Assembly: GCA_024655905.1 (NCBI GenBank)
Contig: JANLFP010000002.1
Coordinates: 1-64,000, forward strand
Reading direction: 5' to 3'
Origin: Tepidanaerobacteraceae bacterium
Lineage (GTDB): Bacteria > Bacillota > Thermosediminibacteria > Thermosediminibacterales > Tepidanaerobacteraceae
Length of the DNA stretch: 64,000 bases
Part shown: piece by piece, positions 1 through 64,000 of the stretch
Position numbering within the stretch: the first letter of the stretch is position 1
Layout: each line of letters opens with the position of its first letter
Translations under genes and position numbers: made by a program
Notes under the pieces: model-generated
The model's input: the letters and a program-made list of their open reading frames with translations, nothing else
Told to the model about the DNA's origin: nothing
The model's database searches: none

Positions 1-177
1 GGTGCAGCAGGAGTAGATTCGTTTATTCGCTATCTGCTTGGAAGAATACGATGTGCCTACCCTGCGAATTATGGGCTTAGGAGGTCATTAGAGGCAATCT
101 TTGATATTGGAAGGCATATTTTGGCAAAGACTGGTCATATAGACTTTTCCATCGAGTATAAATCTATAGCAATATAA
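1..177 (+). pseudogene. HepT/DUF86-like C-terminal fragment
   Basis: Reading from base 1 an open frame runs to TAA at 175-177. It contains a stretch like LEAIFDIGRHILAKTG, which resembles the helix typical of DUF86/HepT-type toxins of the MNT-HepT modules. The protein stops soon after, with an unrelated-looking tail, so this appears to be a broken remnant; the 5' side runs off the window. The assignment is by eye from one short motif and is weak. Confidence 0.3.
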
Positions 178-181
178 ATCT

Positions 182-340
182 ATAGTAAAAGGCCTGCAAA
201 AAGAAAAAATCGCAGTAGCAAAGATTGACAGCAAGGGCAGGTTAACATTACCAAAAAATATAAGGAAGGCCTTGGGAATAGATAGCGGTGATACGTATTT
301 ATTAAATATACACCCAAAGATAAACAGTTGCACGTTATAA
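182..340 (+). pseudogene. AbrB/SpoVT-type antitoxin domain fragment
   Basis: This frame encodes KIDSKGRLTLPKNIRKALGI followed by a short tail and TAA at 338-340. The pattern is that of the swapped-hairpin AbrB/MazE DNA-binding domain found in many antitoxins. The frame is open from 170, but no ATG, GTG or TTG precedes the domain, so the 5' end is lost. Together with the neighbouring fragment it looks like a decayed toxin-antitoxin site. Confidence 0.5.
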
Positions 341-354
341 TGATACAGCTTTAG

Positions 355-426
355 GACCTTGGTCGTTTATGGCAAGGAAACCTCGATGCACATATTTTGG
401 TTATAGGTCAAGATTGGGGGAGATGA
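355..426 (+). pseudogene. Uracil-DNA-glycosylase-like N-terminal fragment
   Basis: A short frame between a TAG (352-354) and a TGA (424-426) reads GNLDAHILVIGQDWG. GQD(W/P)G resembles motif A of the uracil-DNA glycosylase superfamily. The piece is only about 23 residues and has no start. It lies directly upstream of an intact gene that also looks UDG-like, so it may be the remnant of a related second gene. Confidence 0.35.
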
Positions 427-454
427 AAATTATTATATAACAGGAGGGTATTCA

Positions 455-1219
455 GTGAAAAACAGAAAAGAGGCTGTAAAGCATTTATCTATGATATTTA
501 ATGAATATCAGATTTATCCATTATCCTGTTACAAAGAAAACAGTCCTGTGAGGGTTTTTCAAAAACTTTATCCTGATAACTATTACGCTGGCGACATTGA
601 AGATTTCCTGTCATTACATGATTATAAACGAATAAGAAGGGGGGCGGATCTCCCTTGGTGGGGAGAAAAATACTTTGAAAATGACAAAAAGAACAGAGTA
701 ATGATAATAAGTCAGGATTCACTTGCTAAAGATGCGGGAAGTATAGTGTTTTGGGCAAATCTTTTTAGGATAATCCGTAACAAATACGATTACGACAGAT
801 TTACAGAACTCCTTGATGATCCCAAAGTGTTTGAATATAACAAATGGGAAAGGGCTTACAGCCAAATAATGAAGTGGAAAATAGATTTGGAACATTGCTA
901 TATAACGGATGCATCGAAGGTATATTGGTCAGATTTACAAAATAGAAAAGGCTTTAATAAAGAAGCGAGTAAAAGGCTCCTCGAAAGAGAAATAGATTTT
1001 TGTAAACCTGATCTTATAATACTTCTTGGCGCAGAATCCCTTAACCTGCTTTTTGGTCTAGAGTACAAAGATGTTGTTGAAAAAGGGGAATATATTTTTA
1101 TTAAGGGAATACCATGTGTGGTTTCACCTTTTATAACTGGACAGGGGCATACTCAAAAAAATTATCATAAAAGACTTGAAATTGCATCCAAGCTTATTAT
1201 TGAAAAAGTAACAAATTAA
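455..1219 (+). CDS. Uracil-DNA-glycosylase-superfamily-like protein
   Basis: This is a 254-residue protein starting at GTG after an AGGAGGG site. Two segments look like the UDG fold: VMIISQDS near residue 90, at the place of the catalytic GQDP motif A, and a late beta-strand region reading KPDLIILLGAESLNLLFG followed by IPCVVSPF, where the family has its HPS/HPxx motif B. The usual catalytic Asp/Asn pattern and the HPS histidine are not preserved exactly, so glycosylase activity is uncertain. It could be a diverged DNA-repair or defence protein. The gene is AT-rich compared with the core genes downstream, consistent with acquired DNA. Confidence 0.5.
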   Translation: MKNRKEAVKHLSMIFNEYQIYPLSCYKENSPVRVFQKLYPDNYYAGDIEDFLSLHDYKRIRRGADLPWWGEKYFENDKKNRVMIISQDSLAKDAGSIVFWANLFRIIRNKYDYDRFTELLDDPKVFEYNKWERAYSQIMKWKIDLEHCYITDASKVYWSDLQNRKGFNKEASKRLLEREIDFCKPDLIILLGAESLNLLFGLEYKDVVEKGEYIFIKGIPCVVSPFITGQGHTQKNYHKRLEIASKLIIEKVTN

Positions 1220-1373
1220 GGCTATGAAACTTAAGATAAATCCAGGATTATAGAGACAAAAAAACAGCCGCTTTTTCAATGAAAGTAATTTCCATGACAT
1301 CCCCTGTTCATCGTGCTCGTGGTATTATGTAAGCGTCATTAAAATGTGTTATAATATATTAGAGGTGGTAATA

Positions 1374-1592
1374 ATGAAAAAATATAACTTCACTATTCTT
1401 ATAGAGAAAGACGAAGATGGGATGTATGTGGCATCAGTTCCGGCTTTAAAAGGCTGCCATACACAGGCAAAGACAGTGGAGGAGCTGCTTCCCAGGATAA
1501 AAGAAGCTATTGAACTATGCGTGGAATGCGAAAAAGAAGATATTTTACAAAATGAATTTATTGGTGTTCAGCAAATTGAGGTAGTAGTATGA
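1374..1592 (+). CDS. hicB: HicB-family antitoxin
   Basis: This is a 72-residue protein with the HicB partial-RNase-H-like fold signature: YNFTILIEKDEDGMYVASVP followed by LKGCHTQAKTVEE and an amphipathic helix. The chosen ATG at 1374 follows AGAGGTGG; the longer frame from 1344 would begin upstream of that site. HicB normally neutralises the HicA mRNA interferase, and hicA follows with a 4-base ATGA overlap. There is no C-terminal DNA-binding domain, so autoregulation would need another mechanism. Confidence 0.85.
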   Translation: MKKYNFTILIEKDEDGMYVASVPALKGCHTQAKTVEELLPRIKEAIELCVECEKEDILQNEFIGVQQIEVVV

Positions 1593-1810
1593 GCAAATTA
1601 ACTGTTGTTTCCTCAAAAGATATGGTAAAAATATTAGAAAGATTAGGCTTTATTGAAATTAGGCAGAAAGGTAGCCATAAATATTTTAAACATAAAGATG
1701 GAAGGTCTACTGTCATTCCGTTTCATGGAGAGGATTTAGGAAGAGGTTTAATAAGAAAAATACTCAAGGACATCGAAATATCCATAGAAGAATATGAAAA
1801 AATAGCTTGA
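1589..1810 (+). CDS. hicA: HicA-family mRNA interferase toxin
   Basis: This is a 73-residue dsRBD-like protein. It has the HicA signature GSHKYF, with the catalytic histidine at about residue 30, followed by a GRSTVIPFH strand and the GLIRKILKDIEIS helix. HicA cleaves mRNA independently of the ribosome when freed from HicB. Its start overlaps the hicB stop (ATGA), so translation is coupled. The order here is antitoxin first, the reverse of the classical hicAB order but common in Firmicutes. Both genes look intact. Confidence 0.88.
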   Translation: MSKLTVVSSKDMVKILERLGFIEIRQKGSHKYFKHKDGRSTVIPFHGEDLGRGLIRKILKDIEISIEEYEKIA

Positions 1811-1868
1811 AAAATAACTTTTCATTACTATTTGTGCCGCTAGCGGCAGCGGCGGAATGGAGGTTAAA

Positions 1869-2189
1869 ATGATATTGACGACAACGCCTGATGTTGAAGG
1901 AAAGAAAATCGTGGAGTACAAGGGTATAGTTTTTGGAGAGGTTATCTCGGGTGTGAACTTTATTAAGGATTTTGCAGCAGGGCTTTCAAACATTTTTGGC
2001 GGCCGGTCAAAGTCCTATGAGGGAGAGCTGCTCGAAGCAAGAGAAGCCGCATTGAGGGAGATGGAGCAAAGAGCGGCGTCTCTAGGAGCCAATGCTGTAG
2101 TCGGCGTGGATGTTGACTACGAAGTGCTGGGGCAAAACGGCAACATGCTCATGGTGACCGCATCCGGCACGGCGGTGGTAATTGAGTAA
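1869..2189 (+). CDS. YbjQ/UPF0145 family protein
   Basis: This is a 106-residue protein with the UPF0145 pattern: an early [16 protein letters not shown], then [15 protein letters not shown], and a late [13 protein letters not shown] followed by VTASGTAVV. The family forms pentamers in known structures and has been linked to heavy-metal binding, but its function is not established. Start 1869 is chosen because GGAGG (1859-1863) lies just upstream; an ATG at 1857 would overlap that site. It stands alone, followed by the promoter and leader of ilvB. Confidence 0.85.
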
Positions 2190-2309
2190 ATTGATGCAGC
2201 ATGAGGGGAGCGCCTGAGCGCTTGTGGGATTGTTGTACGGCAAAGATGAAGCCTTTCAAATTGCCCGTGGATATGAATGTAAATTTTATTTGAACATTTC
2301 AAGGAAGTA

Positions 2310-2338
2310 TTGTTTTCCGCTCCATTTAATGTTATAAT
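2310..2338 (+). promoter_or_regulatory. Sigma-A promoter of the ilvB T-box leader
   Basis: TTGTTT (2310-2315) and a perfect TATAAT (2333-2338) are separated by 17 bases. The pair lies just upstream of the T-box leader, so transcription would start near 2345 and include the whole leader. Confidence 0.75.
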
Positions 2339-2349
2339 TTATCACAATA

Positions 2350-2640
2350 ATATAAAAGCCATGAAGAGAAGAGTAGCGGGGACTGCAGCGGCGAAAGAGA
2401 GTCGGGGCTGGTGAAATCCGATGCCGTAGGTTCTCAGCGAAGATCGTCTCAGAGCTGCCGGGATGAAAAGAAAGTAGTTCCGGCCGGATCCCCATGGGAA
2501 TCGGCTCCCGTTAGAGCGGCCGGGTATCGGGCCTTCAGCCCTGTACCTGTTGAGGTCCATGCTGCGAGGCATGGACGAATCAGGGTGGTAACGCGAAACC
2601 CTTCGCCCCTACATATAGAGTAGAGGTGAAGGGTTTTTTG
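2350..2640 (+). promoter_or_regulatory. T-box riboswitch leader of ilvB
   Basis: The leader contains the hallmark T-box AGGGTGGTAACGCG (2582-2595), which pairs with the uncharged tRNA acceptor end, followed by a terminator. The 5' half shows T-box Stem I features, including an AAGAGAG stretch and CTGGTG in the distal region. Pairing GGGAC with GTCTC closes a loop whose 3' side carries ATC (2443-2445) followed by G. I therefore favour an isoleucine AUC specifier; CTC (leucine) at 2448-2450 is the alternative. Either fits branched-chain amino acid control of ilvB. Confidence 0.92.
2597..2639 (+). terminator. T-box regulated intrinsic terminator
   Basis: The arms AACCCTTC (2597-2604) and GAAGGGTT (2628-2635) are followed by a T run. 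The 5' arm immediately follows the T-box sequence, so antiterminator and terminator are mutually exclusive, as expected for amino-acid-starvation antitermination. Confidence 0.85.
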
Positions 2641-2670
2641 TTTGCAAAAATTTTTTAAGAGGTGAGAATA

Positions 2671-4350
2671 ATGACCGGTGCGGAGCTTTTGCTGAGGACA
2701 TTGGAGGAAATTGGCGTGGACACCATTTTCGGTTTTCCGGGAGGGTCGGCCCTGCCCATTTACGATGCCCTTTACAGTAACAGGAAAATACGTCATATTA
2801 AGACGGTGCATGAGCAAGGAGCGGCTCATGCAGCAGATGGATATGCCAGAGCTACAGGCAAGGTGGGGGTGGCTTTGAGCACCTCCGGACCGGGAGCAAC
2901 CAACCTGGTTACGGGCATTGCCACTGCGTATATGGATTCAATACCTATGGTTGCTTTTACCGGCCAGGTATCTTTGAGCCTGCTCGGCAAAGACTCTTTT
3001 CAGGAAGTGGATATCACTGGAGTTACTCTGCCTATAACAAAGCACAGCTTTATCATTCGGGATAAAAACGATATAGTGAAAAAGGTCAAAGAGGCTTTTT
3101 TGATAGCCACTACTGGAAGACCCGGGCCCGTTGTGGTGGATTTGCCGAAAGATGTTATGGCAGGGGAAGTAGACGAATCAAATGTTAAAAAAGACGTAAA
3201 CGGCTTTATGGCGTCTTTTACATCAAAACAAAAAGTTTCCGAAAGCTGGCAGAAAAAGCTGCATGAGGCTGCACGGATGATCGATGAGTCGAAAAGGCCT
3301 GTTATTTATGCGGGCGGGGGGGTCGTGACTTCCGGTGCGAATGATGAGCTTTTAAAGTTTGCGGAGAAGATAGGCGCTCCTGTCACAACAACGCTGATGG
3401 GCATAACAGGCTTTCCTTCCGAACATCCCCTAGGCCTGGGGATGCTGGGCATGCACGGCACCGCATATGCCAATATGGCCGTTACGGAATGCGATCTGCT
3501 TATTGCAGTTGGAGCACGCTTTGACGACAGGGTTACGGGTAAAGTAGATGCTTTTGCTTCCGGTGCGAAAAAAATCCATATTGATATTGATCCGGCTGAA
3601 CTGGGGAAAAATGTTGATGTAGATTTGGCTATCAAGGGCGATGTAAAGTCTGTTCTAAGAACTCTGGTAGAGTTGGTTTCGATTCGTAAGCCGGAAGGAT
3701 GGTTGGAACAAATCCGCGAATGGAAAAAGAAATATCCTTTGAAGTATTGCGACAAGGGCCTCAAACCGCAGTATGTGATAGAAGAGATCTCCCGAATAAC
3801 CAACGGTGATGCTATTATTACTACCGAAGTAGGGCAGCATCAGATGTGGGCAGCGCAATTCTACAAATTTAAAAATCCCAGAAGCTTTATTACATCTGGA
3901 GGCCTTGGGACCATGGGGTTCGGACTCCCGGCAGCAATAGGCGCAAAATTGGGCAAGCCGGATAAAGTGGTATTCAATATAGCGGGAGACGGAAGTTTTG
4001 AGATGAACTGTCATGAACTCATTACAGCAGCAGGCTACAATGTTCCTGTAATTAATATTATTTTCAACAATAGGACTCTGGGGATGGTGCACCAGTGGCA
4101 GGAAATGTTCTATGAAAAACGGTTTTCTCATTCTGAACTGCCGGAAATTACGGACTATGTAAAACTGGCCGAAGCCTGCGGAGCAGCGGGATTCAGAGTA
4201 ACGGAAAAGGAAGATGTGACGGAGACGATTATTAAAGCAATAGAATTAAATAGGCCGGTGGTCATAGATGTCCGGATAGACTCTGGGGAAATGGTAATGC
4301 CCATGGTGCCTGCAGGGATGCCCATAAACCGCATGATTGGGTTAGATTGA
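2671..4350 (+). CDS. ilvB: Acetolactate synthase, catalytic subunit
   Basis: This 559-residue thiamine-diphosphate enzyme condenses two pyruvates, or pyruvate and 2-oxobutyrate, in the first common step of branched-chain amino acid synthesis. The N-terminal half shows FGFPGGSALPIYD and the catalytic glutamate region VHEQGAAHAADGYARA. The C-terminal TPP motif GDGSFEMN...NN is intact. The ATG at 2671 is preferred because AAGAGGTG lies just upstream; the GTG at 2662 is part of that site. Control is by the T-box leader. No small regulatory subunit (ilvN/ilvH) or ilvC follows; the next gene is ilvE. Confidence 0.95.
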   Translation: MTGAELLLRTLEEIGVDTIFGFPGGSALPIYDALYSNRKIRHIKTVHEQGAAHAADGYARATGKVGVALSTSGPGATNLVTGIATAYMDSIPMVAFTGQVSLSLLGKDSFQEVDITGVTLPITKHSFIIRDKNDIVKKVKEAFLIATTGRPGPVVVDLPKDVMAGEVDESNVKKDVNGFMASFTSKQKVSESWQKKLHEAARMIDESKRPVIYAGGGVVTSGANDELLKFAEKIGAPVTTTLMGITGFPSEHPLGLGMLGMHGTAYANMAVTECDLLIAVGARFDDRVTGKVDAFASGAKKIHIDIDPAELGKNVDVDLAIKGDVKSVLRTLVELVSIRKPEGWLEQIREWKKKYPLKYCDKGLKPQYVIEEISRITNGDAIITTEVGQHQMWAAQFYKFKNPRSFITSGGLGTMGFGLPAAIGAKLGKPDKVVFNIAGDGSFEMNCHELITAAGYNVPVINIIFNNRTLGMVHQWQEMFYEKRFSHSELPEITDYVKLAEACGAAGFRVTEKEDVTETIIKAIELNRPVVIDVRIDSGEMVMPMVPAGMPINRMIGLD

Positions 4351-4352
4351 TG

Positions 4353-4381
4353 TTGACATGATGTTAAAAAAGTATTATGTT
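4353..4381 (+). promoter_or_regulatory. Candidate ilvE promoter
   Basis: A perfect TTGACA (4353-4358) is followed after 17 bases by TATGTT (4376-4381). A second TATAAT lies at 4400-4405 but has no good -35 element. One of these probably drives ilvE separately from ilvB. Confidence 0.45.
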
Positions 4382-4464
4382 AAATTTAACAATATCTAGT
4401 ATAATGATTATTCGCAAAAACAAAACAAGGACAGTATAGTGAAAAAATCAGGGAGGTCTTCAAG

Positions 4465-5349
4465 ATGAGCATTCAGGTTTACGTAAACGGGAAATACTAT
4501 CCGAAGGAAGAAGCGAGGGTATCGGTATTCGATCACGGTTTCTTATATGGAGATGGAGTGTTCGAAGGCATCAGGGCTTATGACGGCAGAGTGTTCAGGC
4601 TGAAAGAGCATATCGACAGGTTGTATAATGGAGCCAGGGCAATTATGCTGGACATCCCCATCACAAAGCAGGAAATGACAGAAGTGGTGCTGGAGACGCT
4701 GCGAAGAAACAACCTTCGCGATGCCTATATTCGGCTGGTAGTATCCAGAGGCGAGGGGGACTTGGGCTTGGATCCGAGAAAGTGCCGCAAGCCTACAATA
4801 GTTTGCATTACCGACTCAATCGTGTTGTACCCTGATAAAATGTACGAAGAAGGGCTTGAAATCATAACTGCAGCAACCCGGAGAAACCCGCCGGAAGCAG
4901 TCAACCCTCAGATGAAATCCTTAAACTACCTGAACAACATTATGGCTAAAATTGAAGCAAACCTCGCCGGAGTTCCCGAAGCTTTGATTTTGAATGTTGA
5001 CAACTATGTAGCGGAGTGCACAGGGGACAATATATTCATTGTTAAAAACGGCGTGGTTATCACTCCTCCGACATATGCGGGTCTGCTTATAGGAATTACC
5101 CGTGACGCCATAATAGAAGCTGCTGAAAGGATCGGCTTAAAGGTTGAAGAAAAATTATTCACCCGCTATGAAGTATTTACTGCCGATGAATGCTTCCTGA
5201 CAGGTACCGCAGCCGAAGCAATACCGGTGGTAAAAGTTGATGGCAGGATAATCGGCGATGGCAAGCCCGGGCCGATAACATGGCAGATTCTTGCAGCTTT
5301 CAAAGAATTGATAAAATCCGAAGGCGAAAAGATTTATCCTGAGGAATAG
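4465..5349 (+). CDS. ilvE: Branched-chain amino acid aminotransferase
   Basis: This is a 294-residue fold-type IV PLP aminotransferase. It catalyses the last step of valine, leucine and isoleucine synthesis by transferring amino groups from glutamate. The sequence shows the early [20 protein letters not shown], the PLP lysine at about residue 151 in MKSLNYLNN, and the late [12 protein letters not shown] loop. The family is hard to separate from D-amino-acid transaminases, but the length, the motifs and the neighbour ilvB favour IlvE. The ATG follows GGGAGG with normal spacing. Confidence 0.9.
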
Positions 5350-5384
5350 TAATTGCGAGCACCACAATCATTTCATATATTCTA

Positions 5385-5413
5385 TTGACATCCGTATTTA
5401 AAAGAAATATAAT
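5385..5413 (+). promoter_or_regulatory. Consensus sigma-A promoter of the FMN-riboswitch unit
   Basis: TTGACA (5385-5390), 17 bases and TATAAT (5408-5413) form a perfect housekeeping promoter. The predicted start lies about 10 bases before the RFN element. Confidence 0.9.
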
Positions 5414-5432
5414 ATCTATCAACAAAATACGT

Positions 5433-5576
5433 TTCTTCGGGGCAAGGTGAGGGGATATTTCCCCAATTCCTGACCGGTGGTGATGCTCCCTTTAAAGAGG
5501 GAGACAAGTCCAACAGCCTCAACAGTTGATCCGGTGAGAATCCGGAACCGCCAGTAAAGTCTGATTGGGCGAAGAT
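5433..5576 (+). promoter_or_regulatory. FMN riboswitch (RFN element)
   Basis: The conserved RFN blocks appear in order: CTTCGGGGCAAGGTGA, then CCCC..TTCCTGACCGGTGGTGAT, then GATCCGGTGAGAATCCGGAACC, then GCCAGTAAAGTCTG and GGGCGAAG closing the outer stem. A variable stem-loop with GCTCCC...GGGAG sits between blocks. FMN binding would stop expression of the downstream transporter gene. The sequence is a textbook match and lies between a consensus promoter and an intrinsic terminator. Confidence 0.95.
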
Positions 5577-5591
5577 TTTAACAAAGATAAT

Positions 5592-5673
5592 GTTAAAGAT
5601 AATGTTTTATTATCTTTAACCGATGTCTTTGGCCGTAAAAAAACCTCGAAGAATCGCAGGTTTTATTTTTTTT
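5592..5673 (+). terminator. FMN riboswitch expression platform
   Basis: There are two hairpins. The first is a perfect 12-bp stem, GTTAAAGATAAT/ATTATCTTTAAC (5592-5620). The second, AAACCTCG/CG.AGGTTT (5641-5664), runs into a long T tract and looks like the true intrinsic terminator. Which hairpin is the antiterminator cannot be settled without folding. Confidence 0.7.
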
Positions 5674-5691
5674 ACGGAAAGGGGATTTTTT

Positions 5692-6198
5692 ATGGCAGCA
5701 TCAAATTACTTGAGGACAACAGTTTTGACGGCGCTGTTTTGCGCGCTTGTGGCTATTGCCACAATGGTCATTAAGGTGCCGACCGTTGCGACCCAGGGCT
5801 ATATCAATATAGGCGACGCTATGGTTTTTATTGCGGCAATGCTTGGCGGCCCTAAAATCGGATTAATAGCAGGGGGTGTGGGTTCGGCGATGGCCGACTT
5901 ACTCTCGGGTTACGCCGCATGGGCGCCCTGGACCTTGGCAATTAAAGCTATTGAGGGACTGATAGTGGGGATGTACGCTTGCAAGAGCTACCGCGATACT
6001 CAGAAATTAAAATCAAAAGAAGTGGTGGTATTGGTAATAGCGGCGGCGTGGATGGTTATTGGCTACTATATCGCCGGAGGCATAATGAAAGGCTTTGCCG
6101 TATCTCTGGTAGAAGTGCCCGCCAATATAATACAGGCTGTTGGCAGCCTGATCATAGCAATTCCACTGTTGATAGCACTTAGAAAAATAAAAGTATAG
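5692..6198 (+). CDS. ECF transporter S component, probable riboflavin uptake
   Basis: This is a 168-residue integral membrane protein with about five or six hydrophobic segments. It matches the ECF-type S-component family: TTVLTALFCALVAIATM, GYINIGDAMVFIAAMLGG, and a conserved PWTLAIKAIEGLIVG. S components bind a vitamin and dock on a shared EcfA/A'/T energising module, which is not encoded here. The FMN riboswitch directly upstream makes riboflavin the likely substrate. Start 5692 is chosen because GGAAAGGGG lies upstream; the 5623 frame begins inside the riboswitch expression platform. Confidence 0.85.
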   Translation: MAASNYLRTTVLTALFCALVAIATMVIKVPTVATQGYINIGDAMVFIAAMLGGPKIGLIAGGVGSAMADLLSGYAAWAPWTLAIKAIEGLIVGMYACKSYRDTQKLKSKEVVVLVIAAAWMVIGYYIAGGIMKGFAVSLVEVPANIIQAVGSLIIAIPLLIALRKIKV

Positions 6199-6296
6199 TG
6201 CGACAGTGCGAGAGAAATGAATGATAAGAATGCGAAAAGCCGCATTATAGTAAGGGGATTATAAAAGAGAAGATAATAACGGAAAATGAATAAAAA

Positions 6297-6535
6297 ATGA
6301 AAGACCTGAGGGAGGAATTTGGAAAAATTAAGCTATCTGAATATATCGATAAAGAGTCTACCTTTTCGGCGGGCGTTGCAATAGCCCGCTTAAAGACTCC
6401 CATTTCAGAAGTCCTGAAGTGGGCCAGAAAAATGGAAAAAGAAGCAAAAGAAATAAATGACTGGGGAAAAGATGCTTTCGGCATAGCAGTTTTAAAACGG
6501 TCCGGTGAATCAATAGAGCCGGAATATTTAACCAA
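6297..6535 (+). pseudogene. Cas10/Cmr2 palm-domain remnant
   Basis: This roughly 75-residue frame reads ESTFSAGVAIARLKTPISE followed by WARKMEKEAKEI and KDAFGIAVLKRSGE. That pattern is typical of the C-terminal palm region of Cas10 (Cmr2) in type III-B CRISPR systems. The HD, zinc-finger and GGDD parts are absent, and the frame runs out near 6536 where a CARF gene begins in another frame. The N-terminal and extreme C-terminal parts of cas10 have therefore been deleted. No good Shine-Dalgarno precedes the ATG. Confidence 0.7.
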
Positions 6536-6541
6536 TGATCT

Positions 6542-7498
6542 GTGCTTGCCTGGGCAAAGAACAACTCAAAAGCTTCTGCCGAGATAACCAGCATTCTGAA
6601 GATTAAAGAAAGCCTTAAAGATGATTTGGAAGTATATCTCTTAGCCACGGATACCGTTGTCTCAAGGTTGGCGGCAGAGATAATTCAAGAAGTCCTGCCG
6701 GATTATGGAAATATAAGAGTTGTGTTTAATCCCAAAACCGATGTTATTGAAGGTCTGCAGGTAGATGACTATAAATCTTTTGTAGAAACCGGTCTGCGCA
6801 AACTGGTTGAGAGAATTGATCAAATAATAAATTACTATCCTGATAACGTCGTCTTTAATATTACCGGCGGTTATAAAGGAGTAATACCATATCTCACTAT
6901 TCTCGGGCAGATTAACAGGTGTGAAATTGTATATATCTATGAAGAAACAGAAACTTTAATCACCATTCCCAGAGTGCCCATTTCTGTAGATTTCCAGGTC
7001 TTTGATAGATACTACGAAGAAATACTCCAACTGGAAGAAGCAATAGATAATTATTCGAAGAAAAAAAGCGAGAATTTTGAGCCATTTGAAGTACTGGAGA
7101 AAATGGGGCTGGTGGAAAAAAGGGATGGCGGAGCGGTACTAAGCCCCATAGGTATAATCTTTTTTGAAAGTTTTAAAAATCAATATTTTGTGTTCTACTG
7201 CAGCGATGATGTATGGGATGAAATTCAAAACCAGAGGGACATCCAGAGGGTACTCACTGAAAAGTTCTGCAATAAACAAATTAGAGAAAATAAAACAGAA
7301 GATAAAAATGGCCATTGTGTCTACGACGATGGGGATAATCCCAACAGAATATATTACTTCGAAAAGGACGGAAAAATTTATATTTATAAGACTTTTGAAG
7401 ACGAAGAGGCTGCAAAAGCATATATTAAAAAATCTATTGATAAAGAACAAATAATTAAAAAATCAAAAAAGCGGGAATGGAGGTTAAAAGATGTTTAA
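6542..7498 (+). CDS. CARF-domain CRISPR-associated protein (APE2256/TIGR02619-like), N-terminally truncated
   Basis: This 318-residue frame begins inside a CARF domain: LAWAKNNSKASAEI, then LLATDTVVSRLAAEI, and near residue 105 the signature NITGGYKGVIPYLTILGQ of APE2256/Csm6-type proteins. CARF domains sense cyclic oligoadenylates made by Cas10. The usual N-terminal strand with its TVGTSLL-type motif is missing, and a TGA at 6536-6538 blocks the frame upstream. The protein thus seems to have lost about 40-60 residues in the same deletion that truncated cas10. The C-terminal part contains a winged-helix-like segment and charged tail; I see no clear HEPN RxxxxH nuclease motif. Confidence 0.7.
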   Translation: MLAWAKNNSKASAEITSILKIKESLKDDLEVYLLATDTVVSRLAAEIIQEVLPDYGNIRVVFNPKTDVIEGLQVDDYKSFVETGLRKLVERIDQIINYYPDNVVFNITGGYKGVIPYLTILGQINRCEIVYIYEETETLITIPRVPISVDFQVFDRYYEEILQLEEAIDNYSKKKSENFEPFEVLEKMGLVEKRDGGAVLSPIGIIFFESFKNQYFVFYCSDDVWDEIQNQRDIQRVLTEKFCNKQIRENKTEDKNGHCVYDDGDNPNRIYYFEKDGKIYIYKTFEDEEAAKAYIKKSIDKEQIIKKSKKREWRLKDV

Positions 7499-8441
7499 GC
7501 TGGCCAAGCCGTTTTTTATGATTTGTGAAACTCCGTTGCATGCGGGCAGCGGAAACGATCTGGGTTTTGTCGATTTGCCCATACAGCGGGAAAGGCACAC
7601 CGATTTCCCCAAAGTGGAAGGCTCCAGTTTGAAGGGATGTATCAGGGAAGCGTTTGAAGACCTCGAAGAAATAGATTTAAATGACAGCAAATTGACTGAA
7701 AAAAATAAGAGGGAAGAAGCTGTTATACTTGCTTTCGGTCCCGAGAAAGGAGACCTTCATGCCGGCGCTCTCGGTTTCACCGATGCCAGGATACTTTTAT
7801 TCCCGGTTAAATCCATGAAAGGCGTTTTCGCGTGGATCACATGTCCCAAGGTTTTAGAGAGGTTTAAAGGCGATCTCTTCCTTTCCGGCATTAATAAGGA
7901 TGTCCCAAAACTGCCTGAAACCGGCACCGTCCCCTACGGCAGCAGTTTGCTGTTTGAGGGGGACAAGGTTATACTGGAGGAGTATACTTTTAATGTAAAA
8001 AAGCCTGCAAAAGGGGATGAATGTACCAGGTTTGCGCAATGGCTGGCAGATAAAGTTTTTCCCTCCTGTGAGGAGTATAAATACTGGTCGGAAAAGATGA
8101 AAAAGGATATTGTCGTCCTCTCCGACGATGATTTCAGAGACTTTGTGAACTTGTCAACGGAGATTGTAACGAGGACAAGGATCGACAATGATACCGGAAC
8201 GGTTCAAGGTGGCGCACTCTTTACAGAAGAATACTTGCCGACCGAGAGCGTGCTTTATTCCCTGGCCCTGGCAAGTCCCATTTTCAGCGAGAATAAAGGC
8301 GTATTTGAAAATAAGGATAAAAAAGAGGAAGAAATGATTCTGGAATATTTCACAAACAATCTTCCCGGGATTATTCAGCTCGGTGGAAACACCACCCTCG
8401 GGAAAGGGATAATCCGCACGCTGATAATGGAGGTGAGCTAG
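7491..8441 (+). CDS. cmr4: Type III-B CRISPR RAMP protein Cmr4 (Cas7)
   Basis: This 316-residue protein is the Cas7-type backbone subunit of the Cmr complex, which lines the crRNA and cuts target RNA at 6-nt intervals. Visible motifs are TPLHAGSGNDLGFVDLPIQR at the start, FPKVEGSSLKGCIREAF, the central STEIVTRTRID region, and the late glycine-rich GGNTTLGKGIIR. The start overlaps the CARF gene by 8 bases, with GGAGG upstream at about 7479. The gene looks intact, although its cas10 partner is not. Confidence 0.92.
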   Translation: MFKLAKPFFMICETPLHAGSGNDLGFVDLPIQRERHTDFPKVEGSSLKGCIREAFEDLEEIDLNDSKLTEKNKREEAVILAFGPEKGDLHAGALGFTDARILLFPVKSMKGVFAWITCPKVLERFKGDLFLSGINKDVPKLPETGTVPYGSSLLFEGDKVILEEYTFNVKKPAKGDECTRFAQWLADKVFPSCEEYKYWSEKMKKDIVVLSDDDFRDFVNLSTEIVTRTRIDNDTGTVQGGALFTEEYLPTESVLYSLALASPIFSENKGVFENKDKKEEEMILEYFTNNLPGIIQLGGNTTLGKGIIRTLIMEVS

Positions 8442-8442
8442 A

Positions 8443-8850
8443 ATGGCCGAAAAGACTGTGATAAAAGGGCTGGAACAGGGAAGGGCTTCTTTTGCGTATC
8501 AGTGCGCGCGAGCGGGAAATCAGATTGATAAGAGAAAGGAATACAAACAGTATGTCAAAAAACTGCCCATGTTGATAAAAACCAATGGCCTGGGAGCTGC
8601 TCTGGCGTTTGTGAAATCTAAAATCAGTGATAAAACAAGTGAATCGGGCCATGCGTACAAGCTGATTTACGATCAAATAGCAGAATGGCTGAAGAAAGAT
8701 GACAAAAAGCTGATAGACCTTTCGGGTGATGCTGATTTGGTGGCAGCCATTATTTCTCTGGATTCTTCTCAGTACAGAGCTGTTACGATAGAGGTGCTGG
8801 CGTTTCTCAACTGGCTGAGAAGATTTGCAGAAGGTTTGATAGAAGGGTGA
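8443..8850 (+). CDS. cmr5: Type III-B CRISPR small subunit Cmr5 (Cas11)
   Basis: This is a 135-residue, mostly helical protein starting one base after cmr4. It matches Cmr5 in LEQGRASFAYQCAR, YKQYVKKLPMLIKTNGLGAALAF, and the late AVTIEVLAFLNWLRRFAEGL. Cmr5 forms the minor filament along the target strand. It is translated from an ATG behind GGAGGTGAG at the end of cmr4, so coupling is likely. Confidence 0.92.
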   Translation: MAEKTVIKGLEQGRASFAYQCARAGNQIDKRKEYKQYVKKLPMLIKTNGLGAALAFVKSKISDKTSESGHAYKLIYDQIAEWLKKDDKKLIDLSGDADLVAAIISLDSSQYRAVTIEVLAFLNWLRRFAEGLIEG

Positions 8851-8859
8851 TCTTGGATA

Positions 8860-9897
8860 ATGGACAATAAAGGGAAAACCAAAAAACAGGTGGCATGGTT
8901 TGTTTCGTATAATAAGAATAAAGGATTCGGCTTCTTGAAGAATGAAAATTATAATAAGATTTATTTTAATAAGGAGATCCTTCATGAAAATAAAATCAAA
9001 GAAAAAATGCTGAATGTAAACGCTATTTTTGAAATAACTGTGGGAGAAAACGAAAGGGGAGTGAATGCTGAAGAGATCACGTACATCCGTTATCGAATGC
9101 CGCAAGATACAAGAATCCTTGTGGAAAAAGAACATAATGAGCAAGAGGTGGATAACTTTTATTTGAGGTTGAATAAAGCAGCCTGTTTCAATATCGACAG
9201 ATTTGATTTTGCCGGGGCGGTAAAAAGCAAAAGCATGGAATTTAAAAAAGTCCCAATCGAGTCTCTTGTCAATCGGCAACTGCTTTATCTAAAAGATATG
9301 GGAATTCTGTATCAAAAGATAGACTTCGTCCCCCAGTGGCGCCTTGTTGTGGGTCTGGGACATGAATCCGTCTATGAAACATCCATGACTCTGCACCATA
9401 TATACGGCATTCCCTACATACCCGCTCAGGCTATTAAGGGAGTTTTGAGAAACTTTATTATCAACCAGCTCTTTGCTGAAAATGAAGAAGGAATTCTTGA
9501 TTTGGAAAATGCGGAAAAGAGGGCTTTAACAGATCTGGGTTTTAAGTATATTTTTGGAGATGAGAAACAGCAGGGCAAGGTGATGTTTTTTGATGCTTAC
9601 CCCGCATCCAGTATAAAAATTGAACCGGATATAATGAATCCACACTACGGTCCCTACTATAGAGGAGAAGGAAAGTACCCCGGGGACTACTACGATCCCG
9701 TGCCTGTTACGTTTTTGACTGTAAAGGAAACCAAGTTCCACATATATTTTGGTATAAAGAAAAAAGATGATATGATTATTGAAAAAGGGAAATTTGAAGG
9801 TCAGAAACCTTTAGCTGTTATATGCTGTTGGTTGGAAAAGGCATTGAAAGAGCATGGAATTGGCGCAAAAACTGCTGCGGGCTACGGATATGCGTGA
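8860..9897 (+). CDS. cmr6: Type III-B CRISPR protein Cmr6 with N-terminal cold-shock domain
   Basis: This is a 345-residue protein. From about residue 100 on it is a Cmr6 RAMP: GLGHESVYETSMTLHHIYG, IPYIPAQAIKGVLRNF, PVPVTFLTVKET, and the terminal GIGAKTAAGYGYA glycine loop. Cmr6 caps the Cmr7 backbone at the crRNA 3' side. Residues about 8-75 look like a cold-shock (CSD) OB-fold: VAWFVSYNKNKGFGFL carries an RNP1-like KGFGFL, followed by an RNP2-like KIYFN and FEITVGENERGVNAEEI. The extra domain would add single-strand RNA binding at the end of the complex. This is inferred from sequence only. Confidence 0.9.
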   Translation: MDNKGKTKKQVAWFVSYNKNKGFGFLKNENYNKIYFNKEILHENKIKEKMLNVNAIFEITVGENERGVNAEEITYIRYRMPQDTRILVEKEHNEQEVDNFYLRLNKAACFNIDRFDFAGAVKSKSMEFKKVPIESLVNRQLLYLKDMGILYQKIDFVPQWRLVVGLGHESVYETSMTLHHIYGIPYIPAQAIKGVLRNFIINQLFAENEEGILDLENAEKRALTDLGFKYIFGDEKQQGKVMFFDAYPASSIKIEPDIMNPHYGPYYRGEGKYPGDYYDPVPVTFLTVKETKFHIYFGIKKKDDMIIEKGKFEGQKPLAVICCWLEKALKEHGIGAKTAAGYGYA

Positions 9898-9933
9898 GGG
9901 AGCTCTTCTGGAAAAAGAAAGAGGGGAAAAAGG

Positions 9934-10215
9934 ATGATAAAATTTCTCTCGTTTTTGGGGGCGAGCAAGTATGAAGTGTGCAATTATTTTTACCAGGACA
10001 AAAAAGTCGAAAATTGCTGCTACATCCAGGAAGCCCTGCTCTGGTGGAAGGCGATTTTGGCGCCACTTACGCGGCGGTGGGCTACTGCAAGAAAAAAAGG
10101 TATAATTCCCGTCTATTCCACGACGGAAAGAAAAGTCGCAGAGGAACATGCGGATGGCGAAGTGAGAACCTATAGATCCTTCAGGCATGTAAGATATAGA
10201 GTCTATGGGGGATGA
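9934..10215 (+). pseudogene. Csx2-type CARF gene, truncated and fused to unidentified sequence
   Basis: The first 36 residues, MIKFLSFLGASKYEVC...VQEALL-like, match the N-terminal strand and loop of Csx2/DxTHG CARF proteins (TIGR02221 type), preceded by GAGGGG. After about 10040 the homology stops. The remaining residues (KKGIIPVYSTTERKVAEE, then RSFRHVRYRVYGG) do not look like a CARF core. The gene seems to be an in-frame deletion joining the start of one cas gene to the end of another; I cannot name the second part. Confidence 0.55.
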
Positions 10216-10482
10216 ATCCCCCTTAATTTTTTTCCGTTCTTCATATCACAAAAATCTTTTACCTTCCGTTTTGCTTGTCAGCATCTTTAAAATACACCTT
10301 TTTACCCCGAGGCATTATATTATAAAGGAATATATTATAAAGGAACTTTTTTTATTTTTTTTCGTCTATAACTATAACAGGAATCATTGAGAATGTCACA
10401 TTTCGTTATTTTGCTGTGTTTATATATATAGAAACCGGGCCCGGCGGAGGGGGGTGTTCTTCTGGAATTTAAAAAGATATTC

Positions 10483-10929
10483 ATGGAATACTATGACAGG
10501 ATCGAAAAGCAGCTTATATGCATGTTGCATGACCAGTATCTGGCAGAGGACCTTGCGCAGGAAGTCTTTTTGAGGCTTTATGAATGCCCCCCGAAGAATG
10601 AGGAACATATAGGGGCATGGCTTTATAAGGTTGCGAAAAACCTGGCTTTAAACCATATAAGGAGTGAAAGAAACCGCATGTTGAGAGAGACCAGAGTGGG
10701 GGCTACGGATGCCCTTCCTGCATTTACGCCGTTTCAGCAGGACGATGCAATAGCCGTCCGCGAGGTTTTGCGAAGGATGCATGAAAGGGACAGGACCGTC
10801 CTGATAATGAAGCATTCGGGCTATTCCTACGCTGAGATAGCAAAAGTCATCAATGTTAAAAAGACTTCAGTAGGCACCCTTGTGGCCAGATCCCAGAAAA
10901 GATTTAAAGAATTGTACAGGGAGGTGTGA
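10483..10929 (+). CDS. ECF-type RNA polymerase sigma factor
   Basis: This is a sigma-70 family protein of at least 148 residues. Region 2 reads YLAEDLAQEVFLRLYE followed by WLYKVAKNLALNHIR. Region 4 reads VLIMKHSGYSYAEIAKVIN with the HTH KKTSVGTLVARSQKRF. It is followed after 3 bases by its putative anti-sigma factor and an ABC exporter. The ATG at 10483 has no Shine-Dalgarno. The strong GGAGGGGGG at 10446-10454 points to an earlier in-frame start, and the best-placed codon there is CTG at 10462. The promoter region upstream is AT-rich with a 15-bp tandem repeat. Confidence 0.88.
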   Translation: MEYYDRIEKQLICMLHDQYLAEDLAQEVFLRLYECPPKNEEHIGAWLYKVAKNLALNHIRSERNRMLRETRVGATDALPAFTPFQQDDAIAVREVLRRMHERDRTVLIMKHSGYSYAEIAKVINVKKTSVGTLVARSQKRFKELYREV

Positions 10930-10932
10930 AGC

Positions 10933-12093
10933 ATGTGTTATGACGAGGGCATGATCCAGGCATATATTGATGGTGAGCTTTCCCCGAAAGAAATTCAAGA
11001 AGTTTGCAAACACCTGGAAACGTGCGAAATATGCAGGGATAGGTTTGACGACCTGAAAAAAATTGATGCCTTTGTGAAGGGCAGGATTGACCTGAAGGAG
11101 ATCTCAAATCCTCTCAACAGCGAGATGGCATGGGAGAGATTCAGGAGAAAGTTGGGTAAAAAATCTTATGAAAGACAGGGAGTGTTTTATATGATGAGGA
11201 AGTATAAAAAGCTGCTGGCAGGAACGGCTGCGGCAGTGCTGATTTCTTCAGCTATATGGGTGGCTCCGGTGAGGGATGCGGCAGCAGATTTTCTGAGCAT
11301 TTTCAGGGTATCGCAATTCAAGACCGTAACCCTCACTTACGACGATCTGGCAAGTATAAAGGATCAGCTTGAAGAAAAAGGTTTAAAGGACATAGATTTA
11401 AAACAGTACGGAAAGATAAAAATAGACGGAGGAGAAATGAAAAAAGAGTATCAAATTGATGATGGCTCTTCTCTGGATAAGGCTTTAAAGTCAATTGAAG
11501 ATGAAGTTGGTATCAGCATATTTCCGCCGGAAGCTCCCAAAGGGTTTAAACTTACAAATATACGTGTCTCAAATCCCGCGCGTATAGATATAACCCCGGA
11601 TGTTAAAAACCTCAATCAATTGATATCCACCTTCGGAGGGTCGGCATTTTTCCCCGAAGCCCTGGATGGCAAGAAATTCACAATTTCAATAAACAATGAC
11701 ATCCTGTTGCTCTACGAAAGCTCATCAGAGCAGGAAGGCGTAACGCAGGATATAATCATACAGAAGACAAAGCTTCCCGACATTCATGTGCCCGATGGCG
11801 TTGACATGGATGCTGTAAGGCACGCGGTAATCTCCATTCCGTTCATTCCGGAAAACCTGAGGAAACAACTGGCAGACATAAAAGACTGGAAAACAACGCT
11901 GCCGGTGCCTGTTGGAGAGGATACTGATGTCAAGGAAATTAATGTAAACGGCAACAGGGGCGTGTTTATGTCTGTGAAGCATGTTGATTTTGCTGCAAAT
12001 ACCGTCATATGGTCCGACGGGGAATTCATGTACTGGTTAGCTTCTTCGCTGCCTGAAGACAAAGCACTTCAGATGGCAGAGTCTTTGAGGTGA
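10933..12093 (+). CDS. Zinc-finger anti-sigma factor, membrane-anchored, with extracytoplasmic DUF4367-like domain
   Basis: This is a 386-residue protein. The N-terminus has a ZAS-type zinc motif H-x3-C-x2-C (HLETCEIC near residue 30), which binds ECF sigma factors. A single membrane segment, LLAGTAAAVLISSAIWVAPV, is near residue 95. The C-terminal 270 residues resemble the DUF4367/outer-lipoprotein-carrier-like domains of clostridial anti-sigma factors. The product should hold the upstream sigma factor at the membrane until a signal arrives. The signal is unknown; the downstream ABC exporter is probably part of the response. Confidence 0.82.
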   Translation: MCYDEGMIQAYIDGELSPKEIQEVCKHLETCEICRDRFDDLKKIDAFVKGRIDLKEISNPLNSEMAWERFRRKLGKKSYERQGVFYMMRKYKKLLAGTAAAVLISSAIWVAPVRDAAADFLSIFRVSQFKTVTLTYDDLASIKDQLEEKGLKDIDLKQYGKIKIDGGEMKKEYQIDDGSSLDKALKSIEDEVGISIFPPEAPKGFKLTNIRVSNPARIDITPDVKNLNQLISTFGGSAFFPEALDGKKFTISINNDILLLYESSSEQEGVTQDIIIQKTKLPDIHVPDGVDMDAVRHAVISIPFIPENLRKQLADIKDWKTTLPVPVGEDTDVKEINVNGNRGVFMSVKHVDFAANTVIWSDGEFMYWLASSLPEDKALQMAESLR

Positions 12094-12097
12094 AAAG

Positions 12098-13024
12098 ATG
12101 GTTATAGAAACGTTCAACCTTACGAAGCAGTATAACGGCCGGGGCGGATGCATGGACATCCGCCTCTCGATCGGTGAAGGGACGGTCTTCGGCCTGCTTG
12201 GGCCAAACGGTGCCGGCAAAAGCACTCTGGTAAAGACACTGGTTGGGCTTTTGCATCCCACTTCCGGCACTGCGAGCATCCTGGGAAAACCTCTGGGGGA
12301 CATACAGGCAAAAAGCCGCATAGGTTATCTGCCGGAAAACTTCAAGTACCACGACTGGATGTCTGGGCTGGAGGTTTTGAGGTTTCATGCTGAGCTTTAC
12401 AGGCTTAAAATTACACAAAAAAGGATTTACGAGCTGATCGATCTGGTTGGGCTTGCGGGACATGAGAAAAAAAGGGTTTCGGGCTACAGCAAGGGCATGC
12501 AGCAGAGGCTGGGCCTGGCTGTGGCGTTGCTCCCCGACCCGGACCTTGTGTTTCTCGATGAGCCCACATCGGCACTGGACCCGATGGGAAGAATAGAGGT
12601 GCGCGGAATCATCAGGTCGTTGAAGGAAAGGGGCAAGACCGTATTTTTAAACAGCCACCTGCTGAGCGAAGTGGAAATGGTATGCGATGAGGTTGCAGTA
12701 ATAAACCGCGGGAGGATAATTGCCCAGGGCAAACTTGAAGATATGCTGGAGGCGGGGAAACGAATGGAGGCCGCCATATCGCGCCCATCAAAGACCCTGT
12801 TGAGCTCGCTTGAAGGGAAAGCAGAGGATTTAAAGCTGGATGAAGGCATGCTATCCTTCAAGGTAAGAGACAGGCGGGATTTGCCGGAAATCATCAAAAT
12901 AATTGTGGAATCCGGGACTTTGCTGTATGAAATAAAGCCCGCAAACAATTCCCTGGAAAGCTTTTTCGTGAAATTGCTGGAAGAGGGGGACAGGCATGCT
13001 GACAATAGCCAAATACTCGTTTAA
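12098..13024 (+). CDS. ABC transporter ATP-binding protein
   Basis: This is a 308-residue ATPase of the DrrA/NatA-like export class. It has Walker A GPNGAGKST (about 35-43), signature YSKGMQQRLGLA, Walker B LVFLDEPTSALDP and the switch histidine in LNSHLLSEVE. It is 4 bases downstream of the anti-sigma gene and overlaps the permease gene by 29 bases, so the four genes form one operon. The substrate is unknown; an antimicrobial, ion or lipid-linked compound is possible. Confidence 0.92.
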   Translation: MVIETFNLTKQYNGRGGCMDIRLSIGEGTVFGLLGPNGAGKSTLVKTLVGLLHPTSGTASILGKPLGDIQAKSRIGYLPENFKYHDWMSGLEVLRFHAELYRLKITQKRIYELIDLVGLAGHEKKRVSGYSKGMQQRLGLAVALLPDPDLVFLDEPTSALDPMGRIEVRGIIRSLKERGKTVFLNSHLLSEVEMVCDEVAVINRGRIIAQGKLEDMLEAGKRMEAAISRPSKTLLSSLEGKAEDLKLDEGMLSFKVRDRRDLPEIIKIIVESGTLLYEIKPANNSLESFFVKLLEEGDRHADNSQILV

Positions 13025-13838
13025 GGAAATGCTCAATAAAAAAGCCCTCGGCCTTGTAATCCTTCTTACCATATTATACCTGACTCTTTACGGCTTCGGC
13101 TTAAGAGAGGTTTACCTGCACGGTTCTTCCAATGAGATCTATAGAGCGGCACTTTCCTCACAGCTGATTTCCGTGGGGCTTTATTTTGCAAACTTCATTA
13201 TCGCGTTTCTGGTGACTTTCTCGGCAGTGGGCGCCCTTTCGGGAGATGTGGAAAGCGGCGTCATGCAGGCTTTGCTGGTAAAGCCCATCCGGCGCCGGGA
13301 AGTGGTGATGGGAAAGTTCCTGGGAATAGGAGCCATGATATCCCTTTACAGTGCATTGTTTTTCACGGCCATTATCGCCTTAAATAAAATTCTGGGGGCG
13401 AAGATTATTATTCAACTTCCGAATTTAATACAGGGCATGTTGCTGTTCATACTGGGCCCCATTATCCTGCTTTCGGTGGCCCTGTGGGGCAGCTCTAGGC
13501 TTTCCACCCTCAACACCGGCATCCTGGTGGTTATGCTCTACGGATTTGCGATGGTAGGCGGTATGCTGGAACAGGTAGGCTACATGATGGCCATGGCCGG
13601 CCATAAGATTCAGGGCCTGGTAAATGTTGGCATCATATCAAGCCTGATCATGCCGAGCGACGTGATTTTCCGAAAAATGAACTCGGTTCTGTTCACTTCG
13701 GGCGGCATGGATTTTTTGACCGGTGGATTTTTGGGTGCAGGGTTTGAACCCAGTATCTGGATGATGATATATACAGCATGTTACATTATCGCAGCTTTAT
13801 ATATGTCTGCAAGGTATTTTGAAAAAAGGGACATATGA
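12996..13838 (+). CDS. ABC-2 type transporter permease
   Basis: This is a 280-residue protein with about six hydrophobic segments and the ABC-2/NosY-like start MLTIAKYSFKEMLNKKA. It has a conserved loop in GDVESGVMQALLVKPIRRREVVMGK, found in permeases paired with DrrA-like ATPases. The ATG lies behind GAGGGGGAC inside the end of the ATPase gene. It is the membrane partner of the preceding ATPase and the last gene of the sigma-factor operon. Confidence 0.88.
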   Translation: MLTIAKYSFKEMLNKKALGLVILLTILYLTLYGFGLREVYLHGSSNEIYRAALSSQLISVGLYFANFIIAFLVTFSAVGALSGDVESGVMQALLVKPIRRREVVMGKFLGIGAMISLYSALFFTAIIALNKILGAKIIIQLPNLIQGMLLFILGPIILLSVALWGSSRLSTLNTGILVVMLYGFAMVGGMLEQVGYMMAMAGHKIQGLVNVGIISSLIMPSDVIFRKMNSVLFTSGGMDFLTGGFLGAGFEPSIWMMIYTACYIIAALYMSARYFEKRDI

Positions 13839-13912
13839 ATAATTTAGACATAATCCCCGAAGGCCGGGCATAAGTAATTAAATGTAACATTAACCGGCGG
13901 AGGGGATTTTTA

Positions 13913-16549
13913 ATGGAATATTTGGGCACAGATTTGAAAAAAGGCTTATCTAGCCGTGAGATACCTCTTAAAAAGAAACTGTTCGGAGAAAACCGGATTG
14001 AAGAAAAGCGCAGAATTTCTCCGTTGAGGATTTTTATAAATCAATTTAATGACTTCATGACCATGACCCTCATAGGAGCCACAGTTATATCAACCTATCT
14101 GGGCGAACTGGCGGATGCTGCTGCCATCACCGCCATTGTCGTCATTAACGGCTTACTGGGTTTTATTCAGGAATACAGGACCGAAAAATCGCTTCAGGCT
14201 TTGAAAGAACTGGCAGCGCCTGTGGCAAAAGTACTGAGGGATGGGCAAATTAAGGCGATTCCGGCTAAAGATGTGGTTCCGGGAGACGTGGTACTGCTGG
14301 AAACCGGCGACAGGGTGCCGGCTGATGGCTTACTCATTGAAATACAGGGGCTTTCCATAGACGAGTCAATACTAACAGGGGAATCGCTGCCGGTGAAAAA
14401 GTCAATTGAACCCGGAGAAACCCCGGATATAAAAATTCACAGGGAAGATTTTGCCTTCATGGGCACCCTGGTCGTATCCGGCCGTGGCAGGATGCTTGTG
14501 ACCGATACCGGCATGAGCACCGAGATGGGCAAAATAGCGGGCATGATGGAAGGGATAGAAGAAGAAGAGACGCCGCTGCAGAATCGCTTAAATGTCCTGG
14601 GCAAACAGCTAGTTCTTGCCAGCCTTTTTATTTGCGCGATGGTGTCACTCCTTGGCATCATCCGCGGGGAAAAAGCGTATGACATGTTTCTTTTCGGAGT
14701 AAGCCTGGCTGTTGCCGCTATCCCCGAGGGTCTTCCGGCTATTGTCACCGTTGTTTTAACCTTAGGAGTGCAGAGGATGATTAAGAAAAATGCGGTCGTA
14801 AGAAGGCTGCCGGCAGTTGAGACTCTAGGATGTGCCACCATTATCTGCAGTGATAAGACAGGCACTTTGACCGAAAACAAAATGAGCGTGCGAAAGATAT
14901 TCATAAGCGGCGAAACCATAATGGTTGCTGGCACCGGTTACAAGCCTGAAGGTGATTTTATTTCATCTGACGGCAGACTTTTCAAAAAACCTGAGGGGGA
15001 ACTAAGGCGGCTGCTGGAAATCGGTGCATCGTGCAACAATGCAGCAATTGAACAGCAAAAGGGCGGGCTGTTTAGGGGATTTTTAAACACCGGAGAACTG
15101 GTGACTTCCGGAGACCCTACTGAAATTGCCATACTTGTGGCGTGCTTGAAGGGCGGTATTCAAAAAGAAAATGTAGATAGAAATTATAAAAGAATAAAGG
15201 AAATACCCTTTGATTCCGACAGAAAAAGAATGTCGGTAATTGTGAAAAACCGTAGAGGTGAAATCTATCTGTTCTTAAAAGGTGCGCCCGATGTCGTATT
15301 GTCCTTGTCAAACCGAATAGAAAAACACGGTCAGGTGCTTCCGCTTGATAAAAAAACCGAAGAAGAAATTTTAAGGGTAAATGAGGATATGGGCAAGGAA
15401 GCCCTTCGCGTGCTGGCGTTTGCCTACAGGAAATTGAGTGTGCAGCAAATGGATGAAAGAGATCCGGAGCATGACCTTGTTTTCGTGGGGCTTATGGGCA
15501 TGCTCGACCCTCCAAGGCCCGAAGCTGCAAAAGCAGTGGAAAAATGTTTTTCAGCGGGCATCCGACCTGTCATGATAACCGGGGACCACAAAACCACCGC
15601 ATGGGCCGTGGCCAGGGAATTGAAGATGATTACCAAAGACAGTAAAATCCTGACAGGCCGGGAATTGGATGAAATGACTGAAGCCGAATTTGCAAACTGC
15701 GTGGAAGACGTGGCTGTCTATGCCCGAGTAACCCCACGTCACAAGCTTAAAATAGTAAGAGCCTTAAAAAAGAAAGGCCACGTTGTGGCCATGACCGGGG
15801 ATGGCGTAAATGACGCTCCCGCCGTAAAAGAGGCCGATATCGGCATATCTATGGGCATGAGCGGGACGGATGTGACAAAAGAAGCATCCTCCATAATCCT
15901 GATGGATGATAATTTTGCCAGCATAGTGGCTGCGGTGGAAGAGGGCAGAATTATTTATGACAATATAAGAAAATTTATTCGGTATCTTTTGTCCTGCAAC
16001 GCCGGCGAAGTATTGACCATGTTCTGGACATCAGCCCTGGGGCTGCCTCTGCCGCTTTTGCCTATTCAGATTCTATTGATGAATCTTGTAACCGATGGAC
16101 TTCCGGCTATGGCTCTGGGGGTGGACCCTCCCGAAAGGGATGTAATGAATAGAAGACCCAGACCAAAAGGGGAAAACATTTTTTCCGGCGGTCTTGCAAA
16201 AAGAATAGCCTACAGAGGCATCTTCATCAGTATTGCAACGGTTTCGGCTTTTATGCTGACAGGATATTATAGCGGAGGCAACTTGATCTTGTCAAGGACT
16301 GCGGCTTTTGCTACCCTAGTACTTTCTCAGTTGATATTTGTTTTCGAGTGCAGGACTGAAAAGCGCGGCATATGGGAATTCAATCCTTTTTCAAATATAT
16401 CCTTGACTCTGGCTGTTTTGCTTTCGCTGATTATGCTGGCAGCGGCAATATATTCGCCTTTTTTGCGGAACATTTTTCATACAATCCCTCCTGATAGAAA
16501 TGTTTGGATGTTGATAGTATCTCTTGCCGGACTGGGTGCGCTGATATAG
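13913..16549 (+). CDS. Cation-transporting P-type ATPase, probable Ca2+ pump
   Basis: This 878-residue P2A-type pump exports Ca2+ (or related divalent cations) in exchange for protons. It has the actuator motif LTGESLPVKK, the ion-site PEGLP in membrane helix 4, the phosphorylated aspartate D314 in DKTGTLTENKM, KGAPD for nucleotide binding and TGDGVNDAPA. The membrane helix 6 stretch MNLVTDGLPAMALGVDP carries the N/D residues typical of SERCA/PMR1-like Ca2+ pumps. The length and the ten predicted helices are normal. It is preceded by GGAGGGG and stands alone. Confidence 0.93.
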   Translation: MEYLGTDLKKGLSSREIPLKKKLFGENRIEEKRRISPLRIFINQFNDFMTMTLIGATVISTYLGELADAAAITAIVVINGLLGFIQEYRTEKSLQALKELAAPVAKVLRDGQIKAIPAKDVVPGDVVLLETGDRVPADGLLIEIQGLSIDESILTGESLPVKKSIEPGETPDIKIHREDFAFMGTLVVSGRGRMLVTDTGMSTEMGKIAGMMEGIEEEETPLQNRLNVLGKQLVLASLFICAMVSLLGIIRGEKAYDMFLFGVSLAVAAIPEGLPAIVTVVLTLGVQRMIKKNAVVRRLPAVETLGCATIICSDKTGTLTENKMSVRKIFISGETIMVAGTGYKPEGDFISSDGRLFKKPEGELRRLLEIGASCNNAAIEQQKGGLFRGFLNTGELVTSGDPTEIAILVACLKGGIQKENVDRNYKRIKEIPFDSDRKRMSVIVKNRRGEIYLFLKGAPDVVLSLSNRIEKHGQVLPLDKKTEEEILRVNEDMGKEALRVLAFAYRKLSVQQMDERDPEHDLVFVGLMGMLDPPRPEAAKAVEKCFSAGIRPVMITGDHKTTAWAVARELKMITKDSKILTGRELDEMTEAEFANCVEDVAVYARVTPRHKLKIVRALKKKGHVVAMTGDGVNDAPAVKEADIGISMGMSGTDVTKEASSIILMDDNFASIVAAVEEGRIIYDNIRKFIRYLLSCNAGEVLTMFWTSALGLPLPLLPIQILLMNLVTDGLPAMALGVDPPERDVMNRRPRPKGENIFSGGLAKRIAYRGIFISIATVSAFMLTGYYSGGNLILSRTAAFATLVLSQLIFVFECRTEKRGIWEFNPFSNISLTLAVLLSLIMLAAAIYSPFLRNIFHTIPPDRNVWMLIVSLAGLGALI

Positions 16550-16684
16550 TCTTTTTGTTAGATTTATCCTCTGAAAAAATCTTGCGGCGTTTTTTGAAGC
16601 GAATTACTTTAATGATTTGCCAGGCAGGAAATTTTGATATTTTGTGGAATAATTAATTATAGCACATGCCGGGGGGTTATATAA

Positions 16685-16984
16685 ATGTTCAAAAATCTGG
16701 AGTTTTCCATCAATCTCTATTCTGAAGGTGAAAAATTTTTCGACATACTTAAAGCATTCATACGGGACTCAAGGAAATCCCAGTGGCCCCATGAGAGGGA
16801 AAGAGTAATGTTTGCGCGGGAATTGTTCAGAAAAGCCCTCGACACTTTCGAAGGAGGAATAAAGGCTGCTGAAACCAAAGCTGAAGAAGGATTCCATACC
16901 GAACAGGATTTGAAGCTGATTAAAGAAATGAGAGCCAGATGCGATTACTGGAAGAAAAAATTTGAGGAGGTGGCAGTCGATTGA
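16685..16984 (+). CDS. Small conserved-looking protein of unknown function
   Basis: This is a 99-residue protein, soluble and helix-rich. It has SRKSQWPHERERVMFARELFRKAL in the middle and a charged C-terminal half (KAEEGFHTEQDLKLIKEMRARCDYWKKKFEEV, split here only for description). I do not recognise the family. It ends in TGATG overlap with a macro-domain gene, so the two are translationally coupled and probably act together. Confidence 0.65.
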   Translation: MFKNLEFSINLYSEGEKFFDILKAFIRDSRKSQWPHERERVMFARELFRKALDTFEGGIKAAETKAEEGFHTEQDLKLIKEMRARCDYWKKKFEEVAVD

Positions 16985-17466
16985 TGAAAGCTGTTGTAGG
17001 GGATATAACCGGGGCTACAGCCGACGTCATAGTCAACGCCGCCAACGGTATCGGCCCCATGGGCGGAGGGGTGGCTTATGCCATAAAGAAGGCCGGAGGC
17101 AAAATTATTGAAGACGAAGCTGTAAAAGTATGCAAAGAGCAAAACCCGCAGCCAGGGGATGTATATGTTACTACTGCCGGCAAGCTTAAGGCCAGATATA
17201 TTTTCCATGCGGTCACAATGAAATATCCCGCGGAGCCTTCCAGCGTGGAAATAGTAGAAAAATGCCTAATATCGATACTTAATAAAGCCCGGGAAACAGG
17301 CGTAAAATCAATTGTAATCCCGGCACTGGCCACCGGCGTAGGCGGCGTTCCCAAAAAGGATGTGGCCCGGGTTTTCAAGGAAATTCTGGGGGAAATAGAG
17401 GACATCGACATTACGGTTATGGACATAAATCGGGATTTTATAGACATGTGCAATCAAGAAAAATAA
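16984..17466 (+). CDS. Macro-domain protein (ADP-ribose-binding / de-ADP-ribosylation)
   Basis: This 160-residue protein is a single macro domain: an early VVGDITGATADVIVNAANGIGPMGGGVAYAI loop for ADP-ribose, a central GDVYVTTAGKLKARYIFHAVT, and a late IPALATGVGGVPKKDVA phosphate-binding loop. Members hydrolyse O-acetyl-ADP-ribose or remove ADP-ribose from proteins or DNA. The ATG at 16984 overlaps the stop of the upstream small gene and has GGAGGTGG upstream. The function in the cell could be general NAD-metabolite clearance or reversal of ADP-ribosylation. Confidence 0.92.
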   Translation: MKAVVGDITGATADVIVNAANGIGPMGGGVAYAIKKAGGKIIEDEAVKVCKEQNPQPGDVYVTTAGKLKARYIFHAVTMKYPAEPSSVEIVEKCLISILNKARETGVKSIVIPALATGVGGVPKKDVARVFKEILGEIEDIDITVMDINRDFIDMCNQEK

Positions 17467-17477
17467 AAAAATCTTAA

Positions 17478-17503
17478 TAAAAGCAGGAACGCTCCTGCTT
17501 TTA
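17478..17503 (+). terminator. Intrinsic terminator after the macro-domain gene
   Basis: TAAAAGCAGGA (17478-17488) and TCCTGCTTTTA (17493-17503) pair perfectly across a 4-base loop and lead into a T-rich tail. Confidence 0.85.
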
Positions 17504-17636
17504 TTCTTAATTTCTTGATTTTGCGAGGATGGTTTTTGTATAATATATGAGTAAAGTTGTGCAAATGCATTAAATTTACTGTTTTGCTTCTGACAACCGA
17601 CATATATAAATAAAAAACTAGCAGGGGGAAAACTAA

Positions 17637-18527
17637 TTGGAACTCATTAAACTTAAAGGTCATACTTATTATATTCCCGGAGCTACCAATGTGGGGGTTT
17701 ACAGATTCAAAAACGGCTTTTGCGCTCTTGTGGATACAGGCGTTGAAAATACTGCCGGCAAACGGATTCTGGAGACACTGGAGACGGTGAATTTGAAGGT
17801 GAAATACGTTATAAATACACACGCCCATCCCGATCACTTTGGAGCAGATAACTATATAAAGGAAAATCATACCGGCACGCTTATTGCAGCGTCGAAAAAT
17901 GAAAAACTTTTTATGGAAAACAGTTCCATGGAAGGTATCGTGTTTTACGGGGCAAGCCCCATGCCTGGCCTTTCTGCAAAATTTGTGAAAGCCAAGGAAA
18001 CTCGCGTAGACATTGAACTGTCGGAAGGGCCTTTGGAACTTTCTGACAGGAAATTTTCAATAGTGCCGTTGAAAGGGCACAGTATCGACCAGATAGGCGT
18101 AGTCACCGAGGATAATGTGATTTTTTGCGGAGATGCCTTTTTCAGCGAGGAGAAACTCTCCAAGTACCCTTTTCCATTCCTTTTCGATATAAAGGAACAG
18201 TTCAAGACGCTGGAGTTTTTGATGGCATCAAATTATGATTTTTACATCATTTCCCACAGTGATAAGCCCACTGATGACCCTAAGGCAGTGATTCGGAAAA
18301 ATATCGACAACTTGAATGAAAACATAAACATGATTTTAGAATGCCTTGCTCAGCCTTTGACGAGGGAAGACCTGGCAGAAATGATAATAAAAAAGCATAG
18401 CATTCCAATGAACGTTTCCCAATACTTTATAACCATGACATCGGTGAGCGCATTCCTGACATATCTATTGGAACGGCAATCCATCCACATGGATATATTG
18501 GATGGAAAAATGTATTTTTATGTTTAG
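17637..18527 (+). CDS. Metallo-beta-lactamase-fold hydrolase
   Basis: This is a 296-residue protein with the zinc-binding motif THAHPDH (residues 61-67), an aspartate in LVDTGVENT near residue 33, the later GHSIDQIGV histidine, and FCGDAF supplying the bridging aspartate. The C-terminal third has a helical domain like the winged-helix tail of LACTB2/MBLAC-type hydrolases. The substrate cannot be told from sequence; glyoxalase II-like or thioester hydrolysis is possible. It starts with TTG behind AGGGGGAAAA. Confidence 0.85.
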   Translation: MELIKLKGHTYYIPGATNVGVYRFKNGFCALVDTGVENTAGKRILETLETVNLKVKYVINTHAHPDHFGADNYIKENHTGTLIAASKNEKLFMENSSMEGIVFYGASPMPGLSAKFVKAKETRVDIELSEGPLELSDRKFSIVPLKGHSIDQIGVVTEDNVIFCGDAFFSEEKLSKYPFPFLFDIKEQFKTLEFLMASNYDFYIISHSDKPTDDPKAVIRKNIDNLNENINMILECLAQPLTREDLAEMIIKKHSIPMNVSQYFITMTSVSAFLTYLLERQSIHMDILDGKMYFYV

Positions 18528-18651
18528 AAATACATGATGCAAAACGCATTACAATCAGATGATGAAAATATATATCTATATTTTCGGGATAAATAAAATA
18601 ACTATATTTTTCGGTTAAACACAAACACAATTCAATAGGAGAGAGATAATA

Positions 18652-20475
18652 ATGTTTTTGCAAAGAGACGATGTTAGAAATATAGCCATTATAGCCCATG
18701 TAGACCATGGCAAAACAACTCTGGTGGACGGCATGCTGAAACAGAGCGGTATTTTCCGCCAGAACCAAAGGGTAGAAGAAAGGGTCCTGGATTCCAATGT
18801 ACTAGAAAGGGAACGAGGCATAACCATACTTGCAAAAAATACTGCCGTAACTTACAACGGCGTCAAAATAAACATAGTGGACACCCCGGGACATGCGGAT
18901 TTTGGCGGTGAAGTGGAACGCGTTTTGAAGATGGTGGACGGCGTCCTTTTGTTGGTGGATGCCTTTGAAGGCCCCATGCCGCAGACGCGGTTTGTGCTGA
19001 AAAAGGCTCTGGCCCTCGATTTGCCTGCGATAGTGGTTATTAATAAAATTGACCGCCCAGATGCCCGGATAAGCCAGGTTCTGGACGAAGTGCTGGAGCT
19101 TTTTATTGAGCTAGGAGCAAGCGATTCACAGATAGATTTTCCGGTGGTTTATGCATCGGCAAAAGACGGTATAGCCAAGTCTTCGCTTGAAGAGTCTTCT
19201 GGCAATTTAAAACCGCTATTTGATACTATCATAAGCCACATTCCCGCTCCTGCGGGGGATTCAGAGGCGCCGGTTCAAGTATTAATTACGACTCTGGATC
19301 ATGACGATTATGTGGGGAGGATTGCCATAGGAAGGGTGTTTCAGGGAACCATCATTTCTGGAAGCGAATACGCAATATGCAAGAAAGATGGCAGCATGCA
19401 AAAGACAAAGGTAAGCAATCTTTACGAATTTTTGGGGTTAAAAAGGCAGGAAACATCCCGCGCCACCGTTGGGGACATAGTGGCTATTACGGGAATTCAG
19501 GATATAGACATAGGGGAGACCATAGCGGACCCGGAATATCCCGTGCCGGTTCCATATGTGGACATTGATGAGCCCACTCTTTCTATGATATTCAGCGTCA
19601 ATAACAGCCCTTTTGCGGGCAGGGAAGGGCAGTATGTCACATCAAGGCACTTGAGAGATCGGCTTTTCAGGGAAGCGAAGAGTAACGTTAGCCTCCGGGT
19701 AGAGGAGACCGAAACCCCCGACAGCTTCAAGGTATCGGGGCGGGGTGAACTTCATCTGTCCGTATTGATAGAAACCATGCGGCGTGAAGGATATGAATTC
19801 CAGGTGTCAAGGCCGATGGTAATTATAAAGGAAGTAAACGGCAGAAAGATGGAGCCACTGGAGGCAGTGGTCATAGATATTCCGGAAGAATACATGGGTG
19901 TCGTTATGGATAAAATGGGTGCGCGCCGGGGAGTTCTTACGAACATGGAAAATATGGGCAATAGTGCATTGAGGCTGGAATTCGAGATTCCTACCCGAGG
20001 GCTTCTGGGATACCGCTCGGAATTCATAACGGACACCAAGGGAGAAGGAATTTTGAACTCCGTTTTTGCCGGGTACACCCCATTCAAGGGTGAAATTCCC
20101 ACCCGGAACCGTGGGGCGCTGGTGGCTTTTGAAAGCGGTGAATCCAGCACTTATGGACTTTACAACGCTCAGGACCGGGGAACCCTGTTTATCGGACCGG
20201 GAGTAAGAGTGTATGAAGGAATGATAGTAGGCGAAAATTCCCGGCCGGGAGATTTGGATATAAATGTCTGCAAGAAGAAGCATGTGACAAACCTGCGCTC
20301 ATCCACCGCAGACGAAGCCTTGAGGCTTACTCCGCCGAAGGAAATGACCCTGGAAAAGTGCCTGGAGTTTATAGAAGACGATGAACTGGTGGAAGTGACC
20401 CCCAAAAACATCCGCATGCGCAAAGCCGTGCTTTCCAGGCAGGACAGGGCCCGGAGCAGGGCAAGGGGAGCATAG
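18652..20475 (+). CDS. typA: Translational GTPase TypA/BipA
   Basis: This 607-residue GTPase of the EF-G family acts on the 50S subunit during ribosome assembly under stress or low temperature. G1 is AHVDHGKTT (residues 15-23), G2 ERGITI, G3 [11 protein letters not shown] and G4 NKIDRPDA. It lacks EF-G domain IV and has the TypA C-terminal domain ending with [12 protein letters not shown] and [14 protein letters not shown]. The length is normal. The ATG lies behind AGGAGAGAG, and the gene is followed by a strong terminator. Confidence 0.97.
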
Positions 20476-20495
20476 GGAAAAGTTATGGCATTTAG

Positions 20496-20527
20496 AAAAA
20501 AGTCCTCATAGGTATGAGGGCTTTTTT
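20496..20527 (+). terminator. Intrinsic terminator after typA
   Basis: The stem AAAAAGTCCTCAT/ATGAGGGCTTTTT has an AGGT loop and ends in a T run. Confidence 0.88.
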
Positions 20528-20601
20528 AGTGACCTTTTTGAAAGGCTTCCTTAACGGCATTTATATTCTGTGCCGTTTTTATCATTATGATTGTGATCAT
20601 A

Positions 20602-20690
20602 ACCGATAAAGTCAAAAATCAACCGAAAAAGTTTAAAAATTGACAGCTGAAGTTTCAAAGCATGCAGACGAGGATGTTTAATACAAAAAT
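20602..20690 (+). repeat. Degenerate direct repeat, copy A
   Basis: The sequence starts ACCGATAAAGTCAAAAATC, ACCGAAAAAGTTTAAAAATT and matches copy B at 21144-21240 in the same orientation with scattered differences. Inside each copy there is a period of about 21 bases beginning ACCG. The two copies bracket the ORF fragment and the RCC1 duplicate. Confidence 0.6.
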
Positions 20691-20709
20691 GGTTACTCCT
20701 TATTACTAG

Positions 20710-20877
20710 GTAGGATTTAGTGAAAAAGGTTATTATATTTTTGTAACATCATCATTCACAGAAGAATATCTAAAAAACAAAGTAATCCCCAATACTGAAA
20801 AGAAAAGAGCAGCGGAAGAAAATGCAAATCTGGTTCGCCAATTACAGGAATTCTTGATCACGAAATTACAGAAATAA
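20710..20877 (+). pseudogene. ORF remnant without a start codon
   Basis: An open frame from a TAG (20707) to TAA (20875-20877) reads GFSEKGYYIFVTSSFTEEY, then LKNKVIPNTEKKRAAEENANL and a short tail. It has no ATG, GTG or TTG at its head. The composition is protein-like (a hydrophobic strand, then a charged helix), but I do not recognise the family. It ends exactly where the RCC1 duplicate begins, suggesting recombination cut through an old gene. Confidence 0.4.
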
Positions 20878-20997
20878 ATCTGCCCGAGAAAATACAGAAA
20901 ATTTCAGCCGGATATGATTGTGCCCTTGCTTTGAGTGACTCCGGAAATGTATATGTATGGGGCAATAATAAAAGCGGTCAATCGGGCTTGCCATCGT
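20870..20997 (+). repeat. 128-bp partial duplicate of the RCC1-repeat gene
   Basis: This segment matches 22128-22255 inside the downstream RCC1 gene almost base for base; I count about five mismatches, all in the last 40 bases. It encodes one RCC1 blade (ISAGYDCALALSDSGNVYVW) but has no start codon and is out of context, so it is a gene fragment. Confidence 0.85.
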
Positions 20998-21027
20998 GGA
21001 TACTGATTATAACGAGGCGAAAAGATG

Positions 21028-21050
21028 TCCCCAACCTCTTTAGGTGGGGA
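21028..21050 (+). repeat. Imperfect palindrome, possible transposon-end hairpin
   Basis: TCCCCAACCT and AGGTGGGGA pair with one bulged A around a CTTT loop. There is no T run, so it is not a normal terminator. GC-rich hairpins of this kind occur at the ends of IS200/IS605-type elements, but no transposase or other end is visible here. Confidence 0.3.
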
Positions 21051-21111
21051 GTAACGATTTGTTTTTCATGCGGCGGATTCTAATCCCCAGCCTCGTTGCA
21101 GTGGCGTGTTG

Positions 21112-21131
21112 AAACTGCTCCGCAGTTTTTT
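21112..21131 (+). terminator. Candidate intrinsic terminator
   Basis: AAACTGC-TCC.-GCAGTTT is followed by further T residues. It lies between the decayed fragments and the RCC1 gene. Confidence 0.55.
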
Positions 21132-21143
21132 CCGAATGCTTAG

Positions 21144-21240
21144 ACCGATAAAGTTGAACATCGACCGAAAAAGTTCAAAAATCGACCGTTAAAATTCGAA
21201 ATATGCTGATAAGGGCATTTTATCCAAAAATAACTAAAAT
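21144..21240 (+). repeat. Degenerate direct repeat, copy B
   Basis: Three tandem units of about 20-21 bases begin here: ACCGATAAAGTTGAACATCG, ACCGAAAAAGTTCAAAAATC(G) and ACCGTTAAAATTCGAAATAT(G). The copy also shares its later part with copy A at 20602. Its 3' end lies about 65 bases upstream of the RCC1 start, so it may include that gene's promoter region (TATAAT-like at about 21246). Confidence 0.6.
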
Positions 21241-21306
21241 TGGTGGTATAATATAATTGATATTTCATTCATTTGAAGAAAACCGAATTGCAAACCGGAG
21301 GTATTT

Positions 21307-23574
21307 ATGAAGAGCTTCATAAGGAAAAGCTTTATAAGAGTTGTTTGTTGCCTTTTGCTAGTCAATTTAACTGCTTGTTCGAATCCTGAAACCAGGCTAT
21401 CCAGCCAGCAAGTTGCTGTTGGCGATGGTTTCAGTTTGCGTATTTCACAGGATGGAACTCTTTATGCATTCGGTGGTGCAGCAGGGAATCAAGAGACTGA
21501 AATTATGCCCGGTAAAAAATTCAAAAAGCTAGACGCGAATCGCAGTTGTGCTGCAGTCATAGACGAAGAAGGCAATCTTTATCTTTTAGGAAATATTGCT
21601 TTTTCACGTGAAAATGCCACAGAGGCAGGCAGCAGCGACTTAACATCGCCGGCAAAACAACCATTGGAAGAACCGGTACAGGAAGTATCTGTAGGCGCGC
21701 ATCACATCATTGCAGTAACCGAGTCGGGGAAGCTTTACGCCTGGGGAAACAACGAATACAGTCAGCTTGGAGGAGTGGAAGGTGTCAACAGCAACACTAT
21801 CCTAACACAGCCGAAACAGATAACCCGCGCCGGCAATATAATTTTTAAAAAAGTAACCGGCGGGCAATTATCATCTCTGGCAATCGCCCAGGATGGAACG
21901 GTCTATGAGTGGGGAGATTTTAATGTCCCCATAACAGGGGATATATTCGACCAGGCAACAGGGATAGGTGTTCCAACACTTATTCCATCATTGAGCAAAA
22001 TCGCAGATGCAGACAGCGGATTTTTCTTTGATTTATTGCTTACCGAGGATGGCAGGGTGTTGGGGCGGGGCCATAATGAGTATGGGCAAAGCCAACCCGG
22101 CGGTGAGATATATATTGACCGGTTTAAAGAAATAAATCTGCCCGAGAAAATACAGAAAATTTCAGCCGGATATGATTGTGCCCTTGCTTTGAGTGACTCC
22201 GGAAATGTATATGTATGGGGCAATAATAAAATCGGTCAATTGGGACTGCCATTGTCGGATGCTGTACCGCCGACCAAGCTTGCGCTTAATGAGAAAATTG
22301 TTGCACTTTCGGCCGGCAGAAACCATAGTCTGTTCCTCACCGAAAACGGTAAAAAATACGTAACCGGCGACAACACCTCCCAACCCTTCGGTCCTTTAGA
22401 TAAAGGGAACACGAATATTGAGAGCCTATATGTGACGAATTCCATGCCGCCTGAAAAGCCTGAGTTCTTTATACAGCTAAGTTCGGGATATTCTATGAGT
22501 GCAGCCATTGATGACAAAAAAAGAGCATACGTGTGGGGAAGTTCTTGGAATGGCTGCCTTGGCCATAAAAGTGTAACCGACATAGCAGAACCCACGGCCC
22601 TGGAGTTTTTTGATCAAAATTGCGCCCAAATCGACACGACCTTTGGAGTTACCACCATCCTTTTGGAAAACGGGGACATTTATAACTGCGGCAATAATCA
22701 GAATTACCGGTTGGGCCTGGGACATTCACTGAACATGTGGGAACCCGCAAAAGTCGAATTGCCAAGCCCTGCATTTAGATTCTATGCCGGAACTAGTGCT
22801 ACCATCGCACAAACAGTAGATGGAAAATGGTTTGCATGGGGAGATAACGAATTTGGCAGCCTCTTGACGGGAGACCAAGCGGTATATTCCAAGCCGGTAA
22901 AAATAGACTTACCCTTTTCGGTGGAATCTATTTCCAGCCATACAATTCATAGTTTATTGCTTAATACAAACGGCATCGTTTATCAGTGGGGAAGCCCTAC
23001 TGATACGGAAAATCTAAAATTGGCCTTTCAAAAAGTTGACATACCTGAAAAAATAACCGGTATCGCCACATCTTCTAGCGGCTGCTTTGCTTTGTCCGAA
23101 GATGGGAATTTATATGCATGGGGCGATAATAGGAACGGAGCTCTCGGTCTGGCGCAAAAGAAATTATACACCACGCCTTCAATGATACCGCTTAAAGCAA
23201 AAATTGCTGAAATAGCCGTATCTCCTGTCTTTGGAGTAGTAATGGCGCTCAGTACCACAGGGGAGGTTTACACCTGGGGCTATGATGTGCTTCGCAAAGG
23301 AACGGACGAAATCTTAACCAAACCCATTTTGGTCTCTCTGCCCGAGAAGATTTCAAGGGTCGTTGCCGGCGATGTTACGGTATATGCAATTTCGCAATCC
23401 GGAAATATCTATACATGGGGAGGCGTAATTAACAATGCCCAATGGCAGCCCCAGAGAACGCCGATTTTAATGCCCTTTAAATGTGCGCTGGAAAGACCTT
23501 ATTTCTATGGATGGGACGAGGAAGAAATGCGGTATATACCCTATGAAAATCCTAATTATCCGGGTTGGCTATAG
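21307..23574 (+). CDS. RCC1-repeat lipoprotein
   Basis: This is a 755-residue secreted lipoprotein. It has a signal peptide with lipobox LTAC (Cys at about residue 24), then roughly a dozen RCC1-like blades with the recurrent pattern G..H..A.T..G.LYAWG.N..GQLG, predicting one or two seven-bladed propellers on the cell surface. Such proteins mediate protein-protein binding; no enzyme activity is implied. The last 22 residues before GWL-stop (YFYGWDEEEMRYIPYENP core) are almost identical, also in DNA, to a segment of the next gene. The gene is in an accessory region with duplicated fragments. Confidence 0.85.
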   Translation: MKSFIRKSFIRVVCCLLLVNLTACSNPETRLSSQQVAVGDGFSLRISQDGTLYAFGGAAGNQETEIMPGKKFKKLDANRSCAAVIDEEGNLYLLGNIAFSRENATEAGSSDLTSPAKQPLEEPVQEVSVGAHHIIAVTESGKLYAWGNNEYSQLGGVEGVNSNTILTQPKQITRAGNIIFKKVTGGQLSSLAIAQDGTVYEWGDFNVPITGDIFDQATGIGVPTLIPSLSKIADADSGFFFDLLLTEDGRVLGRGHNEYGQSQPGGEIYIDRFKEINLPEKIQKISAGYDCALALSDSGNVYVWGNNKIGQLGLPLSDAVPPTKLALNEKIVALSAGRNHSLFLTENGKKYVTGDNTSQPFGPLDKGNTNIESLYVTNSMPPEKPEFFIQLSSGYSMSAAIDDKKRAYVWGSSWNGCLGHKSVTDIAEPTALEFFDQNCAQIDTTFGVTTILLENGDIYNCGNNQNYRLGLGHSLNMWEPAKVELPSPAFRFYAGTSATIAQTVDGKWFAWGDNEFGSLLTGDQAVYSKPVKIDLPFSVESISSHTIHSLLLNTNGIVYQWGSPTDTENLKLAFQKVDIPEKITGIATSSSGCFALSEDGNLYAWGDNRNGALGLAQKKLYTTPSMIPLKAKIAEIAVSPVFGVVMALSTTGEVYTWGYDVLRKGTDEILTKPILVSLPEKISRVVAGDVTVYAISQSGNIYTWGGVINNAQWQPQRTPILMPFKCALERPYFYGWDEEEMRYIPYENPNYPGWL
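23497..23562 (+). repeat. 66-bp direct repeat, copy 1 (end of RCC1 gene)
   Basis: This segment and 23846-23911 are the same length and differ, by my reading, at a single base (GAC versus GAT). Both are read in the same protein frame and give a Tyr/Glu/Pro-rich 22-residue motif. Confidence 0.9.
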
Positions 23575-23692
23575 TATTTCAACACAGCAACAACCCTGGC
23601 AAATTTAATGCTCAGGAGGTGATGGGTTTCAATTTTTATGACAGGCTTTTGCGTTATGTTGAAATAAAATAACCATATCGGAAAGGAGTATT

Positions 23693-24676
23693 ATGATGAA
23701 AAACACATTATTAAAGCGCGTAGGGATTATTGTTACTGTTATTTTTATGATGATTGCATTGGCAGTTCCGGCATTAGCCGGAGACGAATACAAAGGCAAA
23801 GATGAAAAGACTACGAATGCTGAAAAAACATCATCCCGGGAAGAGCCTTATTTCTATGGATGGGATGAGGAAGAAATGCGGTATATACCCTATGAAAATC
23901 CTAATTATCCGAAAGAAAACACAACCATGAACCTGCCAAAAAGAAAGAGTGCCTCAACTGAATTAGGTATTACGCTGTCTCGCAAAAGCTATAATGTGTA
24001 TACCGCGCCTTCCACCAGCAGTACAAAGGTAGGTACCATTGGTTCAACAAAGAGCCGGGAAATTGTTAAAGTAAATTCGGAGACTACGGCTGACGGAGAA
24101 AAATGGTACTATATTACCTATAAGACATCATCAAGGGACAAGATGGGTTATATTCAAGCAAAATATATTGATATCCCATCCAGGAAATATAGCTACTCTA
24201 AACCCGTAACCGGGGGAGTATGGACACAAGATTATGGCTATAAGGGTCATGAAGGTATAGATATTGCTGGCTCACAAACTGTATATGCCTTTACATCCGG
24301 CACCGTCAATTATAAGTATGCTAAATTTCAACATCCAGATGATGATAAATGGTATTTAATCAGTTATGGCAATTATGCTCAGCAAAATCCTTCAATTGGC
24401 AAAACTACTTATGCTCATTTAAGTTCATTTGCCAATGGTGTTTCCGCCAGTGATATGCCATCTAAGCAATTAAGCACGGGAAGCGATATCGTACAAAAGA
24501 ATCTGAGCAGATATGAAGTAGTTAATGCTGGCAATGTAAGTATTTCGGCCGGACAAAAAATTGGGAAGACAGGTTCCACAGGTAATTCGACAAGTACTCA
24601 TCTTCATTTTGAAATATCGGGAAAAGATCCTTTTAAATATGTTTTGTTTCCTGATTACGGATATGTATCTCAGTAG
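23693..24676 (+). CDS. Secreted M23-family peptidase with SH3-like domain
   Basis: This is a 327-residue secreted protein with a signal peptide ending near PALAGDE. The shared Tyr/Glu-rich 22-residue motif follows at about 52-73. An SH3-type wall-binding domain (YNVYTAPSTSSTKVGTI to KMGYIQAKYID) comes next, then a LytM/M23 zinc endopeptidase core with GHEGIDIAG, a YAHLSSF segment and HLHFEISG supplying the metal ligands. It should cleave peptide cross-links in peptidoglycan. There is GGAG upstream of two in-frame ATGs (23693 and 23696). Confidence 0.9.
   Translation: MMKNTLLKRVGIIVTVIFMMIALAVPALAGDEYKGKDEKTTNAEKTSSREEPYFYGWDEEEMRYIPYENPNYPKENTTMNLPKRKSASTELGITLSRKSYNVYTAPSTSSTKVGTIGSTKSREIVKVNSETTADGEKWYYITYKTSSRDKMGYIQAKYIDIPSRKYSYSKPVTGGVWTQDYGYKGHEGIDIAGSQTVYAFTSGTVNYKYAKFQHPDDDKWYLISYGNYAQQNPSIGKTTYAHLSSFANGVSASDMPSKQLSTGSDIVQKNLSRYEVVNAGNVSISAGQKIGKTGSTGNSTSTHLHFEISGKDPFKYVLFPDYGYVSQ
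23846..23911 (+). repeat. 66-bp direct repeat, copy 2 (in the M23 peptidase gene)
   Basis: This is the partner of 23497-23562. Here the segment lies between signal peptide and SH3 domain rather than at the C-terminus. Confidence 0.9.
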
Positions 24677-24727
24677 CTATAGTTGAGCATCATATTCACA
24701 CCAGAATTTTCGCTATATCTCGAAGAT

Positions 24728-24775
24728 AAAGCGGAGGGAAGATAACATCCCTTCGCTTTAGCTTTCGGCTGTTTT
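24728..24775 (+). terminator. Probable terminator after the M23 peptidase gene
   Basis: AAAGCGGAGGGA (24728-24739) pairs with TCCCTTCGCTTT (24748-24759) with one G-T pair. The following tract is only moderately T-rich. Confidence 0.6.
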
Positions 24776-24946
24776 CTTTACCTGTTCAATGCCATAACCA
24801 TTTTTTTTTGTAAATTCGTTAAAAAAAAAATGGAACATTTTTGCCGCTTTTTCCGTCTATATTACTGGAAAAGAATTTGCCTGAATTTGGTAGTATATCG
24901 GAAAATATACCACCAAATTCGGGAAGGAAGGAGATATAGGCGGAAA

Positions 24947-25288
24947 ATGAGCAATGTAGACAAAGTTTGTTTTGACCTTAAAGACGAAAACGAGATTGTT
25001 TTCCTTACTCCAAATGAAATTGTAATGATCTGCTGTATAAAAAATAAATTAGCCGAAATATATACAAAAACCGGGGAAACTTATACTATTAAAAATACTT
25101 TAAAGGAGATCGAAAGCAAGTTGAAGGGTTGCAAATTTTTTCGTAGCCACAAATCATATCTGGTAAACTTGGCTTATGTTAAGAAAATTATTAACAATTA
25201 TGGTGAGTGGGAGATAGAGTTTTCTTGTATTAAAGAAAGAGCAGGTATCAGCAGAAGAGGCAGAAATGAAATAAAAAAGTTGTTGTAA
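24947..25288 (+). CDS. LytTR-type DNA-binding protein
   Basis: This is a 113-residue stand-alone LytTR domain: EIVFLTPNEIVMICCIKNK for the first strands, TIKNTLKEIESKLKG, and FFRSHKSYLVNLAYVKKI, which matches the conserved FxRxHrSylVN signature of LytR/AgrA regulators. No receiver domain is present. The start at 24947 is preferred over 24830 because AAGGAG lies 13 bases upstream and the first 39 residues of the longer frame have no family match. It may regulate the neighbouring surface-protein genes. Confidence 0.78.
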   Translation: MSNVDKVCFDLKDENEIVFLTPNEIVMICCIKNKLAEIYTKTGETYTIKNTLKEIESKLKGCKFFRSHKSYLVNLAYVKKIINNYGEWEIEFSCIKERAGISRRGRNEIKKLL

Positions 25289-25311
25289 ACCTAAATCAAT
25301 GATTCGCATTT

Positions 25312-26483
25312 ATGTTTGTTATGATCGTTCCTATGCTTGCGTCCTGTTCGCCGAAAGCAGAAAACAGTATTGATGAAAATACGGTTGCCAAAGCGGAGGA
25401 TGAAAGCCCAAGCAGCGAAAGTGCACCGTTTTACCGCAGCAAGGTGGCATATGCAGCCTAAGATGGACTTTATTGCACCAGCATGGACGATGGCAAAGTA
25501 ACTCTACTTGTTAAGGGAACCGGCATTTCAAATCCCAAATTTTCAGGCGACGGCAATACTGTTGCCTTTATGCAGGGCGGCGCTCTGCATGCCTATGATT
25601 TTGCGACATCCCAAGCGCGGATACTGCTTGAAGGTGTGGACTCTTATTGCCCGGGAAAAAAAGGCGAGTTTTACGCTTCCTTGCAAAAGGCGGGCATAGT
25701 AGCTGTAAATCCCCAAACGGCCGAAAGCTCAACGATCGTTCCTGCAGGAGAGGATATTTCATATATAAACCTGAAGCTGTCGCCGGATTCGAAATATCTT
25801 GCATATGACTCCGTTAAATCCGGTGTTGAAGGCTTAGATAAGGAGGGTATATGGCTGTATGATATGTCGTCAAAAGAGGCGAAGATGATTGTAAAAGTCA
25901 CAAAAGAAGATTATTCCGTAGGCCCAAGTGCCGGGAAATGGTCGCCGGATTCCGGCAAAATTCTTATATGGATTATGCCGCGTTCCGCATCGCTGTCTGC
26001 CGATTGCGTAAAATCGGCAGTTTATGATGTGGCCGGCGGAAAGTTGACGGACCTTAAGACCTGTGCGCTTGCATATGATGAAAATGTGAGCTTCGCAGAC
26101 ACAGGTGCTTTCGCTATGATTACCGGTGGCGGAAGATCGATGCTTGAAGCTAAAGCATAAGTCTTTTTGATCTTACAAGTGGCCAGCCTGAAAAAACTCT
26201 TGAGTTACCGGGCATGGCTGCTGCAACCCCATGTTATTCTTCAGACGGAAAAAGCCTTGTATCTGCTGCGTCGCCTTCCGTTAAAATCGTCGATGATTAC
26301 GAAAAACAAATAGCTGCATTATCGAAACGTCAGATTGAAATATACCGGGACGGTAAAACAATTCCCCTTACAGACGACGGCACATATTACTTGTTGCCTA
26401 TGTCAATATTGGTTGTATTATTTTTGTATTTTATTAAAGTTAAGGAAATAATAATCCTGAAAATAAAATTTCAGGAGGGATAA
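25312..26483 (+). pseudogene. TolB-like beta-propeller lipoprotein, disrupted by a stop and a frameshift
   Basis: The frame starts MFVMIVPMLASCSPKAE with a lipobox (LASC). It is interrupted by TAA at 25459-25461, resumes as a WD40/TolB-like domain (ISNPKFSGDGNTVAFMQ, LSPDSKYLAYDS, WSPDSGKILIW), and stops at 26158-26160. The homology then continues in another frame from about 26160 (SLFDLTSGQPEKTLELPGM, YSSDGKSLVSAA) to 26483. One nonsense and one frameshift mutation therefore separate it from an intact lipoprotein gene. Sequencing error could mimic this but would need two events. Confidence 0.75.
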
Positions 26484-26487
26484 TGTT

Positions 26488-26694
26488 ATGGCCAAAAGAA
26501 GGATGCCGAGGGACAGAGTTGAAAAAAATAAACTCATCCCTCAAATGCAGAAGATGAGGCTCAAGGGCGATCTGGTGGACGACGAAAGGCCGGAAAACTA
26601 TGAACTATCCGAAGAATTTGCGAGAAAAAATCCTCTCAAAACACCGCCAAACAATCTCACAAACAAGGACAAGGAAACGGAAGAAAAGGCCTGA
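26488..26694 (+). CDS. Small charged protein of unknown function
   Basis: This is a 68-residue, very polar protein with MAKRRMPRDRVEKNKLIPQM at the start and a Pro/Asn-rich second half. It has no membrane segment and no recognised motif. It is preceded by AGGAGGG and followed 23 bases later by another small gene, so the two are likely co-transcribed. Confidence 0.55.
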   Translation: MAKRRMPRDRVEKNKLIPQMQKMRLKGDLVDDERPENYELSEEFARKNPLKTPPNNLTNKDKETEEKA

Positions 26695-26717
26695 TTCATG
26701 CAAAGGCAGGGATTTTT

Positions 26718-27011
26718 ATGCTCAATTCCATTCGCGAGACTCGGACCGTAAAAGAAGGCATGCATAATATCATGCTGGAAATCGCTGAAGAAACATACAC
26801 TACTTTCTATGGCAATATCAGCGAAGACAATGCTATGGATATCTTAAAGCAGTATCTCAATTACCATCAGGACGACGGCGTACCCCGGGATGTAAAGATT
26901 AAGCACAACCGAAATACCCATACCGTAAATATATATGCCAACCTTCATTATCTGGACAATGAAAAGAGCTCCCCCAGGTATTATGCTGATGACGTAATCG
27001 ACGGGCAATAA
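26718..27011 (+). CDS. Small protein of unknown function
   Basis: This is a 97-residue soluble protein with mixed alpha/beta character: IMLEIAEETYTTFYGNISED, then AMDILKQYLNYHQDDG, then HTVNIYANLHYLDN. I do not recognise a family. It follows the previous small gene and ends at a strong bidirectional terminator shared with the convergent gene. Confidence 0.6.
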   Translation: MLNSIRETRTVKEGMHNIMLEIAEETYTTFYGNISEDNAMDILKQYLNYHQDDGVPRDVKIKHNRNTHTVNIYANLHYLDNEKSSPRYYADDVIDGQ

Positions 27012-27013
27012 AG

Positions 27014-27047
27014 AAAGAAGTGACGGTTCATAGACCGTCACTTCTTT
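27014..27047. terminator. Bidirectional intrinsic terminator
   Basis: AAAGAAGTGACGGT (27014-27027) and ACCGTCACTTCTTT (27034-27047) form a perfect 14-bp stem with a 6-base loop. A and T runs flank both sides, so it serves the convergent genes on both strands. Confidence 0.92.
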
Positions 27048-27052
27048 CGTCA

Positions 27053-27913
27053 TTATTTTGCCTGGGGGATTTCAACGATATTGTCTATCTTATAATTACC
27101 GTATTGGTCCTTTTCCTGAACGGGGACTAATTTGAATACCCTGCTTTGACCCCAGCGGTCTTTCATGACCACTGCAACCCAATCGCCGCGCTGGGATTCA
27201 AAAATATCCACAGCCGTCACCATACCGTAGGGTATTGCCGAGCCAATTCCTTCAGTCCCCAGCTTTTCTCTGTAGGCGGTAGAAAGATATTTTGCCGCCT
27301 GTTCATAGTTGCCGCTCATTCTAGCCGAAAGCAGGGATTTTGCGGTAGATATCCTCTCGTCATATTTGCCGGGCTTCTCGTAGCCTCCGCCATTTCCACC
27401 TTTTATATATGTCTTGGCATAACCAACCCTCAAAAATCTTCCGTGTGACTCTGACCATTGGTAAGTGTATGTTTCATTGTAATAGCGGCCATCATATCCG
27501 ACATTCGTGATGTCAAAGGAATATTTATTGATTTTTATGGATTTGCCCTTGCCTGAGAAAATACGGTAAGTCTTATTGCCTGAAAAAGTGTAAATGTCCA
27601 GATATTTATCTCCTTTGCCGTTGGAGGAAATAATGCCCACATCGAGCTTTCCATCACCGGTAAAATCCTTAATGGTCACGTCCAAGCCGTTGATGTAGTC
27701 GGATTGCCGATGGTTTTTTGAATAATCGGCGAGCATTGAATTTAGCTGTGTCCCCGTTATGGAGTATTTATTTGTGTTGTTTTTCAAAATGCCCGTCATG
27801 ACCTGGGATTTGATACTGTTCTGCGGGTCATCCTGAGCTGCGGATGCAAAGCTTGAAAGGATTACACCCAAAACCAATGTCAATGTAAATATTAAACTTA
27901 ATTTCTTGAACAA
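27053..27913 (-). CDS. Secreted protein of unknown function
   Basis: This is a 286-residue protein with a clear signal peptide (LSLIFTLTLVLGVILSSFASA). The middle part has FTGDGKLDVGIIS, a calcium-loop-like FG-GAP/dockerin pattern, then a beta-rich region. The C-terminal third (MSGNYEQAAKYLSTAYREKLG, RGDWVAVVMKDRWGQ) resembles conserved lipoprotein/Cop-type domains only loosely. It starts at TTG (27911-27913) with GGAGGGG upstream. Two 19-bp tandem repeats lie just before that site. Function unknown. Confidence 0.7.
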   Translation of the reverse strand: MFKKLSLIFTLTLVLGVILSSFASAAQDDPQNSIKSQVMTGILKNNTNKYSITGTQLNSMLADYSKNHRQSDYINGLDVTIKDFTGDGKLDVGIISSNGKGDKYLDIYTFSGNKTYRIFSGKGKSIKINKYSFDITNVGYDGRYYNETYTYQWSESHGRFLRVGYAKTYIKGGNGGGYEKPGKYDERISTAKSLLSARMSGNYEQAAKYLSTAYREKLGTEGIGSAIPYGMVTAVDIFESQRGDWVAVVMKDRWGQSRVFKLVPVQEKDQYGNYKIDNIVEIPQAK

Positions 27914-27930
27914 GCTTTAGCCCCTCCTTT

Positions 27931-27968
27931 TTAATTGGGATATTTCTCCTTAATTGGGACATTTCTCC
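27931..27968 (-). repeat. 19-bp tandem repeat (two copies) upstream of the minus-strand secreted-protein gene
   Basis: TTAATTGGGATATTTCTCC (27931-27949) is followed directly by TTAATTGGGACATTTCTCC (27950-27968), with one difference. On the minus strand the repeat sits just before the Shine-Dalgarno site, where an operator or mRNA-binding site could act. Confidence 0.6.
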
Positions 27969-28229
27969 GCTTCCCGCGGATTTCTGCCCTAGCAAAGGAG
28001 GCATGTCCCTTTCCTTAATAAAAAAGTTTACATAACACATGTTAACATAAATAAGGGTTGCGGGCGACGGACACTTTCAGGAAACAGAGGCAGGAGATAG
28101 CCGCCTTGTCATTTTGTTCCTGCAGGACTAAACTCTCGACCGAGATATGGCGCTGAGACTTCTCAGGCAGAAAAGCACTTTTTAGTATGGCCGGACAAAA
28201 TTTCATTGCGGCGATAGGATCATTCTGGC
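27969..28229. other. Intergenic segment without recognised gene
   Basis: About 260 bases lie between the secreted-protein gene and the birA promoter. The 28055-28190 part is richer in GC than its flanks and contains several short inverted repeats, but no convincing coding frame. A minus-strand frame here has no Shine-Dalgarno and no family match. It may be a decayed gene or a structured RNA; I cannot decide. Confidence 0.3.
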
Positions 28230-28258
28230 TTGTTCTATATCGAATAAAACAGTATAAT
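28230..28258 (+). promoter_or_regulatory. birA promoter
   Basis: TTGTTC (28230-28235), 17 bases and TATAAT (28253-28258) lie 31 bases before the chosen birA ATG. This also excludes the longer upstream start. Confidence 0.75.
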
Positions 28259-28288
28259 AATGATATAGGAATCCAACGGAGGAAGATT

Positions 28289-29302
28289 ATGTCTGCAGAA
28301 AAAAGTATTGAAATAGTCCGCGACAAGCAGAACCCCGACCGGCTTCTCATGATGCTGCTGGCAGCTAAAGGCGGTTATGTTTCCGGGGAGGAGATAAGCC
28401 GTAGATTCGGGGTGAGCCGTTCGGCAGTGTGGAAACAGATAAATCGCCTGCGGGAAATTGGATATGAGATAGAATCTTCCACGCGCCTGGGATACCGTAT
28501 TTCAAAATCATCGGATCTTATGCTGCCAGAGGAAATATGGTCAAAATCAAAGCTTTCCTTTCTGGGAGACAGGATATACTACTATTCCACTATAGATTCA
28601 ACCAATACTCAGGCGAAAAAACTGGGACAGCAGGGAGTTCCTCATGGCACGCTTGTTATTGCTGATGAGCAAACGGGGGGCAAAGGCAGGATGGGACGGA
28701 GCTGGCTGTCCCCGGCAAGGGAAGGCATATGGATTTCCGCAATATTAAAGCCGCAATTGATGCCATTTGATGCGCCAAAGCTGACTATACTCACAGCAGT
28801 GGCGGCTGCCGAAGCCATCAGGGATAAAATTGGCATCTTAGCCGAAATAAAGTGGCCCAATGATATATTGATTGAAGGCAAGAAGGTGTGCGGGATTTTG
28901 ACGGAGATGAGCGCCGAGCTCGATGCGGTAAATTTTGTGGTCATAGGAATAGGAATAAATGTGAACAATGACTTTTTCCCCGAAGAAATAAGAGATAAGG
29001 CAATTTCACTCAAAATGGCGGCAGGCGAAATGGTGAGCCGTGCCGATGTGACGGCAGGTCTTCTGGAAAGATTGGAATATAGTTATAATGTTTCCATGTC
29101 GCAAGGGTTTGAACCGGTATTCGAGAAGTGGAGGAAACTTTGCCGCAATCTTGGGAAACCGGTGGAAATTGTTGCCGGAAGAAGAATTATTGAAGGCATT
29201 GCATTGAATATCGATGAACAGGGCGCCCTGATGATAAAAAAGAATAACGGGGAAATTGAAAGGGTTTTGAGCGGAGAAGTGTCGCTAAAATATGAGAAAT
29301 GA
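28289..29302 (+). CDS. birA: Bifunctional biotin--[acetyl-CoA carboxylase] ligase / biotin operon repressor
   Basis: This 337-residue protein attaches biotin to carboxylase carrier domains via biotinyl-5'-AMP. It has an N-terminal winged HTH (GEEISRRFGVSRSAVWKQINRL), the catalytic GKGRMGRSW loop, KWPNDI with the biotin-contact lysine, GIGINVN, and an SH3-like C-terminal domain. The intact HTH indicates that it also acts as a repressor. Start 28289 is behind GGAGG and downstream of a good promoter. No biotin synthesis genes are nearby. Confidence 0.95.
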   Translation: MSAEKSIEIVRDKQNPDRLLMMLLAAKGGYVSGEEISRRFGVSRSAVWKQINRLREIGYEIESSTRLGYRISKSSDLMLPEEIWSKSKLSFLGDRIYYYSTIDSTNTQAKKLGQQGVPHGTLVIADEQTGGKGRMGRSWLSPAREGIWISAILKPQLMPFDAPKLTILTAVAAAEAIRDKIGILAEIKWPNDILIEGKKVCGILTEMSAELDAVNFVVIGIGINVNNDFFPEEIRDKAISLKMAAGEMVSRADVTAGLLERLEYSYNVSMSQGFEPVFEKWRKLCRNLGKPVEIVAGRRIIEGIALNIDEQGALMIKKNNGEIERVLSGEVSLKYEK

Positions 29303-29321
29303 ACGCTCGGACGTTGGATAT

Positions 29322-29375
29322 AAGGAAAGATTTGCAATTAGCAAATCTTTCCTTAATATAGAGCAAATCTTTTTT
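29322..29375 (+). terminator. Terminator after birA with two alternative 3' arms
   Basis: AAGGAAAGATTTGC (29322-29335) pairs perfectly with GCAAATCTTTCCTT (29341-29354), which lacks a T run. A second GCAAATC followed by a T run (29363-29375) can pair with the same 5' arm and would form a classic terminator. Confidence 0.65.
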
Positions 29376-29542
29376 CGAGCCCTTTCAGCCATAGGCATTG
29401 ACCGTCGATACCGTCGATGTTATCAATTCCCCAAAGAATAAAAAACTCTTTTAGAGTTAAAAATAAAGTCAAAGGGCAACAGCATCGGAAAGGCAGAAAC
29501 TATGCGAATATATATGGTGTACAGACATAAGGAGGATTTCGC

Positions 29543-29743
29543 GTGGATAGGGATACGCAGATTGAAGAAATCATCGATTTTGTCAGCAGGCATAAGAGTT
29601 CTCATGCCAGCCGCACTGTGTGCGCCAGGATTCTTGGCGACAGTTTTATGGGAATAGATGACGAAGCAATAGATGAATTAAGATCCAGGCTTCCCAGGGC
29701 GGACAGCGATGAATTGGAAGCATGCTACTATATAATAAAATAA
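29543..29743 (+). CDS. Small protein of unknown function
   Basis: This is a 66-residue acidic protein: IEEIIDFVSRHKSSHASRTV, then DDEAIDELRSRLPRADSDELEA. It looks like a small helical bundle, possibly DNA- or protein-binding, but I do not recognise it. It starts with GTG behind AAGGAGG. Confidence 0.55.
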   Translation: MDRDTQIEEIIDFVSRHKSSHASRTVCARILGDSFMGIDDEAIDELRSRLPRADSDELEACYYIIK

Positions 29744-29813
29744 GGAAACTGTTCGGCATTATGCACTGATGCAGCGGTTTTTAGCCGCTGAACGGTTTTA
29801 ATGCCGCTGCCGT

Positions 29814-29862
29814 GATTCCGGGCCCAATGCTACAAGGCGTACATGGGAACCGGAATCTTTTT
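29814..29862 (+). terminator. Long-stem intrinsic terminator before dapB
   Basis: GATTCCGG (29814-29821) pairs with CCGGAATC (29850-29857), with an inner CCCA/TGGG pairing and a TTTTT tail. It may simply end the small upstream gene. It could also be part of a leader of dapB, but no known lysine riboswitch motif is visible. Confidence 0.7.
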
Positions 29863-29955
29863 ATGTAAAAATTATGTAAAAAATTTTTGATTATGAAGGA
29901 ACATTCTTCTTTTTATAGAATAATATATGTTTAAATAGTTTTGGAGGGATTTTTT

Positions 29956-30714
29956 ATGCTGGAGTTGATTCTTAGCGGAGCAAAAGGCAAGATGGGGAGG
30001 ACTGTCGCAGAGCTTGTTGGAGCACAGCCAGATTTAAAGATTGTGGCGGGAGTCGATATTACCAGGGGAGAAGGAGATTTTCCCATATACGACAGCGTGT
30101 ACGAAATTGCGCAAAGAGCCGATGTTATCGTGGATTTTTCCAATCCTAAAGCTCTCGAGAGCCTTTGCGGCTTTGCTGTGGAAAGGCGAATTCCTATGGT
30201 AATAGGCACCACTGGACTGGACGACATACATAAAAAATTGCTGCGGTATTCATCGGAAAAGATACCTGTATTTGTTTCCCACAACATGTCCCTGGGTGTT
30301 TTTTTGCTTGTCAATCTGGCTAGTCGGGCAGCCGCAGTACTCGGCGATTTCGACATAGAGATAGTGGAAAGGCATCACAATCAGAAAATAGATGCCCCCA
30401 GCGGCACATCTCTGATGATTGCGGATGCTATTAAAGAGGTGCGAAAAGATGCCGAATGTGTTTTCGGCCGCGCGGATAAGAGCAAGCGGCGTGAAAAGAG
30501 CGAAATAGGAATACATTCAATCAGAGCAGGGAACCTCGTGGGCGAACACCGGGTGATATTCGGCGGCGAGGATGAAACCATAGAATTATCCCATACAGTG
30601 ACATCAAGAAAAGTCCTGGCGGCCGGAGCCCTGAGAGCAGCTCGATTTATTGTTTCTCAATCTCCGGGATACTATAGCATGCCGGATTTGGTGAAAAGTC
30701 TCGGCGGATTATAA
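29956..30714 (+). CDS. dapB: 4-hydroxy-tetrahydrodipicolinate reductase
   Basis: This 252-residue enzyme reduces 4-hydroxy-tetrahydrodipicolinate in the lysine/meso-diaminopimelate pathway; dipicolinate for spores branches at the same point. It has an N-terminal NAD(P) Rossmann motif GAKGKMG, VIGTTG, the catalytic ERHHNQKIDAPSGT (His-His and Lys), and a late GEHRVIFGG. The ATG at 29956 follows GGAGG; the TTG at 29941 is part of that site region. It stands alone, without dapA nearby. Confidence 0.95.
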   Translation: MLELILSGAKGKMGRTVAELVGAQPDLKIVAGVDITRGEGDFPIYDSVYEIAQRADVIVDFSNPKALESLCGFAVERRIPMVIGTTGLDDIHKKLLRYSSEKIPVFVSHNMSLGVFLLVNLASRAAAVLGDFDIEIVERHHNQKIDAPSGTSLMIADAIKEVRKDAECVFGRADKSKRREKSEIGIHSIRAGNLVGEHRVIFGGEDETIELSHTVTSRKVLAAGALRAARFIVSQSPGYYSMPDLVKSLGGL

Positions 30715-31068
30715 TTTCGTGCCGCAATAAGGGCAAAAGTTGTAGCCCGGATTGACAAAATTTCCGCAGTTTGGGCAATAGCCGCCTGTTGCCCCCAATT
30801 TTCTCAACCTGCCGAAATCTATTTCGCTGCCCCTAATAATATCCGCCGCATATTCGCCATCCGATTCATAAAGGCTTCCACAGCACCGGAGCCTTAAATA
30901 ATATTTGCGGTTCCACTTGAACAGGGGGATAAAAAAGAAATGAAAATAAGTGCAGTATTCTATGAACTCGGCTCTGGACAGCCTGCCGCAGGTCGGGCAG
31001 ATAATATTGTCAAATTCTCTGATTAACCTCTCTTTGTTCTGTATGCCGAATATTCCTATAAAAAACAT
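30709..31068 (-). CDS. Zinc-ribbon protein
   Basis: This is a 119-residue protein with CPTCGRLSRA near residue 24, a hydrophobic aromatic stretch (YFHFFFIPLFKWNRKYY) and RCC, then a C-terminal zinc ribbon YCPNCGNFVNPGYNFCPYCG. The layout matches small zinc-ribbon proteins of Firmicutes whose function is unknown. The ATG is behind GGAGGT. It is convergent with dapB, and the two stops overlap by 6 bases. Confidence 0.8.
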   Translation of the reverse strand: MFFIGIFGIQNKERLIREFDNIICPTCGRLSRAEFIEYCTYFHFFFIPLFKWNRKYYLRLRCCGSLYESDGEYAADIIRGSEIDFGRLRKLGATGGYCPNCGNFVNPGYNFCPYCGTKL

Positions 31069-31218
31069 AATTACCTCCCATAAGTTTAGTTACTTGTTTT
31101 TGTTTTTATTATACAATATTATAATATATATAGTTTTTTATGGCAAAGAGAGATTGATATGAAAGACATTGCTGTATAAAAATGCGTAGAATAAATGCAG
31201 GCAACAGGGGGTTAAAAG

Positions 31219-32793
31219 TTGAGAGTTAAAAAAAGCGGAATTTATAATACTTTGGTAAATTGGAAGAATTTTAAACAAAAACTTATTGCCGAAGGCCTTG
31301 CAATCGGCATTGCAGCGGGAGCTGTCGCCGCTCTGTACAGGTTTATTATAAAAGAAGCCGATCTATTTCGAGAACAAATATATCATAATCTAAGGGCAAG
31401 CAGTAATTCCGCTATTCTTATCTGGTTTGTATTTCTATTGGCCACGGCCTATATTCTCGGTGTTATTGTAAAAAAAGAGCCGTCTGTGAGCGGCAGCGGT
31501 ATCCCACAGGTCAAGGGCGTATTATCCGGCCAGATGCGTATGAACTGGATAAGGGTAATATTATATAAATTTTTTGGCGGCATCATCGCTCTGGGGGTTG
31601 GACTTTCCCTGGGGAGGGAGGGACCGTCGGTTCAGCTCGGAGCCGCAGCTGGGCAGGGCGTGAGCAGGATTCTCGGAAGGATAAAAGTAGAAGAGAAATA
31701 CCTTATCACCTGCGGCGCCAGTGCAGGGCTTGCGGCAGCTTTCAGTGCTCCGCTGGCCGGTACCATATTTGCCCTGGAGGAACTGCACAAAAACTTTTCA
31801 CCATTGGTTCTGGTGCCTGCCATGGCTGCATCAATGATGGCGGGATTCATCTCCCATCAGTTTTTCGGGCAGGCGCCGGTGTTCAATTTTGGAAGGCTTG
31901 ATCCGATACCGCTCAGATATTATGGCTATGTGTTTATAATGGGGATAATCATTGGAGTGTTTGGCGTTATCTTTAATCTGGCACTGATAAAAACTCAAGA
32001 AATATATAGAAAACTAACATTTCTCAGACAGGAAACGAGACCCGTCATACCTATTTTTATGGCGGGAGTATTGGGATTTTTTATGCCCCAGGTTCTGGGA
32101 GGCGGAAATGCTCTAATAAATTCACTTGATAAAATCCAATATGCAGTAGGTTTTATTATCATTTTGCTTATAGTAAAATTTTTATTTACCATGATAAGCT
32201 ATGGTTCGGGAGTACCAGGCGGCATATTTTTGCCTTTGCTTGTCATTGGTGCGCTGGTGGGCGATGTCTACGGAACTTTTATAGTAAACGTTCTACACAT
32301 AGACCCCGGATATGTCAAAAATTTTATAGTGTTGGCCATGGCCGGATACTTTTCTGCCATTGTAAAAGCCCCTATTACAGGCGGTATACTGATAACCGAA
32401 ATGACGGGATCCTTTGTCCACCTTCTGGCATTGACCTTAATTTCCCTCACTTCCTATCTTACCGCCGACCTGCTAAATGGCCAAGCAATTTATGACCTGT
32501 TGCTGGACAGGATTCTTGATGAAAAAAAGAAAAGGCAAATTGTAAGCGGCAGCGATAGAAAAGTCTTGATGGAGATTCCGGTATGCGTAGGGTCCGAATT
32601 GGATGGGAAAAGGATCAGAGATGTGGAATGGGACCCGCACTGTCTGCTGGTTAGTATTAACAGGGGCACAACCGAAATCATCCCTAGGGGCTATACGAGA
32701 ATTTATCCCGGAGATTATTTGGTAGTGCTTGCCGATAATGATAGGGCTGCGGAGATAAGAATAAAATTGACGGCAATGGCTGAAAAAACCTGA
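31219..32793 (+). CDS. ClC-family chloride channel/antiporter with C-terminal TrkA-C domain
   Basis: This 524-residue membrane protein contains the ClC selectivity motifs GSGIPQVKG, GREGPSVQLG (with the gating glutamate) and GGIFLPLL. The hydrophobic part has the usual length of about 420 residues. The last 75 residues form a TrkA-C/RCK_C domain (GSELDGKRIRDVEW to YPGDYLVVLAD), a ligand-binding module. The gating glutamate allows either Cl-/H+ exchange or channel activity. It starts with TTG behind GGGGGTT. It has no obvious partner. Confidence 0.92.
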   Translation: MRVKKSGIYNTLVNWKNFKQKLIAEGLAIGIAAGAVAALYRFIIKEADLFREQIYHNLRASSNSAILIWFVFLLATAYILGVIVKKEPSVSGSGIPQVKGVLSGQMRMNWIRVILYKFFGGIIALGVGLSLGREGPSVQLGAAAGQGVSRILGRIKVEEKYLITCGASAGLAAAFSAPLAGTIFALEELHKNFSPLVLVPAMAASMMAGFISHQFFGQAPVFNFGRLDPIPLRYYGYVFIMGIIIGVFGVIFNLALIKTQEIYRKLTFLRQETRPVIPIFMAGVLGFFMPQVLGGGNALINSLDKIQYAVGFIIILLIVKFLFTMISYGSGVPGGIFLPLLVIGALVGDVYGTFIVNVLHIDPGYVKNFIVLAMAGYFSAIVKAPITGGILITEMTGSFVHLLALTLISLTSYLTADLLNGQAIYDLLLDRILDEKKKRQIVSGSDRKVLMEIPVCVGSELDGKRIRDVEWDPHCLLVSINRGTTEIIPRGYTRIYPGDYLVVLADNDRAAEIRIKLTAMAEKT

Positions 32794-32822
32794 AGCACAG
32801 AAGCTCTAAAAGGAGTATTGTA

Positions 32823-35165
32823 ATGTACCGACCGTTTTTATTTTCGGCTGTATTTTTTCTATCCGGAATAGCGGCAGGGTACTTTATTAAAAGCATCCGG
32901 CTTTTTTTACTATTTATCGCAATAAGTTTCTTTGGCCTGCTGTTTTCCAGAGGGAGAAAAACTAAAAGCATTTTAATCGGCATTATGATATTTTTCGCCG
33001 GCGCATTTTATTATAATTTCAGGGCTGTCGGGACAGCCGGCACCATTGTAAATTATGCCGGAAAGCAGCAAATTGTGGTCGGTATGGTTAACGATTCCCC
33101 TGCCATTGAAGCCGACAGGGTGAGATATGATATTAAAGCTTTGTATATATTAGGAAACAACAGATATAAAAAGGTATCCGGCAGGATACTGCTTTCGGTG
33201 CTTCGGGATGAAAAAAACCATTACATCTTCAGATATGGAGATGTGGTAAAATTTTCCGGAAAACTCAAATTGCCTCAGGGAAAACGCAACCCAGGCGGGA
33301 TGGATTACAGAGCAAGCCTTTTGCAAAAAGGCATTTCCACCACCATGTTTTCCCGGGAAATAGAATATGTATGCCCCTATAATGCAAATTTGTTTATCAA
33401 AGCCGCATATTCTCTGAGAGAAAGCATTTCCGCATTTTATGAAAAGAATCTTCAACCAAACACTGCATCCTTACTGATGGGCATTGTCCTGGGCTTGAAA
33501 GGCGGCATTTCGGGAAATACCCTGAGGGCCTTTTCGGATTCGGGGACAATTCACCTCCTGGCAGTATCAGGGATGAATACTGCGATAATCTATGGAGCTC
33601 TCCAGTGGCTGTTTGACATTTTTCATATCTCCCGAATCATTTCGTTTCTGGCAGGTTCGTCGGCGATAATATTTTATTGTTTCATGGCAGGGCTTTCCCC
33701 TTCGGTTTTAAGGGCTGCCATAATGATAATGGTTTTAATGCTGGGCCGGGCGGCAGGAAGAAAAAACGACCCTTTAAACTCCCTGGGTCTGGCGGCGCAA
33801 GTTCTACTCCTGTTTAATCCGCTGTATCTTTTTTCCGTAAGTTTTCAGCTCTCCTTCGCAGCCACCCTGGGGATTATACTCTTTTATAAGCGCTTCAGGG
33901 ATTTTCTTTCACCCCTTCCGCATTTTCTGAGAGATTCTCTGGCCGTGATAATATCCGCACAACTTATGGTATGGCCTTTTGCCGCGTATTACTTCCACAA
34001 AGTATCACTAATAAGTTTTTTTTCTAATCTGGCAATAGTTCCTGCCGTGGGCCTTATATTGATTTTGGGTATTGTATCGGGATTGATTGGGCTTGTTTGT
34101 CTACCGGTCGGAATTATACCTGTTAAAATAACAGGTGCGTTATTATCTGCTGTGGAGCACGCCGCAGTTTTCAGTTCAAAACTTCCCTTTGCCACCAGAG
34201 CAATACCAAACCTATCACCGTTTATTATCATACTTTATTTTATCCTTACAGGCGTGATTTTTAATATCATTCAACCACCTTTCTATAGCGCTCGGAAGGC
34301 AAGGAAACTTGCTTCGATAATGCTTGCAGTGCTGGTCTTATTCGTTATAATTCCAAAAAATTCCGGCCTTGAGGTGACATTTGTAGATGTAGGCCAGGGG
34401 GACTGCATCTTTATAATGACAGAAAACGGCAGTACGGTATTAATAGACGGCGGCGGAGTGCCATCATATTATAATGCAGATTTTGACGTAGGCTCGGCCG
34501 TTGTGGAGCCATTTTTATACGGCAGGGGTGTCGACCATATTGATGTTGCGGTTTTCAGCCATTTTGACGACGACCATGCCCGAGGGCTTTTGACTATTTT
34601 AAAAGATATAAAGGTGGACACGGTTATATACGGCAAGCCTTCAGATTCTGCGATTTATAAGGATATGCTGGAAATCGTCCGCAAAAAAAATATAAAACTT
34701 ATCCAGGCGGGCAGGGGCGATGAATTTTATGTTGGGAAAGCGGTATTCGAGGTAATAAATCCTCCGCGGGAAAACGCTTTTGCCGACGAAAACGACAATT
34801 CGGTGGTGCTGAAGATGACATGTGAAAACATCCGATTTTTATTTACGGGAGACCTGGGCTTTGAAGGGGAAAGGCAGCTTGTAAATTCGGGATTGGATCT
34901 CGGAGCAGTGGTATTAAAAGCGGGCCATCACGGCAGCGCCACATCCACCTCGGAGGAGTTTCTTTCAAAAGTGAATCCTGCTATTGCGGTAATTTCCGCA
35001 GGCAAGGACAACAGCTTCGGCCATCCTTCTCAGAGGGTTCTGGATTTGTTTAAAGAAAAAGGCGTCAAAATTTATCGGACAGACCTTCAGGGAGCGGTGA
35101 CGTTTAAAATACAAAAAAATAATGTTAAGATATATACATCAATACCCGGGGAGATGGAAGAATGA
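32823..35165 (+). CDS. comEC: DNA internalization competence protein ComEC/Rec2
   Basis: This 780-residue protein has an N-terminal DUF4131-like domain with membrane segments, then the competence channel domain with GTIHLLAVSGMNTAIIYG and about eight helices, and from about residue 520 a metallo-beta-lactamase domain (VDVGQGDCIFI, SHFDDDHARG, GHHGSATS). ComEC carries single-stranded DNA across the membrane, and the MBL part probably degrades the other strand. comEA is not adjacent. The 3' end overlaps holA by 4 bases. Confidence 0.94.
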   Translation: MYRPFLFSAVFFLSGIAAGYFIKSIRLFLLFIAISFFGLLFSRGRKTKSILIGIMIFFAGAFYYNFRAVGTAGTIVNYAGKQQIVVGMVNDSPAIEADRVRYDIKALYILGNNRYKKVSGRILLSVLRDEKNHYIFRYGDVVKFSGKLKLPQGKRNPGGMDYRASLLQKGISTTMFSREIEYVCPYNANLFIKAAYSLRESISAFYEKNLQPNTASLLMGIVLGLKGGISGNTLRAFSDSGTIHLLAVSGMNTAIIYGALQWLFDIFHISRIISFLAGSSAIIFYCFMAGLSPSVLRAAIMIMVLMLGRAAGRKNDPLNSLGLAAQVLLLFNPLYLFSVSFQLSFAATLGIILFYKRFRDFLSPLPHFLRDSLAVIISAQLMVWPFAAYYFHKVSLISFFSNLAIVPAVGLILILGIVSGLIGLVCLPVGIIPVKITGALLSAVEHAAVFSSKLPFATRAIPNLSPFIIILYFILTGVIFNIIQPPFYSARKARKLASIMLAVLVLFVIIPKNSGLEVTFVDVGQGDCIFIMTENGSTVLIDGGGVPSYYNADFDVGSAVVEPFLYGRGVDHIDVAVFSHFDDDHARGLLTILKDIKVDTVIYGKPSDSAIYKDMLEIVRKKNIKLIQAGRGDEFYVGKAVFEVINPPRENAFADENDNSVVLKMTCENIRFLFTGDLGFEGERQLVNSGLDLGAVVLKAGHHGSATSTSEEFLSKVNPAIAVISAGKDNSFGHPSQRVLDLFKEKGVKIYRTDLQGAVTFKIQKNNVKIYTSIPGEMEE

Positions 35166-36133
35166 TGAACAATAATATCCTGCTGTTTTTTGGCGAAGAA
35201 AAATTTTTAATAAAAGAAGAGATACGGAAAATAAAAGAATCCATGATACCACCTCATATGGAAGCTGTAAATTTTATGGCGCTGGATGGCAGGACCGCGT
35301 CCGAAGACGAAATAATTACTAATGCCATGACTATACCCATGCTTGATGATAAAAAAATGATGGTGGTTGATAATGCTCGCTTTTTTGAAACCGCAACAAA
35401 GGGAAAAGAAGGGAGCGACTCCAGCAAGGATGATGAATTTATACAAAATTTAAATAAAATCCCATCATATACTCTGTTGATATTCACATGCGAGAAAGCG
35501 GACAAACGAAAAAAAATATTCAAATGGCTCCAAAAAGAAGGCGCTGTCAGGGAGTTTCAGGCACTATCCCTCAAAGACAAGGCGGTATGGGTGCAAAAAA
35601 GGGTTGCATTTTACGGCAAGAGAATTGATTTGTCTCTGGCGTATTTCATCGCCCAGAACACGGGTGACCTGTATCAAACCGAAATGGAATTGAGAAAAAT
35701 AACCGATTTTATTGGTGGGGAAGAAATACGGAAAAATGATATAATGGCTGTATTTTCGGGTTCGCTGGAAAAAAACATTTTTGATCTGACCGATTATATC
35801 GGAATGAAAAAAACTGATATGGCGGTTTATGTTTTGCATGATTTGCTTTTAAAGGGCGAAAAGGGCATAGTTATTCTTTATATGATATCCAAACACATCA
35901 TGGACCTCATATCTGTAAAATTGCTCAAAAACGCAGGGTTTCAGGAATTGAAGCAAAGACTGGGAATGCACCCTTTTGTTCTTAAAAAAGCCGTCGAGCA
36001 GGCGGAAAACTTCACATTGGGCGAATTGGAGCGGAATTTAAAACTTTGCCAGCAGCTGGACCTTGACATAAAAAAAGGAAAAATCGATGATAAAAAAGGC
36101 ATCGAATTGCTTGTTGCAAAAATGACAGAATAA
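35162..36133 (+). CDS. holA: DNA polymerase III delta subunit
   Basis: This 323-residue protein is the clamp-loader delta subunit, which opens the sliding clamp. It starts NNNILLFFGEEKFLIKEEI and continues with LDDKKMMVVDNARFF, a central LIFTCEKADKRKKIFKWLQ, and the C-terminal LLVAKMTE. The gene pair comEC-holA is conserved in Firmicutes. Two ATGs (35162 and 35165) overlap the comEC stop, and GGGGAGATGG lies upstream. Confidence 0.93.
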   Translation: MMNNNILLFFGEEKFLIKEEIRKIKESMIPPHMEAVNFMALDGRTASEDEIITNAMTIPMLDDKKMMVVDNARFFETATKGKEGSDSSKDDEFIQNLNKIPSYTLLIFTCEKADKRKKIFKWLQKEGAVREFQALSLKDKAVWVQKRVAFYGKRIDLSLAYFIAQNTGDLYQTEMELRKITDFIGGEEIRKNDIMAVFSGSLEKNIFDLTDYIGMKKTDMAVYVLHDLLLKGEKGIVILYMISKHIMDLISVKLLKNAGFQELKQRLGMHPFVLKKAVEQAENFTLGELERNLKLCQQLDLDIKKGKIDDKKGIELLVAKMTE

Positions 36134-36170
36134 AATAATCCATTATTGAAAATAAAGAATCCAAAATGTT

Positions 36171-36203
36171 AGGGCCGCTATTCCCGGCAGGGGAAAGCGG
36201 CCC
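36171..36203. terminator. Probable bidirectional terminator between holA and the convergent gene
   Basis: AGGGCCGCT (36171-36179) pairs with AGCGGCCCT (36195-36203), with a further CCC/GGG inside the loop. T runs on both sides are weak. Confidence 0.6.
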
Positions 36204-36209
36204 TTTGAT

Positions 36210-36797
36210 TTACTGATACCTGGGAGGCTGCTGGTTTCTGGCAGGAGCTGCCGGCTGAACAGTATGCTGGCCAAATTCCTGATTATAAGCGGAAGCCCGA
36301 TACTGCTGTTGATCTTTTGCAGGTGACACGGTTTGAGCGGTATGCTGACCGAATTCCTGGCTATAGGCCGATGCCCTGTACTGTTCCTGCGGCCTTGCCG
36401 GTGACACGGTTTGTGCAGAGTGCTTTCCGAACTCCTGGCTGTATGCTGCAATTCTTGCCTGAGAAGCGCCGGCATACATGGGCTGGCCTGCTTGTGCCTG
36501 ATACTGCTGGGTCACCTGCGTTGCAATATCACGGCTGACGGAGGATAATTGTTGCAGTTGCCGCGAAAGGTCGCTGCACATTTTCTGCATCATGCTGAGC
36601 TGTTCCGTAGCTTTCTGTTCTGTCTGCTGCAGTTGCTGCAATTTTTGAGCTGTGGCGGATTCTGCGGAAAACAGTTGTGACAACTGAGCTGCATTGTTCT
36701 GCTCGGCCCGGGAGAGCTGGCTTACAATCTGATTAAAATTGTTTAGATTCTGCTGGAACTGTTGAATCTGCTGCTGAAGAGCCATTACCTTATCCAA
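36210..36797 (-). CDS. Gln-rich coiled-coil protein with three C-terminal tandem repeats
   Basis: This is a 195-residue protein. Residues 5-110 are a Gln-rich coiled coil (LQQQIQQFQQNLNNFN, LQQTEQKATEQLSMM). The C-terminal third has three 27-29-residue repeats around AYSQEFGQHTAQTVSPA and QQQYRAS. The EFxxxT pattern recalls gamma-type small acid-soluble spore proteins, and the gene sits beside gpr, the SASP protease, but the likeness is slight. The start at 36797 (TTG) follows GGAGGTGG; a GTG at 36806 would overlap that site. Confidence 0.65.
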   Translation of the reverse strand: MDKVMALQQQIQQFQQNLNNFNQIVSQLSRAEQNNAAQLSQLFSAESATAQKLQQLQQTEQKATEQLSMMQKMCSDLSRQLQQLSSVSRDIATQVTQQYQAQAGQPMYAGASQARIAAYSQEFGKHSAQTVSPARPQEQYRASAYSQEFGQHTAQTVSPAKDQQQYRASAYNQEFGQHTVQPAAPARNQQPPRYQ

Positions 36798-36880
36798 GAC
36801 AACCACCTCCAGGCAATTTTGAGATTAGTACGCTCTAATCTCATTTTTATTTTTTCACAAAAAGCTTAATATTAAACTGG

Positions 36881-36910
36881 AAAAAAAATCGCGTAAGCAA
36901 CGGCTTACGC
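36881..36910 (-). terminator. Intrinsic terminator of rpsT (minus strand)
   Basis: GCGTAAGC (36891-36898) and GCTTACGC (36903-36910) form a perfect stem, followed on the minus strand by eight T residues (A run at 36881-36888). Confidence 0.92.
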
Positions 36911-36914
36911 TGAT

Positions 36915-37190
36915 TTAACTTGCTGCTGTGCCGGATTGAGACATCCTTCTGTAAAGACTGGATTTTTTTCTCGCAGCGGCATTTTTGTGAATTACGCCTT
37001 TGGAAGCGGCCTTGTCTATAGCTTTAATGGCATTGACCAGGCAAGTCTTGATGTTGTCCGAATCGGCTGTTTTTAAGGCTTCGGCGAATTTTTTAACAGC
37101 ATACCTAACCTGAGATTTTACCATATTATTTCTAAATGTGCGCTTTCTGGCCTGGCGGACCTTTTTCTTGGCCGATGCTATATTTGGCAA
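36915..37190 (-). CDS. rpsT: 30S ribosomal protein S20
   Basis: This 91-residue basic protein binds 16S rRNA early in 30S assembly. It starts PNIASAKKKVRQARKRTFRNN and ends KGVIHKNAAARKKSSLYRRM, which is the family signature. It starts with TTG behind GGGGGTG on the minus strand and ends at a strong terminator. In Firmicutes rpsT is usually found, in opposite orientation, between holA and gpr, as here. Confidence 0.97.
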   Translation of the reverse strand: MPNIASAKKKVRQARKRTFRNNMVKSQVRYAVKKFAEALKTADSDNIKTCLVNAIKAIDKAASKGVIHKNAAARKKSSLYRRMSQSGTAAS

Positions 37191-37378
37191 AACTTTTCAC
37201 CCCCTTGAAATGCTAAAAACTATTTTATCATTTCATTTGTTAAAAAGCAAGGGACAAAAAGATTTTAAGGCATCATGGCATTTTATGCGGATTAAAAGCT
37301 GCTTTTGCATATGTTTCTGCATATTATAAAAATCTTAAGGTTAATATAATAAAAGAATAAAAACGGAGGTGATAAAAA

Positions 37379-37705
37379 ATGGTAGGTATGATAATTAGAT
37401 TTATAGTTTCAGCGCTGGTTTTGATGCTTGTAAGCTTCATACTGCCCGGTTTCAAAGTGGCGGGATTTACGGGAGCCCTGATTGCGGCTATTGTCATTGC
37501 CATACTGGGTTTCATTGTCGAAAGTCTTTTGGGAAACAAGATTTCCCCCCAGAACCGTGGAATAGTAGGTTTTATCACGGCGGCTGTGGTAATATATTTT
37601 GCCCAATTTCTGGTTCCCGCCATGAACGTCACATGGTGGGGAGCTCTGCTGGCTTCCCTGGTGATTGGCATAATCGATGCCTTTGTGCCTACCGAGCTTC
37701 GATAA
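37379..37705 (+). CDS. YvlD/phage-holin-4-type membrane protein
   Basis: This 108-residue protein has four hydrophobic segments and the PF04020-like pattern MIIRFIVSALVLMLVSFILPGF, then FIVESLLG, then FLVPAMNVTWWGALLASLVIGI. The family includes B. subtilis YvlD; its role is unknown, perhaps in envelope stress. It has GGAGGTG upstream. It ends only 14 bases before the gpr frame, so the two are probably co-transcribed. Confidence 0.82.
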   Translation: MVGMIIRFIVSALVLMLVSFILPGFKVAGFTGALIAAIVIAILGFIVESLLGNKISPQNRGIVGFITAAVVIYFAQFLVPAMNVTWWGALLASLVIGIIDAFVPTELR

Positions 37706-37718
37706 GGAGGGATAAATT

Positions 37719-38693
37719 ATAGAGAAAAACATTCGCACCGATCTTGCTATAGAAGCAAGAGAGCTGACGGGTGGCGGGGAACTTGCAGGGGTGCAGGTGG
37801 AAACGGAAAAATCTGATGAAATGACCATAAGCAGGGTAAGGATAGAAAATGAAGCCGGTGCCGAAGCCATGGGAAAGCCGATAGGATATTATGTAACGCT
37901 GGAAGTGCCCCGCCTTAAAGAAAGAGATCCTGTACTTGCGGAAGAAGTCAGCAAAAACATGGCTGAGGAACTGAAAAATATGATAGAACTGCCGGAGGAT
38001 GCCACAATACTGGTTATAGGTTTGGGCAACTGGAATGTAACGCCGGATTCACTTGGTCCGAAAGTCATCAGCAGGTTAATTATCACCAGGCATCTTATGG
38101 AAATGATGCCTGACAAATATAGTACGAAGAATGGCATCAGGCCTATCTGCGCTCTGGCTCCGGGAGTTCTTGGAATAACAGGCATAGAGACCGGTGAGAT
38201 TATCAGGGGTCTGGTGGAAAAGATAAGACCAAAGCTGATAATAGCCATTGATGCGCTTGCAGCCAGGAGCATGGAGCGCATAAGCACCACAATACAGATA
38301 TCCGATACCGGAGTATACCCGGGGTCTGGCATAGGCAATCGCCGTATGGGCATTACTGAAGAAACGATGGGTGTTAAAATAGTGGCGATAGGGGTGCCGA
38401 CTGTAGTGGATGCTGCCACAATGGCAAATGATACGTTGGACATGCTTATAGGTCAGTTCACGCGACAGGCCCGGCCCGGCAGTGAATTTTACAGGATGCT
38501 GCAGGAGCTTGATAAAGAAGAGAAATACAGACTTATTCACGAAGTGCTTTCTCCTTTCGTGGGACAGCTGGTAGTAACGCCGAAAGAGATAGATTCCTTA
38601 ATAGACAACACTGCCAGAACGCTCGCTGGAGGTTTGAACCTGGCTCTTCATCCGGGAATCAGCTATGAGGAGGTGAGCACTTTTCTTCAATAA
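37719..38693 (+). CDS. gpr: Germination protease (SASP-degrading), non-canonical start
   Basis: This 324-residue endopeptidase degrades small acid-soluble spore proteins during germination. The conserved N-terminus IRTDLAIEARELTG is present, followed by ILVIGLGNWNVTPDSLGPKV, PGVLGITGIETGEII, IIAIDALAARS and DTGVYPGSGIGNRR. In this frame the first ATG/GTG/TTG is a GTG at 37791, which would delete the conserved N-terminus and lies 80 bases from the only Shine-Dalgarno (AGGAGGG, 37706-37712). The codon at the proper distance is ATA at 37719 (or ATT at 37716); a TAA at 37713 blocks anything further upstream. Confidence 0.92.
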   Translation: MEKNIRTDLAIEARELTGGGELAGVQVETEKSDEMTISRVRIENEAGAEAMGKPIGYYVTLEVPRLKERDPVLAEEVSKNMAEELKNMIELPEDATILVIGLGNWNVTPDSLGPKVISRLIITRHLMEMMPDKYSTKNGIRPICALAPGVLGITGIETGEIIRGLVEKIRPKLIIAIDALAARSMERISTTIQISDTGVYPGSGIGNRRMGITEETMGVKIVAIGVPTVVDAATMANDTLDMLIGQFTRQARPGSEFYRMLQELDKEEKYRLIHEVLSPFVGQLVVTPKEIDSLIDNTARTLAGGLNLALHPGISYEEVSTFLQ

Positions 38694-38696
38694 TAG

Positions 38697-38722
38697 TGAG
38701 GCAAAAAGGCCTCATTTTTTTT
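38697..38722 (+). terminator. Intrinsic terminator after gpr
   Basis: TGAGGC-AAAAAG-GCCTCA is followed by eight T residues. It excludes the GTG at 38696 as the spoIIP start. Confidence 0.9.
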
Positions 38723-38761
38723 GTGTACATTGAATATGTTTTAGAGAAGGAAGTGATAACC

Positions 38762-39922
38762 TTGATAAGATTTAAAGTTATAAACGTCAAAAAAAACATG
38801 CAATTTGCAATCATCGGCATCATACTGCTGATGTTTGCTGCGTTCATTGCGGGAGCCTGGCGTTCAACAAAATCTATTCCCGTTTTTGGTGGAGGAATGA
38901 GCAGGAGCATTAATGAGGGCATAAATCTCGTCCAGCGGTTAAATGAAGGGGTTTTCATGAAAATGATCTGTTGGAGCTTACCTGTGATTGATGCCGCATC
39001 CGATGAAGAATTTTCTCCAGTCAACTTGGTGTCGCTCGCCAGGAATGCATTCAAAATGCTGACGAATGCAGACATCGATAATCCAAAAAGCTATTTTTCA
39101 CTACAGGTTCCGATTATGAGCCTTGCCGCATCGGAAATGGTTTCAACACCGGGAGTAGAAGTGCCTGAAAAGGACCCTGCGGTAGTGGAGAACGAGCATG
39201 TACCGGAACAAAATCCCCCGGCGGCTCCGGAACCCGAAATGTCGGCAGAGGTGGAAAAAATAGCGCCGGTCAAAGGAAAACCGCTGGTTTTGATTTACCA
39301 CACCCATACCACCGAATCTTACACGCCTTCAAAAGCATACAACTATAAACCCAGAGATAATGCATACCATACTGACGATCTTAACTTCAGCGTAGTAAGA
39401 GTCGGGGATGTAATGGCCGATGAATTGAATAAGATGGGTATTCCTGCTTTGCATAACAAAACCATACATGATGTGCCCACATATATGACCTCATATACCA
39501 ATTCCTTGAAGACTTGCGAACAGATTCTAAAAGCCAATCCATCCATAAAAATATTGATAGACCTTCACCGTGACGCTCCCGTGGCAGACCCTCAAAAATC
39601 AAGAGAATTGACAACAGTAAAGATCGACGGCAAGACATATTCAAGAATCATGCTGGTCATCGGAAGTGACAAGACATTCCCTCACCCTCACTGGAAGGAG
39701 AACTATCAATTCGGTGTGCTGGTCGACAATAAGCTGGAAGAACTTTATCCGGGCATTTCCAGAGGAATAGATTTGAGAAAAGAGAGGTTCAACCAGCACC
39801 TTTCCAATAAAGCAATTCTGGTGGAAATAGGCAGCCACGGAAATACAATGGAGGAATCCATTGCATCGGCAAAAGCTTTTGCCAGAGCCCTTTCGGAAGT
39901 GATTAAAAATCTGACATTGTAG
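38762..39922 (+). CDS. spoIIP: Stage II sporulation protein P
   Basis: This 386-residue membrane-anchored peptidoglycan amidase and endopeptidase works with SpoIID and SpoIIM in engulfment. It has an N-terminal membrane anchor (FAIIGIILLMFAAFIAG), a Pro/Glu-rich linker, then the SpoIIP domain: LVLIYHTHTTESYTPS, ILIDLHRDAPV, and AILVEIGSHGNTMEES, which supply the zinc ligands. The TTG at 38762 is chosen because AAGGAAGTG lies 7 bases upstream. Confidence 0.95.
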   Translation: MIRFKVINVKKNMQFAIIGIILLMFAAFIAGAWRSTKSIPVFGGGMSRSINEGINLVQRLNEGVFMKMICWSLPVIDAASDEEFSPVNLVSLARNAFKMLTNADIDNPKSYFSLQVPIMSLAASEMVSTPGVEVPEKDPAVVENEHVPEQNPPAAPEPEMSAEVEKIAPVKGKPLVLIYHTHTTESYTPSKAYNYKPRDNAYHTDDLNFSVVRVGDVMADELNKMGIPALHNKTIHDVPTYMTSYTNSLKTCEQILKANPSIKILIDLHRDAPVADPQKSRELTTVKIDGKTYSRIMLVIGSDKTFPHPHWKENYQFGVLVDNKLEELYPGISRGIDLRKERFNQHLSNKAILVEIGSHGNTMEESIASAKAFARALSEVIKNLTL

Positions 39923-40086
39923 AATGAAAATCGAAGTATTAGCCAAGAATAAAAAACGAGTATAAAAATCTAAAGAAAGTACAATCATGATTCGAAGATT
40001 ACTTTTGCGGAAAGCAGTTTTCAATATATGTCTAATTTCATAATGTTGCGGACGCAGGAGCTTTAAAGCGAGAAAGGTGAGTATGC

Positions 40087-40434
40087 GTGAATTATAAAGA
40101 TTTATTTACATTGATTATAATCTTTTTCTTTGTTCTTTGCATGGGGCTTCGGTTGGCTGAGGCCGGAGTTTACACTATGATGGGTCTTGATAAAAAGCCT
40201 GATAGTTTTGATTTTGATTTTGACTTTCAAAGCAGGGTTTATGAAATCTCGCTAATGGGCGCGCGCCGGCAATTTTACGGGACCTTCAAAATAGCAGATT
40301 TCTATGCAGACAAGAAACTGGTCCGCATAAAATTGTCAGGCAGGGATTTCACACTGCACCCTTTGATAGATTTGGGATTTATATTAAAGAGCGGGGTGAA
40401 TCTTGATAAAAAATCCACCAAAATGTATAATTGA
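40087..40434 (+). CDS. Secreted or membrane-anchored protein of unknown function
   Basis: This is a 115-residue protein with one hydrophobic N-terminal segment (FTLIIIFFFVLCMGLRLAEA), then an acidic DSFDFDFDFQSRVYEIS and a beta-like C-terminal part. It lies between spoIIP and lepA, where clostridia often have a small unknown gene. It starts with GTG behind AAAGGTGAG. No family recognised. Confidence 0.6.
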   Translation: MNYKDLFTLIIIFFFVLCMGLRLAEAGVYTMMGLDKKPDSFDFDFDFQSRVYEISLMGARRQFYGTFKIADFYADKKLVRIKLSGRDFTLHPLIDLGFILKSGVNLDKKSTKMYN

Positions 40435-40467
40435 ATGTAAAATGGAAAGCAAAATGAGGTGGAATAT

Positions 40468-42270
40468 ATGTCTATACCCCGCGAAAGAATCAGGAACTTC
40501 TGCATTATAGCCCATATTGATCACGGAAAATCCACTTTAGCGGATAGACTCCTGGAGTATACGGATACCATACCCGCCAGGGAGATGGAGGACCAGGTCC
40601 TGGATAAAATGGAATTGGAGAGGGAGAGAGGAATAACAATCAAAGCCCAGGCGGTTCGGATGATATATCGCGCGGATGATGGGCAGGATTACCTGCTTAA
40701 TTTGATTGATACACCCGGACACGTGGATTTTAATTACGAGGTTTCAAGAAGCCTTGCAGCCTGCGAAGGAGCGCTGCTGGTGGTGGACGCCACTCAGGGG
40801 ATTGAGGCGCAGACATTGGCCAACACATATCTTGCGTTGGAACATAACCTTGAAATAGTGCCGGTTATAAATAAAATCGACCTTCCAAGTGCCGATCCTG
40901 AAGAGACAAAAAGAGAAATAGAAGACATAATCGGCCTTTCCACCGAGGAAGCGGTACTTGCATCGGCCAAAGAAGGCATCGGGGTGAAGGAAGTGCTGGA
41001 GGCTGTCGTAAAGCTTATACCTCCGCCAAAAGGGCGCATCGAAGACCCTTTGAGAGCTCTGATATTCGACTCTTTTTATGACTCCTACAAGGGGGCTGTC
41101 GCCTTCGTGCGAGTTATGGAAGGAGAAATATTTCCCAAAAAGATTATAAAAATGATGTCTACGGGTAAAACTTTTGAAGTTGCCGAAGTTGGAGTTTTTA
41201 AGCCGGACATGGTGGCTGTCGACAGCCTTAAGGCCGGAGAAGTCGGATATGTGGTGGCCAGCATAAAAAATGTTACCGACACCCGGGTGGGCGACACCAT
41301 TACCGATGCCGAAAGACCTGCGGAAAAACCCCTGCCCGGCTATAAGAAAGCAGTGCCGGTGGTGTTCTGCGGCATGTACCCCGCAGAGGGAGAGGATTAT
41401 GAAAACCTGAAAGATGCTCTGGGGAAACTGCGATTGAACGATGCATCTTTATTCTTTGAACCCGAAACTTCGGCGGCTCTAGGATTCGGATTCCGATGCG
41501 GCTTTCTCGGACTGCTTCATATGGATGTAATATGCGAACGGCTCGAGCGGGAATACGACCTGAACCTTATAACCACTGCACCCAGCGTAATCTATAAAGT
41601 TACAAAAACCAACGGAGATAAAATCGATGTGGACAATCCCACAAATTTTCCGCACCCTACGGAAATAGAATATATTGAAGAACCGTATGTGGATGCTTCC
41701 ATAATGCTTCCCACCGAATACGTGGGAACCGTAATGGAACTGTGCCAGGACAAGCGCGGTACTTTTAAGGATATGCAGTATATAAATCAAAAAAGGGTTA
41801 TATTGAAATATGACATGCCGCTCTCTGAAATAATATATGATTTTTTCGATCAACTAAAATCCCGGACCAGAGGATATGCTTCGCTGGATTATGAAATTTC
41901 GGGCTATAAAAAATCCGATCTTGTCAAGCTGGACATACTTATAAACGGCGAAGCGGTAGATGCGCTTTCTTTCATTGTCCATAAGGATAAGGCCGCAGGC
42001 CGCGGCCGTCAGATGGTGGAAAAACTGAAAGAAGTAATTCCCCGCCACCTCTTCGAGATACCCATACAGGCCGCCATCGGAGGGAAAATAATAGCCCGGG
42101 AAACGGTGAGCGCCATGAGGAAAAATGTGCTTGCAAAATGCTACGGCGGGGATGTGACCAGAAAGAAAAAGCTTCTCGAAAAGCAAAAGGAAGGCAAAAA
42201 AAGGATGCGCCAGCTGGGGAATGTTGAAGTGCCGCAGGAAGCTTTCATGGCGGTTTTGAAAATTGAGTAG
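40468..42270 (+). CDS. lepA: Elongation factor 4 (LepA)
   Basis: This 600-residue ribosomal GTPase can back-translocate tRNAs and takes part in 30S assembly. G1 is AHIDHGKST (residues 15-23), then [21 protein letters not shown] and NKIDLPSA. The LepA-specific C-terminal domain contains [26 protein letters not shown]. The ATG at 40468 follows GAGGTGG; the GTG at 40459 belongs to that site. The 3' end overlaps hemW by 8 bases. Confidence 0.97.
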
Positions 42271-43402
42271 CAAAACGAGAGATTTTTCACTGTATATCCA
42301 TATTCCCTTTTGCGCAAAAAAATGCAATTACTGCGACTTCAACTCATATGTTGCCCCGGAGCTTGTTCATCCTTATTTAGAGGCTCTGCAAAAAGAAATT
42401 TTATTGTACAGCCATATAGAGCGGCCCGTCAAAACAATTTATATCGGCGGCGGTACTCCGACCTTTTTGAGCGAAATCGATTTGAAAACATTGATTGACT
42501 GGATTATGCGGCACTTTCGTATAAAACACGGCATTGAATTTACCGTAGAAGCAAATCCGGGGACTTTGAGCCGCCAGAAACTTCTTGTTCTGAAAAAGCT
42601 GGGGGTAAACCGCCTAAGTCTGGGGCTTCAAGCTTATCAGGACAGGCTTTTGAGAATGATGGGCAGAATTCATTCTGCAAAAGAATTTGAAGAATGTTTT
42701 AAAATGGCTAGGGAAGCTGGCTTTGACAACATCAATGCGGATGTGATATTTGGATTGCCCGGGCAAACTGTTTCGGACTTCATGGAGACCCTGGAATATC
42801 TGACTGCGTTTTCTCCCGAACATATATCCTGCTATTCGCTTACTGTTGAAAAGGGCACGATTTTTTTCGAAATGCAGGAGCGGGGGCTGCTGCAGCTCCC
42901 GACCGAGGAAGAGGAACGGGATATGTACCATAAAGCGGTGAAGTATTTAACCGGAAATGGATTTATACATTATGAGATATCCAATTTTGCTGTTCACGGC
43001 CGAACGTCCCGCCACAATACAGCCTGCTGGAAGTATGAGGACTATCTGGGGCTGGGCGCAGGAGCCCACTCTTTCATGGATGGTTGCAGATTTTGCAACT
43101 TTCCTTCGCCTGATGAATATATAAACAGTCTTTTGCAGGGCATACTTCCGGTGGAAAACAAGGAATATCTAGATGCCATGGAGCAGCAGGCTGAATTTTG
43201 CTTTTTGGGGCTGAGGTTGTTGGAAGGATTGGATAAGAGGGCTTTTAGAAGGCGATTTGGAAAAGATATTCACGAGATTTATGACCGTGCTGTTCGGAAA
43301 CTTTCATCATCGGGCCTCCTGGAAGAAGATGATACGCACATTAAACTTTCTCCAAAAGGCCTGGATCTGGCCAATGAAGTGTTTGCAGAATTTTTGCCTT
43401 AA
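42263..43402 (+). CDS. hemW: HemW, radical SAM heme chaperone-like protein
   Basis: This 379-residue radical SAM protein binds a 4Fe-4S cluster through C17-x3-C21-x2-C24 ([11 protein letters not shown]). It continues [28 protein letters not shown] and [18 protein letters not shown], and has the HemW C-terminal domain. It is related to coproporphyrinogen oxidase HemN but lacks the extra N-terminal cysteine region, which fits the heme chaperone HemW. It starts with TTG inside the end of lepA. Confidence 0.94.
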
Positions 43403-43407
43403 TCTTC

Positions 43408-43436
43408 TTGACAAACAAAAACCGAAGTGATATTTT
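43408..43436 (+). promoter_or_regulatory. Heat-shock operon promoter
   Basis: TTGACA (43408-43413), 17 bases and TATTTT (43431-43436) lie directly upstream of the CIRCE operator. Confidence 0.8.
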
Positions 43437-43449
43437 TTTAAGTAGAATT

Positions 43450-43476
43450 TTAGCACTCTCGCATAAAGAGTGCTAA
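43450..43476 (+). promoter_or_regulatory. CIRCE operator (HrcA-binding site)
   Basis: The sequence is a perfect CIRCE: TTAGCACTC (43450-43458), 9 bases, GAGTGCTAA (43468-43476). It lies just after the predicted transcription start and 15 bases before hrcA. HrcA binds here and represses the whole operon under non-stress conditions. Confidence 0.98.
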
Positions 43477-43491
43477 AAAGAGGTGAAACTT

Positions 43492-44523
43492 ATGCTTGAT
43501 GAAAGAAAGATGAAAATCCTTTCAGCAATCATAGATGACTATATAGCTACGGCCGAGCCTATTGGCTCCCGGACCATTGCAAGAAAATATCATATCGGAA
43601 TCAGCCCCGCCACCATCCGCAATGAAATGGCGGACCTGGAAGAACTGGGGTATCTCTCGCAGCCCCATACATCAGCGGGGCGCATACCGTCAAATAAAGG
43701 TTACAGGTTTTATGTCGATTTTCTTATGCCTTCCAGGAAACTGGACGATTATGAACAGTCCATTATTAAGAGACTTCTCAAAAAGCGTGCAAAAGAGCTG
43801 GAAGAACTGATTGAGGAAGCCGGGAAGGTAATATCCAAGCTTACAAGCTACACAGCCATTATCCTGGGGCCCCAGCTTGAATCCAGCAGATTGAAGCATG
43901 TGCAGATAATTCGGTTAGAAGAAAAGAAAGGCCTCATGATAATAGTGACAAATTACAGCACGGTCAGCCATCATATTATCGAGATACCGCAAAATTTGAC
44001 CGACTCCGATTTGCAGAGGATATCAAATGCATTAAACAGCAGTCTTGCGGGCAAAGCCCTTGAAGACATAACTCAGGATGTTATGAATTCCATAAAAGAT
44101 GATATGATAGAGTATGACAATGTTTTAAACTTTTTGCTTGACTTATTGATGGAAAATCTTGACGATACAAAGGAGAACAACAGGGTCTACGCGTCGGGAA
44201 GCTCAAAGATGCTCGAATTTCCGGAATTCAGAGATGTGGAAAGAGCCAGGAATTTTCTATCGCTCATGGAAAAGCATGATTTGATTATAAGAGCTCTCAA
44301 GACTTCCTGCAAGCCAAATAATATAACGGTCACCATAGGAAGCGAGAATCCGTGGAGCGAATTTCAGGAACTGAGCATTGTCACCACAGGATTTTTTGTT
44401 GAAGATAAAAACTTGGGCATTTGCGGAATAATCGGCCCAACCCGTATGGAATACTCCAGAGTTTTTTCTATACTTGAAAAAGTTACGGACTATCTCAACA
44501 AAGCCATATCGTCATTATTATAA
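43492..44523 (+). CDS. hrcA: Heat-inducible transcription repressor HrcA
   Basis: This is a 343-residue repressor with a winged-helix N-terminus: MLDERKMKILSAIIDDYI, GISPATIRNEMADLEELGYL, HTSAGRIPSNKGYRFYVD. GAF-like and dimerisation parts follow. It binds the CIRCE site 15 bases upstream of its own start and so regulates itself and the chaperone genes. The ATG at 43492 follows GAGGTG; a GTG at 43483 lies inside that site. In other bacteria HrcA activity depends on GroEL; here the operon's chaperonin is of group II. Confidence 0.96.
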   Translation: MLDERKMKILSAIIDDYIATAEPIGSRTIARKYHIGISPATIRNEMADLEELGYLSQPHTSAGRIPSNKGYRFYVDFLMPSRKLDDYEQSIIKRLLKKRAKELEELIEEAGKVISKLTSYTAIILGPQLESSRLKHVQIIRLEEKKGLMIIVTNYSTVSHHIIEIPQNLTDSDLQRISNALNSSLAGKALEDITQDVMNSIKDDMIEYDNVLNFLLDLLMENLDDTKENNRVYASGSSKMLEFPEFRDVERARNFLSLMEKHDLIIRALKTSCKPNNITVTIGSENPWSEFQELSIVTTGFFVEDKNLGICGIIGPTRMEYSRVFSILEKVTDYLNKAISSLL

Positions 44524-44572
44524 ATAATATGAAGCACTAAGAATTAATTTGAAGCACTAAGAGCGGATTGCG

Positions 44573-44598
44573 AACCCCGACCTGCGGGCGGGGTTTTC
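44573..44598 (+). terminator. Attenuator-like hairpin between hrcA and the chaperonin gene
   Basis: AACCCC (44573-44578) pairs with GGGGTT (44590-44595), followed by TTC TT. With a weak T run it probably causes only partial termination or mRNA stabilisation. A 12-base direct repeat, GAAGCACTAAGA, occurs twice just upstream (44531 and 44551). Confidence 0.55.
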
Positions 44599-44633
44599 TT
44601 CCGCAGCAGCAAAACATTAAGGAGGTTTTGATT

Positions 44634-46220
44634 TTGACGTTTAAGAACAACAACGCCCAGGAAGTTGACGAAAAACTGGCAGCTCTCATTACAAACTCAA
44701 ATGCCATAAGAGCCGTAGCTTCAGCCGTTGAAGGCACAATAGGGCCCAAAGGACTGGATATAATGCTGGTTGACAGGTTCGGAGAAGTTACCATCACAAA
44801 TGACGGAGTCACAATATTGAAGCAGATGGACGTAAACCATCCCGCTGCCAAAATGCTAATCAACATTGCAAAAGCTCAGCAAGAGGAAGTAGGTGACGGC
44901 ACAACCACAGCCACTATAATGGCGGGAACCATGGTTTCGGAAGGCGTAAACCAGATTTTGAAAGGTGTTCCTGTGGCGAGGGTTATAGAAGGTATAAAAT
45001 TCGGAGTGAATAAAGCTCAGGAAATTCTCAGCGCAAACATTATTCCCGTAAAGGACATAAACGACCCCGCACTGAAGAGTGTAGCCCTGATAGCCGGGCG
45101 GGAGCATGAGGATATAGCTGAGCTTGTTACCAAAGCTGCAAAACTTATCGGAGAGGAAAAGCTGAAAGAAAAGAATTTCAAATTGAAAGACATCGTAATG
45201 TCCCGGGCGGGGGCAGAGAATGAAGTCTTCATGGGCATAATAATAGATAAGGAGAAAATGAATAAGCAGATGCCCGGCGAAATCAACGATGTGAGGATAC
45301 TTTTAGTGGACGACGCACTGGAACCCGAAGAGATAGCTCCGGAGGCCCTTAGGACTGAAGCCGGGTTTGCCCGTCATCTTGAACTCAAGCAGGAATTTGC
45401 GGAGAACATTAAGAAAATAATAGATTTGAACATTAATCTCATTCTTGTGGATAAGAATGTAAGCGACGAAGCCGAGGAACTCCTGACGGATGCCGGTGTA
45501 ATTGTAATTGAAAGGGTGTCGCGAAAAGATCTGGAAAGGGTGTCGGAACATACGGGCGCCAGGATAATAAAGCGCATGGGCCTTAAAAAACCGGCACAGG
45601 AGATACAAAACTACATAGGCCGTGCCGACAGGGTGTATGAAGATGAGAAGCTGGAACAGATAAGGATAGTGGGGGGCAAGGGCAAACCGATAGCCACCAT
45701 TCTGGTGGGTGCGGCAACTGAGGAAATAGTGGGGGAGAGAGAACGCATAGCAAAAGACGCCGCATCATCCTTGCAAGCCGCCGTGCTTTTCGGAATGGTT
45801 CCGGGCGGAGGAGCCGTGGAAATGGCAGTTTCCAGGGAACTTGAAAGAGAAAAGGAAAAGATGAAGAGCATGGCCTCATATGGTGTGGAATGCGTATGTA
45901 CCGCACTGAAAAGACCGCTGGCACAGATAGTGTATAATGCCGGATTCAACCCGCTGGAAAAGATGGAGGAAGTGAGCTTTTCCCAGGCCGAGAAAAACAG
46001 ATCATCCATCGGAATCAACTGTGAAAGCGGAGAAGTTGCGGACATGGTGGAACTGGGAGTGCTAGATCCCGCACTGGTAAAGCTGCATGCCATCAAGGCT
46101 GCGGGTGAAGTAGCCGAAGCCATACTCAGGATAGATACGATAATCAAGAAAAGAGATGAATCAAATCCGGGCAAACCCGGAGCGGACACAACTGGTGGAT
46201 TGGGGGATATGGACTTTTAA
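44634..46220 (+). CDS. Group II (archaeal thermosome-type) chaperonin
   Basis: This is a 528-residue ATP-dependent folding chamber subunit. It is not GroEL: it has the group II pattern [54 protein letters not shown], a long apical insertion (the built-in lid) around residues 220-300, VVPGGGA-like [12 protein letters not shown], and a Gly-rich GGLGDMDF tail. It therefore needs no GroES. It starts at TTG (44634) with GGAGG 8 bases upstream; the long frame from 44568 begins inside the hairpin. It sits between hrcA and grpE under CIRCE control. Confidence 0.95.
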
Positions 46221-46241
46221 ACTAAAGGTGAGGTGATTCGA

Positions 46242-46862
46242 ATGAATTTAAAGCCCGGAGAAGATAAAGATAAAGAAATAGAAAATTCTTTTGCGGAAAA
46301 AAGCCATACAAGTGCAAAAAAAAGCGATGAAAATATGGCTGATGAAGCCAAAGAAAAGGAAATCAATCAAACTGATGCCAGCTATGATGATTTGAAACAA
46401 AAAATAGAGGCTCTGGAAAAGGCTCTGGATGACAAACAGAAGGAGATAGATGAATACAAAAGCCGCTGGTATAGAGTTCAGGCGGATTTTGACAACTACA
46501 GAAAAAGGACGCAGAAAGAAATTCAAGAAATACACCTTTATGCGGCAGAACAATTGATAAAAGACATCCTTCCCGTGGTGGATAATTTTGAAAGGGCCCT
46601 GGATTCCATAGAAGACAGGGAGGGTCCTGTATATAAAGGAATACAGCTGATTTACCAGCAGCTCAAAAATTTGCTGGAAAGATATGAGGTCAGAGAGATC
46701 GAGGCTGTGGGGAAAATTTTTGACCCGCGGTTTCACGAAGCGGTTATGCAGATGGAGAGCCATGAACACGAGAACGACACTGTAATTGAAGTTTTGCAAA
46801 AGGGTTACCTTTATCATGCTAAAGTAATAAGACCCAGCATGGTCAAAGTCGCAAAAAAATAA
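46242..46862 (+). CDS. grpE: Nucleotide exchange factor GrpE
   Basis: This 206-residue protein releases ADP from DnaK. It has a long N-terminal acidic coiled coil ([19 protein letters not shown]), then [16 protein letters not shown], and the C-terminal beta-domain [11 protein letters not shown] and [20 protein letters not shown]. The ATG at 46242 follows AAAGGTGAGGTG. It lies between the chaperonin gene and dnaK. Confidence 0.96.
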
Positions 46863-46875
46863 CGGAGGTGTTTTT

Positions 46876-48750
46876 ATGGGCAAAGTAATAGGTATTGATC
46901 TCGGCACTACAAACTCGGTAGTTGCATATATGGAAGGAGGCCAGCCTGTAGTAATCCCCAACAGCGAGGGATCAAGGCTTACACCTTCTGTGGTCGCTTT
47001 CACAAAGGATGGAGAACGCCTGGTGGGGCAACTGGCAAAACGCCAGGCTATTACAAATCCCGAAAGGACAGTAATTTCAATCAAAAGACATATGGGAACC
47101 GACTACAAAGTAAATATTGACGGCAAAGCTTATACACCTCAGGAAATTTCTGCCATGATTTTGCAGAAGCTTAAACAAGATGCCGAAAGCTATCTGGGTG
47201 AAAAAATCACTCAGGCTGTAATCACAGTTCCGGCTTATTTTACCGACAGCCAGAGGCAGGCGACGAAGGATGCAGGCAAAATTGCGGGCCTGGAAGTGCT
47301 GAGAATAATCAACGAGCCTACGGCTTCGGCTCTGGCTTATGGTCTTGATAAGGGCGAAGATCATACAATACTGGTGTATGATTTGGGAGGCGGCACTTTC
47401 GATGTTTCCATACTGGAGCTCGGCGACGGCGTCTTTGAGGTAAAAGCCACCAGCGGAAACAACCGGCTTGGAGGCGACGATTTCGACCAGCGCATCATCG
47501 ACTATGTAGCTAATGAATTTCAAAAGGAACACGGCATAGATTTGCGGAAAGACCGCATGGCCCTCCAGCGGTTGAAAGAAGCGGCTGAAAAAGCCAAAAT
47601 CGAACTGTCCAGCATGGTGACCACAAATATCAATCTGCCTTTCATAACCGCAGATGCAAGCGGCCCAAAACATTTGGACATTACCCTTACAAGAGCTAAA
47701 TTTGAAGAGCTTACGCGGGATCTGGTAGAGGCAACCATTGGGCCCACCCAGAGGGCTTTGAGCGATGCAGGACTTAAACCACAGGACATCGACAAGGTCA
47801 TTCTTGTTGGAGGTTCCACAAGGATACCCGCGGTTCAGGAAGCCATTAAGAAATTCATCGGCAAGGAACCGCACAAGGGCGTAAACCCGGACGAAGTGGT
47901 GGCCATGGGCGCGGCCATCCAGGCGGGCGTGCTGGCGGGCGAAGTGCATGATGTGGTGCTCCTGGATGTCACACCGCTTTCGCTGGGCATTGAGACCCTC
48001 GGCGGTGTATTCACAAAGCTTATAGAACGGAATACCACCATACCAACATCCAAGAGCCAGATATTCACCACCGCTGCCGACGGCCAGACTGCCGTGGATA
48101 TACACGTGCTTCAGGGCGAAAGGCCCATGGCAGCCGACAACGTTACACTGGGCAGATTTCAGCTTACTGGAATTCCTCCGGCTCCCAGAGGAGTTCCCCG
48201 CATCGAAGTGACCTTTGACATCGATGTAAACGGCATAGTACACGTTTCCGCAAAGGATCTGGGAACAGGCAAGGAGCAAAAGATTACCATAACTTCATCG
48301 ACAGGTCTGAAAGAAGAAGAAATACAGAAGATGGTCAAAGACGCGGAAAAATATGCCGAAGAGGACAGGAAGAAAAAAGAAAAGATTGAAGCAAAGAACC
48401 ATGCGGATTCTCTGATATATCAGTCGGAAAAGATGCTGGGAGACTTAAAAGACAAAATTAGCCAGGAAGATGCGGAAAAGGTGAAAAAAGAAATAGAAAA
48501 TGTTAAAAAATCTCTTGAAACAGATGATGTCGAAAAGATAAAGAAAGCTACCGATGATTTGACAAAGGTATTTTACGACATTTCATCAAAACTGTATCAA
48601 TCCGCGGGTCAGGGGAACCCCGGCGAGGCGAACTTCAACCCCGGAGCCGGATCGGGTCCATTCGCTGGCGGTACCGCCGGAGAAAGAAAAAAGGATGAAA
48701 AGGTAGTGGATGCGGATTATAAAGTGATGGACGATAACGACAAGAAATAA
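46876..48750 (+). CDS. dnaK: Chaperone protein DnaK (Hsp70)
   Basis: This 624-residue ATP-dependent chaperone has [17 protein letters not shown] at the start, [47 protein letters not shown], and the substrate-domain start [17 protein letters not shown]. It ends with the EEVPD-less Firmicutes tail [11 protein letters not shown]. The ATG is behind GGAGGTG. The length is typical. Confidence 0.98.
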
Positions 48751-48752
48751 AG

Positions 48753-48779
48753 GCAGGCCCTTTTGGGCCGGCTTTTAAT
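48753..48779 (+). terminator. Attenuator-like hairpin between dnaK and dnaJ
   Basis: GCAGGCCC (48753-48760), a TTTT loop and GGGCCGGC (48765-48772) are followed by TTTT. It may lower dnaJ expression relative to dnaK. One A-G mismatch is present in the stem. Confidence 0.6.
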
Positions 48780-48793
48780 TGGAGTGATGCCGA

Positions 48794-49945
48794 TTGGCCA
48801 AAAAAGACTATTATGAAGTGCTCGGCGTAAAAAGAGACGCATCAGAAGATGAAATAAAAAAGGCTTACAGAAAACTGGCGCGACAGTATCATCCCGATGT
48901 GAACAAAAATGATAAAGATGCCGCAGAAAAATTCAAAGAAATAAACGAAGCTTACGAAGTACTGAAAGACCCCGAAAAGCGGGCCCGGTACGACCAGTTC
49001 GGCCATGCCGGCATGGGTCAGGGCGATTTTGATGCCGGCAATTTTGGCGGGTTCGGAGATTTTGGCGATTTCGGCAGTTTTGGCGGAGATTTCTTCGGAG
49101 ATATCTTTGAAAACTTTTTCGGGGGCGGATTTGGAGCAACAAGGCGGCAAGGGCCTGTTCGCGGAGCTGATGTGCTTTACGATCTGGAGATTTCCCTGGA
49201 AGAAGCGGCAGCAGGTATAGAAAGAGAAATACAGGTTGCCCGCATGGAAAAGTGCGAAAGATGCCAGGGCACCGGCGCCAAACCCGGGACGCGTCCCAAG
49301 ACATGTCCGGTATGCGGGGGCACCGGCCAGGTTAGAAACGTGCAGAACACGGCCTTCGGACGCTTTGTCAATATAACCACGTGTACAAGATGCGGCGGCA
49401 AGGGCACCATCATAGAAGAGCCCTGTCCTCATTGCAGCGGCAGGGGAATGATGAGGGCGCATCGAAAGATAAAAATAAAAGTTCCCCCGGGCGTGGATAC
49501 CGGTTCCCGCCTCAGGGTAAGCGGGGAAGGAGAGCCCGGGGAGCGTGGCGGCCCCCCGGGAGACCTGTATGTGGTGATTCGTGTGAAGCCGCACAAGCTG
49601 TTCATAAGGCAGGGAGACGACCTGATTTACGATGCACACATATCTTTTGTGCAGGCGGCTCTTGGCGATGAAATAGAAGTGCCCACGCTGGACGGCAGGG
49701 TGAAGCTCAAAATCCCCGAGGGGACACAGCCGGGTACGAATTTCCGCCTGAAGGCAAAAGGCATTCCTCATATTAAGGGATACGGTCGTGGAGACCTGCA
49801 CGTAAGGGTGAATGTGGTCATACCCGAAAAACTGAACGAAAAGCAAAAGGAAATTCTCAGAAAATTTGCCGATATAAGCGGCGAAGAGATAAAGAGTCCG
49901 TCAAAAGGGTTTTTCGGCAAGATGAAAGATGCCTTTGGCGTATAG
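48794..49945 (+). CDS. dnaJ: Chaperone protein DnaJ (Hsp40)
   Basis: This 383-residue co-chaperone stimulates the DnaK ATPase. It has a J domain with HPD at 33-35 (QYHPDVNK), a Gly/Phe-rich linker ([18 protein letters not shown]), four CxxCxGxG zinc motifs ([32 protein letters not shown]), and C-terminal substrate-binding domains. It starts with TTG behind TTGGAGTG. Confidence 0.97.
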
Positions 49946-49958
49946 CTGGGAGGTAAAC

Positions 49959-50903
49959 ATGAATTGGGTTGAAATCAAAATCAAAACTTCCACCGAAGCC
50001 ATTGAAGCCGTGGCAAATCTGTTCTATGAAGCCGGCGTTATGGGCGTCGTGATAGAAGACCCGAGAATTTACCTTAGACCTCAGGATGAAGCACAATGGG
50101 ATTATATGGAAGTACCTGAGGGTATCGATTTTGAAGAAGCCGTGGTAACCGGCTATCTGGTGGAAGACAGCAGTCTTGCCGAAAGAGTCAGGGAGATTGA
50201 GGAAGGAGTAAAACGGCTTCCGGAATTTGGTTTGAACATGGGCAGAGGCGAGATGGCAATTACCATCATTTCCGATGAGGATTGGGCCAATGCTTGGAAG
50301 AAATACTACAAACCCACACGCATCGGAAAAACTTTGGTAGTAAAGCCTTCCTGGGAGGAATACCTTCCGCAGGCGGGTGAAGTCGTGATAGACCTGGACC
50401 CCGGCATGGCCTTTGGAACCGGTACGCATGAAACCACAAGGCTTTGCATGGAACTTCTTGAAAAATATATGAAAAGAGATTTTAGTGTGATAGACATAGG
50501 ATGCGGTTCGGGCATTCTTTCCATAGCTGCCGGGAAACTTGGAGCTTCCCGGGTGCTGGCCATTGACAGGGATGAAGTATCGGTGAAGGTTGCCGGGGAA
50601 AACGTTGAAAGAAACAATTTGAACGCTGTCGTAAAGGTGATAAAGGGCGAAGGATTGAGGAATATTTCTTTCAAGGCGGATATTATTGTAGCCAATATAA
50701 TTGCAGACGTCATAATTGATTTGAGCGGGCAGGTGCCCCTGAGCCTCAAGGAGGGCGGCGTTTTTCTAGCGTCGGGAATTATAAGAGACCGGAAGCTTTC
50801 TGTGGTGGAAGCCCTGGAGAGAAATGGATTTGATGTGATTGAGGAGTCTGAAAAGGGCGAATGGGTTGCGCTGGCATCGAGACAGGCCCCCATCGGAAAC
50901 TGA
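49959..50903 (+). CDS. prmA: Ribosomal protein L11 methyltransferase
   Basis: This 314-residue SAM-dependent enzyme trimethylates L11. The N-terminal substrate domain starts NWVEIKIKTSTEAIEAVANL. The Rossmann part has the PrmA motif DPGMAFGTGTHETTRL, then VIDIGCGSGILSIAAGKLGA and DIIVANIIADVI. The ATG at 49959 follows GGGAGG just after the dnaJ stop; the ATG at 49929 is inside dnaJ. The order dnaJ-prmA-rsmE-mtaB is conserved in Firmicutes. Confidence 0.96.
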   Translation: MNWVEIKIKTSTEAIEAVANLFYEAGVMGVVIEDPRIYLRPQDEAQWDYMEVPEGIDFEEAVVTGYLVEDSSLAERVREIEEGVKRLPEFGLNMGRGEMAITIISDEDWANAWKKYYKPTRIGKTLVVKPSWEEYLPQAGEVVIDLDPGMAFGTGTHETTRLCMELLEKYMKRDFSVIDIGCGSGILSIAAGKLGASRVLAIDRDEVSVKVAGENVERNNLNAVVKVIKGEGLRNISFKADIIVANIIADVIIDLSGQVPLSLKEGGVFLASGIIRDRKLSVVEALERNGFDVIEESEKGEWVALASRQAPIGN

Positions 50904-51679
50904 TGGGGGTGAATTTTACGCCCAGGTTTTTTGTCTTTAAAGATTTTTACCTAAATGAAACCGTGGTAATTTCCGGAGATGACGCCCATCATATAATGAA
51001 AGTGTTGAGGCATAAACCCGGTGACATTCTCAGGCTTTCCGACGGCAGGAACACAGAGGCAATAGCAGTCATAGAGGAGATAGATGCGAAACATATTCAA
51101 ATAAAAACAAAAATTATAGAGAAAAATATAAAAGATAATATAAAACCGGTAATCACCCTGTTTCAAAGCTTGCCTAAAGGGGATAAAATGGATTATATCC
51201 TTCAAAAAAACACTGAAATAGGCGTATCCAAGTTTGTTCCGATGATAACCGAAAGGACGATAGTAGAACTTTCACGGCAGAAGCTTTCAAAACGGATGCA
51301 GCGTTGGAGAAAAATAGTGATGGAAGCATCAAAACAGTGCATGCGCATGGATATTCCCCAGATATTCGATGTCAAGGGCTTTGACGACAGCCTGAAGGAT
51401 ATAAAAGATTATGATATCGCCATCATACCATGGGAACAGGAGAGGTCGTGCTTTTTGAAGAGTGCTCTGACTCAAGCAAATAACTATAATACGGCAAAAA
51501 TTGCGGTCTTTATTGGGCCGGAAGGAGGCTTTACAGGAGAAGAAATAACAAAGGCGAAAGGCTTCGGTGCCGTGCCTGTAAGCCTGGGACCGCGGATTTT
51601 GAGGTCTGAAACCGCTGCCATAGCGGTTTGCGCCGCAATAATGTACGAACTGGGCGAACTGGGAGGTAAAAATGCCTAA
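50903..51679 (+). CDS. rsmE: 16S rRNA (uracil-1498-N3)-methyltransferase
   Basis: This 258-residue SPOUT methyltransferase modifies U1498 in 16S rRNA. It has an early PUA-like part (GDDAHHIMKVLRHKPGDILRLSDG), FQSLPKGDKMDYILQKNTEIGV, then the knot region IGPEGGFTGEEI and LGPRILRSETA. The ATG at 50903 overlaps the prmA stop (TGATG) and has no strong Shine-Dalgarno, so translation depends on coupling. Confidence 0.95.
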   Translation: MGVNFTPRFFVFKDFYLNETVVISGDDAHHIMKVLRHKPGDILRLSDGRNTEAIAVIEEIDAKHIQIKTKIIEKNIKDNIKPVITLFQSLPKGDKMDYILQKNTEIGVSKFVPMITERTIVELSRQKLSKRMQRWRKIVMEASKQCMRMDIPQIFDVKGFDDSLKDIKDYDIAIIPWEQERSCFLKSALTQANNYNTAKIAVFIGPEGGFTGEEITKAKGFGAVPVSLGPRILRSETAAIAVCAAIMYELGELGGKNA

Positions 51680-52976
51680 AGTAGCTTTTTATACCCTAGG
51701 ATGCAAAGTAAATCAGTATGAATCGGACGCCATGGCCGAACTCTTTAAAGAGCGCGGATATGAAGTGGTGGATTTTGAAAACCGGGCGGACGTTTATGTA
51801 ATTAACACATGCGATGTGACAAATGAAAGCGCCCGAAAATCAAGACAGATGATAAGGAAAGCTTCCCGGATAAACCCTCAGGCCAGGGTGGCGGTTGTGG
51901 GATGCTATGCGCAGCTCAAGGCTGATGAGATATCCCGAATAAAGGGGGTGGATGTGGTCATCGGAACAAAAGACCGAAGGCGCATAGTGGACCTCGTGGA
52001 GGATGCAGTCAAAAAGCACCAACAAATCGTCCGTGTGGATGACATCATGAGCGAGAGGACCTTTGAGGAAATAGCTTTCAAAGGTCTGCGGCAAAAGACC
52101 AGAGCCTTTTTGAAAATACAGGAAGGGTGCAATATGTTCTGCTCATACTGCATCATACCCTATGCGAGGGGGCCAGTCAGGAGCAGACCGCTGGAAAGCG
52201 TTATAAAAGAGGCGAAAGAACTGGCTTCAGAAGGATTCAAAGAAATTGTGCTCACGGGAATTCATCTGGGATTTTATGGACATGACTTTGGGGAGAAAAA
52301 TAATCTTTTACTGGAGGCGGTACGTAGAATTTCCGATATCGAAGGCATAGAGAGAATAAGGCTTAGCTCGATAGAAGCTCTGGAACTCACGGATGAATTT
52401 GTAGACGGACTAACTGTACTGAAGAAATTCTGCCATCACTTTCACATACCGCTGCAGAGCGGCTGCGACAGCGTGCTTGAGCGCATGAACCGCCGCTACA
52501 CCACCGCACAATTCAGCGAAAGGATAGAATACATCCGGATAAAAATGCCCGATGTTTCCATTACCACTGATGTCATAGTGGGCTTTCCCGGGGAAACGCG
52601 GGAAGAATTTGACATAACCTTTGATTTTATACAGCAAACGGGCTTTTCCCGGCTCCATGTTTTTCCGTTTTCACCAAGGGAGGGCACCCCTGCGGCCAAC
52701 ATGCCAAACCCTGTAAAAAAGAGCGTGAAGGAAGAGAGGAGCCGTCGGTTAATAGATTTAAGTCAAAAAATGGAAAAAAATTTCCGGCAAAAATTTTTGG
52801 GAAAAACGGCGGAAGTATTGTTTGAAGAAAAGACGGATATTAACACATATGAAGGGCTGACCGGAAATTACATGAAGGTTGTGGCTTCATCAGGAGAAAA
52901 CCTTCACAATAAGCTCGTGATGGTGATTCTAAAGGATAATACTTCGGATCACCTCATTGGAGAGATGATTGATTAA
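51672..52976 (+). CDS. mtaB: tRNA N6-threonylcarbamoyladenosine-37 methylthiotransferase
   Basis: This 434-residue radical SAM enzyme converts t6A37 to ms2t6A37 in tRNAs reading ANN codons. An N-terminal UPF0004 domain carries one cluster (TLGCKVNQYESD, NTCDVTNESARKS, VVGCYAQ). The radical SAM motif CNMFCSYCIIPYARG follows, and a TRAM domain ends the protein. KVNQYESD and the length distinguish it from MiaB and RimO. The start overlaps rsmE by 8 bases behind GGGAGGT. Confidence 0.95.
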   Translation: MPKVAFYTLGCKVNQYESDAMAELFKERGYEVVDFENRADVYVINTCDVTNESARKSRQMIRKASRINPQARVAVVGCYAQLKADEISRIKGVDVVIGTKDRRRIVDLVEDAVKKHQQIVRVDDIMSERTFEEIAFKGLRQKTRAFLKIQEGCNMFCSYCIIPYARGPVRSRPLESVIKEAKELASEGFKEIVLTGIHLGFYGHDFGEKNNLLLEAVRRISDIEGIERIRLSSIEALELTDEFVDGLTVLKKFCHHFHIPLQSGCDSVLERMNRRYTTAQFSERIEYIRIKMPDVSITTDVIVGFPGETREEFDITFDFIQQTGFSRLHVFPFSPREGTPAANMPNPVKKSVKEERSRRLIDLSQKMEKNFRQKFLGKTAEVLFEEKTDINTYEGLTGNYMKVVASSGENLHNKLVMVILKDNTSDHLIGEMID

Positions 52977-53079
52977 TTTTGGATAAAAAAATTTTGCCGC
53001 AAGCAGGAAATATAGACTTTGGTGTGGAATAATTCTAAGAATAATATTCAATAACTTCATGACAAGGAGGTGGGAAGTA

Positions 53080-53421
53080 ATGGACTGCATATTTTGCAAG
53101 ATCGCCGAGCATGAAATGGCTGCGAATACCGTCTTTGAGGATGACGATGTAATAGCCTTTAAAGACATTAATCCTCAAGCTCCTATCCATCTCCTGATAG
53201 TTCCCAAAAAACATCTGGCTTCAATCATGGAGATAAATGACGAAAACAAAGAAATTTTAAATAAAATCGTCAAAACGGCACAAAACCTCGCCAGGCAAAA
53301 TAATATAGATAATAAGGGATTCAGGCTGGTTGTCAATACAGGAAATGATGGAGGGCAAACGGTGAGCCACCTGCATTTTCATCTTCTTGGAGGCAGATTT
53401 ATGACATGGCCTCCGGGTTGA
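53080..53421 (+). CDS. HIT-family (histidine triad) protein
   Basis: This 113-residue nucleotide-binding protein of the HinT class hydrolyses phosphoramidates such as AMP-lysine. It has [19 protein letters not shown] at the start, [16 protein letters not shown], and the triad [11 protein letters not shown]. The ATG at 53080 follows AGGAGGTGG. It lies between mtaB and rpsU, a conserved position. Confidence 0.94.
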
Positions 53422-53423
53422 TA

Positions 53424-53452
53424 TTGACGCAAGCGTTTCAAAACCTTATAAT
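53424..53452 (+). promoter_or_regulatory. rpsU promoter
   Basis: TTGACG (53424-53429), 17 bases and TATAAT (53447-53452) lie upstream of rpsU. Confidence 0.85.
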
Positions 53453-53494
53453 AATGAATGTTCCAGCAAAAGAGCAGCGGAGGGAGGGAGTAAA

Positions 53495-53677
53495 ATGGCG
53501 GAAGTAAGAGTAGGGGAAAATGAATCACTGGACAACGCGCTTCGGAGATTCAAGCGCCAGTGCCAAAGAGCTGGCGTGCTTTCGGAAGTCAGGAAGCGCG
53601 AACACTATGAAAAACCCAGCGTGAGAAGAAAGAAAAAATCCGAAGCGGCCAGAAGAAGAAAATTTCACAAGTATTGA
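53495..53677 (+). CDS. rpsU: 30S ribosomal protein S21
   Basis: This is a 60-residue basic protein with [19 protein letters not shown] and a late [18 protein letters not shown]21 helps the 16S 3' end select mRNAs. It is preceded by GGAGGGAGG and a near-consensus promoter, and followed 11 bases later by yqeY. Confidence 0.97.
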
Positions 53678-53688
53678 GGAGAGATGGC

Positions 53689-54132
53689 ATGTCTATTAAG
53701 GATGTGTTGAATCAGGACATGAAGGCCGCCTTAAAAGAGGGCGATAAGGACAGATTGTCGGTGATAAGGATGGCCAGGTCCGCTATTCTTTACGCCGAAA
53801 AGGAAAGACTTCATGAACTGGATGATGGAGAGGTCATAGAAGTAATATCCAGGGAAGTAAAGAAACTGAAAGACGACAAGGATGAGTTTGAACGGCTCGG
53901 AAGGACCGAACAGGCTCAAAAGCTGGGACAAGAAATAGATATATTGATGAGTTACCTCCCTCAGCAGTTGACCGATGATGAAGTGGAAGAAATAGTGCGC
54001 CAGACCATATTTGAAGTCGGCGCAAACAGCGCAAAGGATATGGGCAGGGTCATGAGCGCCATCATGCCGAAAATCAAGGGCAGGGCTGATGGCAGAGTGG
54101 TGAATGCTCTTGTAAAAAAGCTGCTTCAATAA
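53689..54132 (+). CDS. yqeY: GatB/YqeY-domain protein
   Basis: This is a 147-residue helical protein matching YqeY: LNQDMKAALKEGDKDRLSVIRMARSAI near the start and GANSAKDMGRVMSAIMPKIKGRADGRVVN near the end. The domain also occurs at the C-terminus of GatB amidotransferases, where it binds tRNA. The ATG at 53689 follows GAGGAGAG just after rpsU. Confidence 0.94.
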   Translation: MSIKDVLNQDMKAALKEGDKDRLSVIRMARSAILYAEKERLHELDDGEVIEVISREVKKLKDDKDEFERLGRTEQAQKLGQEIDILMSYLPQQLTDDEVEEIVRQTIFEVGANSAKDMGRVMSAIMPKIKGRADGRVVNALVKKLLQ

Positions 54133-54167
54133 AAAAAGAAATAAGAAGCTTAAGCCAAGGGATGCAG

Positions 54168-54197
54168 AAAGGATTTGCCGCAGGGCAAATCCTTTTT
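54168..54197 (+). terminator. Intrinsic terminator after yqeY
   Basis: AAAGGATTTGCC (54168-54179) pairs with GGCAAATCCTTT (54184-54195) and ends in TTTTT. The stem resembles the one after birA. Confidence 0.9.
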
Positions 54198-54265
54198 AAG
54201 TTCTAATCCTTTTTAGTTATTGAAAAGCCTGTAAACATTTTTTTGTAATTTATCCTGCATTTGAA

Positions 54266-54293
54266 GAATAAATTTTTAAAGAATCCATATTAG
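54266..54293 (+). promoter_or_regulatory. Candidate sigma-E promoter of yqfC-yqfD
   Basis: GAATAA (54266-54271), 14 bases and CATATTAG (54286-54293) loosely fit the sporulation sigma-E consensus. In B. subtilis the yqfCD operon belongs to the sigma-E regulon. Confidence 0.4.
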
Positions 54294-54310
54294 TTTAAGA
54301 AGGGATCTAA

Positions 54311-54580
54311 ATGGCAGACGGAATTAAAAAACGAATTTCCAATGCATTGGACCTGCCGGGGGATATCGTATTGAATCTTCCGAGAATCGTCATTACCGGC
54401 AGCATTGCCCTTTTTATCGAAAACCATAGGGGAATAGTGGAATACACCCCGGATAAAGTTCGCTTGAATATGAGTGAAGGGGCTTTGATTGTAAAAGGCG
54501 AAGACCTTCTGATAAAATCCCTGATAGCTGACGAGGCAGCCATAGAAGGCCGCATCAAATCCATAGAATTTGAGGATTGA
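54311..54580 (+). CDS. yqfC: Sporulation protein YqfC
   Basis: This is an 89-residue protein with the YqfC pattern DLPGDIVLNLPRIVITGS, LFIENHRGIVEYTPDKVRL and LIVKGEDLLIKS. It is conserved in spore formers, expressed in the mother cell and required for sporulation in some clostridia. The role is unknown. It overlaps the region of the next gene, yqfD, its usual partner. Confidence 0.92.
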   Translation: MADGIKKRISNALDLPGDIVLNLPRIVITGSIALFIENHRGIVEYTPDKVRLNMSEGALIVKGEDLLIKSLIADEAAIEGRIKSIEFED

Positions 54581-54600
54581 GGCCGCAGGGGGGGGCGGAA

Positions 54601-55812
54601 TTGCTACTAATAAGGCTATGGAATTATTTTCGGGGATATGTTATTATAAAAATAACCGGGGAACACGCCGAAAGGCTTTTGAACCAGGCCGCTTTGAAGG
54701 GCATATATCTGTGGGACATAAAGCGCATTGATGATAATACTTTAACAGCCGGGATAAATGTCAGCAGCTTTTTCAAACTGAGCCGCTTGACAAGAAAAAC
54801 GGGCTGCCGCATTTTTATCCTCCGCAGAGCGGGCCTTTTATTAATGCTGAACAGTCTGAAGAGGCGAAAAATGCTTCTGGCAGGAGCCGTAATGTTTATC
54901 GCCTCGATATACTTTCTGTCTTCATTCATCTGGAGCATAGATGTCATATCTCAGGATGCAGAAATAAAAAAGTCGATTGAAAATGATTTGAGGCGGTGGG
55001 GGCTCAAAGAGGGCACATTCAAGTACAGTCTGGATAAAAAATATTATATTGATAAAATCCTTCAGCAGCATAAAGAAATTGCCTGGGGAGAAATCCGGAT
55101 AAAAGGTTCCAGACTGGTAGTGGAACTGGTAAAAAAGAAATTGCCGCCGGAACTTGAAGAAAATTCACCTTGTGATATAATAGCTTCGAAGGACGGTATA
55201 ATTTATGAAATCATACCTTTCAAAGGAGAAGCGCTGGTAAAACCGGGCGACACTGTAAGCGCTGGGGATATATTGATAACCGGCAGGATTTTGAACAAAC
55301 CGGACCGAAAGCAAGACGATGGACTGCTGAACCCATCCGAAGCCGTACTTGTTCATGCCAGGGGTATCGTAAAAGCGAGGACATGGTACCAGAAGGCTGT
55401 AGTCGTGCCTCTGGTGATGGAGGAAAGGCTTCCCACGGGCCGGGTTAAAAAGGCTTACAGGCTGCATATGGGAAAAAGCACATGGAGTTTTCAATGGGGA
55501 AGCCTGCCGTTTGCACTTTATGAAATAGAAACAGCAGGCCAAACCAGATTGCTGCCGGAAAGCCTGGGGAATCTCATTTTCGATGTAATATATTACAAGG
55601 AAGTGGAGTCCAAAAAGAAGTTCATCGGAGTGGACGAAGCAACTCGGGAAGCCGAAAAACAGCTTATGGAGCAGCTAAAAAGCCTTCCTGAAGATATCAA
55701 AATAACCAGAAAAAGCATGGATTTTTCGCTGGACTCCGACGAAAAAAGCATAATCGGAACCATGACGCTGGAAGTCGTTGAAGATATAGGAAGGGAGCAA
55801 AAGATTTATTAA
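54601..55812 (+). CDS. yqfD: Sporulation protein YqfD
   Basis: This 403-residue protein starts LLIRLWNYFRGYVIIKITG. It has one membrane segment (MLLAGAVMFIASIYFLSSFIWSIDV) near residue 105 and a large C-terminal extracytoplasmic domain with GSRLVVELVKKKLP and VKPGDTVSAGDILITG. It is a mother-cell sporulation protein of unknown mechanism. TTG at 54601 is taken as the start because of the G-rich stretch ending 4 bases upstream; a TTG at 54577 is a possible alternative. Confidence 0.9.
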   Translation: MLLIRLWNYFRGYVIIKITGEHAERLLNQAALKGIYLWDIKRIDDNTLTAGINVSSFFKLSRLTRKTGCRIFILRRAGLLLMLNSLKRRKMLLAGAVMFIASIYFLSSFIWSIDVISQDAEIKKSIENDLRRWGLKEGTFKYSLDKKYYIDKILQQHKEIAWGEIRIKGSRLVVELVKKKLPPELEENSPCDIIASKDGIIYEIIPFKGEALVKPGDTVSAGDILITGRILNKPDRKQDDGLLNPSEAVLVHARGIVKARTWYQKAVVVPLVMEERLPTGRVKKAYRLHMGKSTWSFQWGSLPFALYEIETAGQTRLLPESLGNLIFDVIYYKEVESKKKFIGVDEATREAEKQLMEQLKSLPEDIKITRKSMDFSLDSDEKSIIGTMTLEVVEDIGREQKIY

Positions 55813-55824
55813 GGAGGAGAAAAT

Positions 55825-56808
55825 TTGGGGAAAAACCTGGCAGAATCGAAAGTATCGGTGAATGATATCACCAGTCTTGCGTTCCTGTTTGGAAACAGAG
55901 ACGAGAACATCAGATTTATAGAAGAAGCATTTAAGGTAAAAGTACTTACCAGGGATGGCAATATAACCATTCTGGGCGACTCCGAGAATGTGGAATCGGT
56001 CCGGAAACTTTTCACGCATTTGCTGGAAGTCATAAGAGGAGGCAATCAATTGACCGCCGCGGAAGTAAAATATTTTGCAGGCCTTGTAAGAGACGGCAAA
56101 GAGGAGAAAATTACCGATTTATACGATGATATTGTCTGTTTCACACACCGGGGAAAGCCAATAAAACCCAAAACTATCGGCCAAAAGCTTTATATTCAGG
56201 CCATTAAAAACAACGATATAGTCTTCGGAATAGGCCCTGCAGGAACCGGAAAAACATACCTTGCAATGGCAATGGCTGTAACTGCTTTTAAGGAAAAGGA
56301 AGTAAATAGGATAATCCTGACAAGACCCGCAGTGGAGGCGGGAGAAAAACTCGGCTTTTTGCCGGGCGATTTGCAGGATAAAGTAGACCCTTACCTAAGG
56401 CCGCTTTACGACGCACTGTACGATATTCTTGGGGTTGATACCTTCCGCCGCCTTATGGAAAAGGGCCTGATTGAAGTGGCTCCCCTGGCGTACATGAGGG
56501 GCAGGACACTGGATGATTCCTTTATCATCCTGGATGAAGCACAGAACACCACTTCCGAGCAGATGAAAATGTTTCTTACCAGATTGGGATTCGGCTCCAG
56601 AGCGGTGGTCACCGGGGACATCACTCAGGTGGACTTGCCCAAGGGCGTATTTTCCGGGCTAGAAGAAGTGAAGCAGGTGCTGAAAGGGATAAAGGGCATC
56701 GAATTTATATATCTTGACGACAGGGATGTTGTGCGTCATGAAGTGGTGCAGAGAATCATAAAAGCTTACGAAAGATTTGAGGAAAAGCGCCAGCAAAATG
56801 GGGAGTGA
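55825..56808 (+). CDS. phoH: PhoH-family ATPase
   Basis: This 327-residue P-loop protein has an N-terminal KH-like part, then Walker A GPAGTGKT (137-144), ILTRPAVEAGEKLGFLPGD, DDSFIILDEAQNTT (Walker B) and VVTGDITQVDLP. PhoH proteins are thought to act on RNA, and YbeY two genes downstream is an rRNA-processing endoribonuclease. It starts with TTG behind AAGGAGGAG. Confidence 0.94.
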   Translation: MGKNLAESKVSVNDITSLAFLFGNRDENIRFIEEAFKVKVLTRDGNITILGDSENVESVRKLFTHLLEVIRGGNQLTAAEVKYFAGLVRDGKEEKITDLYDDIVCFTHRGKPIKPKTIGQKLYIQAIKNNDIVFGIGPAGTGKTYLAMAMAVTAFKEKEVNRIILTRPAVEAGEKLGFLPGDLQDKVDPYLRPLYDALYDILGVDTFRRLMEKGLIEVAPLAYMRGRTLDDSFIILDEAQNTTSEQMKMFLTRLGFGSRAVVTGDITQVDLPKGVFSGLEEVKQVLKGIKGIEFIYLDDRDVVRHEVVQRIIKAYERFEEKRQQNGE

Positions 56809-56812
56809 TTTT

Positions 56813-58900
56813 GTGGCTATCGGCAGCAATTTGCGCCCAAAAAAGTTACGCGTGGCGTTGTTATACAATAAAATTGCAAGGAAAACGGCGCTCGGTTTTT
56901 TTTTCTTTATGGCATTGGCCACTTTGATATATATCAGCATACTGCCACAAAAATATGATATAAAAGTTGGGGATGTGGCTCAGGAGGACATTAGGGCGCG
57001 CAAAGATGCCGTCAATACCGTCGCCACCCGAAAACTCCGTCAGGCTGCGGCAGATTCTGTGTCAAAAAAATATATACTGGATCACAGCATTGCACAGGAA
57101 GCCAAAAATGAAATAACACAGATATTTTCAAGCATAAAGCAGGTAAGATCCAGGGATTATCTGGACGAGCAGGGAAAAATTGACGCTTTGAAGCACATCA
57201 TAAATAAGAATCTTGCCGAAGAAACATATTCGCAGGCTATTCGAGCGGACAATTCAAGCCTGATGGAACTGGAGACTATTACGAAAGCCATTCTGGAAAA
57301 GGTTATGGAAGGCGGCGTAAAAGAGGATTCCATAGACAGAGCTAAAACATATATTATAGAGGAATTTCGAAACATAAAACTTCCCCAGCAATTGAAAAAC
57401 ATGGGGGAAGACATAGCTTTTTCTTCAATTAAACCCAATATGGTTTATGACCGGGAAGCAACCGAGAAAGAACAGCAGGCAGCCATGGATTCCGTTGAAC
57501 CGGTAAAAATAGCCAGAAATCAGATATTGATAGAAAAGGGAGCAACCGTAACCGCAGAACAAATAGAACTTTTAAAGGAACTCGGTCTGCTGGCTCAGGA
57601 CAAACGCGCCAATTTGAGCCTTTTTGCAGGAACCGTGCTCATATCGGCTCTGCTGGAAGGCATTTTGATATTCGCCATATATTTTTTTCATAGAAAATTG
57701 TTTGAAAATGAACACTATTTAAGCCTCTTGGCATTGATAATCCTATCCACCCTTGTTATTTCCATGGCAGTTAAAACCATTTCAAATTACCTTATTCCCC
57801 TGGCTGCCGGCAGTATGCTCATATCGATTTTGATAAGCCCGTCCATTGCACTCGTTTCTGGCTTTATCATGAGCATAGCAGTGGGATTGGTGCTTGGAAA
57901 TGATTTTATCGTTTCTACGGTAGCTTTTCTCGGAGCCGTAGTGGGAGTTTTTTGCACTGTCAGGGTATCGCAGAGGGTTGACCTCACAAAGTCCGGAGGT
58001 ATAATAGGTGTCGTGGATTTTGTTCTCATAATGGGGCTGGAACTTTTGAACAACGACCCCTTATGGGCTGCAATAAAACAGAGCAGCTGGGGTATTGCGA
58101 GCGGACTTTTTTCGTCGGTACTGACCATAGGCACTCTTCCGTTTTTGGAAAGCGCCTTTGATATAACGACCTCTATGAAACTGCTGGAGCTGTCAAATCC
58201 AAACCAGCCCCTTTTGAAAAAACTGATGATAGACGCTCCCGGGACTTACCACCACTCCATTATAGTGGGGAACCTCGCCGAGGCTGCAGCGGAAGCTGTT
58301 GGCGCTGACCCGCTTCTGGCCAGGGTAGGGGCCAACTACCACGATATCGGGAAGCTAAAGAGACCATACTTTTTCATCGAAAACCAGCTTACATCAGATA
58401 ACCCTCACGACAAACTGAACCCGACGCTGAGCGCCCTTATTATTACATCTCATGTAAAAGATGGTATGGAAATTGCCGGCGAATACCGACTTCCGGAGGT
58501 AATAAGGGATTTTATTTCTCAGCACCACGGTACCACGCTGCTCTCATACTTTTACAATAAAGCAGGTGCGGGGGACAAAATGCCCGAGGAAGACGGCTTC
58601 CGGTACGGAGGTCCCAGACCACAGACGAGGGAAGTGGCCATAGTTATGCTTGCGGATTCTGTAGAAGCTGCGGTTAGATCCATGTCAAGCCCTACCCCGG
58701 GCAAAATCGACGGCCTTATCAGGCAGATTATAAAGGAAAAACTTTCCGACGGCCAGCTGGATGAAAGCGATCTGACCCTGAAAGAACTGGACAGAATAGC
58801 CGGAGCATTTTCAAGGGTTCTCACCGGCATATTCCATACCCGCATAGAATATCCGGATAGATTGAAAGAATTGGAGGGAAAGCAAGCAAAAAATGCCTGA
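56813..58900 (+). CDS. pgpH: 7TM-HD-domain phosphodiesterase (PgpH-like, c-di-AMP)
   Basis: This 695-residue membrane protein has an N-terminal anchor, an extracellular 7TMR-HDED domain (about residues 45-270), seven transmembrane segments, and a cytoplasmic HD domain with YHHSIIVGNLAEAAAEAV, HDIGK (His-Asp at 510-511), ISQHHGTTLLSYFY and MLADSVEAAVRS. Listeria PgpH, of the same architecture, hydrolyses cyclic di-AMP. GTG 56813 is preferred because GGGGAG lies 7 bases upstream; an ATG at 56798 overlaps it. Confidence 0.92.
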   Translation: MAIGSNLRPKKLRVALLYNKIARKTALGFFFFMALATLIYISILPQKYDIKVGDVAQEDIRARKDAVNTVATRKLRQAAADSVSKKYILDHSIAQEAKNEITQIFSSIKQVRSRDYLDEQGKIDALKHIINKNLAEETYSQAIRADNSSLMELETITKAILEKVMEGGVKEDSIDRAKTYIIEEFRNIKLPQQLKNMGEDIAFSSIKPNMVYDREATEKEQQAAMDSVEPVKIARNQILIEKGATVTAEQIELLKELGLLAQDKRANLSLFAGTVLISALLEGILIFAIYFFHRKLFENEHYLSLLALIILSTLVISMAVKTISNYLIPLAAGSMLISILISPSIALVSGFIMSIAVGLVLGNDFIVSTVAFLGAVVGVFCTVRVSQRVDLTKSGGIIGVVDFVLIMGLELLNNDPLWAAIKQSSWGIASGLFSSVLTIGTLPFLESAFDITTSMKLLELSNPNQPLLKKLMIDAPGTYHHSIIVGNLAEAAAEAVGADPLLARVGANYHDIGKLKRPYFFIENQLTSDNPHDKLNPTLSALIITSHVKDGMEIAGEYRLPEVIRDFISQHHGTTLLSYFYNKAGAGDKMPEEDGFRYGGPRPQTREVAIVMLADSVEAAVRSMSSPTPGKIDGLIRQIIKEKLSDGQLDESDLTLKELDRIAGAFSRVLTGIFHTRIEYPDRLKELEGKQAKNA

Positions 58901-59378
58901 AATCATCATCGGAAACCGTCAGGAAAAGATTCTTATTGACGCTGGCCTTGAACGAATGCTTGAGGATATTTTAAAGTTCGCTATGGCGCAAGAAAAGGCA
59001 CCGCAAGATGCCGAGGTAAGCGTTGTGCTGGTGGATGACGAATACATCAGCAAGCTGAACCGGCAGTACAGGGCGAAGGATGCGCCTACCGACGTGCTTT
59101 CGTTTGCCATGAGAGAAAGCGCGCCCGGCGGGGAGATTATACAGGAAGGGCCGGAAGCCGAAAAACTTCTGGGGGATATTGTGATTTCTGTGGAAAGGGC
59201 CCGGGAGCAGTCGGAAGATTACGGGCACTCCTTCGAAAGAGAGATGGGATATCTGGCAGTTCACGGGCTGCTGCATCTTCTGGGATATGACCATGAAGAC
59301 GAAAAAAACAAAAAAATTATGCGAAGGAAGGAAGAAGAAATTTTGGAAGCTTTTAATTTGAAAAGAGAGGCTTTATGA
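58893..59378 (+). CDS. ybeY: Endoribonuclease YbeY
   Basis: This 161-residue metal-dependent RNase takes part in 16S rRNA 3' maturation and 70S quality control. It has NRQYRAKDAPTDVLSF, LGDIVISVERAREQ and the zinc motif HGLLHLLGYDH (H-x3-H-x5-H). It overlaps pgpH by 8 bases behind GGAGGGAAAGC. Confidence 0.96.
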   Translation: MPEIIIGNRQEKILIDAGLERMLEDILKFAMAQEKAPQDAEVSVVLVDDEYISKLNRQYRAKDAPTDVLSFAMRESAPGGEIIQEGPEAEKLLGDIVISVERAREQSEDYGHSFEREMGYLAVHGLLHLLGYDHEDEKNKKIMRRKEEEILEAFNLKREAL

Positions 59379-59382
59379 TAAC

Positions 59383-59751
59383 ATGAAAAAATCGAGAACC
59401 CTGCTGGAAAGTTTCAATTACGCAATAGCGGGTATAATGTATTCCTTTAATACCCAGAGGAATGTCAGAATCCATTTTTTAATGGCGGCACTGGTGCTGG
59501 CCGTTAGCCCTTTCTTCAGTTTGAGCGCATTTGAACTCATGATAGTCATTTTTACCATAGCGATGGTGATAATAACCGAAATGATAAATACGGCCATCGA
59601 AAACACCGTAGATATGGTAACGGAAAAATATCATCCCTTGGCGGAGATTGCTAAAAATGTGGCTGCCGGTGCGGTATTGATAGCGACTTTAAATGCATTG
59701 GCTGTGGCCTATTTAATATTTTTCAGGAGGCTTTTGAAATTTTTCTTTTAA
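59383..59751 (+). CDS. dgkA: Diacylglycerol/undecaprenol kinase
   Basis: This 122-residue membrane protein has three hydrophobic helices and the family motif ITEMINTAIENTVDMVTEKYHPLAEIAKNVAAGAV, written here in two parts: ITEMINTAIENTVDM and HPLAEIAKNVAAGAV. In Gram-positives the enzyme phosphorylates undecaprenol. It follows ybeY by 4 bases. In B. subtilis cdd, era and recO follow; here cdd and era are absent. Confidence 0.95.
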   Translation: MKKSRTLLESFNYAIAGIMYSFNTQRNVRIHFLMAALVLAVSPFFSLSAFELMIVIFTIAMVIITEMINTAIENTVDMVTEKYHPLAEIAKNVAAGAVLIATLNALAVAYLIFFRRLLKFFF

Positions 59752-59821
59752 TGACGATGTTGAGTTTTCTGCAAATGGGATTTCCGGAATGATAGATTTC
59801 CCGGGACAGGAGGGTATTTGA

Positions 59822-60880
59822 ATGTTAAAAAAGAGATGGATCGTTTTTGCAATTATTTTTGTGTTATTTTTGCAAACGGGCTGCAGTAAAAAAAATACGG
59901 ATTTGCCCGCTCAAAATCCTGCTGATGCGGATAATTCCAGACAAAGGCTTGAAAATACCTCCCCTGCGACGCCGGAATCCCCGAAAGCCGTAAATCCTCT
60001 GACCGGATTGCAGGATATGGATGAAATATATTCAAATCAAAGACCTCTGGCAGTCATGATAGAAAACGAGTACCATGCGAGACCCCAGTCGGGGTTGGAT
60101 AAGGCAGGCGTTGTTTACGAAGTGCTGGCGGAAGGCGGTATAACCAGATTTCTGGCAATTTTCCTGGGGGCGGATGTGCGTGAAGTGGGGCCTGTAAGGA
60201 GCGCCCGGCCATATTTTATCGATTACGCCATGGAATACGACGGCATATATGTGCATTACGGTGCAAGCCCGCAGGGTTATTCGGATATCAAGAAATTGAA
60301 AATCAATGATATCGATGGCATATATGACAGCGTTACCTTCTGGAGGGATAGTTCCCGCAAGGAGCCTCACAACGCATACAGCAGCACCGAAAAAATGCTT
60401 AAAACCTCAGAAAAACGGGGATATTTGAAACCCGTGGATTTGAAAGCATGGAAATTTAACGAAAAAGATGCGGCTCCGGATGGCGAAGTCATGGAACAGT
60501 TTAAACTGACATATTTCAATAATTACAGAGTAAGCTATACATACGATTCAGGCAAAAAGGCATATGAACGCTTTATAAACGGTAGCCCCCATGTTGATAG
60601 AGTTACCGGTCAGCCTATATTCGTTAAAAATATAATTATTCAGTTCAATGATACAAAAGTAACGGATAAGCAAGGTCGGCTTGAGATAAAAACTACCGGT
60701 TCCGGCAATGCATATTACATAAGCGACGGCTTCTGCACGGAAATCAAATGGAAAAAGAGTTCCAGAAGCGCAAGGACTATATATACCATGGCTGACGGCG
60801 CCGAACTTAAGATAAATCCGGGCAACACCTGGATTCAGGTATTGCCTCAGTGGGGAAAGTTTGACAGGGGCCAGCAATAA
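59822..60880 (+). CDS. DUF3048 (YerB-type) lipoprotein
   Basis: This is a 352-residue lipoprotein with signal peptide and lipobox LQTGC (Cys about 20). The DUF3048 core reads NPLTGLQDMD, RPLAVMIENEYHARPQSGLDKAGVVYEVLAEGG, RFLAIFLG, VGPVRSARPYFIDYAMEYDG, and a C-terminal domain ending PGNTWIQVLPQ. The function is unknown; B. subtilis YerB has been connected with membrane lipid/YerC regulation only indirectly. It sits between dgkA and recO. Confidence 0.9.
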   Translation: MLKKRWIVFAIIFVLFLQTGCSKKNTDLPAQNPADADNSRQRLENTSPATPESPKAVNPLTGLQDMDEIYSNQRPLAVMIENEYHARPQSGLDKAGVVYEVLAEGGITRFLAIFLGADVREVGPVRSARPYFIDYAMEYDGIYVHYGASPQGYSDIKKLKINDIDGIYDSVTFWRDSSRKEPHNAYSSTEKMLKTSEKRGYLKPVDLKAWKFNEKDAAPDGEVMEQFKLTYFNNYRVSYTYDSGKKAYERFINGSPHVDRVTGQPIFVKNIIIQFNDTKVTDKQGRLEIKTTGSGNAYYISDGFCTEIKWKKSSRSARTIYTMADGAELKINPGNTWIQVLPQWGKFDRGQQ

Positions 60881-60905
60881 TATTTTCGAGATGGAGAGAA
60901 AATTG

Positions 60906-61658
60906 ATGGGTCTTTACAGGACCGATGCCATAGTTTTGGGACACAGGAATATTGGTGAAGCGGATAGGGTAATGACACTTTTTTCCCCTGAAAAAGGAAA
61001 GATAAGTGCAGTGGCAAGGGGTGTCCGCAGGTTGAATAATCGCCTGCTTGGAGGAACCCAGCTTTTCACTTTCAGCAATTTCCTCATCATGGAGAACAGG
61101 AATCTTGACAGCATAAGCCAGTGCGAAATTAAGGAATCCTTCCACAAAATCAGGGCAAATCTGGAGCGTATGGCTTATGGGCTGTATTTTGCAGAAATGC
61201 TGAGGGCATCCACTCCTGAAGAGGATAAGAATCACGCTCTCTTCAACTTCTTTCTGAAAACATTGTATTTCCTGCAGGAATGGGATGACCTGGAGCTCTT
61301 GAGCCGCATATATGAGATCAAGCTCATGGCTATTCAGGGTTATTCTCCCGAAATTTCCCGATGCGCAAGCTGCGGCAAAAAGTTGACGGAAAAAATGAGG
61401 TTCAGCAGCAGGCTTGGTGGAGCAATATGCTTTCGATGCTTTAAAGATGATGCCAGCGCGGTTGATATAAGCTGCGAAACGGTGAAAGTTTTGCAAGGCT
61501 TCATTAAGAAACCTTACAGAGAATTAATCAATCTGGATTTACAGGAAGAAATCAAAAAGCAATTGAAAAATGCCTGTCAGCCTTTTATATTCCATCACCT
61601 TGATCGGAGATTGAAAACTCTCGAATTTATAGATGACATTAACAGCCTTAAAGCGTAA
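60906..61658 (+). CDS. recO: DNA repair protein RecO
   Basis: This 250-residue recombination mediator loads RecA with RecR. The N-terminal OB-fold has YRTDAIVLGHRNIGEADRVM and LFSPEKGKISAVARGVRR. A zinc finger, CASCGKK...CFRC, sits at about residues 155-185, and the helical C-terminus follows. The ATG at 60906 follows GGAGAG; the 60861 start lies inside yerB. Confidence 0.95.
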   Translation: MGLYRTDAIVLGHRNIGEADRVMTLFSPEKGKISAVARGVRRLNNRLLGGTQLFTFSNFLIMENRNLDSISQCEIKESFHKIRANLERMAYGLYFAEMLRASTPEEDKNHALFNFFLKTLYFLQEWDDLELLSRIYEIKLMAIQGYSPEISRCASCGKKLTEKMRFSSRLGGAICFRCFKDDASAVDISCETVKVLQGFIKKPYRELINLDLQEEIKKQLKNACQPFIFHHLDRRLKTLEFIDDINSLKA

Positions 61659-61770
61659 TCCGGCCCGGCGGGATGATAGGATTACACCATGCTCTTGCTT
61701 TTTTTGCGGTATCTATTGAACCAGCCGCGAGGTCATGCTTTGGCAAAAAATTTATATAAAAAAGAGGAAC

Positions 61771-61799
61771 TTAACATTTAAATGTAGTATATATATAAT
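61771..61799 (+). promoter_or_regulatory. Promoter of the ccpN-like/ppsR/ppdK operon
   Basis: TTAACA (61771-61776), 17 bases and TATAAT (61794-61799) lie about 50 bases before the Shine-Dalgarno of the regulator gene. A GTGTACAC palindrome at about 61808-61815 could be an operator. Confidence 0.75.
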
Positions 61800-61849
61800 T
61801 GTTTTTTGTGTACACTAATTATGGCAGCAGGGGAAAGGAGTGAGGTTCG

Positions 61850-62482
61850 ATAGAATTAACGCCCAGACAGGCAAAAATAGTGGAAATAGTAAAAAGAAAC
61901 GAGCCCATAACCAGCGAGCAGATAGCCGAAATGCTGCATTTGACCAGGGCTGCATTAAGACCGGACCTTTCTATTTTGACCATGTCGGGCATTTTGGATG
62001 CGCGGCCCAGAGTGGGGTATTTTTTTTCGGGCAAGACTGCAAGAAATATAATCTCCGAGAAAATAAACAAAATAAAAGTGGACGAAATAAAAGCCGTGCC
62101 AAAGGTGGTAAAAGAAGAATCCTCGGTTTACGACGCTATTGTTACACTGTTTCTGGGAGATGTGGGAACATTGTTTGTGGTGCAGGATGACGGCAGCCTG
62201 GCAGGTCTTGTTTCCCGCAAGGATTTGCTGAAAATAGCCATAGGCAATGCAGATATTCACAAAATACCGGTGGGCGTTATCATGACCAGGATGCCGAACC
62301 TTGTGACCGTAACGCCGGAAGAAAGCGCCTATGATGCGGCTCGAAAGATAGTTGACCATCAGGTGGACGCCCTCCCGGTGGTAAAGATAGAAAAAGAAGG
62401 GGACAAGGTTAAATACAAGTTGGTGGGAAAGGTTACAAAAACGACTATAACAAAATTGTTTGCAGAACTGGGAAAGGCTTAG
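61850..62482 (+). CDS. CcpN-type transcriptional regulator with CBS domains, non-canonical start
   Basis: This 210-residue protein has an HTH (LTPRQAKIVEIVKRNEPI, SEQIAEMLHLTRAALRPDL), the family stretch ILTMSGILDARPRVGYFF, and two CBS domains (SVYDAIVTLFLGDVGTLFVV and AYDAARKIVDHQVDALPVV) for adenine-nucleotide sensing. It is related to CcpN, the repressor of gluconeogenic genes in Bacillus. The first standard start (GTG 61880) removes the first HTH helix and is 35 bases from the AAAGGAGTGAGG site. ATA at 61850 is at the right distance, and a TGA at 61841 blocks anything upstream. Confidence 0.9.
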   Translation: MELTPRQAKIVEIVKRNEPITSEQIAEMLHLTRAALRPDLSILTMSGILDARPRVGYFFSGKTARNIISEKINKIKVDEIKAVPKVVKEESSVYDAIVTLFLGDVGTLFVVQDDGSLAGLVSRKDLLKIAIGNADIHKIPVGVIMTRMPNLVTVTPEESAYDAARKIVDHQVDALPVVKIEKEGDKVKYKLVGKVTKTTITKLFAELGKA

Positions 62483-62500
62483 GAAAGGGAGGGATCAACA

Positions 62501-63322
62501 ATAATAGATAAAGACAACACTCCGGTAGTGTTTGCAGTTTCCGATTCCATCGGCGAAACTGCCGAGCTTGTCACACGGGCTGCCATGATTCAATTCAATT
62601 CCGGCCATGTGGAGATCAGGAGAATCCCCTATGTGACCGATGAGGAATATGCCAGAGAAGTCATTGAAGAGGCCCGGGAAGTGCCCAACTGCGCCATAGT
62701 GTGCACAATAATTCTGCCTGAGGTCAGACGGCGAATCATAGAACTTGCCCGGGAAAACAATATACATATAGTGGACTTAATGGGGCCAATGATGGATGTT
62801 CTTTCGAAGATAACGGATCTTTCGCCCCGGCTGGAACCCGGGCTGGTACACAGGATAGACGAGGATTATTTTAGAAAAATGGAAGCCATAGAATTTGCAG
62901 TGCAGTACGATGATGGAAAAGACCCAAGAGGCCTGTCGCGGGCTGATGTGGTGTTGATAGGCGTATCCAGAACATCAAAAACACCGCTTGCTCTTTATCT
63001 CGCCCACAAGAGGCTGAAAGTGGCCAATCTGCCCCTGGTGCCGGAAGTAGCACCTCCCGATGAGCTGTTCGAACTGCCGCCCCGCTCGATTATCGGTCTA
63101 ACCATAACACCCGAAAAGCTCCACGAAATCCGCCGGGAAAGGCTCAAAGCCCTGGGCCTGAGCTCGGATGCCAGCTATGCAAGCCCCGAGCGCATACATA
63201 AAGAACTGGAATATGCCGAAAGCGTGATGAAAAAAATCGGCTGCCCAAGAATTGATGTTTCAAATAAAGCAGTTGAGGAAATAGCCACGAGAATACTTGA
63301 AATTATAAGGAAAGGAGAATAA
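62501..63322 (+). CDS. ppsR: PPDK regulatory protein (kinase/pyrophosphorylase), non-canonical start
   Basis: This is a protein of about 273 residues (DUF299/PSRP family). It has [18 protein letters not shown], then [12 protein letters not shown] and the P-loop [15 protein letters not shown], and [18 protein letters not shown]. It both inactivates pyruvate phosphate dikinase by ADP-dependent threonine phosphorylation and reactivates it. The target gene follows. The only Shine-Dalgarno, GGGAGGG (62487-62493), is followed at 7 and 10 bases by ATA ATA; the first standard start is GTG 62528, 34 bases away and inside the first beta strand. Confidence 0.92.
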
Positions 63323-63326
63323 TAAT

Positions 63327-64000
63327 ATGACCAAAAAATTTGTTTATAATTTTAGAGAAGGCAAAGCAGACATGAAGAGTCTGCTCGGCGGCAAAGGAGC
63401 AAACCTTGCCGAGATGGTACATATCGGCCTTCCGGTACCCATGGGCTTCACGGTGACGACCGAAGCCTGCCTCAATTACTACGAAGAGGGTGAAAAGATT
63501 TCGGATGAAATCCTGGCTCAGATTTTTGCCGCTCTGGATGAACTTGAAAAAGAAAACGGAAAGAAACTGGGGGATCCCCGGAATCCCCTCCTGGTGTCGG
63601 TCAGATCCGGCGCTGCCATTTCCATGCCCGGCATGATGGACACGATATTAAATCTTGGATTGAATGACGAAAGCGTCAAAGGACTAGCTGCCGTTACCGC
63701 CAACGAGCGCTTTGCCTATGACAGTTATAGAAGGTTCATCCAGATGTTCGGAAATGTTGTTCTCGGCATTGAACATGAAAAATTCGAGTCAAAAATCGAC
63801 TCGGTCAAGGCCAAGAAAAACGTCACCCAGGATACCGAACTAGGCGCCGAAGACTGGCAGGAAGTCATCAAGCTATATAAACAGCTGGTAAAAGAGGAAA
63901 CCGGAAAGGACTTTCCTCAGGATCCCAAAGAACAGCTTTTGATGGCTGTTGAAGCCGTGTTCAAATCATGGAATAACCAGAGGGCCAAGGTATACAGAAA
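63327..64000 (+). CDS. ppdK: Pyruvate, phosphate dikinase (5' part, runs off the window)
   Basis: The frame starts at ATG 63327 behind GGAAAGGAG and stays open to the end of the window (about 225 residues). It reads KKFVYNFREGKADMKSLLGG, KGANLAEMVHIGLPVPMGFT, VSVRSGAAISMPGMMDTILN and DSYRRFIQMFG, the nucleotide-binding N-terminal domain. PPDK interconverts PEP, AMP and PPi with pyruvate, ATP and Pi. The two upstream genes are its likely regulators, one transcriptional and one post-translational. Confidence 0.96.
   Translation, partial: MTKKFVYNFREGKADMKSLLGGKGANLAEMVHIGLPVPMGFTVTTEACLNYYEEGEKISDEILAQIFAALDELEKENGKKLGDPRNPLLVSVRSGAAISMPGMMDTILNLGLNDESVKGLAAVTANERFAYDSYRRFIQMFGNVVLGIEHEKFESKIDSVKAKKNVTQDTELGAEDWQEVIKLYKQLVKEETGKDFPQDPKEQLLMAVEAVFKSWNNQRAKVYR

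Follow-up and report, generated by a model that had tools for sequence, protein, structure and literature searches.

In Escherichia coli, translation of infC, the gene for initiation factor 3 (IF3), begins at an AUU codon behind a strong Shine-Dalgarno sequence (SD), an arrangement that is held weak for discrimination by IF3 and through which the factor regulates its own synthesis. In Bacillus subtilis, CcpN acts as a repressor of gapB and pckA when sugar is available, and to our knowledge this repression is known for B. subtilis only. Weak initiation and CcpN come together in Staphylococcus aureus, where Kohl et al. (2026; PMC13009471) combined Ribo-Ret with luciferase fusions to map initiating ribosomes to an AUA codon of ccpN. 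Relative to AUG, initiation at this codon was about 10% when the medium was poor and rose to as much as 30% when it was rich, and the authors, who describe the non-canonical start and an extended SD pairing as conserved in B. subtilis, propose that weak initiation links the CcpN level to nutrition, possibly via one-carbon metabolism (PMC13009471). Ribosome profiling in S. aureus also revealed weak AUH starts (i.e. AUA, AUU or AUC) at cvfC1 (AUU) and citZ (AUA) (PMC13009471). However, the citZ AUA is conserved in one laboratory lineage only and the cvfC1 start in staphylococci only, whereas the AUH start of ccpN spans the phylum, as we describe in the following.

The gene studied here is the ccpN of a Tepidanaerobacteraceae bacterium, located in a stretch of 64,000 nucleotides to which we refer as the window. 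It is the same gene as in S. aureus, with the same AUA codon and, in both cases, a strong SD; while the S. aureus start was mapped experimentally (PMC13009471), the one in the window is placed by comparison only, and we put the probability that translation of ccpN starts at AUA 61850 at about 0.93. The gene likewise resembles E. coli infC in combining an AUH start with a strong SD, but its product is not IF3, so that any effect of IF3 would be a readout without a feedback loop. The AUA start of ccpN itself is already known from S. aureus. As far as we have searched the literature, the phylum-wide reach of its AUH codon, the paired AUH start of the neighboring gene ppsR and, within this order, an AUH start at gpr are new: the S. 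aureus study does not report ppsR and gpr, the ccpN conservation that it describes extends from S. aureus to B. subtilis (PMC13009471), and we found no earlier report of an AUH start at ppsR in the literature searched. The ccpN locus comprises the following features:

61771..61799, forward strand: probable sigma-A promoter of ccpN, TTAACA-17-TATAAT, with an 11/12 match to the consensus and a predicted leader of about 45 nt
61833..61840, forward strand: Shine-Dalgarno sequence of ccpN, GAAAGGAG, an 8-nt match with an aligned spacing of 8 to the ATA, kept in orthologs
61841..61843, forward strand: in-frame TGA upstream of ccpN, which bars upstream extension
61850..61852, forward strand: ATA, the proposed start codon of ccpN and position 1 of the CcpN model; ATA, ATC, ATT or NTG in 138 of 139 orthologs
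61850..62482, forward strand: ccpN, encoding HTH_11 and two CBS domains, 210 aa, TAG stop (NCBIfam NF053704, Pfam HTH_11 and CBS)
61880..61882, forward strand: GTG, the first standard start downstream, rejected as start; residue 11, cuts predicted helix 1, no ortholog starts there

The ccpN product reaches 320 bits with NF053704, the equivalog model for CcpN, above the curated cut-off of 260, and covers model positions 1-207 of 208, with the ATA codon at position 1 and GTG 61880 at position 11. Pfam places HTH_11 at residues 6-57 and the CBS match in two stretches, and the solved CBS part of YqzB (3fv6) matches residues 60-208. Its identity as CcpN is thus supported by the model score, by the N-terminal HTH with two CBS domains and by the linkage to ppsR described below. 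The reading frame opens with ATA after AAAGGAGTGAGG (61834-61845), just as the original prediction had described for positions 61830-61890 (GGT TCG ATA GAA): from TGA 61841 it reads GGT TCG ATA GAA TTA ACG CCC AGA CAG GCA AAA ATA GTG and then stays open to TAG 62480-62482, and 9 bases lie between AAAGGAG (61834-61840) and the ATA. Upstream extension is indeed blocked, as only GGT and TCG stand between the in-frame TGA (61841-61843) and the ATA; the window offers no NTG alternative upstream, and downstream no NTG is in frame before GTG 61880. Since the AUH codon sits at a conserved N-terminus behind a strong SD, and the upstream sequence offers no NTG that could be used, ccpN is counted here among the AUH-start genes.

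Since the exact pattern of the 16S 3' end was not found in the draft genome, the anti-SD was assumed to be standard. At the putative promoter, an A/T-rich stretch with TATATATA is retained in the closest relatives, and a search of the leader with Rfam (E up to 0.1) found no known RNA element. The leader also contains a 10-codon upstream ORF (window 61821-61853), which runs from ATG 61821 (ATG GCA GCA ... CGA TAG) to a TAG at 61851-61853 that overlaps the ccpN ATA; it has no SD, is absent from the closest relatives and was rejected as a translated frame.

For comparison, we collected the start regions of 139 ccpN orthologs from the same phylum, which represent about 65 GTDB families plus named records, among them Alkaliphilus, Alicyclobacillus, Peribacillus, Sporosarcina, Paenibacillus and Desulforudis. 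The codon that matches the ATA of the window is ATA in 38 cases, ATC in 38, ATT in 24, ATG in 17, TTG in 14, GTG in seven and GCT in one, where ATG comes directly after the GCT; this amounts to 100 ATH, 38 NTG and one other codon. Among orthologs of the same class, it is ATA, ATT or ATC in 26 of 26. Thus, 138 of the 139 codons are AUN or NUG, which the initiator tRNA can read with one mismatch or none, while CTN, GTH or TTA were found at this position in none of the 139. Because the matching codon is initiator-readable in all but one ortholog and CTN and GTH are absent, we take it to be the start codon. An internal isoleucine codon should behave differently, showing either valine and leucine codons, as the freely varying hydrophobic position 11 does (ATH 40, NTG 30, other V/L codons 68), or a near-fixed isoleucine, as at the internal positions 10, 13 and 20, which are nearly always ATH. 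Together with the precedent in S. aureus, this distribution bears out the AUA start that had been proposed from the window. By these comparisons, the AUH start of ccpN is widely conserved across the phylum, as AUA, AUU or AUC.

Of the 100 ATH orthologs, 38, including the window, lack any in-frame NTG on the way from the upstream stop to the ATH codon, and in 26 of the 100 the upstream stop is at most three codons away. In 48 of the 100, the SD contains or adjoins a GTG that is in frame at -3 or -4 (as in GGTGGTGA); this GTG could serve as the start in those orthologs, not in the window, and is probably what gene finders annotate there. ATG or GTG stands immediately before the ATH codon in three of the 100. 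A gene finder that accepts no starts other than ATG, GTG and TTG will shorten ccpN or choose the GTG inside the SD, and for this reason N-termini of the ccpN family are likely misannotated in many genomes.

Two more genes of the window come with an ATA behind an SD:

62484..62493, forward strand: Shine-Dalgarno sequence of ppsR, AAAGGGAGGG, as read from the sequence
62501..63322, forward strand: ppsR (PPDK/PEP synthase regulatory kinase-phosphorylase), with a probable ATA start at 62501 and a second ATA at 62504 (NF003742, Kinase-PPPase, orthologs)
37704-37711, forward strand: Shine-Dalgarno sequence of gpr, AAGGAGGG, as read from the sequence
37719..38693, forward strand: gpr (germination protease), ATA start, at a separate locus (TIGR01441, 412 bits)

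The gene ppsR lies directly downstream of ccpN in the window and is linked to it in 129 of the 139 orthologous loci. Its product scores 322 bits against NCBIfam NF003742 (cut-off 225) and matches Pfam Kinase-PPPase, and, going upstream, its frame is first closed by the ccpN stop codon. Judging from its start region, ppsR probably begins at AUA too, by the same device as ccpN. A spacing-based call for the 129 loci gave AUH in 54, NTG in 50, neither in nine and no SD in 16, where single calls are less certain than those for ccpN, as the N-terminus varies in length and an ATG lies just upstream in a few of the 54. Applied to the next gene, ppdK, as a control (n=48), the same call gave NTG in 37, AUH in one (TTG by eye), neither in nine and no SD in one, so that ppsR and its control differ strongly in spite of the less certain single calls. 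AUH occurs at both ccpN and ppsR in 43 loci, at ccpN only in 31, at ppsR only in 11 and at neither in 18, which gives too few independent pairs for a test. The likeness to gpr that had been pointed out for ccpN also holds, with AAGGAGGG followed by ATA at 37719, and most genomes of the order have an AUH codon at the same spacing (e.g. ATC in L210 and ATT in L207), with TTG in one, L211. Finally, infC of this genome starts with ATT after GGAGGTGAAT, and AUH is found in nearly all relatives read, as expected from IF3 autoregulation; this start fits an active IF3 check, but is no proof for ccpN.

Could CcpN instead begin at GTG 61880, as a protein of 200 aa, with the conserved bases upstream being leader? 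GTG 61880 is a standard start, and an NTG-limited automatic caller would list it. However, no SD match precedes it, and residues 2-10 are conserved as protein (R6, Q7 and I10 do not vary among the 22 sequences aligned), so that the product would be deprived of ten conserved residues. It would join the CcpN model only at position 11, and HTH_11 only at its position 7, and it would, as originally predicted, have a truncated first HTH helix: helix 1 is predicted at residues 5-17 (AlphaFold model on 22 orthologs, mean pLDDT 88), and since the GTG is residue 11, half of it would be lost. Orthologs starting at the position of GTG 61880 had been named beforehand, along with an ATG in corrected sequence, as evidence that would speak against the AUA; none of the 139 begins there, and we regard the GTG start as highly improbable. 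The ATA might also be a base-calling or assembly error for ATG, which is just one base away, but the genome from the same genus, the family members next in relatedness and the majority of the remaining genomes of the order, assembled independently, have ATA here too, while others have ATT or ATC. As the closest relatives share the same ATA, such an error is very unlikely, indeed close to negligible.

Two other readings accept the AUA as real. Three AUA-start genes within one 64-kb window might suggest that decoding has changed in this lineage, with AUA as a general start codon. To this, we can oppose a scan of 1.47 Mb of the genome, read in stretches, which recorded the codons at SD spacing for 1193 scored ORFs, with no start codon presumed. 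No NTG codon having an SD of at least 5 nt was present in 258 of them; in ORFs without a well-placed NTG, the codon at SD spacing was ATT in seven (2.4 expected) and ATA in six (2.8 expected). After inspection, four solid AUH starts were retained among the 1193 ORFs, namely gpr 37719, ccpN 61850, ppsR 62501 and infC (contig C4, 46363, ATT). AUH starts are rare in this genome and confined to particular genes, and their small number argues for gene-specific attenuation, which may be sensed via IF3, and not for a changed code. Furthermore, the genome encodes a normal tRNA with an initiator-type anticodon stem-loop and a CAT anticodon, and in other ccpN orthologs AUU and AUC are equally in use, which makes a general AUA start scarcely credible. 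The remaining reading holds that the AUA is a tolerated product of drift with no regulatory meaning. On a maximum-likelihood tree of the ccpN proteins minus residue 1, the codon class changes from ATH to NTG or back at least 13 times, always within the initiator set, and there are at least 33 third-position changes within ATN, 24 of them within ATH and nine between ATH and ATG. The nine changes that involve ATG speak for drift, and the use of NTG in several lineages implies that the weak codon can be dispensed with; by themselves, the tree counts (24 versus nine) do not prove strong selection against AUG. Yet a single mutation would give AUG, and NTG is what normal genes nearly always have, while about 70% of the ccpN orthologs, across about 65 families, have kept AUH, and in S. 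aureus the AUA reporter is 3-10 times weaker than AUG, depending on the medium (PMC13009471). To judge from this retention, selection for the weak codon is likely, and pure drift appears unlikely.

At AUA 61850, the preferred start, the codon would be read by the ordinary fMet initiator tRNA (anticodon CAU) with one mismatch, and the strong SD at the right distance would make up for the poor codon. By analogy with S. aureus ccpN, we infer that initiation is reduced in the window as well, and the weak start codon may serve to keep CcpN, a repressor of gluconeogenesis, scarce. CcpN synthesis might further depend on the stringency of IF3, or on the supply of initiator tRNA and formyl donor, if what applies to infC can be carried over. 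The neighboring ppsR, which controls pyruvate phosphate dikinase, probably employs the same weak-start device. The presence of AUH in about 70% of the ccpN orthologs suggests that a start 3-10 times weaker than AUG, as in S. aureus, can persist as a control element, and its occurrence at both ppsR and ccpN points to a shared logic at the PEP-pyruvate node. More tentatively, and in our view with less than even odds, the AUH starts could form a small translational regulon across the phylum, consisting of infC, ccpN and ppsR, plus gpr in spore formers of the order, in which the stringency of start selection would couple the translation state to the glycolysis/gluconeogenesis switch at this node; the stringency factors would then be IF3, the formyl donor and the supply of initiator tRNA.

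Outside these genes, we noted further unusual starts. In nrdR (contig C22, 286309-286317; L254), GGGGGTGAT is followed by ATT ACG AAG TGC, and 22 readable relatives have ATG or GTG in place of the ACG, which leaves either an ATT start, an ACG start or a base error. A 2-dehydro-3-deoxygalactonokinase-like gene (L319, contig C2, 84861; L320) follows the stop of its neighbor and has AAAGGAGGGGTAATTT and then ACG, with no in-frame NTG; the same ACG is found in a 99% identical copy from another genus, and a 53% identical relative with two internal stops (L321) has ATT ACG at this place. Lastly, the translation of window 44568-46220, which adjoins grpE, dnaK and dnaJ of this bacterial genome, was recognized by eye as resembling a group II (archaeal-type, thermosome-like) chaperonin.

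Follow-up and report, generated by a model that had tools for sequence, protein, structure and literature searches.

We found that ppsR, ccpN and gpr are very likely translated from AUA codons at positions 62501, 61850 and 37719, respectively, as weak starts that stand behind strong Shine-Dalgarno (SD) sites and would restrain the output of these genes. The use of AUA as the initiation codon of the three genes had been proposed in the earlier note, and the spacing to the SD, the conservation and the lack of alternative starts support it. The window, that is, the whole stretch of DNA analysed, is the opening 64 kb of a contig that measures 374,914 bases in a genome of 3.195 Mb. The organism is a heat-loving clostridial bacterium, and its relatives, which include Tepidanaerobacter, Thermosediminibacter and Thermovorax, place it in the Thermosediminibacterales. 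AUH stands for AUA, AUU or AUC, and the features concerned are as follows.

37704..37710, + strand: gpr SD site, AAGGAGG
37719..37721, + strand: probable gpr AUA initiation codon, 8 nt from the SD core, conserved at the order level
37719..38693, + strand: gpr coding sequence, germination protease (PF03418)
61834..61840, + strand: ccpN SD site, AAAGGAG
61841..61843, + strand: in-frame TGA ahead of the ccpN AUA, with two sense codons (GGT TCG) between; the same TGA is present in most family f1 genomes
61850..61852, + strand: probable ccpN AUA initiation codon, AUH in 26/26 class-level genomes
61850..62482, + strand: ccpN coding sequence, HTH plus CBS domains (Pfam HTH_11 and CBS)
62487..62493, + strand: ppsR SD site, GGGAGGG, core GGAGG at 62488-62492, 8 nt to the ATA at 62501, kept in relatives
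62501..62503, + strand: probable ppsR AUA initiation codon, the conserved one, in frame at SD spacing 7-8 in 24/26 class-level genomes
62504..62506, + strand: second ATA, most likely codon 2 of ppsR, unconserved, spacing 11 nt
62501..63322, + strand: ppsR coding sequence, bifunctional kinase/pyrophosphorylase regulating PPDK (Pfam PF03618)

The ppsR start region was confirmed to read as first described, with GGGAGGG at 62487-62493, then ATA ATA GAT, and the first GTG 34 bases after the SD. The gene itself is unambiguous in that PF03618 covers the whole of PpsR (E=8e-102, profile 1-256 of 256, Pfam), and a ppdK-like ORF with a canonical ATG follows at 63327. Around the ATA that is kept in frame at the 7-8 nt spacing in 24 of the 26 class-level genomes the neighbouring codons vary freely, the start reading GCG ATA ACA GAA in the same-genus relative and xxx ATA GTA GAA in other relatives, while the column of 62504 holds ACA, GTA, GTT or AAA. 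Thus the ATA directly before GAT (62504), at which the start had originally been placed, gives way to the ATA at 62501, which is favoured by the alignment of the relatives and by a spacing of 8 rather than 11 nt. Among the 24 loci, the ATA of L003 and L008 is immediately preceded by an ATG and that of L011 is followed at once by a GTG; the other two class-level genomes, L009 and L022, start with ATG. Since ATG precedes or replaces AUA in L003, L008, L009 and L022, a weak ppsR start is not strictly required.

The ccpN gene was identified by its HTH and CBS domains and its position next to ppsR. Its start column in the 26 class-level genomes contains 24 ATA, 1 ATT and 1 ATC, whereas ten internal conserved Ile columns average 47% ATA. 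In a wider set of 83 loci, which includes seven from class-level genomes already counted, the same column is ATC, ATT, ATA, TTG or GTG, and ATG in only 4; this alternation with canonical codons is the strongest sign that the gene starts at this column. The match to the HTH domain sets in at residue 6, ahead of the first GTG (61880, residue 11), and the in-frame TGA at 61841-61843 excludes an upstream start. Two loci with a Bacillota-type ccpN-ppsR pair, L069 and L085, lie on MAG contigs labelled Candidatus Sumerlaeota and Desulfovibrio, which are probably binning errors.

In gpr, an in-frame TAA (37713-37715) is followed by ATT (37716) and ATA (37719), so that here, as in ccpN, a stop just 5' of the AUA leaves no upstream start possible. 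The ATT at 37716 is unlikely as the start, with a spacing of 5 nt and with ACC at its place in the same-genus relative. The 20 readable order-level genomes, from two families, have 18 ATA, 1 ATT, 1 ATC and no canonical codon at the gpr start, and the outgroups have TTG at about the same position; judged by these alignments, gpr looks like the only one of the three genes whose AUH start is restricted to the order Thermosediminibacterales. The Gpr of this order (window 37719-37740; L122-L129) has just 3-5 residues ahead of the conserved RTDLA. An N-terminal propeptide is known in Bacillus Gpr, and most of it seems to be missing from the Gpr of the order.

When the SD was aligned to the 16S tail, the distance from its core came to exactly 8 nt for each of the AUA codons at 62501, 61850 and 37719, and the ATG starts of the same genome have their spacing peak at 7-8 nt. 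All three genes combine the lack of a usable canonical start with a conserved AUH codon near a strong SD. A common pattern of SD followed by ATAGA had also been suggested, of which the SD and the AUA hold up and the GA is a coincidence: GGAGG-N3-9-ATAGA has 62 matches in the genome and 59 in the reversed control, i.e. no excess, and the codon after ATA varies (GAG, AAC, GAC, AGT or AAT in gpr; ATA, ACA, GTA, GTT or AAA in ppsR). Local RNA folding around the three starts was not unusually stable (z of -0.5, 0.5 and 0.6).

Other readings of the ppsR start have to be weighed against the AUA at 62501. There is no canonical start near the SD, and an automatic gene caller would place the start at the GTG at 62528, the nearest in frame and the sole canonical one in reach, leaving the upstream ATA untranslated; the PF03618 match starts at about the residue of this GTG. 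However, no SD precedes it (duplex energy 0.0), the codon is GTT, GTC, GTA, ATC, ATT or ATA in most relatives, several relatives have no canonical start anywhere near the ppsR N terminus, and what is kept in relatives instead is the strong SD with AUA at fixed spacing, which makes the GTG start very unlikely. A CcpN-PpsR fusion produced by readthrough of the TAG at 62480 would fit the fact that this TAG is in the ppsR frame here and in one relative (G001), but the frames of the two genes differ in L003, L004 and other relatives that still possess the SD and the AUA, and we regard the fusion as extremely unlikely. The possibility that the codons are truly ATG, altered by base-calling or assembly error, is practically negligible, because AUA or its AUU/AUC equivalent recurs in over 20 genomes that come from several families and were assembled independently; two of them, G005 and G010, belong to the same family and consist of a single contig each. 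Conservation across relatives rules out the random base-calling error that had already been called improbable. The genomes share ancestry, so the conservation counts are not independent events.

It had further been supposed that the lineage tolerates AUA initiation in general, and unusual initiator tRNA and IF3 genes were looked for. We scanned 1.587 Mb for SD-AUH sites (50% of the genome, taken in stretches, with 1386 ORFs) and found in this sample 12 AUH codons that are well spaced from an SD and have no better start to compete with them, against 11 expected from codon composition; looser filters admit internal SD-like sites. About half of the 12 sites belong to the genes named in this text, with gpr, ccpN, ppsR, infC, rny and pstB as the clear cases. 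The initiator tRNA is single and ordinary with anticodon CAU, infC is an ordinary IF3 gene with an AUU start, and AUA makes up 46% of Ile codons and has therefore not been reassigned. Relaxed start selection throughout the genome, whether through a change in initiator tRNA or IF3 or through the reading of AUA as Met, would account for the presence of several non-canonical starts in one genome and for nrdR, in which ACG or ATT, seen in this species alone, takes the place of the ATG of relatives. Yet neither an excess of SD-AUA sites nor the initiator tRNA nor the identity of AUA points to initiation or recoding across the lineage, and distant Bacillota have AUH starts on the same genes, so that we consider such relaxation highly unlikely. 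The effect had been assigned to the lineage, and this does not agree with the AUH starts of ccpN and ppsR, which span much of Bacillota and are thus gene-specific rather than genome-specific.

AUH starts were also found outside the three genes. The rny gene, encoding RNase Y (G000:C32:84851, locus L269; others L270-L280 and L335-L361), has an AUU or AUC start behind AGGAGGTGA, often with its TGA in frame, which is kept in 12/12 order-level loci, and AUU, AUC or AUA with a near-perfect SD was seen in 28 of the 31 called loci across the phylum (Clostridia and beyond). For B. subtilis rny an AUG start has been described, and a mutation to AUC made in the laboratory reduced expression of the gene (PMC10303841). 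The pstB start (G000:C22:291684; L305-L309) is AUA in this genome and in genera g5 and g8, and ATG in the same column elsewhere. We rejected nrdR as a fourth case, since ATG stands in each of the ten family-level relatives found and the change is private to this genome: its sequence at G000:C22:286312-286317 (L232) is GGGGGTGAT ATT ACG AAG TGC where relatives have ATG AAG TGC, which, read from the alignment, would be a damaged start or else an ACG or AUU start peculiar to this genome. The ATC of ansA (C31:271111) was set aside as unconserved, with ATG, TTG or GTG in relatives. In rsmE (window 50903-50920), the usual first-Met position at window 50918 reads ACG (ACG CCC AGG TTT), as it also does in G005 and G009; the stop upstream is overlapped by an ATG in frame at 50903, at which reinitiation is possible.

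With an ordinary tRNA, an ordinary IF3 and AUA not reassigned, initiation at these codons is most simply explained by the usual tRNA acting on a third-base mismatch. Each AUA is normally spaced from a strong SD, and the CAU initiator tRNA would form the A and U pairs and mismatch the third base with help from the SD. The SD would recruit the 30S subunit efficiently, and the near-cognate codon would slow start selection and expose the complex to rejection by IF3, so that output should stay low and follow the balance of IF3 and ribosomes. The weak codon would be selectively maintained gene by gene, and infC, rny, ccpN, ppsR, gpr and, in some genera, pstB would form a small set throttled by the start codon. 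We infer the low output in this organism, its dependence on IF3 and its physiological purpose, and the conserved AUA looks like a built-in brake on protein amount. The suggestion that AUA keeps regulators at a low level would fit, by analogy, the S. aureus ccpN data, in which AUA gives about 10-30% of AUG (PMC13009471). By analogy also, the starts are probably sensitive to IF3, which in vitro excludes weak third-base pairs (PMC10158994) and in Streptomyces represses the non-canonical sigR start (PMC5472188).

Further, ccpN and ppsR are neighbours in one cluster ahead of ppdK, and none of the 86 ccpN-ppsR gene pairs has AUG at both genes. The ppsR start was called AUH in 48/86 pairs, namely in 18/23 of those with a canonical ccpN start versus 30/63 otherwise (Fisher p = 0.014, ancestry uncorrected; p = 0.006, likewise uncorrected, once the L042 start call is set to ATT, not GTG). 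These start calls hint that each pair retains one weak start, which we treat as a lead. The ppsR gene stands close behind ccpN, so that reinitiation or coupling could raise the output of PpsR.

In literature searches, which covered few subscription papers, we found no report of AUH starts for ppsR, gpr or natural or clostridial rny; the ccpN AUA and infC are already known, and the AUH starts of ppsR, gpr and rny are additions. Gene callers usually admit only ATG, GTG and TTG, and these genes are therefore likely mis-started or truncated in annotation, which removes part of the DNA-binding domain in ccpN or the membrane anchor in rny. To our knowledge, few bacterial genes with an AUH start have been documented, and with the central enzyme of mRNA decay, a repressor of carbon flux and the repressor's operon partner on one conserved list, IF3 regulation beyond infC becomes directly testable. 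We suggest only tentatively that Bacillota possess an ancient small AUH set (infC, rny, ccpN and ppsR, with gpr and pstB in sub-lineages) by which a single quantity, the activity of IF3 relative to ribosomes, might govern at once how much IF3 is made, RNase Y as the initiator of mRNA decay and the switch between gluconeogenesis and PPDK, with selection keeping at least one weak start per ccpN-ppsR pair.

The AUU, AUC or AUA start together with autoregulation is known for infC. The genes described here resemble infC, including the infC of this genome, in having AUH behind a strong SD; the products of ccpN, ppsR and gpr, however, are not IF3, so that an effect of IF3 on these genes would be control in trans with no feedback loop. 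The closest known case is ccpN of S. aureus, which has the same gene, the same codon class, a strong SD and normal spacing: its AUA start was shown by Ribo-Ret ribosome profiling (Kohl et al. 2026, PMC13009471), the AUA output was about 10% of that of AUG in poor medium and up to 30% in rich medium, and the non-canonical start is reported to be conserved between S. aureus and Bacillus subtilis (PMC13009471). In contrast to that paper, from which ppsR and PPDK are absent, AUH starts of ccpN extend here to 26/26 class-level genomes and most of the 83 wider loci, and the neighbouring ppsR is also AUH-started. The GTC start of Streptomyces sigR is likewise a conserved non-canonical start with an extensive SD that keeps a regulator low (PMC5472188), but it is GTC, not AUH, and repression by IF3 was demonstrated in Streptomyces, whereas for the genes here it would be expected from likeness. 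E. coli pcnB, as cited in PMC13009471, is a chromosomal gene whose AUU start limits output, and it differs in being an unrelated gene of an unrelated phylum; rny, also an RNA-processing gene, is the nearest parallel to pcnB here.
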